Below, one piece after another: positions 1 through 64,000 of a DNA stretch of 64,000 bases. Below the pieces are notes generated by a model that ran no database searches, was not told the DNA's origin, and saw nothing but the letters and a program-made list of their open reading frames with translations. This stretch comes from Odiellus spinosus. Taxonomy: Eukaryota > Arthropoda > Arachnida > Opiliones > Phalangiidae. The stretch spans positions 13,592,886 to 13,656,885 of the forward strand of contig OY987236.1 of assembly GCA_963920705.1 (NCBI GenBank). Direction: 5' to 3'. Position 1 is the first letter of the stretch. Each line of letters opens with the position of its first letter. The position numbers and the translations under genes are program-made.

Positions 1-825
1 GATGGTGGCTGGATTATTTTTACTATTTTTAGATCATACTAAGTTTCTTATTCCTAAAGTTATGGGTAGTAGACCTTTAAACACTCTGAGAACGCGGTAT
101 GAGAAGGAAAACGCTTTGAAAAAAAGGAAAAAATAGAAAATCGAATGTTCGTTTCTCGACGATTCCCAAATAACGCCCAGCAAAAGTGAACAATATTATA
201 AAATAAAAAATAGGGAGGTATATACTTCGGATCAAAAATAAAGAAGTATATATGTACTAGAAAAAAAATTATAGGAGGAGTTCTTAAGAAAGAGTCAGTT
301 CGAATTTTTTTCCGCTAAAATAAAAGCGTATAAAGATTGAATTCTTTGGAAAATATTGTAAGGCCTCTTAGCCTCTTAAAGGTTTTTTCTTTTCTTCAAT
401 GGGTTGAAGGATATTTTTCCTTTCTTTTATAAGATTTCTTTGACCCAAAGGGATGAATTTGATAAAAGGATGGAGATAAATTATTTTAAAAGGAGATTGA
501 ACCTGGAAAGTCACTTGGATTTTTAATTCAACCATATTCTAGAGTGTTTAAGGCTTTTTTAATTATGCTGAACTCTGAACTCTATATAACCTTGTCTAGA
601 TTATTTAAAACTAACCTAAAAATGGAATGTTCTAAACTAAAAGTTGAGGACTAAATAAATTATTTCGCCTAAATAAGAACCCACTTTCGACCTTGGTTTT
701 TGGTTTATGTTGGGCTAATTACGTTAAATTACGTTGGTTTTTAATGCTTCTTCGTACTCATAAATATGCAAAATATATGTAATGCATTATAAATGTTAAA
801 ATCTTTGGATTTTATTTAAAGGGAA

Positions 826-1115
826 ACTCGGAGCTAAAAAGATAACAACTTTTGAATTTATTTTCGGAATTACTATGCCAAAAAACGTATTTGAGATGTC
901 CAACGTCTTAGGCATCAAACTCAGGCCTGTTCTTTAATGTTAAGACACTGTTGAAGGCTGAATAATATGATTAGTCCGAATGTATATTTGCTTTTATAGA
1001 AATTTCACCAAACTTCGGAATTTAAATTAAATTAAAAATTATGAAAATATTCTCGGATACGTTTTTTGTCACGTTGATTCCCAAAATAAATTCCAAAGCT
1101 GTTTCCCTTTGAATA
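826..1115. repeat. Family M foldback repeat, copy 1
   Basis: GAGCTAAAAAGATAACAAC and TTGAATTTATTTTCGGAATT at one end are answered by GATTCCCAAAATAAATTCCA and AAGCTGTTTCCC at the other. The middle has TGTTGAAGGCTGAATAATAT. Confidence 0.7.
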
Positions 1116-1249
1116 AATTCTATCTCAATTTGTAATGAATATAATCCAATGCATCGAGTAGATCATAGGAACATTTTGTCTGAATATAATTTCTCCTTCC
1201 AGTGAACGTGGATATTTTTGTCACGTATTAGGGGGTTTTTGTCTCTTAA

Positions 1250-1394
1250 AGACCTAGGATTACTTCTGCCTGTCACCCTGGAAACAACCTCGCCCTCCAT
1301 GCTTTCTCTAGCCTTGCTACCCAATAGGAAGCTCAGTTGGTGAGCCCACTTCCAGTGAAACAGGCAGGTGACAGGCAGAAGAAATCCTAGGCCT
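1250..1394. repeat. Small foldback repeat S
   Basis: GACCTAGGATTACTTCTGCC and its complement (GGCAGAAGAAATCCTAGGCC) enclose about 100 bp. A CAGGCAGGTGACAGGCAG block partly duplicates the arm. Confidence 0.75.
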
Positions 1395-1395
1395 T

Positions 1396-2029
1396 TTTCA
1401 GGGAGATTTTGAATATATTTTTCCCCTAAATAGGGTGATTTTTGTTTTTTATTACAGGATTTTGGGGTATTTATATTTATTATACTTGCTTGGAGTTATT
1501 TTTACATACGTGCGTGACACTATCTCTTTTGTCAAACTAATTCAAATTTAGTATATTTCCTAGTCTATAATATTTGTTTTGCATCTTATATCATCAAAAC
1601 GGGTTATAAAAATATTTAAATTAGAAATAAATCGGAAATAGGAATTTATGGAAAGTATTTTTTCTTGTAAAAGCAAATTATATTTTCGGTGGTCGGAAAT
1701 AAGCGCGGTATATTGGATAAAATAGGTTTATTTTTCTACAAAAGTTTTAGTTTCCGGTATGAGAGGGAATAAAAATGAGGTTACTAGATCAAATTAGTAC
1801 ATATAGTCTACGTAAATATATTACCCGTTTATAAAATCCATCACAATATCCGTTCTGATTTGCTTTTTCAAGGAAATACCAAATCTTTCTCATACAAAAT
1901 TCATTTTATAATAAAAATATAGCTTTGTTTTAGCACTTCTAAAATGTGCTTATATACCAAATTTGGGTATTATTTCAAGAAACAGCACTTTTAATGAGTG
2001 ATTAATGAATTATTACATATAGAAAAAAA
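1396..2029. other. AT-rich DNA, no feature recognised
   Basis: No coding-like frame, transposon terminus or array was seen. The 825 bp at the window start are likewise featureless. Confidence 0.5.
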
Positions 2030-2400
2030 ACTACCGTGACAGTAAAAGTTAATTTTATAATCGCCATTTTCAACTTTTCCATTGCCCACAATACTACTTC
2101 ATCACTCTTGTCGCATATGGCTATTGTAGAGCCTACTGTTGCCTCTCATGCGTTTTCTGGCACGTGATAAGTTAAATTTCTAGCGTAAAAGAACTTAATT
2201 CAGAAAGTTCTACCTTTCGTATCGACGTTAATTAGATTCCAGAAAAACAATTACATATTAATTTTTGACATATTTATTTTGAAGTTTTCTTAATATTGCT
2301 TTAACTCTTTTGAATATGGCGTTTTAATAGTATGATAAAACTAAAAATATGATCCTTAGGCATTAGAAAAAATGGTGACAACCTCACTTTCCTTAAACAT
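2030..2400 (-). repeat. Family J-related degenerate repeat
   Basis: Contains TTGTAGAGCCTACTGTTG, CGTTTTCTGGCACGTGATAA and GGTGACAACCTCACTTTCC, matching family J core and terminus with many differences. Confidence 0.6.
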
Positions 2401-3146
2401 AGATTCCAATCAGCGAATGGAAATTCAGTGTTAGCCGCCCTTTGATCCTTTTTCGTTCAAAAATGGGAAACGTTTTGGGGCGGATTATTACGCAATCTTC
2501 AAAACTCTTAGGAATAAGTTGTTACTATAGTATTAAAGAGAAGTTGATAAGTTGTACTATTTTTCTATACCTCTACAACATTATGTATCAATCCTCATCA
2601 GTTTCCTCGATATATCCAACACATCATTTCCAATGGAAAGCTCTTTAGTTCTTTTATATATATCTAACCTTTTCTACTTTCTCTTTTCAATGACTGTATC
2701 CATACAGTGAATTCCACATTGATTTAATACCACCGCGAAGCTTTACTATAGCGGTTACTTCTGACTGGTTTATTTAGTCTTAAGAGTTATGATTTAAAGT
2801 AACCCTGTCTCAATTTTTGTCGAAGATCTATACCGTACATGGATTTATTTATTTAGTATTAATTTTTTTTTTTCCATAATATTAGAAATATAGTTTATGC
2901 TCTTTTTAGAGTGCTAAACCGTGTTGACAATAATTTTTTGGTGAAAAATAAATACTATGTGGCGCTGGAACTCGTCCTACAGTGATTACATAATTCAATA
3001 CGTATTTAGCATTGCTAAAGACTGTAGCCCGATACGTAATCGCGTAGGCCTTGTACATATTTTAAAATTTCATTGAACTACAAGAAAATGGTTGTATGAT
3101 TTTTCTGGATAAGGTACTTTCAGGAGAGAGAAATCACGCTAAAAAT

Positions 3147-3323
3147 TAGAGGTCAGGGTTTGGATAAGATTTTTTTTTGTTTTATCTTTATTCATATTTT
3201 GAAATTATCCACGGGAAGTCTATGATAAATGCAATGTAATCGCGAATAATTAACCGATTATTTGTTATGATTAACTGATTAACCAAATATTTGTGGATAA
3301 TCTTGTTCAAACCCCGACCTCTA
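3147..3323. mobile_element. Family C hAT-like MITE, copy 1
   Basis: Diverged near-palindromic copy with termini TAGAGGTCAGGGTTTGGA and its complement. It is flanked by a perfect 8-bp target duplication CTAAAAAT (3139-3146 and 3324-3331). TAGAG termini and 8-bp duplications are hallmarks of the hAT superfamily. There is no coding capacity. Confidence 0.9.
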
Positions 3324-3417
3324 CTAAAAATTATATCACGTGTCAGAATGCACGAGAATCAATTGTATTAGTCGACACGCGACCTTTATAACGTTGAATA
3401 ATTTTGGAATTATTTAA

Positions 3418-3734
3418 AAGTTATCCGGAAAATAGACTTAGCTGGATTCATGGAGATCCTGAATTTCTTCGCGTTGATGGGTCAGCGACCAATTCAGTGT
3501 TATTGTAAGTCTCATAGAGATCTTGCCTTAATGATGATTGGTTGCTGACTTATCAATTTCTTAGAAATTCAGGATCTCATTGAATCTCGCTAAGCCTATT
3601 TTCCTGGTAAATTTTAAATTTATTTCAAGTTTAATATTTCTTTGTAAAAGGTTTACTAGTGGACTAGGCGTATTTAAACGATAACGAATCGATAAGAAAA
3701 TCACTTGTTTTTAAGTTGCAATTCATCCCTTTAA
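3418..3734. mobile_element. Family D element, left end truncated
   Basis: Contains TTATCCGGAAAATAGACTTA, TAGCTGGATTCATGGAGATC and the opposing ATTGAATCTCGCTAAGCC, and ends GTTGCAATTCATCCCTTTAA, the family right terminus. Confidence 0.8.
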
Positions 3735-4391
3735 TTAACAACTTAACTTAGGCCGTAAAATCGTTGTCATGCTACCTAACTATAAAATGGCCCAAGGCAC
3801 ATCTTGTTTATGTTTATACGGCTATGATTCGTCCTTTAATCTAAACTTTTAACCCCCTTCATCCTCCATAGTTTCGTTTTCTTTCAGTTCTTTGACCAAA
3901 AGTGGAAAAGGGCCTTTTCTATTTTTGAAAGAAACTATGCCTTATTCCATTCTATGTAGCTATATATACTTATCTTCAATACGAGTTGACTTAATGATTA
4001 AAGCTGAGGCGTAAAGATACATAATATTAAACCTCATAGATAAAAAGTATATACGATTCTTCTCATCGCGCAACAGTATAAAACAAAGATTCTATTTCAT
4101 TTAATGTGTATTTTTTTTCTTTTTATTTTTGGGCTCTCAGAGATGAAACTAAGTTATGATAGGACGAAGAAGGTTCGGGTATCTTCGGATTTGCGGTTAT
4201 TTATTGTGCGTGACTTTTTCAACATATCTCTTTTTTTTTCCTTTCAATTACAGCTCGCAGGATTTTTGTTTTATCTGAAATATTTTTTTCCAATCAGTTT
4301 GACTATTTTTTTCTTTCTCGTCGGCGTCTTTGTGTGTTCAGACTTAAGAGTTTAAAGTATAAACATATATTTTTCTTTGATTGCACTGTCC

Positions 4392-4571
4392 TAGAGATCG
4401 GGGTTTGGACAAGAAAATTTCTGATTATTTTATCTTTATTCATAACTTAAAATTTTTCGAGGAAAGTCTATGATAAATCCAATGTAATCGCGAATAATTT
4501 TCCGATTATTTTTTTATGATTAACTGATTAACTGATAGTTGTGGATTATTTTGTCCAAACCCCAATCTCTA
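4392..4571 (-). mobile_element. Family C hAT-like MITE, copy 2
   Basis: Terminus TAGAGATCGGGGTTTGGACA and its complement, 180 bp. A perfect 8-bp target duplication CACTGTCC lies at 4384-4391 and 4572-4579. The interior carries the family's GATTAACTGATTAACTGAT repeat. Orientation is opposite to copy 3. Confidence 0.93.
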
Positions 4572-4872
4572 CACTGTCCAGACTATGCTATGTTTGGTAT
4601 TTGGTTTAAACTTACGCTGTCCCATATTTTTCATAGAGTAATTCCCACAAATTAACTTCAAAACTAATTTGACTATGGTCGCTTGACTATTTTAAAGACA
4701 ATAGGTAATTCTCGCATGTTTTGACTAGAATTCTAAATCATTAATATCATGGTAATTTACGCGGTAAATTGATCTGGTAAAATGGCTAAAATGGGAATTT
4801 TTAATTAAAATTTATGGATTAAAAGTGAATAAATTTCTAAAATAGGTCGAAGTAAATTACACATTTAGAACT

Positions 4873-5287
4873 TTAAGGGAGATTGCAACCTAACCTAATC
4901 GATTCCTAATTGTTTAATTGACCCTAATCCACCAGTAATAATATTTACAACCAAATATTAAACTAGAAATAAATTTAAAACTTACCCGGAAAATAGGCTT
5001 AGCTGGATTCATTGAGATCCTGAATTTCTTCCCATTGAAAGGTCATCCATCGACCAATGAGAAAAGGACGGTCGTTTAGGCGAGATCTCCTTGAAACTTC
5101 CAATAAAATTCGATTTGTCGCTGCCCCTTGATTGTGAAGAGATTCAGGATCACTATGAATTCAGCTAAGCCTACTTTACGGATAAGAATTTCTTTGATTT
5201 CTAATTTTTGTTTAATTTATTTTACTGGTGATTAGGCCTATTTAAACAATAAGGAATCGGAAAAAAGAGGTTACATTCTCCCTTTAA
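4873..5287. mobile_element. Family D foldback element with TTAA flanks, full copy
   Basis: Terminus TTAAGGGAGATTGCAACCT is answered by AGGTTACATTCTCCCTTTAA at the right end. Inner palindromic blocks include CTTAGCTGGATTCATTGAGA, GAATTCAGCTAAGCC, CCTAATCCACCAGTAA and its complement. TTAA at both ends fits piggyBac- or Kolobok-type target use. 415 bp, no coding capacity. Confidence 0.82.
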
Positions 5288-5309
5288 GTACACCAACCTA
5301 TAAAGGGTA

Positions 5310-5455
5310 TCGTCCCAATTGATCGACTTTTAAGTGATCGAAACCAGTTTTTTGGATTAAATGATCGAAATATTTAGGTTAGGTTAGGTTAGGTTAGGTT
5401 AGTTTTTTAACTCAATCGATCATATGAAATTCGATCATTTCGACCCAAATCCCTA
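5310..5455 (+). repeat. GATCGA repeat stretch enclosing TTAGG repeats
   Basis: Contains TTGATCGACTTTTAAGTGAT, AATGATCGAAATATTTAGG and inverted TCGATCATATGAAATTCGAT blocks around the TTAGG run. Confidence 0.7.
5374..5402 (+). repeat. Interstitial (TTAGG)n, about six units
   Basis: Five perfect TTAGG units and a sixth partial one. TTAGG is the ancestral arthropod telomere repeat. The run is short and internal, so it is not a chromosome end. Confidence 0.9.
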
Positions 5456-7544
5456 TAAAGCCACAATAAGTTAAGTTATAAAGCTTGACTATATCTTTAC
5501 GTGTAATATGGGTCCTATAGCCTCACCAAGTAACTAGGAATATTTTTTATAGACTTGAAATAAAATTCAGCACATAACTGATTTTCAGAAAAACCAATCG
5601 TAAATGGTGTTTAGTCTACATTTTTTTAAGAGCTGCTATAAATTTTATTTTCGGTATCTTATCAGAAAAAAAAAAATCTTCCTTTAGAGTATGAATAGCC
5701 CTTTCTTTTTTCTTATAAAATAACACATGGACAGTCTTATCCAATAAATTGCAGTCAAAATTATATTTAGACCGAAAACGATTCTCAAAACAGTGTTCCC
5801 AACGTTCTTTCAACCAATTTTAAAGAATATTGAATTTATTTTTCGTTTTGTTGTTGGGGTGGGGGAACGACAAGCCCATTCACCGGTGACATATACGTTC
5901 ACAAGTGGTTTGTACAATTACAACGCGCTTTTCAAGGAATTTAGTAAACTAAGAACGTTTTAACTAAAGCTCAGAATCGGGTAATGAATAACTTTTTTCA
6001 GATATTTATATAAACTGTAAAACTATATAAACAGACGTATTTTAAGTTTTTCATTCAGTTGACGGTCTCATGTGTATTTAGTTCCTTTTAGTTGCCATGT
6101 TCCTCGTATGCAGCGACATTTTAGCAATTCTATTTTACTTTACTATCTGGTACCCGAAGGTTGAAACCTTGTTGAACCATTTGTGTGTAGCTTTCGTTTG
6201 CGGAGCCCATTGTGACACGCGAGCAAGGCACACATCTTTAAATATTTTTCACAGTGTATCCAAGGAGAATTCGTAGTTATATATATTTTAATTGTCCAAT
6301 AGCTCTGATCTTTCAATCGTTTCGTATTGACCCTGTGTTTCTTTATTCGGGTTGGTAAAAGAGCAAGAAAGGCAACAATACAGGAACTTTGGTCAGAAAC
6401 TCGTTACACAACTCCAGCTTTATGAACATAGGCCTACATATTGTTCTCCTTCATCTATTATCATCTTCTGATAATACTTGTGGTGCGTGTAGTCAATTGC
6501 ACGCGTTCTGGCTTCCTTGACAAGTCCCAAACCGAGTCTTTTTCGGTTTCCGACGTGTCTCCGCGGAATCGTCAGTCTCGGCTGGCAGAGTTTTTAGTAA
6601 AGCGGAACCCCATGGTCCCTCGAGTGTTGGACTTTACTTTCAACCTTGTTATAGCTAGCCTAGCAATATAAAGAAAAATATACCGAAGCAAAAAAAAAAA
6701 AAAAAAAAAAAAAAAACTTTTGAGGATGATGGGGGTAAAAGCCGAAGAGAGGAAGATTCCCGCATCCAAACTTCCTAAGAAGGATCAAGTTGCCTTAGCC
6801 TTCCTAAACCGACCGGGGAAAATCTTCTGGACTTCGAGTTATGTTCGAGAAGTGTTTGCAATATGGCGGGAAATTAGCGCGGAATGATACGTAATGTTCG
6901 TTTACGTTAGCTAAATCAGTAACCGTTGTCAATTTTTCTTGATTCATCGGTATAAAATACTGCCGTATTAGGTCCCACGTGACTCATATCCGAAGTCAAA
7001 GCTATATACTCTTAAGTTATATATTGAGTAACAATCTTTGAAGGGTTATAAATTATAATAGAAAAAAATTGTTTATCGATGGGAATGTAATGTCTTTCCA
7101 AGGTTGTAGTTTAGTATAATTTACACTGGCTTACTGTTAGGTGATTCAAGATTATACAACCTTAAAATAGACCTTATTTTTCATTTTCAAAACCTGTTTT
7201 TACGGTTTGAATTTCAGTCTTATCAAGGCTGTAATTGTGTCATGAGTATAGGATACTTATTTGTGTTGGAGAAGGGAGCCAAACGCGAAAGATGTTTTCA
7301 AATATTTCTAGTTCAGGATTATTTTCATGTTTAAAGGACTGCGTGACTATCTTTATATATGTATATACCCTTGAGTTTGGCTTAAAACTTTTAGATTCCT
7401 TTAGATTATTATGTGGAGCTGGTTTAAAGGTAGATTGAAGTTTGATGACAAGACATAGTTCTTACTAACCTGGATATACCAGGGAATTTAAACGCTGACA
7501 ATTATCAGAGTACTTGGGCATCAACTTCTGGGTAATGACACTAA
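5456..7544. other. Unassigned DNA apart from the poly(A)-linked fragment
   Basis: Apart from the possible retrocopy at 6441-6716, nothing could be assigned. The stretch 6180-6900 is somewhat richer in G and C. Confidence 0.4.
6441..6716 (+). pseudogene. Possible retrocopy or SINE-like fragment ending in a poly(A) of 27
   Basis: A frame (first codon TTG at 6441) with relatively G/C-rich codons, including KSQTESFSVSDVSPRNRQSR, ends with TAA at 6671. An uninterrupted run of 27 A starts 18 bp later (6690-6716). An open frame, short 3' tail and poly(A) suggest a reverse-transcribed transcript. No target duplication or protein family was recognised, so a plain microsatellite next to a chance frame is possible. 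Confidence 0.25.
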
Positions 7545-7813
7545 AGCCGCGTTATAGTCGATTTAAATAATTTAAAAACGTTTCTTTGTGGTCGTGTGAA
7601 TGGGAAACCGTTTTTTCTAGAATCGATTTGAATCAGTTTCTCGAAGTTGCTTCGGGAACCATTGTCAAACCAATTCGGTTGCAACAAACGATACAGATGA
7701 AACTATAATCGATTTATGAAGATCGTTGGCTCCTAAAACGATTCCGGTGATATAAATATCGATTTGATTTTACCGTATCATATCGTCATGAAAACGCAAA
7801 TGTGACAGTGGCT
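7545..7813 (+). mobile_element. Family A MITE, degraded copy
   Basis: Retains the AGCCGCGTT start, GGGAAACCGTTTTTTCTAGAA and GCTTCGGGAACCATTGTCAA blocks and an AATGTGACAGTGGCTT end. It is the most diverged copy in the window. No coding capacity. Confidence 0.75.
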
Positions 7814-7814
7814 T

Positions 7815-9249
7815 TTGTAGATACTATTTTAATTTGTAGTTTTTTATTTCGCTTTTTCAAAACATTTGGGATATCTTAAAATATCAGGGAATATTAATTT
7901 TTATCGATTTTTTTTTCCTTAAGAATTAAAATAGCAAAATGATATTAATTTATTAATTCTCAGTAAATTGAACGTAGAGATATTGGCAAAGTTGAAAGAA
8001 TTACAAGTCCCAACGTGTTACGTGCTGAAATGTGTATTTTATTTTGACAGAAACGCGCTAGGAATTTATTATGATTATTTAGAAGCAGAGTGCGTTCCAA
8101 AAATTGTATTTCCCGGATTTTCTGGGATTGCGTTTGAAACTTGGTATAAAACTTTCAAGTTATAAGTAAACTCCATCATCTTTTTGAGTTAGAAACGTGT
8201 TTTCGACCAGTCAGCCGAAAGCTTAAATGTATTATGTATAAGCTCAAACTTAGGATAAGGTGTTATTACAGTAGAGGTCTTGGCATAAATGATAAGAGCT
8301 GTGGCGAATTGATACGAAATGTTAAACATCATAGTAAAAAAGTAGTCGTAGCCAGCTGCCCTTGAACACGAGTATTTTGAATTAGAGCGAAACTAGTATG
8401 AAGTTCTTTTCTGGTGGTAAAATTCTAATAAGAGAAATGTAAGAGTAACTCCAATCTATAGAGTTACTACTTACTAGTTTAATAAATTGGACTCTCACGC
8501 ATTCCGGTCATTATGGTTGCTTTCGTGCGGTCATTTTATTGAAAGTACTTAAGCCAGGAAGTCCTGACATTTATTTTAAACTTATTATTCGTTAATAACG
8601 TTTTACGCGCATTCTACGTCATCAAGCGGAGAAAATTAATAGATTTTAAGTTTTGACGCTCCTATTGAACTCGTCAACCCAGACGTGTAAAATTTTGAAT
8701 ATTGTTTTTCATATTATGAAAAAAAAAAAAACTAAAAATATAATCCCATAAGCTGTTGGATTAAATTTTGACAGCACCACTTTGAATTTGAATTGTAAGT
8801 GGATTAACTTGAAATAATTTATAGTAATTGATTTATCATTTAAATATTTTATTCCTTTACTGAGAAAATTGACCCGTTTTAAATTTAAAATGTTTAATTT
8901 GAAGTTTATATATAAAATCTGTCTGGGAATTTCCTAACCTATAGAATATTTACTTAAAAAGTTAAAATATAAGTGGATTTACTGAGCCTTATAAATTAAT
9001 CCACTTATACGCATTTGATAAAAACGACTAAATATTAACATTACAAGGTTTACAGGTGCTGAAAAAATTTTGTTTAGGCTATACTGTATGCAAATAACCT
9101 TTAAATAAATTAATCTGTTGAGTTCTTAAGCTGTTAAAAAAAAGAAACAAGATGGTCTGCGTGGGAGCCATGTAGTTACGCAACGTTACGACTTGTTTTC
9201 GCGGCTTAAGTTCTTAGTTTAAACCACGCCCGAAGTTCATTTTTTCTAG
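7815..9249. other. AT-rich DNA with J-like remnants
   Basis: Around 8520-8640 there are faint family J resemblances (GAAAGTACTTAAGCCAGGAA). The 7968-8165 frame starts at TTG and has no recognisable motif. Confidence 0.4.
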
Positions 9250-9935
9250 TCCATGAGACTAAATGATTTTCTGTCTGGCTCTAGCTTTAGTATCCCTTCT
9301 CCATGAATTTCCATCTGGCTCTCCCTTTATTCTCCCTAGTCCATGAATTTCCGTCTGGCTCTCCCTTTATTCTCCCTACTCCATGAATTTCCGTCTGGTT
9401 CTCCCTCTATTATCCCTACTCCATAAATTTCCGTCTGGTTCTCCCTCTATTATCCCTACTCCATAAATTTCCGTCTGGTTCTCCCTCTATTATCCCTACT
9501 CCATGAATTTCCATCTGGCTCTCCCTCTATTATCCCTACTCCATGAATTTCCCTCTGGCTCTCCCTCTATTTTCCCTACTCCATGAATTTCCGTCCGGCT
9601 CTCCCTCTATTTTCCCTACTCCATGAATTTCCGTCCGGCTCTCCCTCTATTATCCCTACTCCATGAATTTCCGTTTTGCTCTCCTTTTATTATCCCTACT
9701 CCATGAATTTCCGTCTGGCTCTCCTTTTATTATCCCTACTCCATGAATTTCCGTTTTTGTCTTCTTTAATTATCCCTACTCCATGAATTTCCGTTTTTCT
9801 CTCCTTTAATTATCCTTATTCCATGAATTTCCGTTAGCTCTCACTCTATTATCCCTACTCCATGAATTTCCGCCGAACTCTCCTTTTATTATCCCTACTC
9901 CATGAATTTCCGTCTGGATCTCCTTTTATTCTAAC
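9250..9935 (+). repeat. Minisatellite T1, 40-bp unit, about 17 copies
   Basis: The unit is CCATGAATTTCCGTCTGGCT followed by CTCCCTCTATTATCCCTACT. Units diverge at the edges and are most alike around 9390-9660. No open frame of note crosses it. Confidence 0.95.
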
Positions 9936-10409
9936 TCTGTGGTTTAACGTCAGCCTCTCGTTTTATTATTAAGCCATGAATTTTCGATAAAGCAACCTTT
10001 CTGGTATTCACGAACGCTATAGTGACTAGTTTTGCGTAACTGAAAAAGGGAGAAAACGGATGTCGAAAATTGTAACCAAATGGCATCAAAATTAGCATAA
10101 GCCTCATTGGTATGCAGTGTTATACAATGATATTCTAATTTTCAACGCTAAAAACCTTGTTTGTGACGGTCGTTCTAAATTGTTACAACAATTTGTGTGT
10201 CGGAATAAATTGATAGTTTTTCTTTACCATCTATAGTCCTAGAGTTTAAGAGATGTTTTTCCTTGCTAAATGCATTCATTCATGGGCGAATTATACCAAA
10301 TAGAGATCTTTGCGGGACAAACCCGTTAGAACTAAACTCATACATAAACGTTTTGAACTATACTGCCAAAATAAACTAAGGAGTTCATAATTTAGTTTGA
10401 ACTCAATGT

Positions 10410-10695
10410 ATAGTCCTGGTCGATTTGCCGGAAATGGGCCCTTGTCTCATAGCCGCGCCGCCATCTTTTTGTAGTAACAGGCTGCCAGACTATTTCTAAT
10501 TTTATTTCCCACAAACCAAATTCAAGATGTTAGTCCAACGCTTCCTATATGATAAAGTATAGGAGGCGTTGGCTAGTCTGTAGCTATTTTCACACTACAA
10601 AAAGATGGCGAACGATCACGTGACAAAAAGTTTTCTCCGCCAAAATTTTCGCGAGGTTCTCTAGACTTCCGGTTTTGGAAATCGACCAGGACTAT
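10410..10695. mobile_element. Short inverted-repeat element O
   Basis: Perfect 17-bp inverted termini ATAGTCCTGGTCGATTT with inner inverted blocks GCCATCTTTTTGTAGT and ACTACAAAAAGATGGC. 286 bp. The middle contains TGATAAAGTATAGGAGGCGT. The flanks give no clear duplication. Confidence 0.8.
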
Positions 10696-10796
10696 TATCA
10701 AAGCTGAACTCATAATTTTACTCGTAGTTATTAACAACCCCTACACTCTTGAAAAATGCAAAGTTTTTCATGATAAGTGGACCATTTAGAGATCGG

Positions 10797-10974
10797 GGTT
10801 TGGACAAAATAATCCACAACTATCAGTTAATCAGTTAATCAGTTAATCATAAAAAAATAATCGGAAAATTATTCGCGATTACATTGGATTTATCATAGAC
10901 TTTCCTCGAAAAATTTTAATTTATGAATAAAGTTAAAATAATCAGAAATTTTCTTATCCAAACCCCGATCTCTA
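10797..10974 (+). mobile_element. Family C hAT-like MITE, copy 3
   Basis: Well-preserved 178-bp copy with TAGAGATCGGGG termini. Flanks GGACCATT and GGGCCATT are a 7/8 matching target duplication. The centre holds three ATCAGTTA repeats. Confidence 0.92.
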
Positions 10975-11749
10975 GGGCCATTTGACTTTGCATTGATAGC
11001 GAAAAATTACATTTACAATTACGATTAACTATTGAAAAATACGCTTGTAGACAATTTTAAACGTTAAATTTTGACCTCTTTTAGCTATTTGTTTACTTAT
11101 AATCCAATAAGCTACTGTTATGGTAATTTCACCAGAGTCAAACGTAAATTACTGGTTAATACAGTGCTGATATATTAACTTTGAATTTTCCAATCGTTGT
11201 CGGTTTCGGTATATTTCGCCCATATTCAACTAGACTAAAAAAAGCCAAGGTTGTAAAGACTCGAAGCTGCAAATTAAATTCCATTTCCTGTCTCGTATAT
11301 GGGATGAGGAGAACGTGGATAGTTCTATTTTCAGACTCAAGTCTAAGACCTTCTTTATCATGGATTATAAACCTATTTTTCCAATAAAAGGATTTTACTT
11401 TTTTTTTTTTTTTTTTCAATGCTGAGATTGAGAGAGGACTTGAAAGCTTATTCTTGGAATTTTGCTTTTTGGCTTTTCACAAATCCTGTTACTGTTTTTC
11501 GCGGAAAAAATAAAATGAGAAATTGTCGCTATGCCAATTTCTCTTCCAATGATAAGTTTTTTAACGCTGAATCGGAAGCTAGAATATATTTGAAGTTCAG
11601 CTAGCTGGTTTCAAAGAAAGGGCCAGAAAAAATAGAGTAAAATAATTAATTTGATCTTGTAAGAATAAGAAAGGCCAGATTTTAATTCCAAAATAAATTT
11701 AGGATTTTTTTTCTCGTCTCTTTATGATATTGGCTACACGTATACCGAA

Positions 11750-12500
11750 TGATTGAACAGGTTGCAGCCTGGCTCGATTCGGGCCTTGTCAAATTGATCT
11801 CGCGCTAAGTTCGCGAATTTAATTACGAGAAATTGGCTTTCTCAATTAGGAAAAAAATCAATTTTAGTCAAAAATTGTTCAAATTGGAAAACTACCACTG
11901 AATTCGTGAAAATAGACCAAAGAAATTCACACGAATTCAATAAAAGTGAAAATATCTTTGGCCACTTCTGTTGAATTCATGGTATTTAATTTGATCTAAT
12001 TGGTAGAATTCAGATGGAATTTTTCAATTTGGACCCTCATTGGGAAAAGTGATTTATTTCGATATTTTATAGGAGTACATTGAAAATAAAAGTAAAACCA
12101 ACGTCATGCGTATGTAAAAACAGCCTAGCGAATTTTTATCAATTTCTAAAAATTATATGAATTTGCGAGATCAATTTAGCTGCGTTCATACTAGGCCTTG
12201 GAATAGATTTAAACAGTTTCAAAACGTTTCGCTAGAGTCTTGTGAACGGAAAACCGTCTTTTCTCAAATCGATTTGGTTCGATTTCTCGAAACTGCTTCG
12301 GGAACCAGTTTCATACCGATTTGGTTTCAACAACCGATAGATGAAGCTACAATAAATCGATTTTTAACGATAATGCGTGAACACGTGACACTTAAAACGA
12401 TTCCCGACGATTTCAATATCTAATTTTATCGATTTAAGTCGATTATGAAATGCTAGTGTGACCGTAGCTTTATACAAGGCCCAAATCGAGACAGGTTACG
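11750..12500. mobile_element. Family I element, split by a family A insertion
   Basis: Left arm GATTCGGGCCTTGTCAAATT is answered at the right, after removing the family A copy, by an AATTT...ACAAGGCCCAAATCGAGA arm. The interior has a GTAAAACCAACGTCATGCGT block shared with 23500 and 62170. Confidence 0.75.
12178..12469 (+). mobile_element. Family A MITE, inserted in family I right terminus
   Basis: Nearly complete 292-bp copy from AGCTGCGTTCATACTAGG to CTAGTGTGACCGTAGCT. It splits a family I element: GATCAATTT on the left continues as ATACAAGGCCC on the right. Flanking trinucleotides are TTT and TTA. Confidence 0.9.
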
Positions 12501-13014
12501 TGTCTACTTTAAAGGGAAATAAATTGGAATGATTCTGTTTACGAGCTGAGGTTCGAAACTGATTGCGACTAGACGCTTTAAATCCGATGTAATCCTTGAC
12601 CTACAGGCTACCGGCGCTTCGAAAACCAAATTATTACTTCTTTTTGGTCAAATCCTGTTTACGTCGCGAAAAATAATAGAATTTGTCTTCCCTTCTATTC
12701 AATTAATTACACCTAGGTTTTTTTGGTTTCTATTTTTTTTTTCTTAGTGTTCAAGAGAAGTTTACACCAATTATTTTCTTTTTCCATAATCAATCCGTCT
12801 CAGGTTTTCACCTCTTACACAGTTTCAAAGAGTATATGAGATAGTTCGTTATTATATTCAATAATGCGCGAAAACTTGCGAAAAACTTTAACGAGTAAAG
12901 CAATTTATTCATAATATCACAAGGGACTCGCGGTAAGCGTAAAGTGATTTAAATTCAAGTAATACTAGACACCGAAAACTAGTTATTTCTAATCGATTTA
13001 CACTCTTAAAATAT

Positions 13015-13298
13015 AGCTACGGTCACACTAGCATTTCTTAATCGATTTGAAACGGTTAAATAAAACCGATAAATTGCCAGGAATCGTTTTAAGCGTCATG
13101 CGTTCACACAGTATCTTTATCAATTGTAGATTCGTCTATCGTTTGTTGAAACCAAATCGGTATGAAACTGGTTTTCGAAGCAGTTTCAAGAAATTGAATC
13201 GAACCGATTCGAGAAAAGACGGTTTCCAGTTCACACGACTCTAGCAAAACAATTTGAAATGGTTTAAATCGATTCCAAGGGCTAATATGAACGCGGCT
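13015..13298 (-). mobile_element. Family A MITE with TAT duplication
   Basis: Begins AGCTACGGTCACACTAGC and ends with the complement of AGCC(G)CGTTCATA. Flanked by TAT on both sides, a 3-bp target duplication. Open frames here are chance readings. Confidence 0.9.
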
Positions 13299-13960
13299 TA
13301 TGAGTAGAAACATTTAAATTCAAAATTAGGCTAGAAGAAATTTTAGATTTATTTTATAAGGACTCAATTGCGAATGCCAATGAGAGTTCGTCTGTGAAAT
13401 GGCGCATAAATTAAGTCATGCGCTTCATTTTAAACGTCCATGAAGCCTAACAAGGCCCAATTTAATTATTTTACGGTTTAGAGATAAGAGATTATGTTTT
13501 TTACGATGTTTAACAAAGAAAGAACTGGAAGAAAGTAATAAAAGATATTTCAATAATTTTAAAGACCGTCATTTTTGACGTTTAAAAGCTAGTTATTTTA
13601 TAATTAGCTTGTTTTAGGCAATCACTGAAGTTAATTTTACGGTGCCAAGGCTTAAGATATTTCGCCCGAGTATTTATTGTCTAGTAAAGATTTTAAGACG
13701 AAAAAACATAAATTTGAAGCGGTTTTTTTTTAGCGTTTCTTGAGAAATTCTATCCGCAAAGAGAATCGCCTAGTGGGAATCCAAGTGTAACTCCCTTTCT
13801 TTACCTCTCCTTTCATTTGTAGAGAGCGCTCCAAATATTTCCCTAACAACCTATACTCTTCTCGCCTTGCATTTAACTAAGCCTAAGAGCTTAGGTGCTT
13901 ACTGGCACCAGATGCGGTAACTTTGGAGGGATTTTATATAAAATATTTTTCTTGTGAATC

Positions 13961-14335
13961 TTGGATTTCTTCAAAGTAGTTTTGCCTTTTATTATTATTC
14001 TCGTATTCGTGAACTACAAATTTTGGAAGGCTGCTGGTTTAGAGATCTTTAACGGGTATATTACCAGAGTAATTTCCCGATTTAAAACTCTAGGTTTAGT
14101 TAATTTGGTCTCTTTCGTGAAAGTACTTAAACGAGAAGTTTTTCCCATTTTCCAACACATTTTAAATCAACAAGCGGAAAAAATTGTAAAGCCTACATTT
14201 AATTTTCGCGCGTTCTGGCACGTGATAAGGAGCTTTCGCGCCGTCTTTTTCCTAAAAGTACTTATTCCAGTTATTCCAAAAGATCCTGCATTTCCTATGA
14301 AAATTACCTTTAATTACGTTCCAGAAATAAACTAC
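13961..14335 (-). repeat. Family J-related repeat upstream of a family A insertion
   Basis: Shares GCGCGTTCTGGCACGTGATA, AAAAGTACTTATTCCAG and CCAGAAATAAACTAC with other J copies. The long plus-strand frame across it (13961-14554) begins at TTG and runs into the family A insertion, so it is not a gene. Confidence 0.65.
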
Positions 14336-14813
14336 AGCCGCGTTCATACTAGGCCTTGGAATCGATTTAAAACGTTTCGTTTCGCTGGAGTCGTGAACAG
14401 GAAAACCGTCTTTTCTCGAATCGATTTGATTCGGTTTCTTGAAATTGCTTCGGGAACCAGTTTCATACCGATTCGGTTTCAACAACCAATAAGCTACGTT
14501 CACACTGCAGACTTTGAAAATGTTTTTAACCGTTTTGGAAAGGTCATATTATAAAATTTTATAGGGTAACCCGTGTAGATCTTTGATCAAGAAACAAAGT
14601 TAATATCTTAAAAAGTCGATTTGAGCATTCAAAACGGTTTGAAAACGGTTCCAAAGTGTCAATTGTGAACGTAGCTCTAGATGAAGCTACAATAAATCGA
14701 TTTATAAAGATAATGCGTGAGCACATTACGCTTAAAACGATTCCTGGCGATTTGAATATCTGTTTGATTTTGCCGTTTCAAGTCAATTAAGAAATGCTAG
14801 TGTAACCGTAGCT
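14336..14813 (+). mobile_element. Family A MITE with nested family B insertion
   Basis: Flanked by TAC on both sides. The empty site exists at 60451-60476 in another family J copy (CCAGAAATAAACTAC followed by GTCATATATCG), which directly proves the 3-bp duplication. A 185-bp family B element (14492-14676) interrupts it after CAACAACCAATA. Confidence 0.95.
14492..14676. mobile_element. Family B MITE nested in family A
   Basis: Termini AGCTACGTTCACACT and a near-perfect complement (ATTGTGAACGTAGCT). Subterminal blocks are ACTTTGAAAATGTTTTTAA and its complement. The TIR resembles that of family A, so the same transposase may have moved both. Half copies occur near 25391-25460 and 33617-33733. 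Confidence 0.85.
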
Positions 14814-14816
14814 TAC

Positions 14817-15884
14817 GTCATATATCGGTAAAAATAAATGACCTATTAGTTTTAGAAATTTCAATTTGGAATTTTCAAAACTTAATTTTAATAATGTGAT
14901 AAGACAAAAATAGAATCTATAGGAATTCGAGAAAAAAAAAAAAAAAAATCAACCAAAAGAAGTAAACTTTTATAATTTTTAATACTCTATAAAAAAGCTA
15001 AATAAACCCTTGAAAACATTATGAGCACATCTTCTCTGGCTACTAATTACAGAAGCAAATGTGGTTAAGGAAGGATACATTACGAGGAAAATATTTCAAA
15101 AACGTATCTCAATATCTTGATTGATTGACTATTTTTGTTGAAAGAGTAAAAACTCTATATACAATGTTTTAGGTTTAAAAACCATTCAAATATTTGTTTG
15201 TTAAAAGCTTCTTCCTTTTGGATATAAACTCAAGCCTGATCAAGAACATATACTTCATCAGAGGTTATATAAGATATATTTTAGTAGTACGGCTATGTAA
15301 AGTAAATCAGTCGAGTGTGTGGATTTATTTAGTGACTGTATGTCTGACCTTCGCGTTCAATATACTCAATTGAATAAGCTTTGACTGGACAAAATTTTCA
15401 TTGTAAAAATAGGTTTTTGCTATTGGAATTTAGGTTCTTTCTAAGAGTGTAAGATAGGTTATATACTTTGAAAAAGTTAAAATCGGCTTATCGGCTAGCC
15501 GCTTCATATATGCCTTTTAAAAATAAACTCTTTCGAAGGTTATACAGTTAGTTTTCCTCTATATATAAACCCAATTTCTACGAAGACGGCTTCGAGTGGC
15601 TTGTTGTCATTACGGCTTTCACGCAAAGGTATAAATTTTAATTCCTTTTACCAGAAACTTTTAGTTGACGAGAAATCACTCCTAACAAGAAATAATTCGC
15701 GAAACCCAAGAACGTATACAAAGGGCTTATATTTCCATGATTTTGGCACAATGAAAATTCGTCATTTTTGACGGGTAATACCTTGGCCTAGTATATAAGC
15801 AAGGGAAAAAATAGAAATTGATTAGAAATATAATTTAGAAATTTAATTTTAAAATTTTGTACGAAACGTGTTTTCGCGGACCGA
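14817..15884. other. AT-rich DNA, no feature recognised
   Basis: Contains an A-run near 14933-14948 but no termini, array or coding-like exon. Confidence 0.45.
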
Positions 15885-15894
15885 TTTAAACAGT

Positions 15895-16291
15895 CAGAGG
15901 GTGAAGAGGAAAATCATATCATTTTTATCTATTCTTCTACTTATTGTTTGTCCCATCCGCATATAGTTAATCATTCGGGAAATAGATCCAGATTTAACTG
16001 TTCTTTTAAATTGACCCCCTCCAACCAATCGCGTAACGCCTTGCCTTCCAGCAAATAAAATACTCGTGTTACGCGCTATGTCGAGCGCAATTATTGTGCT
16101 AGATGTGACAAACGTGGCGCGCAACATAACGCGATTGGTTGGAGGGATCAATTTAAAAGAACAGTGAAATCTGTATCTATTTATATTTGCAAAATCATTG
16201 GAATATATTTCCCTACAGTTTAACTACGCGGATAGGTCTTATAAATAGAAAAATCGATAAAAAATCACTTAATTTTCCTCTTCACCCTCCC
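15895..16291. mobile_element. Long-armed foldback element E1, possibly MULE-like
   Basis: Almost the whole element is an inverted repeat. The outer arm is AGGGTGAAGAGGAAAATCA; the inner arms are GATTTAACTGTTCTTTTAAA and CCTCCAACCAATCGCGTAAC. The 10-bp direct repeat TTTAAACAGT occurs at 15885-15894 and 16292-16301. Long arms with a 9-10-bp duplication suit Mutator-like foldbacks. The frame at 15894-16151 is spurious. Confidence 0.75.
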
Positions 16292-16301
16292 TTTAAACAG
16301 T

Positions 16302-17745
16302 TGGAGGATACCTGATAGCCCTTTCCAACCAATAACCAGTAAGGTTAGACAGATTAACGCCAAAGTATATTAGCGCGACCTGTACCTTTAATTAACCCTC
16401 ACCTTATTGCCTTATTTCTCATTTAATGTAAGTGACCATAACGGTCATTGCCTTTTTTTTTATTTTGCTAACAGTCGCAGCGGGGCTGCTACTTGTTTTT
16501 CCCCGTGAAACCTATTTTTTTCTTCTCTTCCAGCTAGGATCTGGTCTTCAAATTACATCATTTATATTTCTATACGTTATACTGACTTAGAGATAATGAA
16601 CCGAAAGGCACGAAGAAAAGGATACGAGTGAAGATGTTAAATCGCTCGTATAACTCTTTATCCCATAGCCTATAGCTTAGCTCTTATTACCTTTAAGCCA
16701 GTGAACGGTGATAAAATCCAGGCGAGTTTCCTCGTATTACTAGCAAAAGGTGTCTGAGTTAAACGGTACAACTTTCCCAGGGGAAAATTTAGTAAGGTAC
16801 ATTAAACTCTAGCTAGCATTCCCCAAAGACTGTGCAATCTGGCTGCCAATACCTTAAAGACCATACGAAACGTATAAACCTTTTAAGATTTTCAAGAGGA
16901 GTTGGAAATTATTTCTATTCTTACGAGGTTTAACGCTCTGTTCCGTATTGAACAGATATCTTATCAGTTTAGCCACTTCTCGAATTTTTGATATTTTTAT
17001 TTTTAATTTAAAATTAAGAAATATTCAATCGGGTTTTTAACCAATATTAATATTTATTTTTAGTACAAGATTTTAAGTTTGATATCTCGTGGTTTAAGTT
17101 GAGACTATTATGTTTAAAGTTGAGACTATTATGGTTGAATATTGAGGCTATGTTATGGTTGAAAGTAGAGGCTATGTTATGGTACAAAAGATATTATCGA
17201 CTGAGCCAAATATAATAAGTAAAGGCTGCATGTGGCCTTTAATGTTAACTGAGAAAAACCAGCGGTACGGTTCAGCTATCATTTATTTTCCGTTCCCTTC
17301 AAAGTTTCGGAACGATTATGTAGTTTTAACCCGCGTTATATATATATTACTTAGACTGTTTGCCCAGGGCGCACGGTCTGAGCTTCATTTTGAGATAGTC
17401 TAACGTTTTGCTCTTTATTTTTATGGTCTTTCCGCAAACCCATCTCTCTCTGCGAATTCATATCAGAGATTCCAATCTAGATTCAGACCTACACTCACGT
17501 CGGAGTTGAGTACGTTTATTTAAAATGAGAATGGTTTCGGGAAGTTTTTCTGTTTTGCGATTTCCCTGCTATTAGATACGACATTGGGAGCCCCTAACTA
17601 AAATCAAAGTGAGCCAATAGAGAGATTTAATAACAAGAGTAGATCTAGGTTTTATAGAATCACAATTTTGTACGAGTAAGGCACCAATATCTTCCACTGT
17701 CATTGCTCCACTTCCACTCCTTCGGTCGCCATGTGTATACCAGGC
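16302..17745. other. Unassigned DNA with a short degenerate repeat
   Basis: A GTTGAGACTATTATG / GTTGAGGCTATGTTATGGTT degenerate tandem of about 30 bp lies at 17095-17185. Otherwise nothing was recognised. Confidence 0.45.
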
Positions 17746-18035
17746 TTAAAGGGAGAATGCAACCTAACGACAAGTGATTTTTAATCAATTCCTTATCGTT
17801 TAAATATGCCTAATCCACCAGTAAAAATAATTAGAAACAAATATTAAACGAACTAAATTATCCGGAAAATTAGCTTAGCTGGATTCATGGAGATCCACAT
17901 TTCCTCGCGTACAAGGTCTAGCGACCAATCGAATGTTATTGGAAGTCTCGTGGAGATCTCGCCTTAACGACGGGCCTCTGATCATTGGTCGCTAGCCCTT
18001 ATACGCGAGGAAATCAGGATCCCCACGATGTAAGC
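17746..18035. mobile_element. Family D element, right end truncated
   Basis: Begins TTAAAGGGAGAATGCAACCT, the cleanest left terminus in the window, then CCTAATCCACCAGTAA and the palindromic core with CTTAGCTGGATTCATGGAG. The right arm stops after ATCAGGATCCCCACGATG. Confidence 0.82.
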
Positions 18036-18663
18036 CCTTCTGTCGTTGATTACAAGAAGTAATCTGCTTAATGACGACGCCATAAGCTTCAATACTCTGG
18101 TTTTTACTACAGCTACAATAACCCTAAACTAACTGAAAACTTATCTAAAATGTTAAAGAACGTCTTATTAATCACTATTTCTTCAAACTATATTTAATAT
18201 TTTATAGGTGGTTTACGCGTTATTATATTTTAAGGTATTAAGTTTTGTTTTTAATCTACGATGTTTGGAAACCTAATGTGTAGTTCCCACGCTACATAAA
18301 AATAGACGTCAGATAGTTTTTAAAAACGTCAGGTTTAAAAAAAGAGTCAATGGCCGACCCGGGCGATATTCTCGAATTGCGTGTGATGCGACCATTTAAG
18401 AACTATACTCTAGAATGAATACCTTGCATTATCTACTATTATTTTCAAAATTGTGGGTCATCAAAGTAGTCAATTTTGAGACGAAACTTATTGTTTTTTT
18501 TATATTAGTTTAGGCCCGAATAGAAGCGGATTATTCCTTATGAAGGTTTCTATGTTTTAACTCATTATTGTTTTTTTATGTTATAATCAACATTAAACAA
18601 ATTTTAACCCATAAAACATTCAAGAATTGTCGCTAAATTGGCAGAATGACTGTATATCTAATA

Positions 18664-18790
18664 CAGGGTTGCCACAGGTCAGGAAAAAAAGGGAAAGTCA
18701 GGGAATTTGAATATTAACCAAAAAAGTCAGGGAAAAGTAAGGAAATTTAAAGATTTTTCAAGAAGCCAGGGAATTACAATCATTATCTGC
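18664..18790 (+). mobile_element. Family F left-end fragment
   Basis: Starts CAGGGTTGCCACAGG after CTAATA, followed by three degenerate GTCAGGGAA units, then stops. Confidence 0.75.
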
Positions 18791-19071
18791 AGAAAAGATT
18801 TGAAGCTGACCGTAGAAATTGTATAGATTAGAGCAAAGATATGCAAAACGTTTAACGAACGCCCAACAATATATAGTCGCGTAGTTGAAATTTTAAATTT
18901 ATCGCGTTAATCCGAACTGATCTGAACCTGTAAGTACCACTGCATTTTGTTTCCAACTTTTTCAAGGAATGAGTGATGAGACATTTTTCTATGCAAGGAG
19001 TGGTTGATATGAATGTAATTTATTTAAAAGGGTGGGCCATGTTATTTCTTGGAATGGGTGTTGTGACTTTA

Positions 19072-20183
19072 ATGGGTTCTGTGAAATTTAAGGATGGGTT
19101 CTGTGAAATTTCAGGATGGGTTCTGTGAAATTTCAGGGTGGGTTCTGTGAAATTTCAGGGTGGGTTCTGTGAAATTTCAGGGTGGGTTCTGTGAAATTTC
19201 AGGGTGGGTTCTGTGAAATTTCAGGGTGGGTTCTGTGAAATTTCAGGGTGGGTTCTGTGAAATTTCAGGGTGGGTTCTGTGAAATTTCAGGGTGGGTTCT
19301 GTGAAATTTCAGGGTGGGTTCTGTGAAATTTCAGGGTGGGTTCTGTGAAATTTCAGGGTGGGTTCTGTGAAATTTCAGGGTGGGTTCTGTGAAATTTCAG
19401 GGTGGGTTCTGTGAAATTTCAGGGTGGGTTCTGTGAAATTTCAGGGTGGGTTCTGTGAAATTTCAGGGTGGGTTCTGTGAAATTTCAGGGTGGGTTCTGT
19501 GAAATTTCAGGGTGGGTTCTGTGAAATTTCAGGGTGGGTTCTGTGAAATTTCAGGGTGGGTTCTGTGAAATTTCAGGGTGGGTTCTGTGAAATTTCAGGG
19601 TGGGTTCTGTGAAATTTCAGGGTGGGTTCTGTGAAATTTCAGGGTGGGTTCTGTGAAATTTCAGGGTGGGTTCTGTGAAATTTCAGGGTGGGTTCTGTGA
19701 AATTTCAGGGTGGGTTCTGTGAAATTTCAGGGTGGGTTCTGTGAAATTTCAGGGTGGGTTCTGTGAAATTTCAGGGTGGGTTCTGTGAAATTTCAGGGTG
19801 GGTTCTGTGAAATTTCAGGGTGGGTTCTGTGAAATTTCAGGGTGGGTTCTGTGAAATTTCAGGGTGGGTTCTGTGAAATTTCAGGGTGGGTTCTGTGAAA
19901 TTTCAGGGTGGGTTCTGTGAAATTTCAGGGTGGGTTCTGTGAAATTTCAGGGTGGGTTCTGTGAAATTTCAGGGTGGGTTCTGTGAAATTTCAGGGTGGG
20001 TTCTGTGAAATTTCAGGGTGGGTTCTGTGAAATTTCAGGGTGGGTTCTGTGAAATTTCAGGGTGGGTTCTGTGAAATTTCAGGATGGGTTCTGTGAAATT
20101 TCAGGATGGGTTCTGTGAAATTTCAGGATGGGTTCTGTGAAATTTCAGGATGGGTTCTGTGAAATTTCAGGATGGGTTCTGTG
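19072..20183 (+). repeat. Minisatellite T2, 22-bp unit, about 50 copies
   Basis: The unit is GGTTCTGTGAAATTTCAGGG plus TG. Over 40 consecutive units appear identical. The first two and last five carry GGATG instead of GGGTG, so variants sit at the edges. A family F fragment precedes it and a family K fragment follows. Confidence 0.97.
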
Positions 20184-20235
20184 GAAACCAAACTTTTAGG
20201 TTTAAATTTTATTTATTATTTTTGGAGAAAATAGA

Positions 20236-20397
20236 TTTTTTAAATTGTTCTTATCCGAACGAATAACTCGGATAATATTCTAGGACAAGTTGCCATTTTA
20301 GGATAAAGTAGATAAAAGTATTATTTTGTAATTTTATCTTTGGATAAGTTAACTGATTTGATAAATAGTCTATTTTTCACCAATTCCCAGCTCTAAC
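20236..20397 (-). mobile_element. Family K element, fragment
   Basis: Shares the ACTCGGATAATATTCTA and GATAAGTTAACTGATTTGA blocks and ends CCCAGCTCTA, which is one family terminus. The other half is missing. It follows the 22-bp minisatellite immediately. Confidence 0.7.
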
Positions 20398-20863
20398 TCT
20401 GTTTGTCAACAATGCGTATTGTAACCATTGAGGGGCTGGAAAAAGGAAATTAACTTTGATGACCTTGGCTGTACATTATGTGGCTTCTTCATGGTCACTG
20501 TACTAGCTCTAATCACGGAGCTTTTCAAACAATAGTAAAATAAGTCTCTTATTTAGGCATCATAAAAATGTGTAGGTCGATCAATAAGAGCAAGAATTCG
20601 TTTTTATTCAATTGCAAAACCGAACCTGTACCTAATATATCTTGTTATATATCTAATGACCCAGGGGACAATAGAAAACGGTAGTTGTACAGAGCGTATA
20701 TAAACAATGCCGCTTTACATGAATGTATAATTGAACCCCAGCTGGCATAGTTATAAAGTCGATTTTTCGACTCCAACCTGTTGTTACCTTTTGCGTTACC
20801 ATAGTAACGAAACTGGAAACTCAATACTTTTTATTACAAGGGTTTCTTTTAGTTTAAAACTCG

Positions 20864-20955
20864 TTAAAGGAAGAATTCAACCTAAAAACAAGTGTTTTTT
20901 TTATTATTATCGATTCCTTATCGATTTAAATAGATCTAATCCACCAGTACATTGC
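20864..20955. mobile_element. Family D left arm
   Basis: TTAAAGGAAGAATTCAACCT to CTAATCCACCAGTAC, followed directly by a family A element. The remainder is absent. Confidence 0.75.
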
Positions 20956-20959
20956 TATA

Positions 20960-21254
20960 AGCCGCGTTCATACTAGGCCTTGTAATCGATTTAAGCCGTT
21001 TGAAAACGATTCGCTGGAGTCGTGTGAACCGAAAACCTCTTTTCTCGAATCGATTTGATTAGATTTCTCGAAACTACTTCCGGAACCAGTTTCATACCGA
21101 TTCGGTTTCAACAACCGATAGATGAAGTTACAATAAATCGATTTATAAAGATAATGTGTGAACGCGAGACATTTAAAACGATTCTTGGTGATTCGAGTAT
21201 CGGTTTGATTTTGGCGTTTTGAATCGATTAAGAAATGATAGTGTGACCGTAGCA
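20960..21254 (+). mobile_element. Family A MITE, inserted in family D arm
   Basis: Complete copy from AGCCGCGTTCATACTAGG to ATAGTGTGACCGTAGCA. It lies right after a family D left arm ending CCACCAGTAC. Confidence 0.88.
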
Positions 21255-21256
21255 TA

Positions 21257-22587
21257 ATAGTCAGAATGGGAAAAAGATAAAAAAAAAAAGATTTTTAATT
21301 AACAATTTAAAAAAATAAAGATTGAAATCAAGTAATCATCTAATTTCACACTTCATTATGCCTTTATGCTAGTTTGTTTGCTTAGTTAAATTAACGTAAC
21401 GATCTACTCCAACGATGGAACATTTTTGGATCAGTTACGGGTTTTGGGCGATAATCTACGGAGCTCAATCATTTTCAAACGCGAAAAACAGTCTTGAAAT
21501 ATTCAAATTTATGGAGAGCTTCGCTTTACTGAAATTTATTGATTTTAAACCGAGCTTTTCGGGGTTGAACGAAAACCGTTAGGGATTGGGGTTCTTGATC
21601 ATTTCAAGTCACTGGAATATTTAATGAGAATTAATGACTTACGTACTATTTAAATTATTCATGACACCGAGTGCGAGAACTAAGAGAGAGAGAGAGAAGC
21701 TATGAATTTTGGTCGGCAATATTATAAGCATCGTTTATTATTTAAAGTGTTGTTCATATTCTATTGAAATATTTTTCTTCAAGGAAACCGGAGAAAACAT
21801 ATCGTATCTATACACCCTTCTTTAAGGAACGAAATTTGAAAGATAATGTTAGGTTTTAAAATAGAAGGCACTTTCATATTAAAGAAATTAATGTGAAGAC
21901 TTTTACGCCGAAGTATAGTGCTTGAAATCGAATAACCATTATCTTCTGTTATATGCAAACGGTCACGTTGTTTTTGTTAGTTCCTGTTTTTGCCACTGTT
22001 TGCCGTTAGAGAACACTAATAAACGCTGTTTTTTATTTATCAGTGCTTTAACTGCACTGCATGGAATGAAGATTTCGAAATATCGTAAGAAATGAATTCT
22101 TTCTATGATCAAAGTGAGCTTAGAAGTTTTAATTAACGATGGGGAAACTTGGGTTCTTGTTATTTACTTGCCTTTGATAGTACTAATATATTTTTGTGGC
22201 TCATCATTTCCATGATAAGTTAAGCCTATTATTAACGAGAGAATAATTTGGTTTCTAGCTATATTTACGTCTCTTGTTTGGGGGGGATTACGAGCCTATT
22301 GGTCTAATTTGGTCGGTAAAAACAATAAAAAGGTTAAAGGCATAATACCAGGGGATGCTCCAGATTGGAATAATAATATATTCCATATTAAAAAAACGAC
22401 AATATGCAGTCTTCGAAATTTTAGGAAACAAATAAAAACCTTGTCAGTACGTTGTTATAAGGCACGTACTGGTTTTGAATAGTATCCTAAACCTTTACGA
22501 AATAGTTCGTATCCATTCGGGTGCGGAGAGAAGAGAGATAGTTTTTCCTCGCAATGGAATTTGCTAAATCGAGCCTTCAGACTCAAG
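21257..22587. other. AT-rich DNA with a GA run and a family L fragment
   Basis: Holds (GA)n at about 21681-21698 and a family L block at 21965-22045. No coding-like sequence. Confidence 0.5.
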
Positions 22588-22848
22588 AGCTACGGTCATA
22601 CAAGCATTTCTTAATTGATTTGAAACGGTAAAATCAAACCGATCTTCATATCGGCAGGGATCGTTTGTGTTCACACTATATCTTTATAGATCGATTTATC
22701 GTAGCTTCATCTATCGGTTGTTGAAAACGAATCGATATGAAACTGGAATCAAATCGATTCGAGAAAAGACGGTTTCCCGTTCACACGACTTTAACGAAAC
22801 GTTTTGAAACGGTTTAAATCGATTCCAAGGCCTAGTATGAACGCGGCT
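22588..22848 (-). mobile_element. Family A MITE with AAG duplication
   Basis: Starts AGCTACGGTCATACAAGC, ends ATGAACGCGGCT. AAG flanks it on both sides (22585-22587 and 22849-22851). A short internal deletion removes part of the middle. Confidence 0.9.
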
Positions 22849-23414
22849 AAGATAATCCCTGTGAAAGATCACCTGATCGATATGGATTTTTATTGGCTGG
22901 ATATATCACGTGTCTTTTTTACAACTGGAGGCAGAACGGCCGATCTAGTTCTAGACATTTTGTTCTTTTATTGGTTTTTGTTGAATTATGTTTTTCCCAG
23001 AGGACGTGGTTCATTTCTTTTAGTAGAATGAGAGTTATAGTTTCAATTACAACTCCTTTATAGCAAAGTTCCATTTGAATAGGCAATTTATATCCCAATA
23101 TACTCGCATCATTAATGATACGACCCCGATTTCTACGCTTGGTTACAAACTTCAATGGAAAATTGACTTGGACCTTTTCTTCCGAGCTTCCTTCCTTGTT
23201 ATTCCTTTACTGACTTGATCAATAAATGAAAGAGGGAATCTACCTACTATATTCGTGCTTAAATCCAAGATTGTCAAATATAAATGTTTATTGCTTTGCT
23301 TTTAATTCTATTCGAGCCACTACACCAAACATTGCGTCCTTTCAAGTTTGATAGGGCTTGACATAAAATTTCAGTTTCTATGATCCGCCCATTGTTTGCC
23401 TTTATTTTTTATAT

Positions 23415-24372
23415 TAGATACGCAACTTGGATCCATTTGGGTCTTGTCAAATTAATATCGCGAATTTTTATCCTTACAAATTGAAAAAATTTCCGAGGGT
23501 GTTTTTACATACGCGTGACGTTGGTTTTACTTTTCATTTTAATATGCTCCCATAGAATAACGAAAGAAATCTTCTTTCCCAATCAAGAAAAATCTAATTT
23601 GGTCAAAGATGGTCCAATTTGGAAATTTAAAACAAAATTCGACCAATTAAAATAAGTAAAACTAAAGTAGACCCAAATTTATAATGCCTTGAATTCCACC
23701 CGGTCTATTTGATCGAATTCAGGTGTAATTTTCCATTTTTGAGTATTTTTGACCAATGTGTAAGCCAATAGTTGATATTATCGCTAACTACGTCACGAAA
23801 TCACGTGGAGGTAAGGTTATACAGGGCAGTTATTTCCGTTTTCATAAAACGCTAGGAACCAGGTGGCTCAGAAGTCACTCGTGAGAGACCCGACCCTTAG
23901 AGCTGACACGGATATAGAAAAAATAAGCATAAGAAATACTCGGTGCTCACGAGCGCTATGAGCTTTAGAAGATATGACGTGGCTGATGACATCTTGATTC
24001 CCTAAATAAGCTCCTCCTCTTTTATGATAGCAACTATAGACCTCTTTCATTTATTTTGACCACATCCAAAGAGGGTTAATCAACCCTCTGAATCAGACCT
24101 GTAAAGGGGGATGATGAGCTCATGCGCAGTGACTGCGATGTTTCCCCCTTTGCCTCTCTGATTCTGTGGTTGCCTACCCCCTTTGGAGGGGGTCAAAATA
24201 AATTCAAGATGTGTATTTATTCGTTATTCTAAAGGAACACGTAAAAAAAACACACTAACAAACATCCTAGCATTTTTTCTATTTTAATTTCTTGGGATTA
24301 AATTCGCGAGCTTGGTGCGAGATTTATTTGACAAGGCCCGAATATCTAGTCGGGTTGCATTGTGTAAACTTT
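23415..24372. mobile_element. Family I element with nested repeats
   Basis: Left CATTTGGGTCTTGTCAAATT and right GACAAGGCCCGAATATC arms, with ACGCGTGACGTTGGTTTTAC inside. It encloses foldback R and about 300 bp of unassigned DNA. The frame at 23868-24050 is spurious. Confidence 0.7.
24048..24207. repeat. Small foldback repeat R, nested in family I
   Basis: ATTTATTTTGACC...TCCAAAG is answered by CCTTTGGAGGGGGTCAAAAT plus AAAT. Inner inverted blocks (CTGAATCAGA and CTGATTCTG) make a 160-bp hairpin-like unit. Confidence 0.7.
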
Positions 24373-24702
24373 AAGGTTTTAGAAAACCACGCTAGCCTAA
24401 GTATGGGAATACCTCTTAAAGCAGTTTAGCGACTTTGAAGTTTTAGCAGCTTCGTTAACCTCTATATGAACTTAATTCCGACGTTGTACGCAGCTTGATA
24501 ATTAAATTCCGATTTTACGAGAGATTTTATCCCGTTCCTTTGTATATATTCGTATACAGTTTTATATATAACTAATTTATTAAAGCCGAGAACGTAGGAA
24601 GATGAATTGGATTGTAATGGCTTTGATTACAAAGACTAGTCGTAGTATATGCAGCTAGTCCAATAGATCGTTAGTGAATATTTTAATGAACGATGAGATT
24701 TT

Positions 24703-25183
24703 AACGTTTCATACTAGGACTTGGAATCGATTTAAACCGTTTCAAAACGTTTCGCATTAAAACGATTCCTTACGATTTGAATATCGGCAGAAGCCGATGA
24801 AATCCTCCTTTGAAGTCTATTACTCCCTGGTCTTGTCTACCCCTCTCTGTATGGGTTAGTTTCAAAAAGCGCGATTCGTACGCGTCCTAACGGTAGATAT
24901 TTTCGGAGTGGGAGTTCGTCGAGCGAATATCTCTAGCAGCCTTGGAGCTCGTCAAAAAAACGTCGTCGTTTGTGGAGAGAGAGAATTTCCAATTTTCCGT
25001 AGGCAGGGGGGTATGAAGTAGGACCCCTCCGATCTCGTAAAATTGTGAATTTTACCCATACAGAGAGGAGCGCTATATCGAACACTAGAGTAGTAGACTT
25101 CAAAGGAGGGTTTCATCGGCTTCTGATATCGGTTTGATTTTGCAGTTTCAAAGCGATAAAGAAATGCTAGTGTGACCGTAACT
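24703..25183 (+). mobile_element. Family A MITE, internally deleted, split by foldback G
   Basis: The left part (TTTCATACTAGGACTTGG onward) lacks the middle third of the family. The sequence is interrupted after ATATCGG by a 338-bp foldback element and resumes with ATATCGG and the normal family A right end, GCTAGTGTGACCGTAACT. Confidence 0.88.
24788..25125. mobile_element. Foldback element G, copy 1
   Basis: Termini CAGAAGCCGATGAAA and complement TTTCATCGGCTTCTG. A perfect 7-bp target duplication ATATCGG (24781-24787 and 25126-25132) is confirmed because ATATCGG occurs once in uninterrupted family A copies. The interior is partly palindromic around TCTCTGTATGGG. No coding capacity. Confidence 0.93.
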
Positions 25184-25257
25184 ATGGTGAAAAAGAAGCT
25201 ATAAAAACCTAGGTCTATTAACAAATGGATACCTATCTTTAAAAGATAAATAATTAC

Positions 25258-25385
25258 AAAACCTTGCGTTTTTTAAGCGTCCTCTAATGGCAAACAGTGC
25301 ACGCAAAAGTAGTAACGAAAAAAGCTTCATGCGTGGCTTATGAATTAAGAATAGGCAGACGCTGACGAGGTTTTGTTAGTTACTT
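25258..25385. repeat. Family L dispersed repeat
   Basis: Shares GCGTCCTCTAATGGCAAACA, GCAAAAGTAGTAACGAAAA and TTTTGTTAGTTACT with copies near 21965-22045, 41380-41470, 52110-52275 and 54170-54235. No termini were resolved. Confidence 0.65.
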
Positions 25386-26189
25386 CTTAGCAACGTTCAC
25401 ACTACAACACTTTGAAAACGTTTTCAAACTGTTTCGAATGTTGAAATCGATTTTTCAGCCAAATAATTTCATTTTATGGCTAAGGATCGAGCTAGAACTG
25501 ACCCGTTATTTTCTTTTTCTTTTTTATATTGGATAAAAATTCAGATGCAAATATTATTAGGAGACCATTTTTACGATGCTCAAAACCTTAAAATTATGAG
25601 AATTGGTAAACCTCTGGTTGTACATGCCTAGCAATTAATAATTTTAAAAATAACTTTATTTTCCTTTTGAGTGTCCCTTTAAAAAAATGGCTGAATCGAG
25701 TCTTATCTTTCCCGCATCTGGAGAAGCGTATAGTACATAATGTAATCAAACCAACCCATTTTAGAGGAAGCTCGTTTTATGGGAACATGGAGTCATTTTT
25801 ATGATGAATCGCGCCGAGCTCATATACTCAAGAATCCATAGTTTTCTCTCTTTATCCTCCTCCGCGTTTTAATGTTCTCTCCGCAATTTTAACGCCTGGC
25901 ACCCCAACTCCTTACCATTCAATGCTGTGTATAAACGATATATTACAATGTCAAAATCATATAGAGATTTCAACGCGTGTGGAGTTAAGAAGCTCGCGAC
26001 TTTAATTTAATTTAAGGGATAACAGACTCTGAAAACAAGTTATTTTTAATCGACTTAGAATTAAAGTAAAGATAAGGCATTCAAATAAAGGGGGCTATAA
26101 AATTTATCCGAGTAACCTCAGCTTCCCGATGATAGTTGGCGCCGAGGAGCCAGTCGTTTGTTCATGTACTGTTTACTCTACAGAGAAGA

Positions 26190-26400
26190 TTAGGCCCCGG
26201 CTTAGTATTACCAAAAGTAATACTCCATAAAAGTAAACCACGCTCTGTAGCTTAATACTATCAGCAAAGAGCCAAGTAAAGGTACTAGTACATCACTTAA
26301 AACAAGCCTTAAAAGTTATCACTCGAGTGATTTGGACTCTTCCTAGATATTTTGAGAGGGACGGAATTTAGGCGGGCCGCGCTTGGCTGTATTGTCTTCC
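26190..26400 (-). repeat. Repeat E2, partial copy
   Basis: Shares CTTAATACTATCAGCAAA, GTACTAGTAC and GGGCCGCGCTTGGCT with the reverse complement of 42180-42390. It is a dispersed repeat without visible termini here. Confidence 0.7.
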
Positions 26401-26508
26401 CCCAACTCTTGAATTTCTCCAACCTTGTTGTACCATTGATATTATAATTCTCTTGTGGTTCCATTACCGTTAAATTTCTTGCTTGTGGATATTCTGTAGA
26501 TTTTAATA

Positions 26509-27337
26509 CAGGGTTGCCACAGACCTGGAAAACCTGGAAAAGTCAGGGAATTTCAAAATTGGTATAAAAAGTCAGGGAAAAGTCAGGGAATTTTAAAATT
26601 GTCCAAAGGTCAGGGAAAAGTCAGGGAATTTTCATATTATCCAAAAATAAATTTCTGGAATCTCATAGTATGGATTCAGTTAGACCAGGGAGGCTTCCAT
26701 AAATATGTGGAAAAATTTATTATATGGGATCAGAGCCTTCCAAACATTTATGGAAAGCCCTATTGAGAAAAGCACGTTATTTATGAATACTTTCTCACAG
26801 TATAATGTCTAACAGAACACCTATTTTTGGGGAGAGCTGATTCACACTAGGGAGACCACGGACCGTGTATATACCGGACGAGAATTCGCCAGCCTTCCAC
26901 TGTACAAAAAAACTTCCCCGAGCATTGGGCTCGGAAGCGAGAGAGAAAATACTCGTACAAGGTCATTTTTTATTATTTCTCGTGACTCTTGTGTCACGTG
27001 AGAGCGAAATTTCAAAATGGTTATCCTAGCGATTTAAAGACACGCGCCAATTTGAATTTAATAAATGACCTTGTACGATTATTTTCTGGGCTCTATTGAG
27101 AGTCGGTGCACGGGCTTTTCTCGTCCGGTATATACACGGTCCGTGGGGAGACCTCCCACGCCAATCTCTACCAAATCTTGGAGTTCCCATTCAACGCAAA
27201 AAGGAGTTTATATAGTCTTCAAGAGGAGTTACTACTAATTTAAACCTTTAAATTGGTCAGGGAAAAATGGTATAGATGGTCAGGGAAAACCTGGAAAAGT
27301 CAGGGAATTTTGTTATGGAAAATCTGTGGCAACCCTG
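26509..27337 (+). mobile_element. Family F element with CAGGGTTGCCACAG termini
   Basis: Inverted termini CAGGGTTGCCACAG and CTGTGGCAACCCTG, and a perfect 6-bp duplication TTAATA on both sides. Arms are made of repeats of GTCAGGGAAAAGTCAGGGAA. Foldback P interrupts it. No transposase remnant was seen, so it is non-autonomous. Confidence 0.88.
26857..27145. mobile_element. Foldback element P nested in element F
   Basis: Inverted termini CACGGACCGTGTATATACCG (27 bp matching in total) and a perfect 7-bp duplication GGGAGAC (26850-26856 and 27146-27152). The interior contains imperfect inverted blocks around AGGTCATTTTTTATTATT and AATGACCTTGTACG. Confidence 0.92.
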
Positions 27338-29055
27338 TTAATAACATACCTACTTTTACACGAGTGGGTTCCAATGTAACGCCTGAATATTCGAGGAAGG
27401 AATCTATTTACTCAGTTTGCGACAGTATAGGAACTTAAAAAGAATTCAATCCGCGCACTTCAGCACCAAAACAATGTTTTTTTTTCCCCTAAACATAAAT
27501 TTTATGCATAAAATCCCGTACTCCTTCGCGATCGACCGGTTTATGCCCCCTGATTTATTTATAGGTAAACAAAAATTGTACGAAAAAAGGTTATTGTACG
27601 CGTTGACAAATCAAGGTGGATTACTATTACTTTTTTTCCATATATCAAAGATAGAGAATGATTCGAGAGTTTATGTCTACGCGCTGAAAACTGGAACCGA
27701 TTCTGACTTAGTCTCCTCTTTGGTTAAGATGCTTGGTTCGAGTTTCCGTCATCAAAAATGCACCAGTGCCGCGATTCGCGAAAATATCGAAGGAATCTGG
27801 AGATCATCTTTCCGCACCCGCCCTCTCCTACACCCCTAATTCGATTTTCCCCAACTTTTAAGAAACGTAGGCTAGTTCAATTCAAAGTGATGCTGACACA
27901 AATTTTTTTAAGGTTACTATATATGGGTTAATTTTTAGCTTTTCATACTATTTAAATTAACCCCATAATCAAACTTTTACACCTTTTGAGTTGACACGCT
28001 TTTAAGAAACTTCAAAATTAAAATAACAAATATATAAAATTATAATGTTAGGTTTATTAACTATGGTGATTTAAGTATCAATTTTAATTAATGAGACTGA
28101 TATTCTTCATGGTTTAACCTCAAAAACTTAAGTTTAATTGGGAAGCCTTTAAATTAAAGCACACACGCACTCGTTTCAACACGTGTAACAAATCATGAAG
28201 TTTATCCGATTCATTATTAAAATTATTTTTCATAAAATTTACCGTAGTTTTGACGCAAGAGCTAAAAAAAAAACTAAATTGAAAAGCGCCTTTAACTCGT
28301 ATTCCAATATTTTGTCCGTCTTTTCATTTTAATTTCGAATCGGAAGATAAATAGTCAAACTCTCACGTTCCTAACTCGCGATTCTCATTCCGAATAACAA
28401 AACCGAAAAAATAGTTTCGGAAGAGAGCGACAGGTATAAATGTTTTGGCGCGTAAATATGGCGGGAGTTTTATTTTCGCTCTTACGCTGAGAATTTGAAA
28501 CGCTTAATACACAGAAGAATAATTGTCAACAAATGGTTTGTAATAGAAAACCTCCTTTCATAGAGAAAAATGATTTTTTGAAATAACTCTTTGTTGCGTT
28601 GTACCGTACTATATAGTTTAAAATGGCTTTACGAGAACTAAATATCTTTTTGAATCGCCATTTACGTCATCTAATCGATGATATATGAAGCAATCTTCAA
28701 AAAACATTTTTCGGTCGTAACAAACCAACGTCTATCGGCCCTTCTCAATTATTGATCTTAGCTTTTTCAATTTTGAGGAAGAAAAACATTATAGCCCCTT
28801 TTGTCCCTCTTGATATAGCGAGTCCTTTGAGATAAAATCGTTCTACCAAAAATACAGGGTGGAAACATCGGTTCAGTCTTCATGCTTGTATAGACTCTGT
28901 ATTTAGACGCGCCTTAGCTGAAATTCTTAAAGGGAGAATGCAAGTTTTGTGTATTTAATAAGCGAGTTTCCATATTACGCCACTAGATCGTATATAATCA
29001 AAATACCACAAAATCTCCGTCTTTAACTAGGTTTATTTCCTTTAATTACGTCTAG
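27338..29055. other. Unassigned DNA with an unexplained 140-codon frame
   Basis: A plus-strand frame at 27417-27839 stays open for 140 codons (first ATG at 27474, MFFFPLN...) without matching any repeat family seen here. No domain was recognised. A lone family D left terminus occurs near 28930. Confidence 0.35.
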
Positions 29056-29351
29056 AGCCGCGTTCATACTAGGCCTTGGAATCAATTTAAACCGTTTCAA
29101 AACGTTTCTCTGGAATCGTGTTAACGGGAAACCGTCTTTTCTCGAATCGATTTGATTCGATTTCTCGAAACTGCTTCGGGTACCAGTTTCTTACCGATTC
29201 GGTTTCAACAACCGTTAAATGAAGCTACGATAAATTGATTTATAAAGATAATCCGTGAACGCGTGAAGCTTAAAATGATTCCCGGCGATTTGAATATCGG
29301 TTTGATTTGACCGTTTCAAACCAATTAAGAAATGCTAGTGTGACTGTAGCT
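29056..29351 (+). mobile_element. Family A MITE with TAG duplication
   Basis: 296-bp copy, one of the best preserved, from AGCCGCGTTCATACTAGG to CTAGTGTGACTGTAGCT. Flanked by TAG on both sides. Confidence 0.92.
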
Positions 29352-30019
29352 TAGCTGTTATAACAGTCAATCTAAAGATTCTTGTGGAGGATGTTTTCGT
29401 ATACAGACACTTTATATGTAACAGCATTTGTTCAATTTGAGATTTTACTAGAGTTAAAAGCAGGGTATAGGACAGTTTAAATATTATCTTTTTGTGCCGT
29501 GGTCAAACTTATAGGTGTTGAAAGTGTAGCAAACAGCCTGGTTTCGATTTTTCCGAGCTAGTTCCTTTTGTTTGGCTAGGCAGCTTAACTATCGCATTCT
29601 TGCTGTAGTAACAACACCTTTTCTTTCTTTTTTTTTTTTTGTTTATCGGCGAAGCGATATCGCTTACAAAAGTAAGCTTTAGCTTTTCGACCAACCGGAA
29701 TATCACGGGCGACGGCTTGCGCTGTTTTGATTTGGTCTCGCTAGAATAAACCCTCGCTCTTCGGTCTCTTCAGTCCAAATCAGTTCCTGATTTTTAGCAG
29801 AGTACAAAGCGTAGTTTTACTTATAGCAGAAAGAGATAATAGGAAAAGGTAGATACTATATGACCTCTTTTATCTTAAATTCGTCTTTTTCTTGCGTTTC
29901 AAATGTATTTTGAGAAGCATTTTCAGAAAGATCGTTAAAAAATGTGGAAAAACATTTAAAATTCTAACTCCGTGTGATCCTTAGAGTATCTCTTCTATTA
30001 TATCCTTCTGGTCCAATAA

Positions 30020-30266
30020 TCTATGGTCACACTAGCATTTCTTAATCGATTTGAAACGGTAAAATCAAACCGATATTCAAATCGCCAGGAATCGTTTTAA
30101 GCGTCACGCTTTCACGTATTAGATTTATAAATTGATTTATTGTACTTCACCTATCGGTTGTTGAAACCGAATCGGTATGAACTGGTTTCCGAAGGAGTTT
30201 CGAGTAATCGAATCAAATCGATTCGAGAAAAGACGGTTTCCCGTTTGCGCGACTAAAGCGAAACCT
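30020..30266 (-). mobile_element. Family A MITE, right end eroded
   Basis: Begins near TATGGTCACACTAGCATTTC and follows the family to GGTTTCCCGTTTGCGCGACT. The terminal 35 bp are lost. Confidence 0.85.
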
Positions 30267-33200
30267 TCAGAAACGAACTACTTGAAAGCGCATATTGATG
30301 CTTCTTTAAGTTTTTACACCTGTGAATGATCAAGGGGTATGGAACCAACTATTTTTACCCCTGGTAGAGTGCATGCCATACCTTAGACTTTTTGTTCTTT
30401 CATTTATTTTTGCCAATAGCAAATGCCTGACTTAGTTGGCTGAGATTCAGTGGTATATTTCTAGAAGGTTATTTGTTGAAATATGCTAATTCATTCGCCC
30501 TTTAAAAGGTTGATTTTCCACTTCATCTAGCAGTCTACTATTCTAGAAGTTCTATATGACTTGCTATAAAATTCCGCGCGTGCGAAACGCGCTAAAGAGG
30601 AAAATTCAAATCTTCCTGGTTCATCTATGTACACCTCGCTAGTTCCTTGGCAAATACGGTTATTAAACAATTCAAACAATTCCTTATTAAAACCAGGCGA
30701 CAGCCTGGTGTTATATACTGATAGTCTCGATTCCTTCGTAGGCTTAGTTAAATAAAAGCACATGTAATGTCTGCTTAGAGGGAGGGGTGGCTTTGTTAAA
30801 AAATGCTTGCCTTGTTTCGTCTTGAATGGATAAGTTCTCCACGAAGAGATAGTTGGAAATTTATCAACATAGACGGCTACTAATCGGCTAGGTTTTAAGC
30901 CTTATACTCAAGGCTGAGCTGCATGTAAAACCTTAATTCAAATACACTTCCTAAAGTGGTCCCATGATGAATTCGCAATGTGTACTTTATATATTTTGTT
31001 GGTTACATGAAAAATATCATCCTTCAAGTATCAATTTTACTCTACATAAAAGTTTAACCATTTAAAATTTTTAAGTATATGTTTATTCTATATTTTATTT
31101 AGTCCACAATCAAATGAATCAATAGCTAACAGCGCAACAAATATACACAACTTTTCTATCCAATTACATCACACACTCCTCTTTGTACACGACATGCGTG
31201 GTTGTTCACCTGTTCAGTAACTGTAAGAATTACATTAACACTAGTTAAGTTTAACATTAAGAATTACTCCGCCTCAGATTTCTTTATACGGTAAAATCTT
31301 GATCAAGGGAGCCGAGAAATTTCCAACTTAGCAATTAAATTTTGAAACTTCGAAGGAACTTTTAAGTTAGATCAATCGCCGTTACATAAATTTGTAAAAC
31401 TCAATTACCAAGGAGGATTACCATCTATCTTTAACCGCAGATGGGGTCTTCGTCTCTTCTACCAGTAACTACGTAACAACCCGCTTAATAATGCGTGAGA
31501 TACGCGAGTAAACCAAATTATATCTTAAAATCTATATGCTCGTTAGGCAAATGCTTCGGCGCGAATCAAAGGTATACCTTTCTGCAAGAACTAATCGATG
31601 AAATCCGAGAATGAACATTTCTGGAATCTTGTTTCCATGAAGTCACACTTTTTGAATGATTTCTATATTTTGAATTTATTACTCAAACGCAACTTTCTGT
31701 GAAATTAAGTTTATTAGCTTATTTCTAGAGATTAGAAGGGATGAATTTGGAACTCTAGTTGAGAAAAAACTTGTCATGATGGCACTACAACCCAATTCTA
31801 ATATCCAGTGTTCTGTGTATTGGTAACTGTTTGATTTTTCGCTTTGTTGTTATGTCTAGAGTTTTTGTCAGATCACGTACGCAATCGACAAGAAATCGCT
31901 GAGAAGGTCTTGGTTACTTGGTAAATGTCAAAATACTTACAATATAAATCAGATACCGTTTAAATCAGGCGGAAATTTAAATTTTTGCGCATAAAACAAC
32001 GTATTACACTTGGTTTTTGGACCAAGTTTTGATATTCGCCAGGGAGCACATATTTGTGAAAGTACCGTATTGATGTCATCTTAGCACGTACTACCATAAA
32101 GTATCTAATATATTTTTGAATTCGATTCTTGAACGAATCTAGAACCACGTTCACATTAGAGACTTTCGAACTCCATCCCTTCCCTTTGAACAGTTTCAAT
32201 CATTTCGGGCCATTGGGACCTTTCAATATTTCCGAACCACAACCACGAAGTTTTTAATGTAGCCCGAGTGTTAAGCCTGGGTTTCAATCAACGTTTGTTA
32301 AACTTTTGCTTTTCGTTTTCCAAGCCTAAATCAATTTCTTTATCACTAGAACTCTATTATCATGGGTTAATTTATTTAGCTTCACCCTTGTTTTGACGCT
32401 TTATTCTTGGCCAAAACAATCTTGACCTTATAACCTAAATGGCGTTGGCAAAGAAATTTTTATTCAGGATAAAATTATCTTTGCTCTCTTTATGTGAGGT
32501 GATAGATATTTACAGTTCCTTTGGTTGTAGTTTGTCCACTTTCCGACCATATAACTACCTTCGCTCTAATAACTATAACACCTTGTAATATATATATTGT
32601 CGTTATATATTTTTAATACGCGAAGCGTGGGCTTCCGCCCAATCATCACTTAGCCCGGGGCGTTCGAAACTGAAATTGTATACGGCAGTATAACACTTCC
32701 AGGAAACGTTGGGCGCCAATTTCCCCTCATCTCCCGTCTTTCGTTCTCGTGCTTGCTTGCTTGTTTGAAATTTTTCGGTTTAAGTACACGGTGGTGGTGA
32801 GAGATACGGGTATTAACAATAGCGGAATTCTTAATTCAGTCCATCATTTTAGAACCAATAGAGGGAAACAGAGGGTGAATGAGATGATATGCGTTAATAA
32901 GAAAATTGTCTAAGCTCTATCCTTTCATATCAGTGTCTTTTTAGTCTATTGCTTTTAATACGTAGTTGGCCGGATGGGATCCACCGAATTTGCCTTTAGG
33001 AGATAATACACTCAACTTCTCCTGTTTGTGCAGAGCTATTTAACTCCAATTCAAGGGGAGTAGACAACGAATATACTTCGATCTATATGAGTTCTAACAT
33101 TTACGTATATCTTCCCCATTTATGATAACTTTTCTTGAGTAGAAGTATAGTAAATATTAGGCTTGTTTTGAGACAGTAGAGAAATATTGGGGCAAAATTA

Positions 33201-33616
33201 ATTAACCGGGAAACAGAAGATATAGAAGATCCACTGCCCATCTTTCTAGAATATTGGCACTCATTATCTTTACAATAATTAAAATTAAAGTTTGAGCTGG
33301 TTTTAATTGGGATAGCGTTAATTGTAACCCATATGCGTTTATGAAAAAGGATTCTCAATATAGATGAGAATGTTTGGCCAATACCTTTATTCATGGAGAA
33401 ATAACAAAGAAAGATCATGTTTAAATGTATACCTGAAGATTGAGGATTATTCCGTTCTTTTTACTAGTATGAGACGTTTTCCGGTGCTTATTGACTGAGG
33501 CCAGTTTAGTTTGAATCATTTCCCAAGCTAAACAACTCGATTTTTGTCTCTGATTCAGGTTTGGCATGCATTTGATAGACGTTTCTTGAACTCGGGTTAT
33601 TTCATCTGGTATATAT
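30267..33616. other. Long unassigned stretch
   Basis: No transposon termini, arrays or coding exons were recognised over 3.3 kb. A G/C-richer patch lies at 32610-32760. The 33101-33418 minus-strand frame has no recognisable motif. Confidence 0.45.
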
Positions 33617-34312
33617 CTGTGTTCATACTAGGCCTTTGAATCAAGGAAAACAAATTAATATTTTGGAAAGTCGATTTGAACATTCGAATCGGTTTTTAAA
33701 CGGTTTCAAAGTGGAAAGTGTGAACGTAGCTTAAGTTTAAAAATATAATATTAAGTTTCAATATCGGTGTTGATGAAATTTGTTTTTCCGCACATCTCCC
33801 TTTAATCTATCAAACGGAATATTTACAGAATTTCTCATCTCATTAGATAATATTCAAGCTGTTATGTAAATTTATCCAGCTATCAGAAAAAAAATGTTAG
33901 TTATTTTTATTGCTTTTTGATAAGGTTTAATTGAACAGATATATGGATCGGTGAAGTATATATTGGCGACGTTTTGCGCTGATATGAAAGAACGTTGGGT
34001 AAACAAGCCAGCTCGTTTGACAGATTATGTCATAGTAATAAAGTTAATATTGCAAAGGTTTGATGGCTTTTATGGATGGATTTGCGCAAACTTCGTCTCA
34101 ATGTTTATTGTAGTAATTAAATTTAATCATCAAAATTGCAATTTTTATAAAGTTGAAATATTTGGCAAATTACTTTTCCTGTGAACGGCTCATTTGATCA
34201 ATGCAGTGATTAGGTCGATTGAATTACGTTAAATCACGAGTAAAATTATTTAATCATGATTAAATGAATTCAAGAATTGATTTTTTATCTTTATCAGCCC
34301 ATTCGTAATTTT

Positions 34313-35112
34313 ATATAAGATTAAATCACGATTAAACCCACCGAATTCGCGATTAGACCACGATTAGATCACGATTAAACCCACCGAATTCGCGATTAGA
34401 CCACGATTAAACTCACTGAATCGCGATTAGACCGCGATTAAACTCACCGAATCGCGATTAGACCGTGATTAAACCCACCGAATCCGCGATTAGACCGCGA
34501 TTAAATCCACCGAATCCGCGACTAGACGGCGATTAAACTCACCGTACTCGCGACTAGACGGCGATTAAACTCACCGTACTCGCGACTAGACGGCGATTAA
34601 ACTCACCGTACTCGCGATGAGACCGCGATTAAACCCACCGACTCGCGATGAGACCGCGATTAAACCCACCGACTCGCGATGAGACCGCGATTAAACCCAC
34701 CGACTCGCGATGAGACCGCGATTAAACCCACCGACTCGCGATGAGACCGCGATTAAACCCACCGACTCGCGATGAGACCGCGATTAAACCCACCGACTCG
34801 CGATGAGACCGCGATTAAACCCACCGACTCGCGATGAGACCGCGATTAAACCCACCGACTCGCGATGAGACCGCGATTAAACCCACCGACTCGCGATGAG
34901 ACCGCGATTTAACCCACCGACTCGCGATGAGACCTAGATTAGACCCACCGAATCCGCGATTAGAACGCGATTAAATCCACCGAATCCGCGACTAGACCGC
35001 GATTAAACTCACCGTACTCGCGACTAGACCGCGATTAAACCCACCGACTCGCGACTAGACCGCGATTAAACCCACCGACTCGCGATGAGACCGCGATTAA
35101 ACCCACCGACTC
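34313..35112 (+). repeat. Minisatellite T3, 31-bp unit, about 25 copies
   Basis: The unit is GATTAAACCCACCGACTCGC followed by GATGAGACCGC. The central block is homogeneous. Flanking blocks contain AATCCGCGATTAGACC and CTCACCGTACTCGCG variants, and one stretch near 34940-35000 returns to the older variant. Confidence 0.95.
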
Positions 35113-35812
35113 ACGATATTTAAGGTATTATAGAGCAAATTTTAAATCTGTTTTTACGTTTGAACCTTATATGAATGCAAATATATCAAAAAGAAACGAA
35201 ATCCATTGGGACGGTAATATTTAGTTTTAGTCTGAACGCGGCCCAAGCGTAAAATATTTGCGTTCGAATGCAACATGTTTTGAAAATACCATTAAGGTAA
35301 AAGGGTCAATATACGACTTAAATATTACGTAGAGGTTATGGAACTTCTTATGACCCTAAAGTACCCATTTCCGCCTCCAAAGAAAAAAATACGTTCTTTA
35401 AGTACTAATAAATTCCATCCAAATGACTCTGCGGCTATTTATAGAAATAATGTCACGTAGTCTTGTAAAAATTGCCTTAAAAGTTACGTGGCAATGGATA
35501 TCTTAATTATTTTTCACACCTTTTAAAAGCTTCCAAATTATATATAGTTTGTCCACTGATTTAGAATAGTAAAAGACAGGTAGAAAAATGCCTCTTATGA
35601 TCTCGTAAAAAAGTGCTCCATATTAAACCGAGTAAGACTTTTATTGAAAAGCAATCGGACATATGTTCTCAAAAAATACCCATTATTCAAGAGTGTTAAA
35701 GACACACAACAGATTTTTAAAATCTTTAAAAGATAGCCCGTAAAAATCTATCGAAGAAAAAATTCGTTAATTAACTTAAATTAAAAGTTTAAAATATAAA
35801 AGCTCTTATAAA

Positions 35813-36030
35813 GGGAGTGTGAAGAGGGAAATGAAGAGATTTTTGATCGATTCTTTAAGAAATAAGACTTGTTCGCGTATTAAAACATTTGGGAAAGTCT
35901 CACAAATTGGCAATCAATTAAAATAACATACGACTAATCAAAAGTATCCCCACCTTTGGCTTTATAAAATATCCGTGACACACGCTATTGCACGCACGAT
36001 TGTGGGCGTGAAAATAAGTAATCAAGAATG
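35813..36030 (+). repeat. Repeat E2-related fragment
   Basis: Opens TAAAGGGAGTGTGAAGAGGG and carries CCCACCTTTGGCTTTATAAA and a CACGATTGTGGGCGTG block related to 41780-41910. The other end was not located. Confidence 0.6.
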
Positions 36031-36189
36031 AGATTTAAGGTAATTCAGAGAGTGTGCAGCTACACGTGTTGCGAGTATTTAAGAACTTCTTTCTACTACT
36101 TCCCAAATTAAGCAAAAAACCAACTTAACCTCAATTTCAACCGAGGTTAATACCAAGCGTAAAAAATATAATCTCTAGATTTGTCGTGC

Positions 36190-36490
36190 GGGGTTATTTT
36201 TAATTGATCGATTTTCAATTGATTGAAACGGGTTTTTATTTCCCAACTGATTGAAACGTTTTTTTATTCTCCAACTGATCGATTTTCAACTGATCGAAAC
36301 GATTTTTTATTCCCCAACTGATCGAAACGTTTTTTATTCCCCCAACTGATCAATTTTCCACTGATCGAAACGATTTTTTATTCCCCAAATGATCGATTTT
36401 CAATTGATCGAAATGGGTTTTTATTTCCCAACTGATCGAAACGAGTTTTTTATTCCGCAACTGATCGATTTTTAAATGATCTAAATTGCT
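36190..36490 (+). repeat. Degenerate GATCGA repeat cluster
   Basis: Repeated CAACTGATCGAAACGATTTT and TGATCGATTTTCAACTGATC units of about 40 bp, each locally palindromic. A related stretch lies at 5310-5455. Confidence 0.8.
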
Positions 36491-37280
36491 TATATTGAAG
36501 GTTATGTTAGTTTTTTTTCAATCGTCGGTCATTTGAATGTCGATCCCTTGGACCTAAAGCGTCACGCACATTTGTAAAATTAAATAAATCAAAGAAACTA
36601 AGCTCCGTACCTTTCATTTTCCAAGTTTCGTAAGAACGCGTAAACCCAGAGGTATAAAATGTTAAATAAGGCTTTTTAAACTTAAATATATAATCTTTAG
36701 GCATTCGAAAAAAAATAGTGACAGCCTCACTTTATATTTAATATATAACGAAAATATATGCAGTGAATGTCTTCTACAAATATTTAAGCGCGACCTTCAG
36801 CCCTTAATTAATTTCGACCCTTTTCTCCGAACGCTTAAAGACTAGGTATGGATGAGTATTGTGCCATTAAATAAACGGAATCTGGTTAATTTTTCTGTGT
36901 CATGGTTAATTATTAAAGCGTATATGGATCGGGGAGACTGCTTTAAGTAGCGTAGATAATTAACTGTAATACGTTATTTAGGAGCTAATTTTGAGATAAA
37001 GTGCTTTTAAATTTTCCTTAATATTCGTCATTTATTAGGATATTAAAATTTGAAACGCGATGGCAATATTGATTGTAGGTTTTAAAATACTTTAATATTA
37101 AAATATAATTATTATAAATTGAAGTGAAGTTATATTTACGAAATTGCATTCCAATAACTTCGGAATAAAACTGGAAGACTTGTTTAAATTATTTTTAGAA
37201 ACTAATTAACGGACTACAAAATAAAATAAGAAGTCTTTCAGAATATTTCGACAAGATTTTTATATTTAAAAGAAGGTTCT

Positions 37281-37905
37281 TAAAGTGAGACTCTCACCAT
37301 TATTTCTCCAATTGCTATGAATTTTTTTATACCTTTGTGTTGATGCGTTCTTCAGAAACTTCAAAAATATATAGGTATTTTTTTTACCATACATGACGTA
37401 GTTTATTTCTGAAACGTAATTAACTTAAATTTTCGTACTTAGTGGATTAAGTACTTTTACGAAAAAGGCCGCGCGAAACTGACCTTATCACTCGTGACAA
37501 AACGCGCGAGAATCAACTGTAGGCTCTACAATATTTTAACGATCTTTCCGAAAATTTTACTCTAGAGATACGGTCACACTAGCATTTCTTAATCGATTTG
37601 AAACGTTAAAATCGAACCGATATTCAAATCGCCAGGAATCGTTTTAAGCGTAATGTACTCACGCATTATCTTTATAAATCGATTTATCGTAGTTTCATCT
37701 ATCGGTTGATGAAACCGAATCGGTACGAAACTGGTTCCGTAGCAATTACGAGAATTCGAATCAAATCGATTCGAGAAAAGACTTTCCCGTTCACACGACT
37801 CTATCAAAACTTTTTGAAACGGTTTAAATCGATTCCAAGGTCTACTATAAACGCAGCTATATTCCATTTGTAGTTCATGAAATATTCGAAACAGTCTCAC
37901 TTTAT
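37281..37905. mobile_element. Family J element with AAGTGAGA termini, TA-flanked
   Basis: TAAAGTGAGACTCTCACC opens and CAGTCTCACTTTA closes the element. TA at both ends is compatible with a Tc1/mariner-type duplication. The family core (ACGTAATTAACTTAA, AGTACTTTTACGAAAAAGGC, ATCAACTGTAGGCTCTACAA) is present. A family A element is inserted within. Confidence 0.75.
37566..37858 (-). mobile_element. Family A MITE inside family J
   Basis: Starts AGATACGGTCACACTAGC and ends ATAAACGCAGCT. It sits within a family J element (37281-37905). Flanking trinucleotides TAG and ATA do not match cleanly. Confidence 0.88.
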
Positions 37906-38440
37906 TAAAAAAAAATCTCTCGTGACACGTACTAGGATACGCTCTTTAAGAGAGTTTTCGAAAAAGAGACTCCGTTTCAGTCCTTATGTGAACTTCTTCC
38001 ATTGAAGATTGCCTCGTAGCATTTATTATAAAGAATAAAGAAAAATATATCTTCCTAAAAAGGGTATTTAATCATAGAAACCTCGTTAACCCGGGATTAC
38101 CCAACTGCTACGTGCGGAAATATTTTGGTTTCGTGATATGAAACTACTTGGATGAAAAGTAATTCTTCGGATGTTATACTACGTTATATCATTCCTACGT
38201 TAGCCTCGGCTTATATTAGTTCAAAACCAAAAAAGGATTTTGTAGCTATTATTTTTTTGGTTAAGTCAAAATCCTGGTAATGAATGGAGCTGCTAGAGAA
38301 GTCCTTTTTAGTCATTTAGGCAGAGGCTAGACTTTCTTTGACTTGTTAATCTTTCTCGAGGGCTTGGGGTTAGTAAACTTTTTGAAGGAAAAGTCCAAGC
38401 TGAAATATGGTTGACAAGTTTTCGCTGGTCAGAAGTAATA

Positions 38441-39234
38441 GTTTAAACCAGGGTCGTTATTCAAAGAGAAGTTATAGTTTGAAAATTGGAGTTGAAATTC
38501 AGGGAAATTAAAATACGAGGATGAAAAATAAAGGGATTTAGCTATGAGAATTTGAAACTTTGGGTGAAAAATATGGGGAAGGTCAGGGAATTTGAAACTT
38601 TGGGGAAATGATTATCGAAACGTCAGGGAATTTGAAATTTGGGGAAAATGATTATCGAAAGGTCAGGGAATTTGAAATTTGGGGAAAATAATTATCTTAT
38701 CAAAAGGTCATGGAATTTTTGAAATTTTGATAAAGAATTATTGAAAGGTCAGGGAAATTTTAAAATTAAGGTTTATAATTAGGGGAAGATCAGAGTTTTA
38801 AAATTGGGGTAGAAAACTAGGGAAAAGTCTTGGAATTTGAAAATTATGGTAAAGAATAAAGAAAATTTCAAGGAATTTGAAAATTATGGTAAATAATAAA
38901 GAAAATTTCAAGGAATTTGTAAATTTGGGATTTAAAGTTCCAATAGGACCGGAGTTTTAGGGTTAAAGTTGAGTATATGTCAGGGAATTTTTATATGTGG
39001 GTTGAAGTTGAGATTAAAGTCAAGGAACTAAAATACAGTATTTAAAAAATTAACTGAAAGTCAGGAAAATTGAAAAAGGTTTAAAAAATATTGGAAAAAT
39101 TTTGGAATTTTAAAATTGAGGTTAAATTTAAGAGAAAAGTCAAGTTACTTTGAAAATGGGGTTTAAACACGTAAAGGGTGACGTTTTGAAAATAAGGAAA
39201 AAAGTTGGATAAAGTTTTATTTGGCGTTGTATCC
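38441..39234 (+). repeat. Long degenerate GTCAGGGAATTTGAAA repeat region
   Basis: About 20 imperfect units of roughly 40-45 bp built on GTCAGGGAATTTGAAATTTG. It is related to the arms of family F but expanded and diverged. It ends at CCTCCCTTTAA, a family D-type terminus. Confidence 0.7.
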
Positions 39235-39320
39235 TCCCTTTAATCTAAATGGAACGTGATTATTTATGAAAAAAAAAGGTTTTCAAGTTTTATGTCTCTA
39301 TTAATGATGTCGTCTGTTGC

Positions 39321-39726
39321 TAAAGTGAGGCTGCTGAGCATTTTTTTTTTTTTTTTTATTTTTTTCGAACGCCTATGAAATATATTTTTGTTTTCTCATA
39401 CTATTAAAACGCCATATTCAAAATTTTATACCTTTGGGTTGAAGAGTTCTTAAGAAACTTGATAATGGTAATTTTTTTCCCGATATATGACGTAGTTTTT
39501 TTCTGGAAAGTAATTAACGACCGCATGACGTGCCAATACGCGAGAGAATCAACTGTAGACTTTACAATAGTTACCATAACATAGTGTTGACGTAGTATTG
39601 CGGATAATTTTTATTTCAAAACTTGTTTTCTATGACGTATGTATATATATTTTTAATTTTTTTAACGATTTTCCCGAAAATGCTTCTCAATTTACATTTG
39701 GAGTAATCCGATACAGCTTCACTTTA
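39321..39726. mobile_element. Family J element, second TA-flanked copy
   Basis: TAAAGTGAGGCTGCTGAGC to ACAGCTTCACTTTA, about 406 bp, with the same ATCAACTGTAGACTTTACAA core. It contains a poly(T) run. Confidence 0.75.
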
Positions 39727-39737
39727 ATTTTTACATT

Positions 39738-41163
39738 TAAAGTCTACAGTTGATACGAACCCTACAGGCATTTTGATTAAATAATGATAGTAATTGTTTA
39801 GGTTTCAAATAGTGTTTATATTCAAATTTATAATTTCTAACTAATTAAGGTTAAATATTATGTATATAGTGTTTCGCTTTGGGGTGGAAAAGTTTTATTC
39901 TGAATTTATCCCCGTTATTATTTTAATTTTGTTTAAGCTCGGTTTGTAGTCTAGCGATTAATAAATATAATTACGCGGAGTAAAAATTCAAATTGGGTTA
40001 ATATTCTAGTATATTTAATATATTTTTAATTAAACATAGTTTAATACAAATATTTTAATTTGGATTTAAGAAATCAACATTATGTTTTCTGCAAATTTTC
40101 TGACAGTCATTTTTAAGATATATTTTTTACCGTGTTCATTAGAAATATATTTTACTAGCTTTTGTTGATATTTGAGAACTAAGGTGTACTGGAACTTTTG
40201 AATACGCAAGAGTCTGAACTCAAGACACTGTCGAAGCTGAACTCAGATGTTACGACTAATTCGATTGTCTCCATTTCGACTCGTGCTCTAATTAATTCTT
40301 CAAAAGTTTTTCTCCATGCAAAATTAACTTAAATTCAAATATCATTCCCAAATATTGATTTAAACGTGAAAAATCTGATTGACAAATTAGAAAATAAGTT
40401 AAAACTTAAATTCATATTTGAAACGTTTTGTTGGATGTTGTTTGAGTATATTTTATCCCAAAAATTTGATTTTAAATTTAAAGATTTGACAAGTTTTAAA
40501 ATTGGCATGTTTTGTGTTTTATCAATCGGAATCATTACTTCATTTGATATCTTGTTATTGCAAAGTATTTCAATTTCCTTAAATTGTTCAACTAATTGTT
40601 CAATGTAAACTAAATTATTAATTAACTAGATATAAACTTACCTTTTAATATTAATTGTACGAAGCACCAACAAAACCGGATATACAGTTATAACATCAGC
40701 ACCACGTTATTAAAAATTACGATATAATAAATTAAGTCATCACAAATTTACTGTTCAGTTTAACGAAGTGGCAAATAGTTTTTTTAAATATAATAAGATT
40801 TTTTACAAATAGCTTAGTATTTTCGTAAATATTATTAGTTCCTCTTAAGTGAGGTGTCAAAAGAGTGGTCTCGATATTTTAAACTATGATAGAGAGCAAG
40901 CTAGAGCTTAGTAGCGTCGCCCCTGTTATGGTCACGCAGAGGCGACTTAGCTTTATGTTCTGTTCCGTCTTTTACCGCGTGTTCTCTCCGAGAGTCCGAT
41001 TCGAGATCTTTCGACTCAAAAGCGTCGTTCGCCTTCTCCTGTGAGAACGCTTCGCCGCTAGTCTATTCGCCTGTTGCGCCCTCTACGCCTGTTCTCATTG
41101 GTCGTATAACCGAGGCGGCACAGTCTTTTGATGTATTCATTGCTCTCCAGTCTCCACTAAATT
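39738..41163. other. AT-rich then G/C-richer unassigned DNA
   Basis: 39740-40850 is very AT-rich. 40900-41130 is G/C-richer and resembles no family here. Frames at 40335-40608 on both strands overlap each other and look accidental. Confidence 0.45.
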
Positions 41164-41184
41164 GTCTATTTCTCTCTCTCTATC

Positions 41185-41216
<32 letters not shown>

Positions 41217-41217
41217 A
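41164..41217 (+). repeat. (CT)n-rich microsatellite
   Basis: Imperfect CT repeat with single T additions. It follows a G/C-richer stretch (40900-41130) that includes CGCGTGTTCTCTCCGAGAGT. Confidence 0.9.
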
Positions 41218-41593
41218 AATCTCTCCAGCACCGATCCTCAATTCTCGATCACGTAAAAAACCTTGATTTTTGAGGATAAAACTTTTAAATTATCTTTAAT
41301 TCGATCTGCGCGCAAGCTGGTTTATAAAATTAGTTTTTGACTATTAACAATGGACACCTATCTTAATTTATAAAGAGGAAACACAAAACATGGCGTTCAT
41401 TAGTGGCTTCTAACTGCAATTACTGCCAGTAGTAACTAACAAAACCACGTGCGTATCAGCGTATTCTATATCAATAGGAGAGTGCCAATCAAAATTATAA
41501 TTTTAATCCAATCTATTGTGAATGAATGAATCTTAACTATATTCGCTCTTAATGAATCCCTTTTGTGCTCTCATCCGTATGTGATGTGTCACC

Positions 41594-42434
41594 CTGATAA
41601 AGGGAGTATTTTGGTACATTAATATAAATCTGTAAAACCTATAAATAGAGAACAAAGAGGAAAATTAATTATTAATTCTGCGTAGTAAAACATTCAGGAA
41701 GTGTCTTTGAATTATACAAAGAAATCAAAACATTTCTGATTTTGGCATTATATTAAAAGTATAACCTTTGAATAATCCAAAGACGGCCCCACCTGTGGCT
41801 TTATTAGTGAATTCGCCCCACCTTTGATTTAATAAAATCCCCGCGACACGCGCTGCGGAATTCTTTTGAAATTAGCTAAATGTCTTTCACGCGCACAATC
41901 GTGCGTACAACATATATTTCATGAATATTAATTTGTAGTCGGAGGTACTTCTTTTAATCGAATACCAAAATTTCGATTTTTATTGCCACAAATCGGAGAC
42001 ATTTCCGAAATGTTTTAATACGCGAACAAGTCTTATTATTAATAGTTGCCAAAAGTCTATCACTTTATTCAACACTTTAAACAACGCCACGTAGCAAAGG
42101 TCCAGGTAAATGTACCGGCAAATTATGATTCGAGACACTCTGCGACCGAAGTCGGTGTAAATAATGAACGGAAGAAGCGCCACTCTTTGGAAAAATTTCG
42201 GAGTTGGGAGGGAAGACAATATAGCCAAGCGCGGCCCGCTTAAAATCGTACCTCTCTCCCGACTCTATATATCGTGCCAGACAAGGTTGATGACATTTTT
42301 GGCTGGTTTTAAGTAATGGACTAGTACGTTTAGCTGGACATTTGCTGATAGTATTGAGCTACGGGGCGTTGTTTACTTTTGATAGTACATAATTGATATA
42401 AAATGCTTTATTTTTCTCTTCATCATCCCTTTAA
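41594..42434 (+). mobile_element. Repeat E2, probably complete element
   Basis: Starts TAAAGGGAGTATTTTGG and ends TCTTCATCATCCCTTTAA, termini related to AGGGAG...CTCCCT. It contains CCCACCTTTGATTTAATAAA and CGCGACACGCGC blocks shared with 35813-36030. Fragments also occur at 26190-26400 and near 55680-55775. The frames at 41980-42243 are chance readings. Confidence 0.6.
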
Positions 42435-42987
42435 CGAAACCAATAGCGTATTTGAAATAACTTTGAGATAAGAGAAAAATAAGTTAATAACAGATAAGTC
42501 TTTTTGAAACTAAACAAGTTGGATTAAAATCTCTTCCGAGTGCGTGATGGGTGGTTACTTCGTAATTATGTAGGAAAACGATTCAATCCTTGACGACGTA
42601 GTAGTGTCTGGCAATCCTCTTCCAGGCTTTACGTTATGGGGCGCATCGCCCCTCCCCCTTGGCAAGAATTAAGAGTTTATTTATTGTTGAGCCTCTCTTA
42701 TATGGGATTTTGTATACGCACTCTCTCCCTACAGATTTCCTAATTTTATCCGGGCTTTTGAACTGCACGGCCCGATTAAAGATAACTAAAACTAGAGCTC
42801 TACTTATTTAAACGTAATTAGCGTCCGAGTGAATGAAAATTCTCCCCCACATATATAGAATGCTTTTGCCGCTTTGCGATCTTCTTCCATAAGCGAGGCT
42901 TAAAAGGGAGTATGCAAATGAAACTCGTGGGATTTTTATCAGATTATTTAAAAGTCTCCAAATCAAGGGAAGTAGACAATGATTACG

Positions 42988-43205
42988 TTCGGTTTCAACA
43001 ACCGATAGATGAAGCTACAATAAATATATTAATTAAGATAATGCGTGAACACGTGACGCTTAAAACGATTCCTGGGGATTTGAATATCGGGTTGATATTA
43101 CCGTTTCAAATCGATTAAGAAATGCTAGTGTGACTGTAGCTAATAAATCGATTCCTGGCGATTTGAATATCGGTTTGATTTTACCGTTTCGAACCGATTA
43201 ATAAA
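42988..43205 (+). mobile_element. Family A MITE, 3' half with a partial tandem repeat of its end
   Basis: Covers TTCGGTTTCAACAACCGATA through CTAGTGTGACTGTAGCT. A second partial copy of the last segment (ATTCCTGGCGATTTGAATAT onward) follows, which suggests local duplication or a second truncated insertion. Confidence 0.8.
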
Positions 43206-43400
43206 TTTTGAGTTATTTATTAACGATCTTCCCGAAAATGTTACTCAATATTCATTTAGATTTTTATTGAAAAATCCTTGACAGTCTGACTTTATTTAAT
43301 CTCGTTTAAACCTTTCCGAAAATGCTACTCAAATTCAAATGTAGAAATCGTGAGACATCGGTGATAGCGTGAAGGAAGAATACGTTGAGTACGTCACTTG

Positions 43401-43580
43401 TAGAGATCGGGGTTTGGACAAAATAATCCACAACTATCAGTTAATCAGTTAATCATAAAACAATAATCGGAAAATTATTCGTGATTACATTGGATTTATC
43501 ATAGACTTTCCTCGGAAAATTTTACGTTATGAATAAAGATAAAATAATCAGAAATTTTCTTATCCAAACCCCGATCTCTA
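43401..43580 (+). mobile_element. Family C hAT-like MITE, copy 4
   Basis: 180-bp copy with TAGAGATCGGGG termini. Flanks GTCACTTG and GTCACATG are a 7/8 matching 8-bp target duplication. Confidence 0.92.
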
Positions 43581-44740
43581 GTCACATGAGCAGATAACTA
43601 AAAATAACGTTATTTAAAGTTAACCTAAATGTTATTAAGGCAGGGTAAAGTTAGGTTGGTCGGGAAGGTAAATTTTGGTTTCCCAGCTTGTTTCCATTTA
43701 CCTCAGAACAATTATCTAGTAAAATAAGGAGTTGTTTTGCAATTTGGCGCTCAATTAGTCTAACTTTATATATATGATTATGTTATTCACTTTAATTAAA
43801 AACGAGTTTAAGGAGAATTTCTACAGTCTTGAAGTTATAATTTCGCATTAAGAATCTTGTTCAAGTATATAATTTAATTTTCTCGATCTTCTTACCTTTA
43901 TAATAATAATGACTTTATATTCGAAGATATGACGATAAAGTTGATATATGAAACGTACGAAATACAATGAAACGTAATTAAGTACCCTGTGAGCCATATT
44001 AATTCCATTCGTTTTCGTTGCTTGAGCAGAGCAACGAGGTAAGGAGTGGGAGAGAGATATCACAATTGTATCTAACCTGGCAATCTTCACAATGAATGGG
44101 AAATGGAGAGGTTTGAGAGGAAAATGGTAGGTAAGGTGGATGACAATTAGCAAAGGGATTCAAATTATCCAACATCTATCTTACCAATTAGGCGTATTAA
44201 AACCGGAAATGGTTAAAGTTCGGTGAAATCGTGTAGTATATCCAAGGAGGATGGAGGAAGGAGAGGAATAGTTGAATAGTTTAGACGATTAGTGAGTGAA
44301 TTGTGACTGTTAGTTGTCTTGGAGCGTTGCGCATGTCAATGCCCGTGCACGTTAAATTGGCCAATTTTGTATTTGCGCCCTCGTGGGGAGGCAAATGGAT
44401 CAGAGATCCCCCCCCCCTTGGATCAGTAATAAATTTTTTTAAGATATAGGACAAATATTATTATCTTTATTGTTTTTACATGGTTTTTGTTTAATGAATT
44501 AAGTTTAAACAGCTAGAGGAAGTAGACTGCAGAGCTAAACAAATTTAGCCTGGGGTTTAGTTCAAGGTTAATTTCAAGCAGGAATAAACAGATAATTAAG
44601 CGAAGGAACGACTGATTTCTTAGTCACATACTCATAATCATGCAGTTTTCTTATAAGAAAAAAATGTATGCCGTAGGCTTATTGGCTTTATGCCAATAAA
44701 TGTTTCACTCGTGTGTTGGTGCATTCATTCCCAGCTGTAT

Positions 44741-45116
44741 CTTGGAGGAATTATGTGATATGGAGTTGCCGACTGTTCGTTTTTCTATTGAAACGATGGT
44801 TAGGATTGCCGGGCCTAGAGCGCCGTGTTTTCCCCTTTTTGTGACCACTTAGCTCCGGCGCTCGCGCGCTTCTACCTTCGCGCCGTACGTAAGCTGCTGC
44901 CTTCTTCCCAAAAAACCCCGTCCGTAGACCGTCGTAGTAACCGCCGTTTAGTTTGAAATTTGGTAGAAAGCATTTCCCGAGCCACGCGAGTCGTGACGCC
45001 CCCCTTAAATATGCGTGTTACCTTGGTAACGGTATGCGCGTCGTAGTAGGAGAGGCCGCTACGAGTAACGAAGTTTATAGGCAGTCGGCAACTCCATATC
45101 ACATACTTCCTCCAAG
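44741..45116. mobile_element. Foldback element Q just downstream of the IR gene
   Basis: Inverted arms of about 34 bp: CTTGGAGGAA, one mismatch, then TATGTGATATGGAGTTGCC and GACTG. A perfect 7-bp duplication GCTGTAT flanks it (44734-44740 and 45117-45123). The interior is G/C-rich. Frames at 44872-45141 are chance readings. Confidence 0.92.
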
Positions 45117-45219
45117 GCTGTATATTAATTTCGATTCGTGAAAGCTCCTTTAAATATTAGTTTTGAAGTTTCCAATATAAAAACCTCCGGAGCGGCTGGG
45201 AGCTTCTCTCTTTTCTGAT

Positions 45220-45439
45220 TCACAGTATTTGCGTAAAAATAATCTCCAACAGAAAGATAACGCACGACATGAGAATTCCGTAAGCCCAAATGTAAAATAT
45301 GTTTGACAACTCTTCGATGGTCATCTTTTTAACGTTGTTAACGTTAGTATCTCTCTTCTCCAAAAAATAAATATTGAGGTGGTAATCCATTTGTTGCTCA
45401 TAAGGCGTCAGTTGACTGGTTTCCACAAATCTTAGCGTC
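45220..45439 (-). CDS. IR exon 6: M4 helix and C terminus
   Basis: Reads FVETSQLTPYEQQM, then a basic and acidic linker, then IEELSNIFYIWAYGILMSC and a final hydrophobic run to EIIFTQIL and the stop. A membrane helix ending in an F..E-type motif close to the C terminus is typical of the IR family M4. Two acceptors nine bases apart (before 45439 or 45430) are both in phase. The upstream TTTCTAG|GA resembles the exon 5 acceptor and is preferred; the difference is three residues. A foldback transposon ends 104 bp downstream of the stop. No clear AATAAA signal lies between them. Confidence 0.8.
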
Positions 45440-48256
45440 CTAGAAATCGGGATTCATAAATTTCGTACAGATTTGGCTATTCAACGTTACAAACTTGGGA
45501 AGCACCGAAAATTATCATGGAACAACTGGTTTTTCTACCCAAGTTTAGGACTAATACGTCCGAAACCTCTCCTAGAATAGTTTATGTATTAGCCCTGAAA
45601 TAGCGGTCTTGTTAATTAATTTACTATTTTTTTAATTTTGCGTATGTTCTTCCAAGTATTTCTTTCTTTTATACTTGAATCTCAAGTCGGGAAACCTTGG
45701 CCGAGTCCAAAGGACTGATCACTCCACTTAATCGGTGTATACAACCCTCTAGTTTTGACTTTTCTAAAGTAATTGCACGCGTAACTAATGACGTATTTGG
45801 CGTGTCTAACTCATTGGCCGAGTCTCGATCTATTGAAGTAATTAACGTTTAATTGTACTTACAAGTAATCAATGTTCTCCTTGATTCGTCGTGGTATTTT
45901 CTTCGAGAACGGAAGAGAAGCGTGGCTAGTGAGGTAAACCTCTTGACCCATGTACAATTTCTTCGAGGCTTTCTTTAGGAGTTTACCCATATTCTGTATT
46001 ATGTCAATTTTTAAATTAAACGCAGTTTCCACCGTGACGTATTTGATTGTGCCGTTAGGAAATGAGCCGAAGAAATCTTCTTCTTCAAAGTACATGTCTA
46101 CAGACTTTGATTCTTTCACGAATCTATACTCGTCCGAGTTACGATCACCGAACTGCAAATATATAAAACTTAATTGTATTTTATTCATTATTTCAAACGC
46201 CAAGATGTCCATTCTTAAAAGTCCTAGAGCAAGAGACCAATTGTGTCTTTGTTGCGTAAAAGAACTAAAAATTCGAATATCAGTTATCGAACTCTTCCAT
46301 TTTCTCGAAAATAGCTAGCCGGCCAGCCAGCCAAGCACGATCAGTAAAATACTTTTCAGAAATCAAAAGTTTTACGAAAAATAAAAATTTTCTTGAACGT
46401 GAAATAACGCACCCTTTTAATCACGCTTCTGAAATTATGTAGGGAATTTATTACGGCCTTGGTACCGGGGCTTAATTTCCAGACATCTTGAATAGAGTTG
46501 AGATGAACTGATTTAGAAACTGAAAGAACGCTCTTCAAATTTCCCGAATACGCTTTAGTCAAGACAGACATGCCCAGTAACCAGCCGGCCAACATAATTT
46601 TACCAATAGGTCTTTGCAAAACATTTGGTTCTGTACGAAATTAAAGTTAATAAAATGGAAACTTGGAGCTAAAAATGGAGCAGTTTTTGAATTTATTTTC
46701 GGAATCACCGTGGCAAAAAAAGTATTCGAGAATTTTCAAACAATTTTTAGACATTTAATTGGTGTTTAAATTAATTTCTATAGTTTGGTAAATTTTTATG
46801 AAAGTAAATATAAATTCGGAACAATCATATTATTTCAGCCTTCAGTAGTGCTTTCTGATTATTTTATCTTTATTCATAACTTAAAATTTTTCTAGGAATG
46901 TCCATGATAAATCCAATGTAATCGCGAATAATTTTCCGATTATTTTTTTATGATTAACTGATAGTTGTGGATTATTTTGTCCAAACCCCGATCTCTATTA
47001 ACATTAAAATAATAGGCCGACGTTTGACGCCTAAGACCTTGGGTATCAAACGCCGGCCAATGTTAGCACATTACAAGCACTGTGGAAGGCTGAAATCATA
47101 CGACTGGTTCGAATTTATACTTACTTTTATAGAAATTAATTCATTTAAACAACGAAAACGTGTCTAAAAATACGTTTTTTGGCATGATGATTCCGAAAAT
47201 AAATTCAAAAGCTGTTCCATTTTTTAGTATTAGTGCCCGGTGGGGTTTGCAATTCGATACTTAACGGTTCTGCAAGAGAGATGAGACGTAAAACCAGACA
47301 TATTCGTAACACAAACGGAGGCCACCATGGCGCCGCCCGTTGGTGACACGAAGGAGAAAAACTGAGACGATAGACAAAACCAATATCGAAATCATGGTGG
47401 TAATCCAAACTATCTCTTCGAATCCCGATGATGAAAATCTTTTGACACCTTGCTGAAAATCGGGGTTCACTGCTGAAACTATTCTGTTTTCACCGCTCAG
47501 AAATGAGGGACTGAAATGCATGTGAAAAATGAAACGCGGAGACGCCGCGGTGTTTTGAATCAAACAGTCAACAGCCTGTCAAAATGTATATTGGGAAAAT
47601 AACAATGTTATACAGATTGAACATTTTCTTTTGGCGCGAACATGTAGCTATGGAAACCGAAGCTTTTATTAGAGTTTAAGCCCGAGATTTCCATCTCTAT
47701 ATCAAAGAAATTAAACTGAAATAAGGAGGATAAGTCAGGGGTTATTTAAAAATCAGGTTTTGCCACTAGAAACGATAACATATGCCACTAAAACGTCAAT
47801 TTATTCTAGTTCCTGTAAACAGGAAATGTGGATTTGAATGCCTACGTGTTTGTATACTTAATTTTCAACTTAGCGCCATTTGGAAATCACCATTTGTTTC
47901 GCAAGAAGTAGATTACTGCAGTGACGTTTTCAGTGACGAAATTAAGTTAACGTTCTTACACTTCATCCTGATTTTTAATTACCTTGGGTAATTAACTGCA
48001 TGCGAGACTGCGTGTGACGAACAATATATGGGAGATAAGGGTGTAACTTAGTTTTCGTGTGACTAAGTTTATTATCAAAATTTTAATAATACGTATAGAT
48101 AATTTCATTAATTATAAATTTCTTGTATAGTTGGAACTTAAAATTTAACTTACTCCGGTCCATAACGTTGTCCAAGAGTCGGCTTTTCCAAGCTTCCTTT
48201 TTGGGAAAAATTTTCCCGCAGTTTTCAAGGCAGTAGACAAGGGAACGAAGTGCAGA
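45220..48256 (-). CDS. Divergent ionotropic receptor (iGluR/IR family), 3' six exons, 5' end not found
   Basis: IR-family proteins are ligand-gated cation channels of the ionotropic glutamate receptor fold, placed in sensory-neuron membranes for smell, taste, humidity or temperature. The model joins 48256-48154, 47715-47614, 47575-47266, 46630-46376, 46223-45863 and 45439-45220 (stop included). All junctions are GT-AG and phase-consistent and give 449 residues. Visible are M1 (about 123-143, starting IVWITTM), the pore segment ending SSLLQNQ (166-172), M3 with AYSGNLKSVLSV (198-209, equivalent to the family SYTANLAAFLTV signature), a second ligand-binding lobe (about 210-415), and M4 (421-443) near the C terminus, as is usual for IRs. 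The first ligand-binding lobe is only partly covered and no start codon or signal peptide was located. Exons 1 and 2 are tentative; exons 3-6 are strong. Transposons occupy intron 3 and both flanks. It could be a recent pseudogene, but no internal stop breaks the joined frame. Family membership is secure; ligand and subfamily are unknown. Confidence 0.85.
45863..46223 (-). CDS. IR exon 5: ligand-binding lobe S2
   Basis: The exon is 361 nt with an open frame throughout. It starts after TTGCTCTAG and ends at a near-consensus donor GTAAGT. It encodes an acidic and aromatic middle section (YFEEEDFFGSFPNG) followed by SHASLPFSKKIPRRIKENID. That last block matches the S2 tail of IRs, where a short hydrophobic stretch and a Pf..kI motif precede the helix leading to M4. 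The canonical glutamate-contacting acidic residue cannot be assigned without an alignment, in line with the ligand divergence of IRs. Confidence 0.78.
46376..46630 (-). CDS. IR exon 4: M3 gate helix and start of lobe S2
   Basis: This is the most diagnostic exon. After the acceptor TTTCGTACAG it reads PNVLQRPIGKIMLAGWLLG and continues through M3 to AYSGNLKSVLSV. The R and the AYSGNL/VLSV pattern align with the R...W...SYTANLAAFLTV block of the iGluR channel domain. The following SVHLNSIQDVWKLSPGTKA corresponds to the linker into lobe S2, where the family has a pI.s..dL motif. The chosen donor is C|GTAAAA. Earlier GTs (for example GTGCGT after IKR) would not keep phase with exon 5. Confidence 0.83.
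46650..47222. mobile_element. Family M foldback forming most of IR intron 3
   Basis: Arms TTGAATTTATTTTCGGAATC and GATTCCGAAAATAAATTCAA lie 20-45 bp inside the splice sites of the 635-bp intron. A truncated family C hAT copy interrupts the middle. The intron is therefore almost entirely transposon-derived. Confidence 0.8.
46852..46997 (-). mobile_element. Family C hAT-like MITE, copy 5, truncated, inside IR intron 3
   Basis: Only the part from TTTCTGATTATTTT to CCCCGATCTCTA remains; the other terminus is missing. It lies within a family M repeat that fills intron 3 of the ionotropic receptor gene. Confidence 0.85.
47266..47575 (-). CDS. IR exon 3: end of lobe S1, M1 and pore helix
   Basis: This exon has 103 codons plus one base. 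It opens after a CAG acceptor preceded by a T-rich tract and reads AVDCLIQNTAASPRF at its start. A polar stretch with FSSSGFEEIVW leads into M1, matching the usual position of the first IR membrane helix after a Pf..vW-like motif. After an R/G-rich loop it reads YEYVWFYVSSLLQN, where the pore loop is expected. The donor is GTTAAG, a permitted but non-optimal site. The split codon CAA (Gln) completes the LLQNQ motif with the next exon. A stop lies two codons past the donor, so the splice is required. Confidence 0.82.
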
Positions 48257-48440
48257 CTAAAATATTTTATTACGTGATAATATGGAACCCCATTCACTAA
48301 TTATTTAACGAAACTCGTCAAATTCCGATTCGAAGATAAAAACAAAATTATATGAGTATAAAAAACTACATTCTTAAACTACGTTCTTAATGTTTTAAGA
48401 ACGTATAATTAACGTCACTTTTCTGTGTTAAGACTTTCAC

Positions 48441-49014
48441 CAGAAGCCGATGAAACCCTCCTTTGAAGTATATTACTCCCGGGTCTTGTCTACCGCTCTC
48501 GGTATGGATTAGTCTCAAAAATCGCGATTCGTACGCCTCCTAAAGCTGGGTTTTCAAAGGAGCGGGTAGCGGGCAAAAATCCAGCGGGTGCGAGAAAATG
48601 AAAGCGGAGCGAGAATATCTAATCGAGTTAGATCGGGAGCGGGTAGCGATTTTTTACCCTCTTTCCCGCGATTTACACTCTCTCGCGCAAAAACTCGCTT
48701 TAATGAAAACGGTCTTTTGCTTAGCGGGAGCGAGAACTTTCCGTTTTTTCTCGCACCCGCTGGATTTTTGCCCGCTACCCGCTCCTTTGAAAACCCAGCT
48801 CGGAGCGGGAGTTCGTCTAGCGAATATCTCTAGCAACCTTGGAGTTCGTCAACCAAACGTCGTCGTATGTGGAGAGAGAATTTCCAATTTTCCGTAGACA
48901 GGGGGGTATGAAGTAGGACCCCTCCGATCTCGTAAAATTTTGAATTTTACCATACAGAGGAGCGCTATGTGGAACATTAGAGTAGACTTCAAAGGAGGGT
49001 TTCATCGGCTTCTG
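48441..49014. mobile_element. Foldback element G, copy 2, with nested element H
   Basis: Same CAGAAGCCGATGAAA termini and a perfect 7-bp duplication CTTTCAC on both sides. It is longer than copy 1 because a 257-bp palindromic element H replaces an internal segment. It lies 185 bp upstream of the most 5' exon I can place for the IR gene and may separate it from its missing 5' part. Confidence 0.93.
48544..48800. mobile_element. Palindromic element H nested in foldback G
   Basis: Two perfect inverted arms of about 55 bp (48544-48598 and 48746-48800) starting AGCTGGGTTTTCAAAGGAGC surround a central region. The arms contain GCGGGTAGCGGGC, far more G/C-rich than the surroundings. Identical arms indicate recent insertion or conversion. 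Overlapping open frames on both strands are by-products. Confidence 0.88.
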
Positions 49015-49418
49015 CTTTCACGAAAGGAACGATATATTACACGATATAATGAACCAGAATCAACTAGGAACCATATAGATCGATGACGTAAAATGTTTGA
49101 TTTATGTTTTAAAACATTTGGAAGATTCCAATTATTATTATTATTATTATTTTTTTTTTACTGTTCCGATAATATTTTATGCAGTTGATATGGATATATA
49201 TTTTAAATTATTATAGTTACGCAAAAACTTGTTTTTCCTCCCTATAGCTATCGTGATAGGTGGGACCTACTCGAAAAATACCCTTCCGCCCATTCACAGG
49301 ATCTTTACTAGATTTTGTCCATCCCTACTTAGATTCTCTTTTTAGAACTCAGCGAGCCAACTATTTTTTTTTTAATTAAAATAGGCCGCTGTTTTAAATG
49401 AGTACTCTGACTACGGAA

Positions 49419-49925
49419 TAGAGCTCGGAATTCGTATAATTTTTATTAATTGGATAAATTCCACTAAATTCTGATGTATATTATCTGGTAGACTATTTTT
49501 CATTCGAGTTAACTTATTCGATCCGTATCCGTTTTTATCCAAAATAGGCCTTATCTTAAAATATTATCCGCGTAATACGTTCGGATAAAAAAATTCCAAA
49601 TTTATTTTCGTGAAAAATGATGAATAAATATATGATTTTAAATTCTTAATTCGTCGTTTTATTTATATTCTTCAAATGAAAAGTTAATTTGAAATATTTT
49701 TCTTATATTTTAGACTAATTCTAGAAACGTGAATTTTCTTATCCATCGTTATACGTTTGAAAACGAGTAATTTGTTCGTTGATAAAGAGCCAAACGCTTA
49801 TCTTCGGATAAACCTTATACATTTAACAATTATACGAATATTCAAATTTCCTTATTTAGTTACAAACAATTTATCTGAAAATACACGAATAACAGAAGAT
49901 AATGGATATCCGATTCCGAGCTCTA
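49419..49925. mobile_element. Family K hAT-like non-autonomous element, complete copy
   Basis: Termini TAGAGCTCGGAAT and a perfect 13-bp complement enclose 507 bp of AT-rich DNA. Flanks CTACGGAA and CTTCGGAA form a 7/8 target duplication. The termini and 8-bp duplication again point to hAT, but the interior is unrelated to family C. It lies upstream of the IR gene fragment. Confidence 0.88.
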
Positions 49926-50039
49926 CTTCGGAAAAAAAAAATTCGTAACGGGAAAATCACTGAACTTGCAAAAACTTAGTCCGCAATTTTAATTAATAAC
50001 TTTTAACTATCGTGGTCCGATCGTGGTTCCTGTACTACT

Positions 50040-50165
50040 CGGAAAACGGAATTTGGGAATTTTCCCTAACATATATGGTCAGGGAAGAGTCAGGGAATTT
50101 AAAAATTGGCTCAAAAGGTTAGGGAAAAGTCAGGGAATTTGAAAATGAGCCCAAATGATGACAGA
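50040..50165 (+). repeat. Family F-related fragment
   Basis: Three GTCAGGGAAnAGTCAGGGAA units with no terminus visible. Confidence 0.6.
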
Positions 50166-50802
50166 AAATAAATATATTGGTACGTTTCAAGGAGCTGTTT
50201 ATGATTGGTTGACCAATCAATTGTAAGATAATTAGTTTAAACTGAAGCTATTTACCTAAAGATCCATTTTTTTCTGATATTCTGAGTAAACTATTAACTT
50301 GATAAAGTCTGTCAAATAAAATGTGGAAAGTTCCAAGAGCTCGCTTTTAACAATAAATTCGTGAGAAATTACTTAAAAAGGGTCAAGAAAATTAACTTCC
50401 AAATTTTGTACGAACCCTGGACGGACCATCATATTTAACATTATTTCGGGAATGATTCTCAATTGATTCTTAGGGCATGAGAAATACATCAAAAATATAC
50501 TCAAATCTATATGGACTGTAGTCTAGTAGACTTATGATATAGTTAATTTATCCTCATTAAGAAAAACTCTTACGTGACGTTGACTAAATTGAGCAAAATA
50601 TATTGGCTAAATGTTTCATGAAAATCTTGAGGATTAATCTTCCCAGCCAAGAAATCGCGTAGAGATTTTGAACCTTCTTTCATTTTTAAATCCTAGTTCA
50701 AAATACACGAAGACCATTAAACGCGTGTGAAAAACATTAAGATTTCATATAACATTTACAATTTTTTAATACTGATGTTTAATTTCTCTTATCGTATATA
50801 AA

Positions 50803-51060
50803 CAGGGCCGGATTAAGCGATTTATACGCGCCCCCTAATTTGAAAATCCAACATTGATCACGCTTTCACTCGGGAGCGAAAAAACTTTAATTCATCGTGC
50901 ACCCTCAATAGCTTCGCGCCCAAAAATCATTTCAAATTCAATAACTAACGTCAAGTTTTTCCAAATTTTAGTAAAATTTGGATATCGCTAGATTTTGGGG
51001 ACCCCATAAGGCTAGCGCCTGGGGGCAGGTTCCCCCTCTGCCCCCCTTAATCCTACCCTG
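50803..51060. mobile_element. hAT-like short element with CAGGGCCGGATTAAG terminus
   Basis: Inverted termini CAGGGCCGGATTAAG and CAGGGTAGGATTAAG (as read inward) flank 258 bp that is more G/C-rich near the right end. The CAGGG...CCCTG end type is common in non-autonomous hAT elements. No 8-bp flank match was seen, so the copy is old or the assignment is imperfect. Confidence 0.6.
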
Positions 51061-51857
51061 TTCTATGCACTTACGGTGAAAGTCAAATTGTAATTTTCTT
51101 GTTCATCCATTTTCACTAATTTATGTACGAGTACTCAAGTACTCTGTTTAATTGGTTATATGTTCGTTAAAAGTACCCGTTGTGTCTTTAAACGGATACT
51201 AAATAATCTTAGTTGCTAACCACTCCCCAAAACATTTGTACACGCATGGCGATTACTTTAAATACGTAGTTACTTAATTACTTTAGTACAGTTGAAGCTA
51301 CTAAACTTAAACGCCCTAAGAAATATACATTTTACCTTTTAGAATAATAAACTGTATCATAACGGGACGATATTTGCAATACGAATTTAAACGCACTAAA
51401 GTTAGCTACACGGTTTCTAAATAATTGTATTGCGTCAAATTCGATCGTGACTAGGTCCTTGATAGAGTAACGTTTCAACCGATAGGGATTAATTTAAAGA
51501 GATAGTAGTGGAAATATAATTTTAGGCACTTGGAGAATCAATAAACACTGGAAATGTTTCTTAATTTTAATTAAGACTACCATTATAAAACTAAAACGAA
51601 CCATTTATTATAGAGAGTGTAATCTTAAAGCTCCAAGATCTTGACGCCTTAGCATTGTCATAAATATTTTAAGATTTTTGAGATTTCCTGGTGAATGTGG
51701 AGAGACTTTTGAGTGCAAACTTATATTTTGCACTTTCTCTAAGCAAAGATAATTTATCTACGTATCCTGGACTCGAATTGTGAAGATTGTAAGCCTTATT
51801 GTCCGAGTACTCTCTCCTAGGGATGGGGGAAATCAAAAGTATGGGTTGTAGGAGTGG

Positions 51858-51903
51858 TATTTTTTTTTTTTTGTTTTTTTTTTTTTGTTTTTTTTTTTTT
51901 TTA
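51858..51903 (+). repeat. Poly(T) tract
   Basis: About 40 T interrupted by G or GC. It could be the poly(A) tail of a minus-strand retrocopy, but no body was recognised. Confidence 0.85.
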
Positions 51904-52109
51904 TATTATTCCACTAATTGCGCGTTTTTTCAAGCTAGAATCTCGCCCTATAAGCCCCTCTTACCCCCAAATATTAGAGGATATCTTATGAAACGAGTAA
52001 CTTGTCTCGTTAGAGAGTTATCGTATCAGTTTAAGTCCATGGTAAGTAGTTTAAACATGGAATATTATCAATTGACACCTATTTTTAATAGATAAAGATG
52101 AATAACAAA

Positions 52110-52275
52110 TCCTGTATGTAAGCTTCGTCTAACGGCAAACCGTGCTGGCAAAAGTAGTAACTAATAAAACATATGCCCGTCGGCGTTTACTCTATTAATA
52201 ACAGCAACGCAAAAGGTTTAGTTTTTTCTTGCTTTTGCTCCGCACTGTTTACCGTTAGAGGACGCTTCTGAAGAA
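52110..52275. repeat. Family L dispersed repeat, foldback copy
   Basis: GCTTCGTCTAACGGCAAACC on the left and TGTTTACCGTTAGAGGACGC on the right are inverted versions of the same block, so this copy shows the family is a foldback. Confidence 0.7.
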
Positions 52276-54170
52276 AGGTGCGTTGTTCAACTGTCTTTGC
52301 TGTAATGACTCTTACGCAAAAGCGTTTTTGTCTATGCGTGATACTATGTCTTTAATCGTCTTAAATTGAAGTCGAAATAATGTATATTTAAAACATGAAG
52401 TAATTCATGTTTTGCGTGTGAAAACTAGTATATTCTAGAACAAAATCTACATAAAAGTATATTGGATTAAATATATTCTAGGATCAGCTACCATTAGTCT
52501 AATTTGATGCTTTATAGGGTTGTTCAAAACAAGTTAACAAATATAGTGAACTACTTAAAGTACTTTTAACATTTTGTTTTCGCTTATAACTTTTAACAAA
52601 TAAACACTTATCTTAATAGGAAGAGAGAACCAATGTTCAAAAGCATTTCCATTTTAAAGATTCTTAAAAAACACGTTAATCCGGAGGTACAAAATTTTTA
52701 AAATGTTGTGTTAATAGTATGATAAAAGTTGAAATATAAAACACTGTGGATAAACCTCGGTTACTTAGACCTAATTACGCAATCTAGTTCGACTGAAATT
52801 TGACAGCAGCACTTACGAAACTATAGGTAAGCTCCTTATCTCCAAGAATAAGTTGAAGCCAATTAGAAACTTTAACTTCAGACAGTTTCCTCGACTACTT
52901 GACTACTTTATCGTAAAACGACGACTGCTTATTTATTGTCCCCGCCTTTCCAATTAGGCTTAAGCCTCGTAAATCGGTATGTGGCCCACACGATCTCTTC
53001 TGGAACAGTTAAGCCTTTTCAACTACCGATTCCAAGTTAAAATCAAAAGACAGACTTAATTTTTTATTATAGTTTAGCTAGTTAAGACGTCTACCGCAAG
53101 ATTCAGCCATAAAATCTTACTGTTACCTATTTTTAACGTTGCTATAGTATGGGCTGTTTCATACTTACTCCAAAGGGGGTTTCTTATAAACTCCCAATGA
53201 AACTAAAGGTCTATTACTAATTTTAGTAATTTAATAGATCATATAATGGTGCGTCACTTTCATCTACAATCTCGTCTTTGATGAGAAACTATTATAACTT
53301 AATACTTTGCATAATTAGCGATATTAAATTCTGAGGAGATCTTAAACGCATCAAAATTAAATTTAAAAAAGAAGAAGATCGATATGCCTAAAATTATTTT
53401 TCCTTTGGAATCCGTTCTTTGAAGATCTTTCGTTTCCCAGGAAACAATCATCTAAAGTAACTTATCCGGGGGGAGGGGGGAGTAAATTTAAAAGGAATGT
53501 GAAAAGGAATTTCATTACCATCCTTTTTTGAAAATAATTAAGGAATGATTATTCATAAATTAAGTAAAGTTTATAGATGTGGAGATATCATATCAAAATA
53601 AATTTTCGTTTAATACTTATTTTAGGAATATTTTAGAAACGTACCGAGAAAGTGTTATAAATTATATTCAAGCTTTGATTTGAGGTTCCCCAGCTGTGGT
53701 AAATTAATATTTTGCAATTTAAATTCTTTTCGAAGGTCTCCATTATCGATTAAAACGCTCTTTCATTTTCCCTTTAACGGGTGTGGGGGTCGGTTTTGGT
53801 TAGAACGCAAACCCTTAAATAATTTAAAACTTTGCCTTGGGTATCATCGTCAATTCTTGTTGGATCTTTAATATAATTTATTTTCCTGGGCAACGTACGC
53901 CTTCTCGTTGATTACCGAATACCGACTCTCGCCCCAGGAGAGAGAACATTATGGCCAACCTACAGCCCCACTTCGTGCCTTCATCCCTAATTTGAAAAAA
54001 TGGTAAAATGGAAATTGAAATTCGCCTTTTTCTTACCCGCACCGAAACAAAAAGTGGGGAAAAAAATTTAAATTGAAGATTAAATTTAATAGTTTTTGAA
54101 GTAAGCTTACTATAAATTTTTTATTTAAATATATGCTCCGACTATTAACAAAATAAAGATTAATCATTAG
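52276..54170. other. Unassigned AT-rich DNA
   Basis: No termini, arrays or coding-like exons were recognised. A G-run is present near 53469-53480. Confidence 0.45.
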
Positions 54171-54244
54171 TTCTGCCCTTCATAAGTGTCCTCTAACGGT
54201 AAACAGTGGCGAAAGTTTTGGTGAAGGCTAAAAAATTTGAATGA

Positions 54245-54410
54245 CCCGTATTTATAATTAATTTTATTCAAAATTAACCAAACTTTAGAAATTAATTTAA
54301 ACACCAAAAACGTGTCTAAATATTGTTTGAAAATTCTCGAATACGTTTTTTGGCATGCTAATTTTGAAAATAAATTTAAAAGCTATCTATTTTTAGCTCC
54401 AGTTTATTTA
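54245..54410. repeat. Family M fragment
   Basis: Shares CAAAATTAACCAAACTTTAG, CGTGTCTAAATATTG and GTTTTTTGGCATGCTAATTT with the IR-intron copy. Confidence 0.65.
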
Positions 54411-55149
54411 AAGATAAATATTTCGATGGTATAATAAAGGAAAGTTTAAATAAAATTCTCCTTGGCGATAGAGCCGATCTTTAGAAACGAATGTTAAATT
54501 AAATCTAGCTTCAACCGAAGAAAAAACGTTTCAAATCCTAACGATCTATAAAATTTGCATACTCGCTTCCCAGTTGTAGGAGTCTCAGGGTACCCAAAAC
54601 GGGCTATTACTTATCTTTCCCGTAGTGTATTCCTTGGAGGAAAAGAAGTTGGGCACCACCATGATAAATGAGTTTTGAGGACTGCATATCGGTTAAGCCT
54701 CTTGTGTTTTTTATTAATCCTCGCGTGATTTGAAAGTAAGAAAGAATGTTGGTTGGTTTTATCCCCTAAAATAAAGTATTGAAGTCAAGTTAAGATGATT
54801 TATGTCGTCTTATTCTTTCAATTGAAATCTTTTTTTTTTAGACTGTGCTTCTTTAAATAGAGACTAGATCTTTCTCCTGTGAAATTCATCCTTGAATGCC
54901 TTTGTCGTATATACCTCCAGATTTTTCTTTTTCTTGCCGGAAGACTAAGGGGCATCAAATTCTCCTGGATCCATATTTTATCTTGTTTATACGTTAAAAG
55001 GGTGGTTTATGTTGTTATGACCTTGGTCTCTGTGGACTTTTCTCGGGTGTACAAAGAGTTGTTTCTGCCTTCTTGGATCCTAAATAGAACGGAACTATTT
55101 TAATCCAAAACGATTAGTTTAATCTTGTTCCAAAACGGATAAACGGTTT

Positions 55150-55640
55150 GCAACTAAAAAAGGAAATTTGTATATTCGTATAATTGTTAAAAGTATAAGG
55201 TTTACCCGAAGATAAGCTTTTGGCGCTTTATCTACGAACAAATTACTCGTATTGAAACGTATAACGATGGATAAGAAAATTCACATTTCCAAAATTATAT
55301 AAGAAAAATATTTCAAATTTACTTTTAATTTGAAGAATATAAATAAAACTACGAAACTAAGATTTTAAATCATTTTTTTATTCATTATTTTTCACGAACG
55401 TAAATTTTGAATTTTTTATCCAAACGTATAACGCGGATAATATTCTAAGATAAGGCCATTTTAGGATAAAAACGGATATGGATTATATTTTTAACTTTAT
55501 TTTCGAATAAGTTAACTCAAACGAAAACTAGTCTATTTTTAATCAAACAGATAATATACATTAATATAGATCTGTATATTTACAGATAATATAGATTTTA
55601 TCCAATTAATAAAAATTATACGAATTCCTAGCTTCACTAA
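55150..55640 (-). mobile_element. Family K element, degraded second copy
   Basis: Shares the family K interior in reverse orientation, including GATGGATAAGAAAATTCAC, CGTATAACGCGGATAATATTC and AATAAGTTAACTC blocks, ending near CGAATTCCTAGC. Termini are eroded and no duplication was found. Confidence 0.75.
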
Positions 55641-56390
55641 AAGAGAAAGGTGCGGCAAAATGCGAATCTTTTATGATTTTTTGCACAGTTCAGATACGTT
55701 TTGCGAATGTTTTAATACGCGAATAAGCCATATTTTAAATTATACAATCGATTTTCGTCTTCACGCTCTATTTAAAGCAAACAGTTCGAGTACTTAGAAT
55801 ACATTTTCGTCGATATGAAACCATTACTTCAAAGTGCGGGTAATAATTTTGATTCTGCCACGAACATCTTTGAAACTTCCGATCCTTTCCTTATATAGCA
55901 AACAATTACTCTTCTTTTAAATGTCATAGTTCAAATGTTGTTCTGAGAATTCATCCTAAAGGAAATGTATATAATGTACAAAACATTTAATTATTATTTT
56001 TAAATTTAAGGGCAGCAAATAGAAAGCACTTTTAAAAGATATAGACTATCATATCTATTCATTATTCAATGTGCATAGTATATTGCGAATATTAACTTTT
56101 TCACATTAATTTAATGAAATAACTTTTTAAGTTTAATTGTACTTTTTGAGCCGCGAAGGTCTTTTTTTTTAGTTACGCAAAACTAGTTTTGAGTCACTAT
56201 TGTATTCGTCGTACTGTTAAAGGTAGGAATACTTACACGAAATTTGTTTACTCTCTTTAAACCAGTGGTCTACCTCTATAGCCCCCGACGTGTTGGCTTT
56301 GGTTCATTTGTACCATCTATAATTTGTTCATCAGGGCTAACTAGATTTTTAGATACAAATCGGCCGCGGCATTAAGTTCCCCCCACTTAC

Positions 56391-56896
56391 AAGGAGGCTA
56401 CCCGAGATGTTTATCGCCGATTTTGTCCAAAGTGTGCTATAATGTAGACCTATATAATATGAAAATCCCCAAAAGGAGACGATGCACTACCCAGTTGTTT
56501 GGCCATGGCAACTGAAAAAGTTTTTGCCCATTAAGCACCTTCGTCGAAGAAACGAAATTTCTTTTAGATTTTTTTCCTGAAAATGATAAAAATTTTACCC
56601 CAACAAAGTCCCAATTTACCTACACTCGATGAATTTTACCTAGATACGAACCATATTGCCCATTAGACAATTTCAAAACAATTTGAAAATTTGAAAATTC
56701 TGAAAACTGAGAAAATCCCACGCTTTTTTCAATGGAGATTTTTTTCGATTGAAATGACCAAAAGCTTTTTCGGTTGCCATGGCCAAACTAATGGGTAGTG
56801 CGTCGTCTCCTTTTGGGGATTTTCAAGTCTTATATAGGTCTACATTATAGCAGACTTTGGACAAAATCGGCGATAAACACCTCGGGTAGTCTCCTT
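56391..56896. mobile_element. Foldback element N with arms of about 140 bp
   Basis: The left arm AAGGAGGCTACCCGAGATGT is repeated in inverse at the right as CTCGGGTAGTCTCCTT. Matching continues inward through GCCGATTTTGTCCAAAGT and CAAAAGGAGACGATGCACTA. The loop contains TGGCAACTGAAAAAG. No coding capacity and no clear target duplication. Confidence 0.85.
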
Positions 56897-56909
56897 GTTA
56901 GAGCGAAAA

Positions 56910-57221
56910 TAACTTATCCTTTAAATAGGCCTAATCCACCAGTAAAAAAGATTTACTATCAAATATTAAACTAGAAATCAATCTTGAATTTCTTCGCATT
57001 TGTGGTTCATCGACCAATGGAATGTCTCATGGAGTTCTCGCTTTAACGACGGGTGTCATTGGTCGAGATCCCCATCAATGTGAATCCAGCTAAGCCTATT
57101 TTAAGGGTTTTAAATTGATTTCTAGTTTAATATCTGTTTGTGATTTTTTTTTAATGGTGGATTTGGCTTGTTTAAACGATAAGGAATCGGTAAAACTCTT
57201 TAGGTTGCATTCTCCCTTTAA
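56910..57221. mobile_element. Family D element, right end complete
   Basis: Includes CCTAATCCACCAGTAAAAAA, the core with CGACCAATGGAATG, GTGAATCCAGCTAAGCC and the right terminus AGGTTGCATTCTCCCTTTAA. The left end abuts foldback N. Confidence 0.8.
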
Positions 57222-57712
57222 TGAAAAAACCACCCCAAAAAACTTAAGCCTTCTTTTTTACTATAAGGAACTTAACTCTTCCGTCACGAAAACAAGTTGC
57301 GTAACTACCGTGACCCAATGCAGACCATCTTGTTTTATATTAAAACTGTGGGTGTGCATTGGCACGAAAGGAAATACTTTGTATCCGAGAAAATTGTTGC
57401 TTTAGCATCAAATGTAAGCTTTAAGGTTATCGATTTTCTATATATTTCTGCCCACTTCTCTACTTTTTCCAGACGTCTTCTACGCTTATACTTACTTTAA
57501 TAACAATTATATTACAAAAAATTCCCTATCCTTGCATAAATTTTGTTATTTTTAGCGAGACTTTTAGACAAAATTTTAAAATGGAAATTTCTGGTGTCAA
57601 AAGTGGGATTACAGAATGAATACTTCAGCTTGGTTCGCCATAATTCGTGGTTCCGTGTCGCGGAATTAATTGAAATTGATGACTCGCACGCTTTTGGGGA
57701 CTCGCATCTTTT

Positions 57713-57713
<1 letters not shown>

Positions 57714-57760
<47 letters not shown>
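57714..57760. repeat. (TA)n microsatellite
   Basis: More than 20 uninterrupted TA units. It generates the IYIYIY frames on both strands. Confidence 0.97.
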
Positions 57761-57763
<3 letters not shown>

Positions 57764-58251
57764 TATGAAGGGTTGCGAGGAGTGCTGTTGGAAAATTTGA
57801 TTTTAGAAACACGTACGACCGCTGTCCAAGTTTTATCCCACGCCATATTTTTAAACCTATCTTTAGTGTGTAATTCACAAAGCTACAAGCTTTAATAAAA
57901 GCGAAACGACAGATTTGTTATTCGAAAATAAACGCAAAGTTTGTAGGACATCTTCCACTTTAATTTGTCATTGCGTAACAAAGGATACCCTTTATATACT
58001 ATGATGTGTTGATTTTATATTATGAGGGAGGCTAGCTTTTCGAGTGCTGACGTATTTGTATTAGAATAAAAAATTGTACATTTGTACTTCAATCAATATA
58101 TGATACAAATAAGAAACAACGAAAGTTTTCTTGCGCTCAAGTGTCGAAAGTTAAATTAGCTCAAAACTCGACTGTAGTTTCGACTACCTTCATGGTATAA
58201 TTACTCTCGATCGAGGGGTTAACCACTTTTGAAAAATATGTACTCTGATTC

Positions 58252-59646
58252 CAGATTTCGTAGTGATTCTCCCCGGATTTCGTAGTGATTCTCCCCGGAT
58301 TTCGTAGTGATTCTCCCCGGATTTCGTAGTGATTCTCCCCGGATTTCGTAGTGATTCTCCCCGGATTTCGTAGTGATTCTCCCCAGATTTCGTAGTGATT
58401 CTCCCCGGATTTCGTAGTGATTCTCCCCGGATTTCGTAGTGATTCTCCCCGGATTTCGTAGTGATTCTCCCCGGATTTCGTAGTGATTCTCCCCGGATTT
58501 CGTAGTGATTCTCCCCGGATTTCGTAGTGATTCTCCCCGGATTTCGTAGTGATTCTCCCCGAATTTCGTAGTGATTCTCCCCGAATTTCGTAGTGATTCT
58601 CCCCGGATTTCGTAGTGATTCTCCCCGAATTTCGTAGTGATTCTCCCCGAATTTCGTAGTGATTCTCCCCGAATTTCGTAGTGATTCTCCCCGGATTTCG
58701 TAGTGATTCTCCCCGGATTTCGTAGTGATTCTTCCCCGGATTTCGTAGTGATTCTTCCCCGGATTTCGTAGTGATTCTTCCCCGGATTTCGTAGTGATTC
58801 TTCCCCGGATTTCGTAGTGATTCTTCCCCGGATTTCGTAGTGATTCTTCCCCGGATTTCGTAGTGATTCTTCCCCGGATTTCGTAGTGATTCTTCCCCGG
58901 ATTTCGTAGTGATTCTTCCCCGGATTTCGTAGTGATTCTTCCCCGGATTTCGTAGTGATTCTTCCCCGGATTTCGTAGTGATTCTCCCCGGATTTCGTAG
59001 TGATTCTCCCCGGATTTCGTAGTGATTCTCCCCGGATTTCGTAGTGATTCTCCCCGGATTTCGTAGTGATTCTCCCCGGATTTCGTAGTGATTCTTCCCC
59101 GGATTTCGTAGTGATTCTTCCCCGGATTTCGTAGTGATTCTTCCCCGGATTTCGTAGTGATTCTTCCCCGGATTTCGTAGTGATTCTTCCCCGGATTTCG
59201 TAGTGATTCTTCCCCGGATTTCGTAGTGATTCTTCCCCGGATTTCGTAGTGATTCTTCCCCGGATTTCGTAGTGATTCTTCCCCGGATTTCGTAGTGATT
59301 CTTCCCCGGATTTCGTAGTGATTCTTCCCCGGATTTCGTAGTGATTCTTCCCCGGATTTCGTAGTGATTCTTCCCCGGATTTCGTAGTGATTCTTCCCCG
59401 GATTTCGTAGTGATTCTTCCCCGGATTTCGTAGTGATTCTCCCCGGATTTCGTAGTGATTCTCCCGGATTTCGTAGTGATTCTCCCGGATTTCGTAGTGA
59501 TTCTCCCGGATTTCGTAGTGATTCTCCCCGGATTTCGTAGTGATTCTCCCCGGATTTCGTAGTGATTCTCCCCGGATTTCGTAGTGATTCTCCCCGGATT
59601 TCGTAGTGATTCTTCCCGGATTTCGTAGTGATTCTCCCCGGATTTC
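58252..59646. repeat. Minisatellite T4, 22/23-bp unit, about 62 copies
   Basis: The unit is GGATTTCGTAGTGATTCTCC plus CC. Blocks of 23-bp units (an extra T before the C run) alternate with 22-bp blocks, and three 21-bp units occur near 59461-59520. On the minus strand no stop occurs in any frame of the unit, producing frames of 495 and 480 codons. These read ESLRNPGRITTKSGENHYEI repeatedly and are almost certainly non-coding by-products. Confidence 0.96.
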
Positions 59647-60159
59647 ATTTAATTTGTACACCTGATTTCATCAGTGGTTAGCCCATTAAAATCATATCTA
59701 GGACTTAGCATCTAGTATACGCCAGCTTTTATTGAAAGGCGTATTCACGCTTGTTTAGTTAAATTGGAGTATTTTGTCTGCAGGCTCTTTTTCTCATTGA
59801 TTCAGCATTGCACCACACTTCCTCGAAGGTATAGAGCAAATATAAAAGAAAGGGAAAGGTTGGAGAAATAATATATTTGACCAAAAGGCACGTCCTCGTC
59901 AAGCTAATAAAGAATTTACTTGCTATCCGGAAGCTATAGAGACGTATTGCGAAAACAACAAGGTATATTAACTGTCTTTATCGTGCGGGACGTTTTCCAA
60001 TACATGTACATCCCCGATTCCTCATCGGTCTTAGTTTGAACTAAACGGGGCGTGACACCAAAAGGGCATCTCTAAATATAATATATCCTAAACCAGCTAC
60101 CTCCAGTTTTCTTGAACGGAAGTGTAAAGAAAATTCATGGAATTTAAGTCCGTTTAAAG
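59647..60159. other. Unassigned DNA between T4 and family J
   Basis: Nothing recognisable. The T4 array ends abruptly at GGATTTCATTTAATTTG. Confidence 0.4.
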
Positions 60160-60485
60160 TGAGGTTCTCACGGATTTTACATGGAATCTTATAATGAAAC
60201 TAGAGTAGAATTGTCGGAAAGATCGTTAAAAAACGATTCAATATATATATATATATACGTTATCATAGAAAAAAATACCGCAAAATATATTTTATAATCA
60301 CGCTATTTACGCAATTGTAGGCAATTGTAGAGCCTACAGTTGACTTTAACACTTTCTGACACGTAACAGAGTTGTTTTCAAGCGGTTTGTTTAGTAAAAG
60401 TACTTAATCCAGTAATTATTACCTTTCGTACAAAAATTATCGTCATGTTCCAGAAATAAACTACGTCATATATCGTATATTATTG
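60160..60485 (-). mobile_element. Family J element, partial
   Basis: Begins TAAAGTGAGGTTCTCACGG and carries the core in the opposite sense (GTAGAGCCTACAGTTGACTT, AAAAGTACTTAATCCAG). It holds CCAGAAATAAACTACGTCAT, the empty target site of the family A insertion at 14336. Confidence 0.75.
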
Positions 60486-60904
60486 AGCCTTAGCCATATT
60501 TTCCGTGTGAGTCTTGCCCTTTATGAAAACTACCCGCTTCAGTTTGGTAACTACCAGCTTCAAGTAAATAGAACGAACTTAAAGAGAAATAATAAATTAG
60601 TTTCATAAGAGAGAAAGCATGTTTGCCTGGGCCAACCATTGTTCTCGCATTAACAATAGATCCCCATTTTGTGATACCGTATTTTCTTTCTATTATGTGC
60701 CTTTTTAGTTTCATAATGGGTGAGTAAAAAAAATCAAATTTAAACTTTAAACCATTTTGTATAAGTTGTCTTTTTGGAAGGAATTTTATATAATAAGTAT
60801 ATAACTATGGAATAATAAAGATAGTGGATGCCATACTTGAGCGACATACGGCATACTTTTTATTTTTACCCCTACTTCCGACTCAAAAGAGACGACTAGA
60901 GTTT

Positions 60905-61265
60905 TAAATTGGTAAATTACCTGGGTAATAGTCATTTACGAGGTAAATTACCTGGTTAATAGTCAATTACTTAGAGATCGGGGTTTGGACTAAATAATCC
61001 ACAACTATCAGTTAATCAGTTAATCATAAAACAATAATCGGAAAATTATTCGCGATTACATTGGATTTATCATATACTTTCCTCGGAAAATTTTAAGTTA
61101 TGAATAAAGATAAAATAATTAGAAATTTTCTTTTCCAAACCCCGATATCTAAAATTACTAGGTAAATTTCTTTGGTAATAGTCATTTACTAGGTAAATTT
61201 CCTGGGTAATAGTCATTTACTAGGTAAATTTCCTGGGTAATAGTAATTTGCGAGGTTAATTACTT
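60905..61265 (+). repeat. Minisatellite T5, 31-bp unit, split by a family C MITE
   Basis: The unit TCATTTACTAGGTAAATTTC plus CTGGGTAATAG occurs about twice before and four times after the hAT-like insertion at 60972-61151. Confidence 0.9.
60972..61151 (+). mobile_element. Family C hAT-like MITE, copy 6, inserted in a 31-bp minisatellite
   Basis: Complete 180-bp copy. Flanks CAATTACT and AAATTACT are a 7/8 target duplication made from the host minisatellite unit. Satellite units continue on both sides, so the array predates the insertion. Confidence 0.92.
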
Positions 61266-61572
61266 AATGTATATGTTGAAGAATGTCCAGCGCCATGTTT
61301 TCCTGAAGACTCGCACATTATAACCTGCACATTATGCTCTAATCCCTTTTCTAAATTTTCTAATCAGGGACCGATTTCGATCGACCTGTTAACAACATCC
61401 CACTGAAGGGTTTTTTCGATACACTTCTGTTCAAATTTATTAAAGAACACACCCTTTTTCTTGTGTTATACGCAAAAAAGACGGCAACTTTACAATTCTA
61501 TAGTCCCATTAAGGAGATTAGTTGTTTCTGTACAACATAATTGATTGTGATAATGTTTTAGTTACGACTAGA

Positions 61573-61630
61573 TAGAGATCGGGGTTTGGTCAAGAAATTT
61601 CTGATTATTTTATCTTTATTCATAAACAAC
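61573..61630 (-). mobile_element. Family C hAT-like MITE, copy 7, 5' fragment
   Basis: Begins TAGAGATCGGGGTTTGGTCA and matches the family for about 58 bp, up to TTTATTCATA. Unrelated AT-rich DNA follows. Confidence 0.8.
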
Positions 61631-62059
61631 AAAAATAATTTGAATTCTGTTTAATGGTCAACTATATATTTAAAACATCGATGTGTTTTAAATAGACTTA
61701 GAGTCTACCTTTTCTAATCCTCCCATTTTAATTTCATAACATCATCTTTTAGTCCTTCATTCACGTGGAACAGACCGAGAGAGAAATTAAATTTTCCAAT
61801 ATATAAATATAGTTTCTCAAATCCCCCCCAAAGGAGTGTGTATGGTTTATAGCTGAAAAGGTCGTTATTATCCTCGGGGAGTTTCTCGCCATTTATGTGA
61901 GCCCGAACTCAATTATTATTGATTATTTTTCATCCTGAGCTAAATTAGCGATTTCCCAAGACGAGGGTAAACTATGCGCAATGAATTATGTAAAGGGGCT
62001 CTCACAAACGCGAGGGAATAGGGTTAGCTCCGTGATTTGTTCGACGCGCAGGAAATTAG

Positions 62060-62380
62060 ATGCAATCGGACTCGATTCGGGCCTCGTGAAATTGATCTCA
62101 CGACAACCTCGCGATCACAAGAAATTGGAAAAAAATATCTGTCGGGCTGTTTTATCCTATAGTGTGACGTCAATTTTACTTTTAATTTCAATATTCTCTC
62201 ACAGAATAACGAAATAAATTGAGGATAAATCAAATTTGTCAAAAATTCTCCAAATTTAAAAATTTCAATAGAATTCGAGCAAGTAAACCAATTGAAAAAA
62301 CCCTAAATTCAACAACAATGGATAATTCTTCATTATTTTATGGGATCAGTTTGAAACCGACGTCACACTATAAATAAAAC
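62060..62380. repeat. Family I fragment
   Basis: Contains GATTCGGGCCTCGTGAAATT, AGTGTGACGTCAATTTTACT and AGAATAACGAAATAAATTG blocks of family I, with the right arm lost. Confidence 0.65.
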
Positions 62381-62525
62381 CAGCCGCGCGGCTGTTTTAC
62401 CTGAAATTACGATTTTTTAGTGTTGGCGACCTCTCTGACCTTTTTACGCAACTGTCCAAAATTTGTTTTATCCTAATACGAAATAGTTCAACTCGTAGGC
62501 GTGGTATCTGTGATAAAAACTAACA

Positions 62526-62565
62526 CGTCGAATTGATTAAGAAATGCTAGTGTGACTGTAACTAT
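62526..62565 (+). mobile_element. Family A MITE, terminal fragment
   Basis: Only the terminal 35-40 bp remain: ATTGATTAAGAAATGCTAG, then TGTGACTGTAACT. It lies upstream of the candidate right-edge promoter. Confidence 0.75.
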
Positions 62566-62689
62566 ATTGTATTTATTTCTAAATAGTGAAAATGGTTTAT
62601 TTTTTAAGAAGTTCAATTTGAACAGGTGAAGGCACCTTGATAAAAGGGATAGATGGCTTTACGCCTAATAATTTGCATACGTCTTTTCG

Positions 62690-62819
62690 CTAACCCTTTT
62701 CCCTTTCTCTAAATTTCTCTATATAGGCGCCATGCAGCAACTGCTCTCTCAACCAAAACCAAAAGATTTGATGAGGTGGAAAACGACGAAAACCAAAAGG
62801 CGTTGTTTCGGAAAGCTAT
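62690..62819 (+). promoter_or_regulatory. Possible core promoter and 5' UTR of the right-edge gene
   Basis: A polypyrimidine run (CCCTTTTCCCTTTCTCT, about 62694-62710) is followed by TATATAG near 62721 and CTCTCAACC near 62745, before the candidate start at 62820. The arrangement resembles a TATA box with an initiator about 25 bp downstream, or a pyrimidine-type initiator. This rests on position and composition only. Confidence 0.25.
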
Positions 62820-62940
62820 ATGGCGAAATATATCTATAGCTCGAAACCAATTTCAACAACGTTTCGGCCTGCGACGAATATTAGGACAATTCCCTTCTAT
62901 CAAGTTCCTCCAGATGTCACAGCCGCTGGCGTGATTTTGG
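62820..62940 (+). CDS. Candidate first coding exon of an unrecognised gene, truncated by window end
   Basis: An ATG at 62820 opens a 40-codon frame plus one base that runs exactly into a consensus donor (G|GTGAGT at 62941). It begins MAKYIYSSKPISTTFRPATN and ends PPDVTAAGVIL. Codon use is richer in G and C than the surroundings. A pyrimidine-rich stretch and a TATATAG motif lie about 90-130 bp upstream, as in a compact promoter with a short 5' UTR. I do not recognise the protein. An upstream ATG at 62732 opens a 35-codon frame overlapping this start, so either transcription starts after 62732 or the real exon layout differs. The intron would be longer than 1 kb or end beyond the window. Confidence 0.5.
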
Positions 62941-64000
62941 GTGAGTTTGTATTTTAAATAACTTCTTTTTTGTTTTTCATATTTTGGAAAACGATATATT
63001 ACGTTTTATCGAATACTTAAGCTTACAATCCATATATCCGAAAGCTTCTTAAACTTCTATCTTGTTTAATTAAGAAGTGTCATTCAAATTTAATAACAAT
63101 CAAAAGAAGCGCGCAAATTGTACTTCGAGACAGAATTTTATTTCTCGACAAGAGAGTCTTAAAACGGGGAAAACTTTGTCATATATATCTTATTATATAA
63201 AGATTATATATATCTGATTATCTAATTTAAATTAAGGAAACCTAAGTTTGAAATATAAAAGTTTCGTCCTTTGAAGCGCCTTTCTTGTTGGCGTTTGTGT
63301 GGAATTTTCGCGGGAAAAAACATTCACGTTTATTATGATTTGGGCTCGTACTCGGACGCCCAATTGCAGATCTTAAGGCTCAGAGAATCTATAATACATA
63401 TAAATAAGTCTAATTTCGAGATTGACTTATAATTCGTATTTTTATCCTAATTATTCATAATTTTTGGTATATTATTTAAATTTAAACAACATTTGAAACT
63501 CGAGTTTCTTCGCCGATTTTAACCCAAATTGAGATCTTGAAGCTAGAATGTAGTAATTTAGTCGCTGTTCCTTTCAATTTAGATTAAAATATAATTATTA
63601 TATTTCATTCTAAACGGACTTCGAGAAACGTCATATTTTTATCTTCGCATTATCAGTTTTGAATGAACGCTTAATTTGTTTATTAATCAATCTCCGGATA
63701 ATTCGTATCCATTTGAGATGTTTATATAATTTGTGGTTTTATATTAAAAAGCAATTTATTCGAGAAATAATACCTAAAAAAGCCTAGCTATCAATGGATA
63801 TCCTAAGTTATTCATTATCCTATTCTTATCTCTTTCTTTTCTTTATGGACAATTCCCATAATTGTAGGTACGGTCAACTATAGCCAAGTTAGCAGCCTTT
63901 GTTTAAATTGTTTCAATCACGAATAGTTTTTCGAAAATTTAAAACGGTTTTAGAGAGGGATAATAATATTTTTTTAATAATTTCATTTTCATTCTATAAT
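62941..64000 (+). other. Probable first intron of the right-edge gene
   Basis: The DNA is AT-rich and begins with a consensus GTGAGT donor. I saw no further exon that continues the frame convincingly before the window ends, although a TTGTAG near 63868 could be an acceptor. No transposon termini of the families described here were seen. Confidence 0.3.

Follow-up and report, generated by a model that had tools for sequence, protein, structure and literature searches.

A putative divergent ionotropic receptor gene in the harvestman Odiellus spinosus and its relatives in the same genome

The gene and its surroundings

The stretch of Odiellus spinosus DNA analysed here (the window, 64,000 nucleotides of contig OY987236.1) carries on its minus strand, at 45220-50692, a gene that was recovered by reading that strand in three frames and joining the exons. 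The joined model comprises six exons, with 1260 nt and 419 residues, and its sole stop is the terminal TGA at 45220. The five exons from 48256 downward are connected by GT-AG introns in phases 0, 1, 0 and 2, and along the join the channel segments run M1, pore, M3 (KAYSGNLKSVLSV) and M4, i.e., in the right order, as the original prediction had it. The features of the locus are as follows, with S1 and S2 denoting the parts of the split binding domain and a slash marking an exon boundary:

50574-50692, minus strand: exon Z, ending ..SQYILLNLVNV-AC/GTAAGAG in phase 2; predicted to code for part of S1
48154-48256, minus strand: exon 1, (T)LHFVPLSTALKTAGKFFPKRKLGKADSWTTLWTG, bounded by TTTTAG/T and GGA/GTAAGT; predicted S1 sequence
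47614-47715, minus strand: doubtful exon, FNFFDIEMEISGLNSNKSFGFHSYMFAPKENVQS (FNFFDIEM...NVQS), in frame and phase-keeping; outside the six-exon model
47266-47575, minus strand: M1/pore exon, with the end of S1, M1 and the pore loop, AVDCLIQNT...YVWFYVSSLLQN; profile E 1.4e-24
46413-46630, minus strand: M3 exon, ..GWLLGMSVLTKAYSGNLKSVLSVSK..VIKR; profile E 1.6e-20
46153-46412, minus strand: M3/S2 intron, 260 bp, phase 0, between the M3 and S2 exons
45863-46152, minus strand: S2 exon, FGDRNSDEY..FPNGTIKYV..IPRRIKENIDY; profile E 2.1e-18
45220-45439, minus strand: last exon, with the end of S2, M4 (NIFYIWAYGILMSCVIFLLEIIF) and the stop TGA; profile E 1.5e-20
48441-49014, no strand assigned: inverted-repeat (MITE-like) element within the intron that precedes exon 1; nested in it is a perfect inverted repeat of 55 bp, at 48544-48800
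46671-47224, no strand assigned: inverted-repeat (MITE-like) element with nested inverted arms, wholly within the M1/pore-M3 intron
44741-45116, no strand assigned: element of 376 bp whose inverted termini measure 35 bp (97%), shortly beyond the stop codon

Exon Z and exon 1 are supported because their junctions are like those of relatives in the same genome and because a profile of exon Z from 11 relatives found it at E 1.4e-8, the runner-up in the window being at 0.05. The donor, A[C/A] before GTAAGA on an exon ending ..NLSNV, was present in seven of the nine relatives checked (L041, L042, L043, L037, L032, L035 and L039), the motif used in this survey having matched another place in L030 and L045; the acceptor of exon Z, CTAG, is our choice, and its 5' boundary is uncertain. 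The acceptor AG of exon 1 stands one base ahead of its first full codon in 9/9 relatives, and in 10/10 the donor GT is in phase 0 and the M1 exon follows after an AG in phase 0, so that the window's junctions at exon Z, exon 1 and the M1 exon are the same as those of the relatives. From its sequence alone exon 1 did not reach significance (E 3.5), and within the window its profile matched best at another site, 52612-52502 (E 0.12), which lies upstream of exon Z. A reading of 48256-48154 in frame 1 (SALRSLVYCLENC..) was rejected, having given only a weak VHS match (E 0.023; 15 bits, with the cut-off at 29.8) and a phase that misfits the next exon.

The original prediction had placed six exons within 45220-48256. 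Five of these join by GT-AG introns in phase and have been retained, but the sixth that it required, at 47715-47614, is doubtful by the junctions of relatives, and exon Z, beyond its limits, had been missed; exon 1 is also its exon 1, and 47715-47614 is probably its exon 2, although exon coordinates were not given in that prediction. Being symmetric (0-0), the doubtful exon can be included or skipped, and in 10/10 relatives examined the exon preceding the M1 exon can join the latter directly in phase 0. Ahead of the M1 exon, four relatives (L029, L031, L039 and L041) leave no room for an exon of 102 nt, their gaps being 59, 62, 69 and 84 bp in order of size; the remaining six have gaps of 299-1968 bp, which could hold one. 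A tblastn query of exon 1 plus the doubtful exon had no match in the loci of 17 relatives, and since exon 1 itself was also unmatched there, the case against 47715-47614 rests on the junctions. A resemblance to the sequence before the M1 exon of L029 was dropped, as that sequence precedes the AG of the M1 exon. The original statement that all open frames stay within 120 codons held for frames beginning at ATG, the longest being 117, but not from stop to stop, where one of 151 was found at 45859-46314.

The rest of the window is marked by repeats. Pieces similar to the 46671-47224 element occurred elsewhere in the window and in other loci examined, and translated frames of the 48441-49014 element recurred in such loci; the 376-bp element had no second copy elsewhere among the loci examined. 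Tandem copies of two distinct 22-bp units, with 98-99% matches, fill 58254-59646 (62 copies) and 19073-20183 (50 copies), and the former array accounts for minus-strand open frames of 482-495 aa that are probably not genes. A dispersed repeat of up to ~270 bp (12173-12445, 20960-21231, 29053-29328, 37589-37945, 14325-14491 and others), with about ten further matches of at least 113 bp in the window at 74-92% identity on both strands, explains the peptides shared by open frames at 14.0 and 37.7 kb. A short interstitial run of (TTAGG)n, the arthropod telomere unit, is present at 5374-5402. Rfam gave 0 matches at the gathering threshold, no tRNA was called with a bacterial model, and six other window frames had nothing over the cut-off in Pfam (best DUF4843, E 0.077). 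Outside the window, minisatellites whose translated unit has 8 residues (~24 bp) were seen just upstream of exon Z in sister genes, at 5908-6256 of L042 and 2296-2850 of L043 (gene-strand coordinates).

Mitochondrial sequence was encountered as well. A locus, L048, has the order trnM-nad2-trnW-(trnC)(trnY)-cox1-cox2-trnK-trnD-atp8-atp6 according to tRNA calls and frame reading, with only cox1 named by Pfam and the other frames being presumably nad2, cox2, atp8 and atp6; a trnV called inside cox1 was taken as false. Its cox1 frame and cox2 are separated by 3 bases; insects and crustaceans usually have trnL between these two genes. Together with the single odorant-receptor-type match in the genome (below), this order makes a myriapod or chelicerate source likely. 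Several cox1-like fragments (e.g., 3125637-3136983 and 4376162-4393978) lie on contig C17, which also holds the nearest relatives of the window gene, and are perhaps nuclear copies of mitochondrial DNA.

Coding signal and channel identity

Every frame of the gene is short and the joins were picked by eye, as would be expected if the six exons were a chance chain of open frames. Against this stand profiles built from relatives alone (21 seeds for the M1/pore exon, 14 for M3 plus S2 and 13 for M4, all recruited through similarity to the window's protein, with the window itself left out), which matched four window exons with E values of 1e-18 to 1e-24. The lowest E across five block-shuffled copies and one reversed copy was 0.08, and the next best frame in the window under the exon profiles reached 0.39. 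Together with the match of the joined protein to a channel family (below) and the relative-like junctions, these controls make a chance chain vanishingly improbable.

A recently dead receptor copy is a different matter: the 3' two thirds would still be open, with the promoter, the start or the first S1 exon gone and no receptor made. In the window gene, neither the 5'-most exon(s) nor a start codon, a signal peptide or the beginning of S1 was found. The six exons, however, run for 1260 nt with no internal stop and with family-like splice sites, and the inverted-repeat elements all sit outside them. Differences between the window gene and its C17 relatives were commonest at third codon positions in 4/4 comparisons (e.g., 32, 24 and 48 of 82 codons), a bias that also speaks against a pseudogene. 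We therefore regard a dead copy as unlikely, and presume that the gene's 5' end is intact.

The original prediction had proposed a search of the joined exons against Pfam Lig_chan (PF00060) as its check. The joined protein, taken from 47715 down, matched this family at 44.7 bits (E 1.6e-11, cut-off 30.8) over model positions 4-146 of 146, a span that covers the channel segments in their order, and the score without the doubtful exon was 44.4 bits; the M3 exon alone, at E 0.0017, fell under the cut-off. About 125 residues precede the match and the stretch between M3 and M4 is of fitting size, both features being common to the relatives. Lig_chan was also matched by 9/9 rows of a family alignment, one of which is a chimera of two neighbouring genes. 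Searched against the PDB, the single sequence found GluD2 (phmmer, 0.0013), and a profile of the nine joined rows found AMPA receptors, with GluA2 best at 2.2e-9, via M1-pore-M3 and weakly M4; M4 excepted, the alignments end at the start of S2, most of which is unaligned to GluA2. Both the 9/9 count and the PDB profile rest on the nine-row alignment, in which row 9 (L033) takes its Z, M1 and M3 exons from one gene and its S2 and M4 segments from a neighbouring copy, with an S2 segment spanning two frames, row 8 (L029) starts with ~14 residues that are read across a stop and are probably not exonic, row 3 has one junction residue changed, and rows 3, 4 and 5 are without parts. These matches, and the large family of the same architecture in the genome, bear out the membership in the iGluR family that had been predicted.

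Within that superfamily, ionotropic receptors (IRs) are recognized by a binding domain that is without one or more of the glutamate-contacting R, T and D/E residues; in the family alignment, no GST-like motif was seen by eye after M3. The closest solved structures were GluD2 and GluA2, as noted, and the searches used do not separate IRs from iGluRs, so a divergent synaptic or otherwise non-chemosensory glutamate receptor subunit had to be weighed. The strong divergence of the gene argues against such a subunit, as does a family of many copies, some nearly identical (e.g., two genes on contig C15), and so does the M3 motif, which reads KAYSGNLKS in the window gene versus SYTANLAAF in GluA2. At E <= 1 the nine rows matched Lig_chan and no further Pfam family (e.g., no ANF or glutamate-binding domain), a weak point since the models begin inside S1. 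On this balance a synaptic-type subunit appears quite improbable, and the gene is better placed, from its sequence, as a probable ionotropic receptor within the iGluR superfamily. The IR reading is inferred from the divergence and the family size, and fits the divergent IRs as described by Croset et al. (2010, PMC2924276), i.e., a species-specific subfamily of the iGluR superfamily.

The window gene is thus very probably a divergent IR gene that belongs to a large multi-exon family and codes for a subunit of a ligand-gated cation channel, its bilobed binding domain being split (S1 ... M1-pore-M3 ... S2 ... M4). By analogy with known receptors, its product would probably be a tuning subunit that assembles with a co-receptor, for instance IR25a, into a hetero-tetramer on chemosensory neurons, where a ligand would shut the S1/S2 clamshell, the M3 gate would open, and the neuron would depolarise.

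The family in the genome and its introns

At E <= 0.1, a search of the genome (443 Mb in 286 contigs) with the window's protein gave at least 113 places, including four in the window itself; with 108 of 803 candidates scored, the number is a lower bound. Exact matches to a codon pattern for KAY[ST]G..LK numbered 62 across the genome, one of them in the window, against one for the reversed control; some of these, on small contigs, may be assembly duplicates. Lig_chan itself, with 150 of 314 candidates scored, found at least 77 places at E <= 0.001; the 77 listed do not include the window gene. The insect odorant receptor family 7tm_6, searched exon by exon, had one match in the genome.

A tree of 22 genes, in which relatives were represented by core exon segments placed end to end with approximate junction residues, grouped the window gene with four C17 genes (support 90/77), two of the C17 rows occupying under half of the columns. 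Its identity to the other genes in the tree was 33-43%, the highest being 43% over 155 columns. Two of the C17 loci, L036 and L033, have apparent frame breaks in the S2 exon, which suggests that this group may include pseudogenes.

The M3/S2 intron was considered as a possible peculiarity of the window gene, and this was rejected, since one relative on C17 (L036) and one on C15 (L035) have the intron in the identical position. M3 and S2 are in one open frame in the relatives read on C1, C2, C3, C5, C8, C10, C11, C18 and C280. A tree branch with support 97/95 has the eight intron-bearing rows plus a C3 row on one side, the junction having been read base by base in the window, one L036 and one L035 gene and deduced from frame ends in the other five. 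The intron label requires two changes on this unrooted tree, so that gain and loss are not separated. Overall, the window gene has five introns and L041, read from exon Z to M4, has four.

Large expansions of divergent IRs are already in print, and the window gene would be a further member of this kind. The published accounts describe arthropod divergent IRs that resemble this family in channel architecture, strong divergence, species-specific clades and family size, with the difference that the vast majority of those of Drosophila are single-exon (PMC2924276), versus the introns counted above. The dipluran Campodea augens has an IR expansion of 2,424 genes, mostly intronless (PMC6938034), and the cockroach Blattella germanica has at least 897 IRs, including a massive clade that is largely intronless (PMC6175461). 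Both are alike in being large recent expansions with many copies and pseudogenes, but the few introns in their massive clades were gained (same sources), whereas the relatives read here have their conserved blocks on separate exons. A second B. germanica set generally has eight introns, and multi-exon divergent IRs are therefore not new (PMC6175461). The centipede Strigamia maritima, with 51 IRs in one clade (PMC4244043), provides a single lineage-specific expansion in a non-insect arthropod, a likeness of description rather than of sequence or gene structure.

One history that would accommodate these observations, which we offer tentatively and with more doubt than confidence, places the gene in that part of a large IR radiation which bears introns, the arthropod concerned being outside Pancrustacea and having almost no odorant-receptor-type genes. 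The expansion would have kept at least four introns, having proceeded by duplication of genomic DNA and not by retroposition, the phase-0 M3/S2 intron would have been lost in the most-expanded branch, and the window's branch would be a low-copy remnant.

At the level of the single locus, the analysis would add one gene with corrected exons to a large chemoreceptor family, and it illustrates that searching exon by exon with a general family model can miss such genes. A main IR expansion that stayed multi-exon would be mildly new, the basis being 17 loci read in this genome. If the multi-exon state is family-wide, a single genome could suffice to put duplication and intron loss in order, in contrast to the expansions of Drosophila, the dipluran and the cockroach, which largely lack introns.
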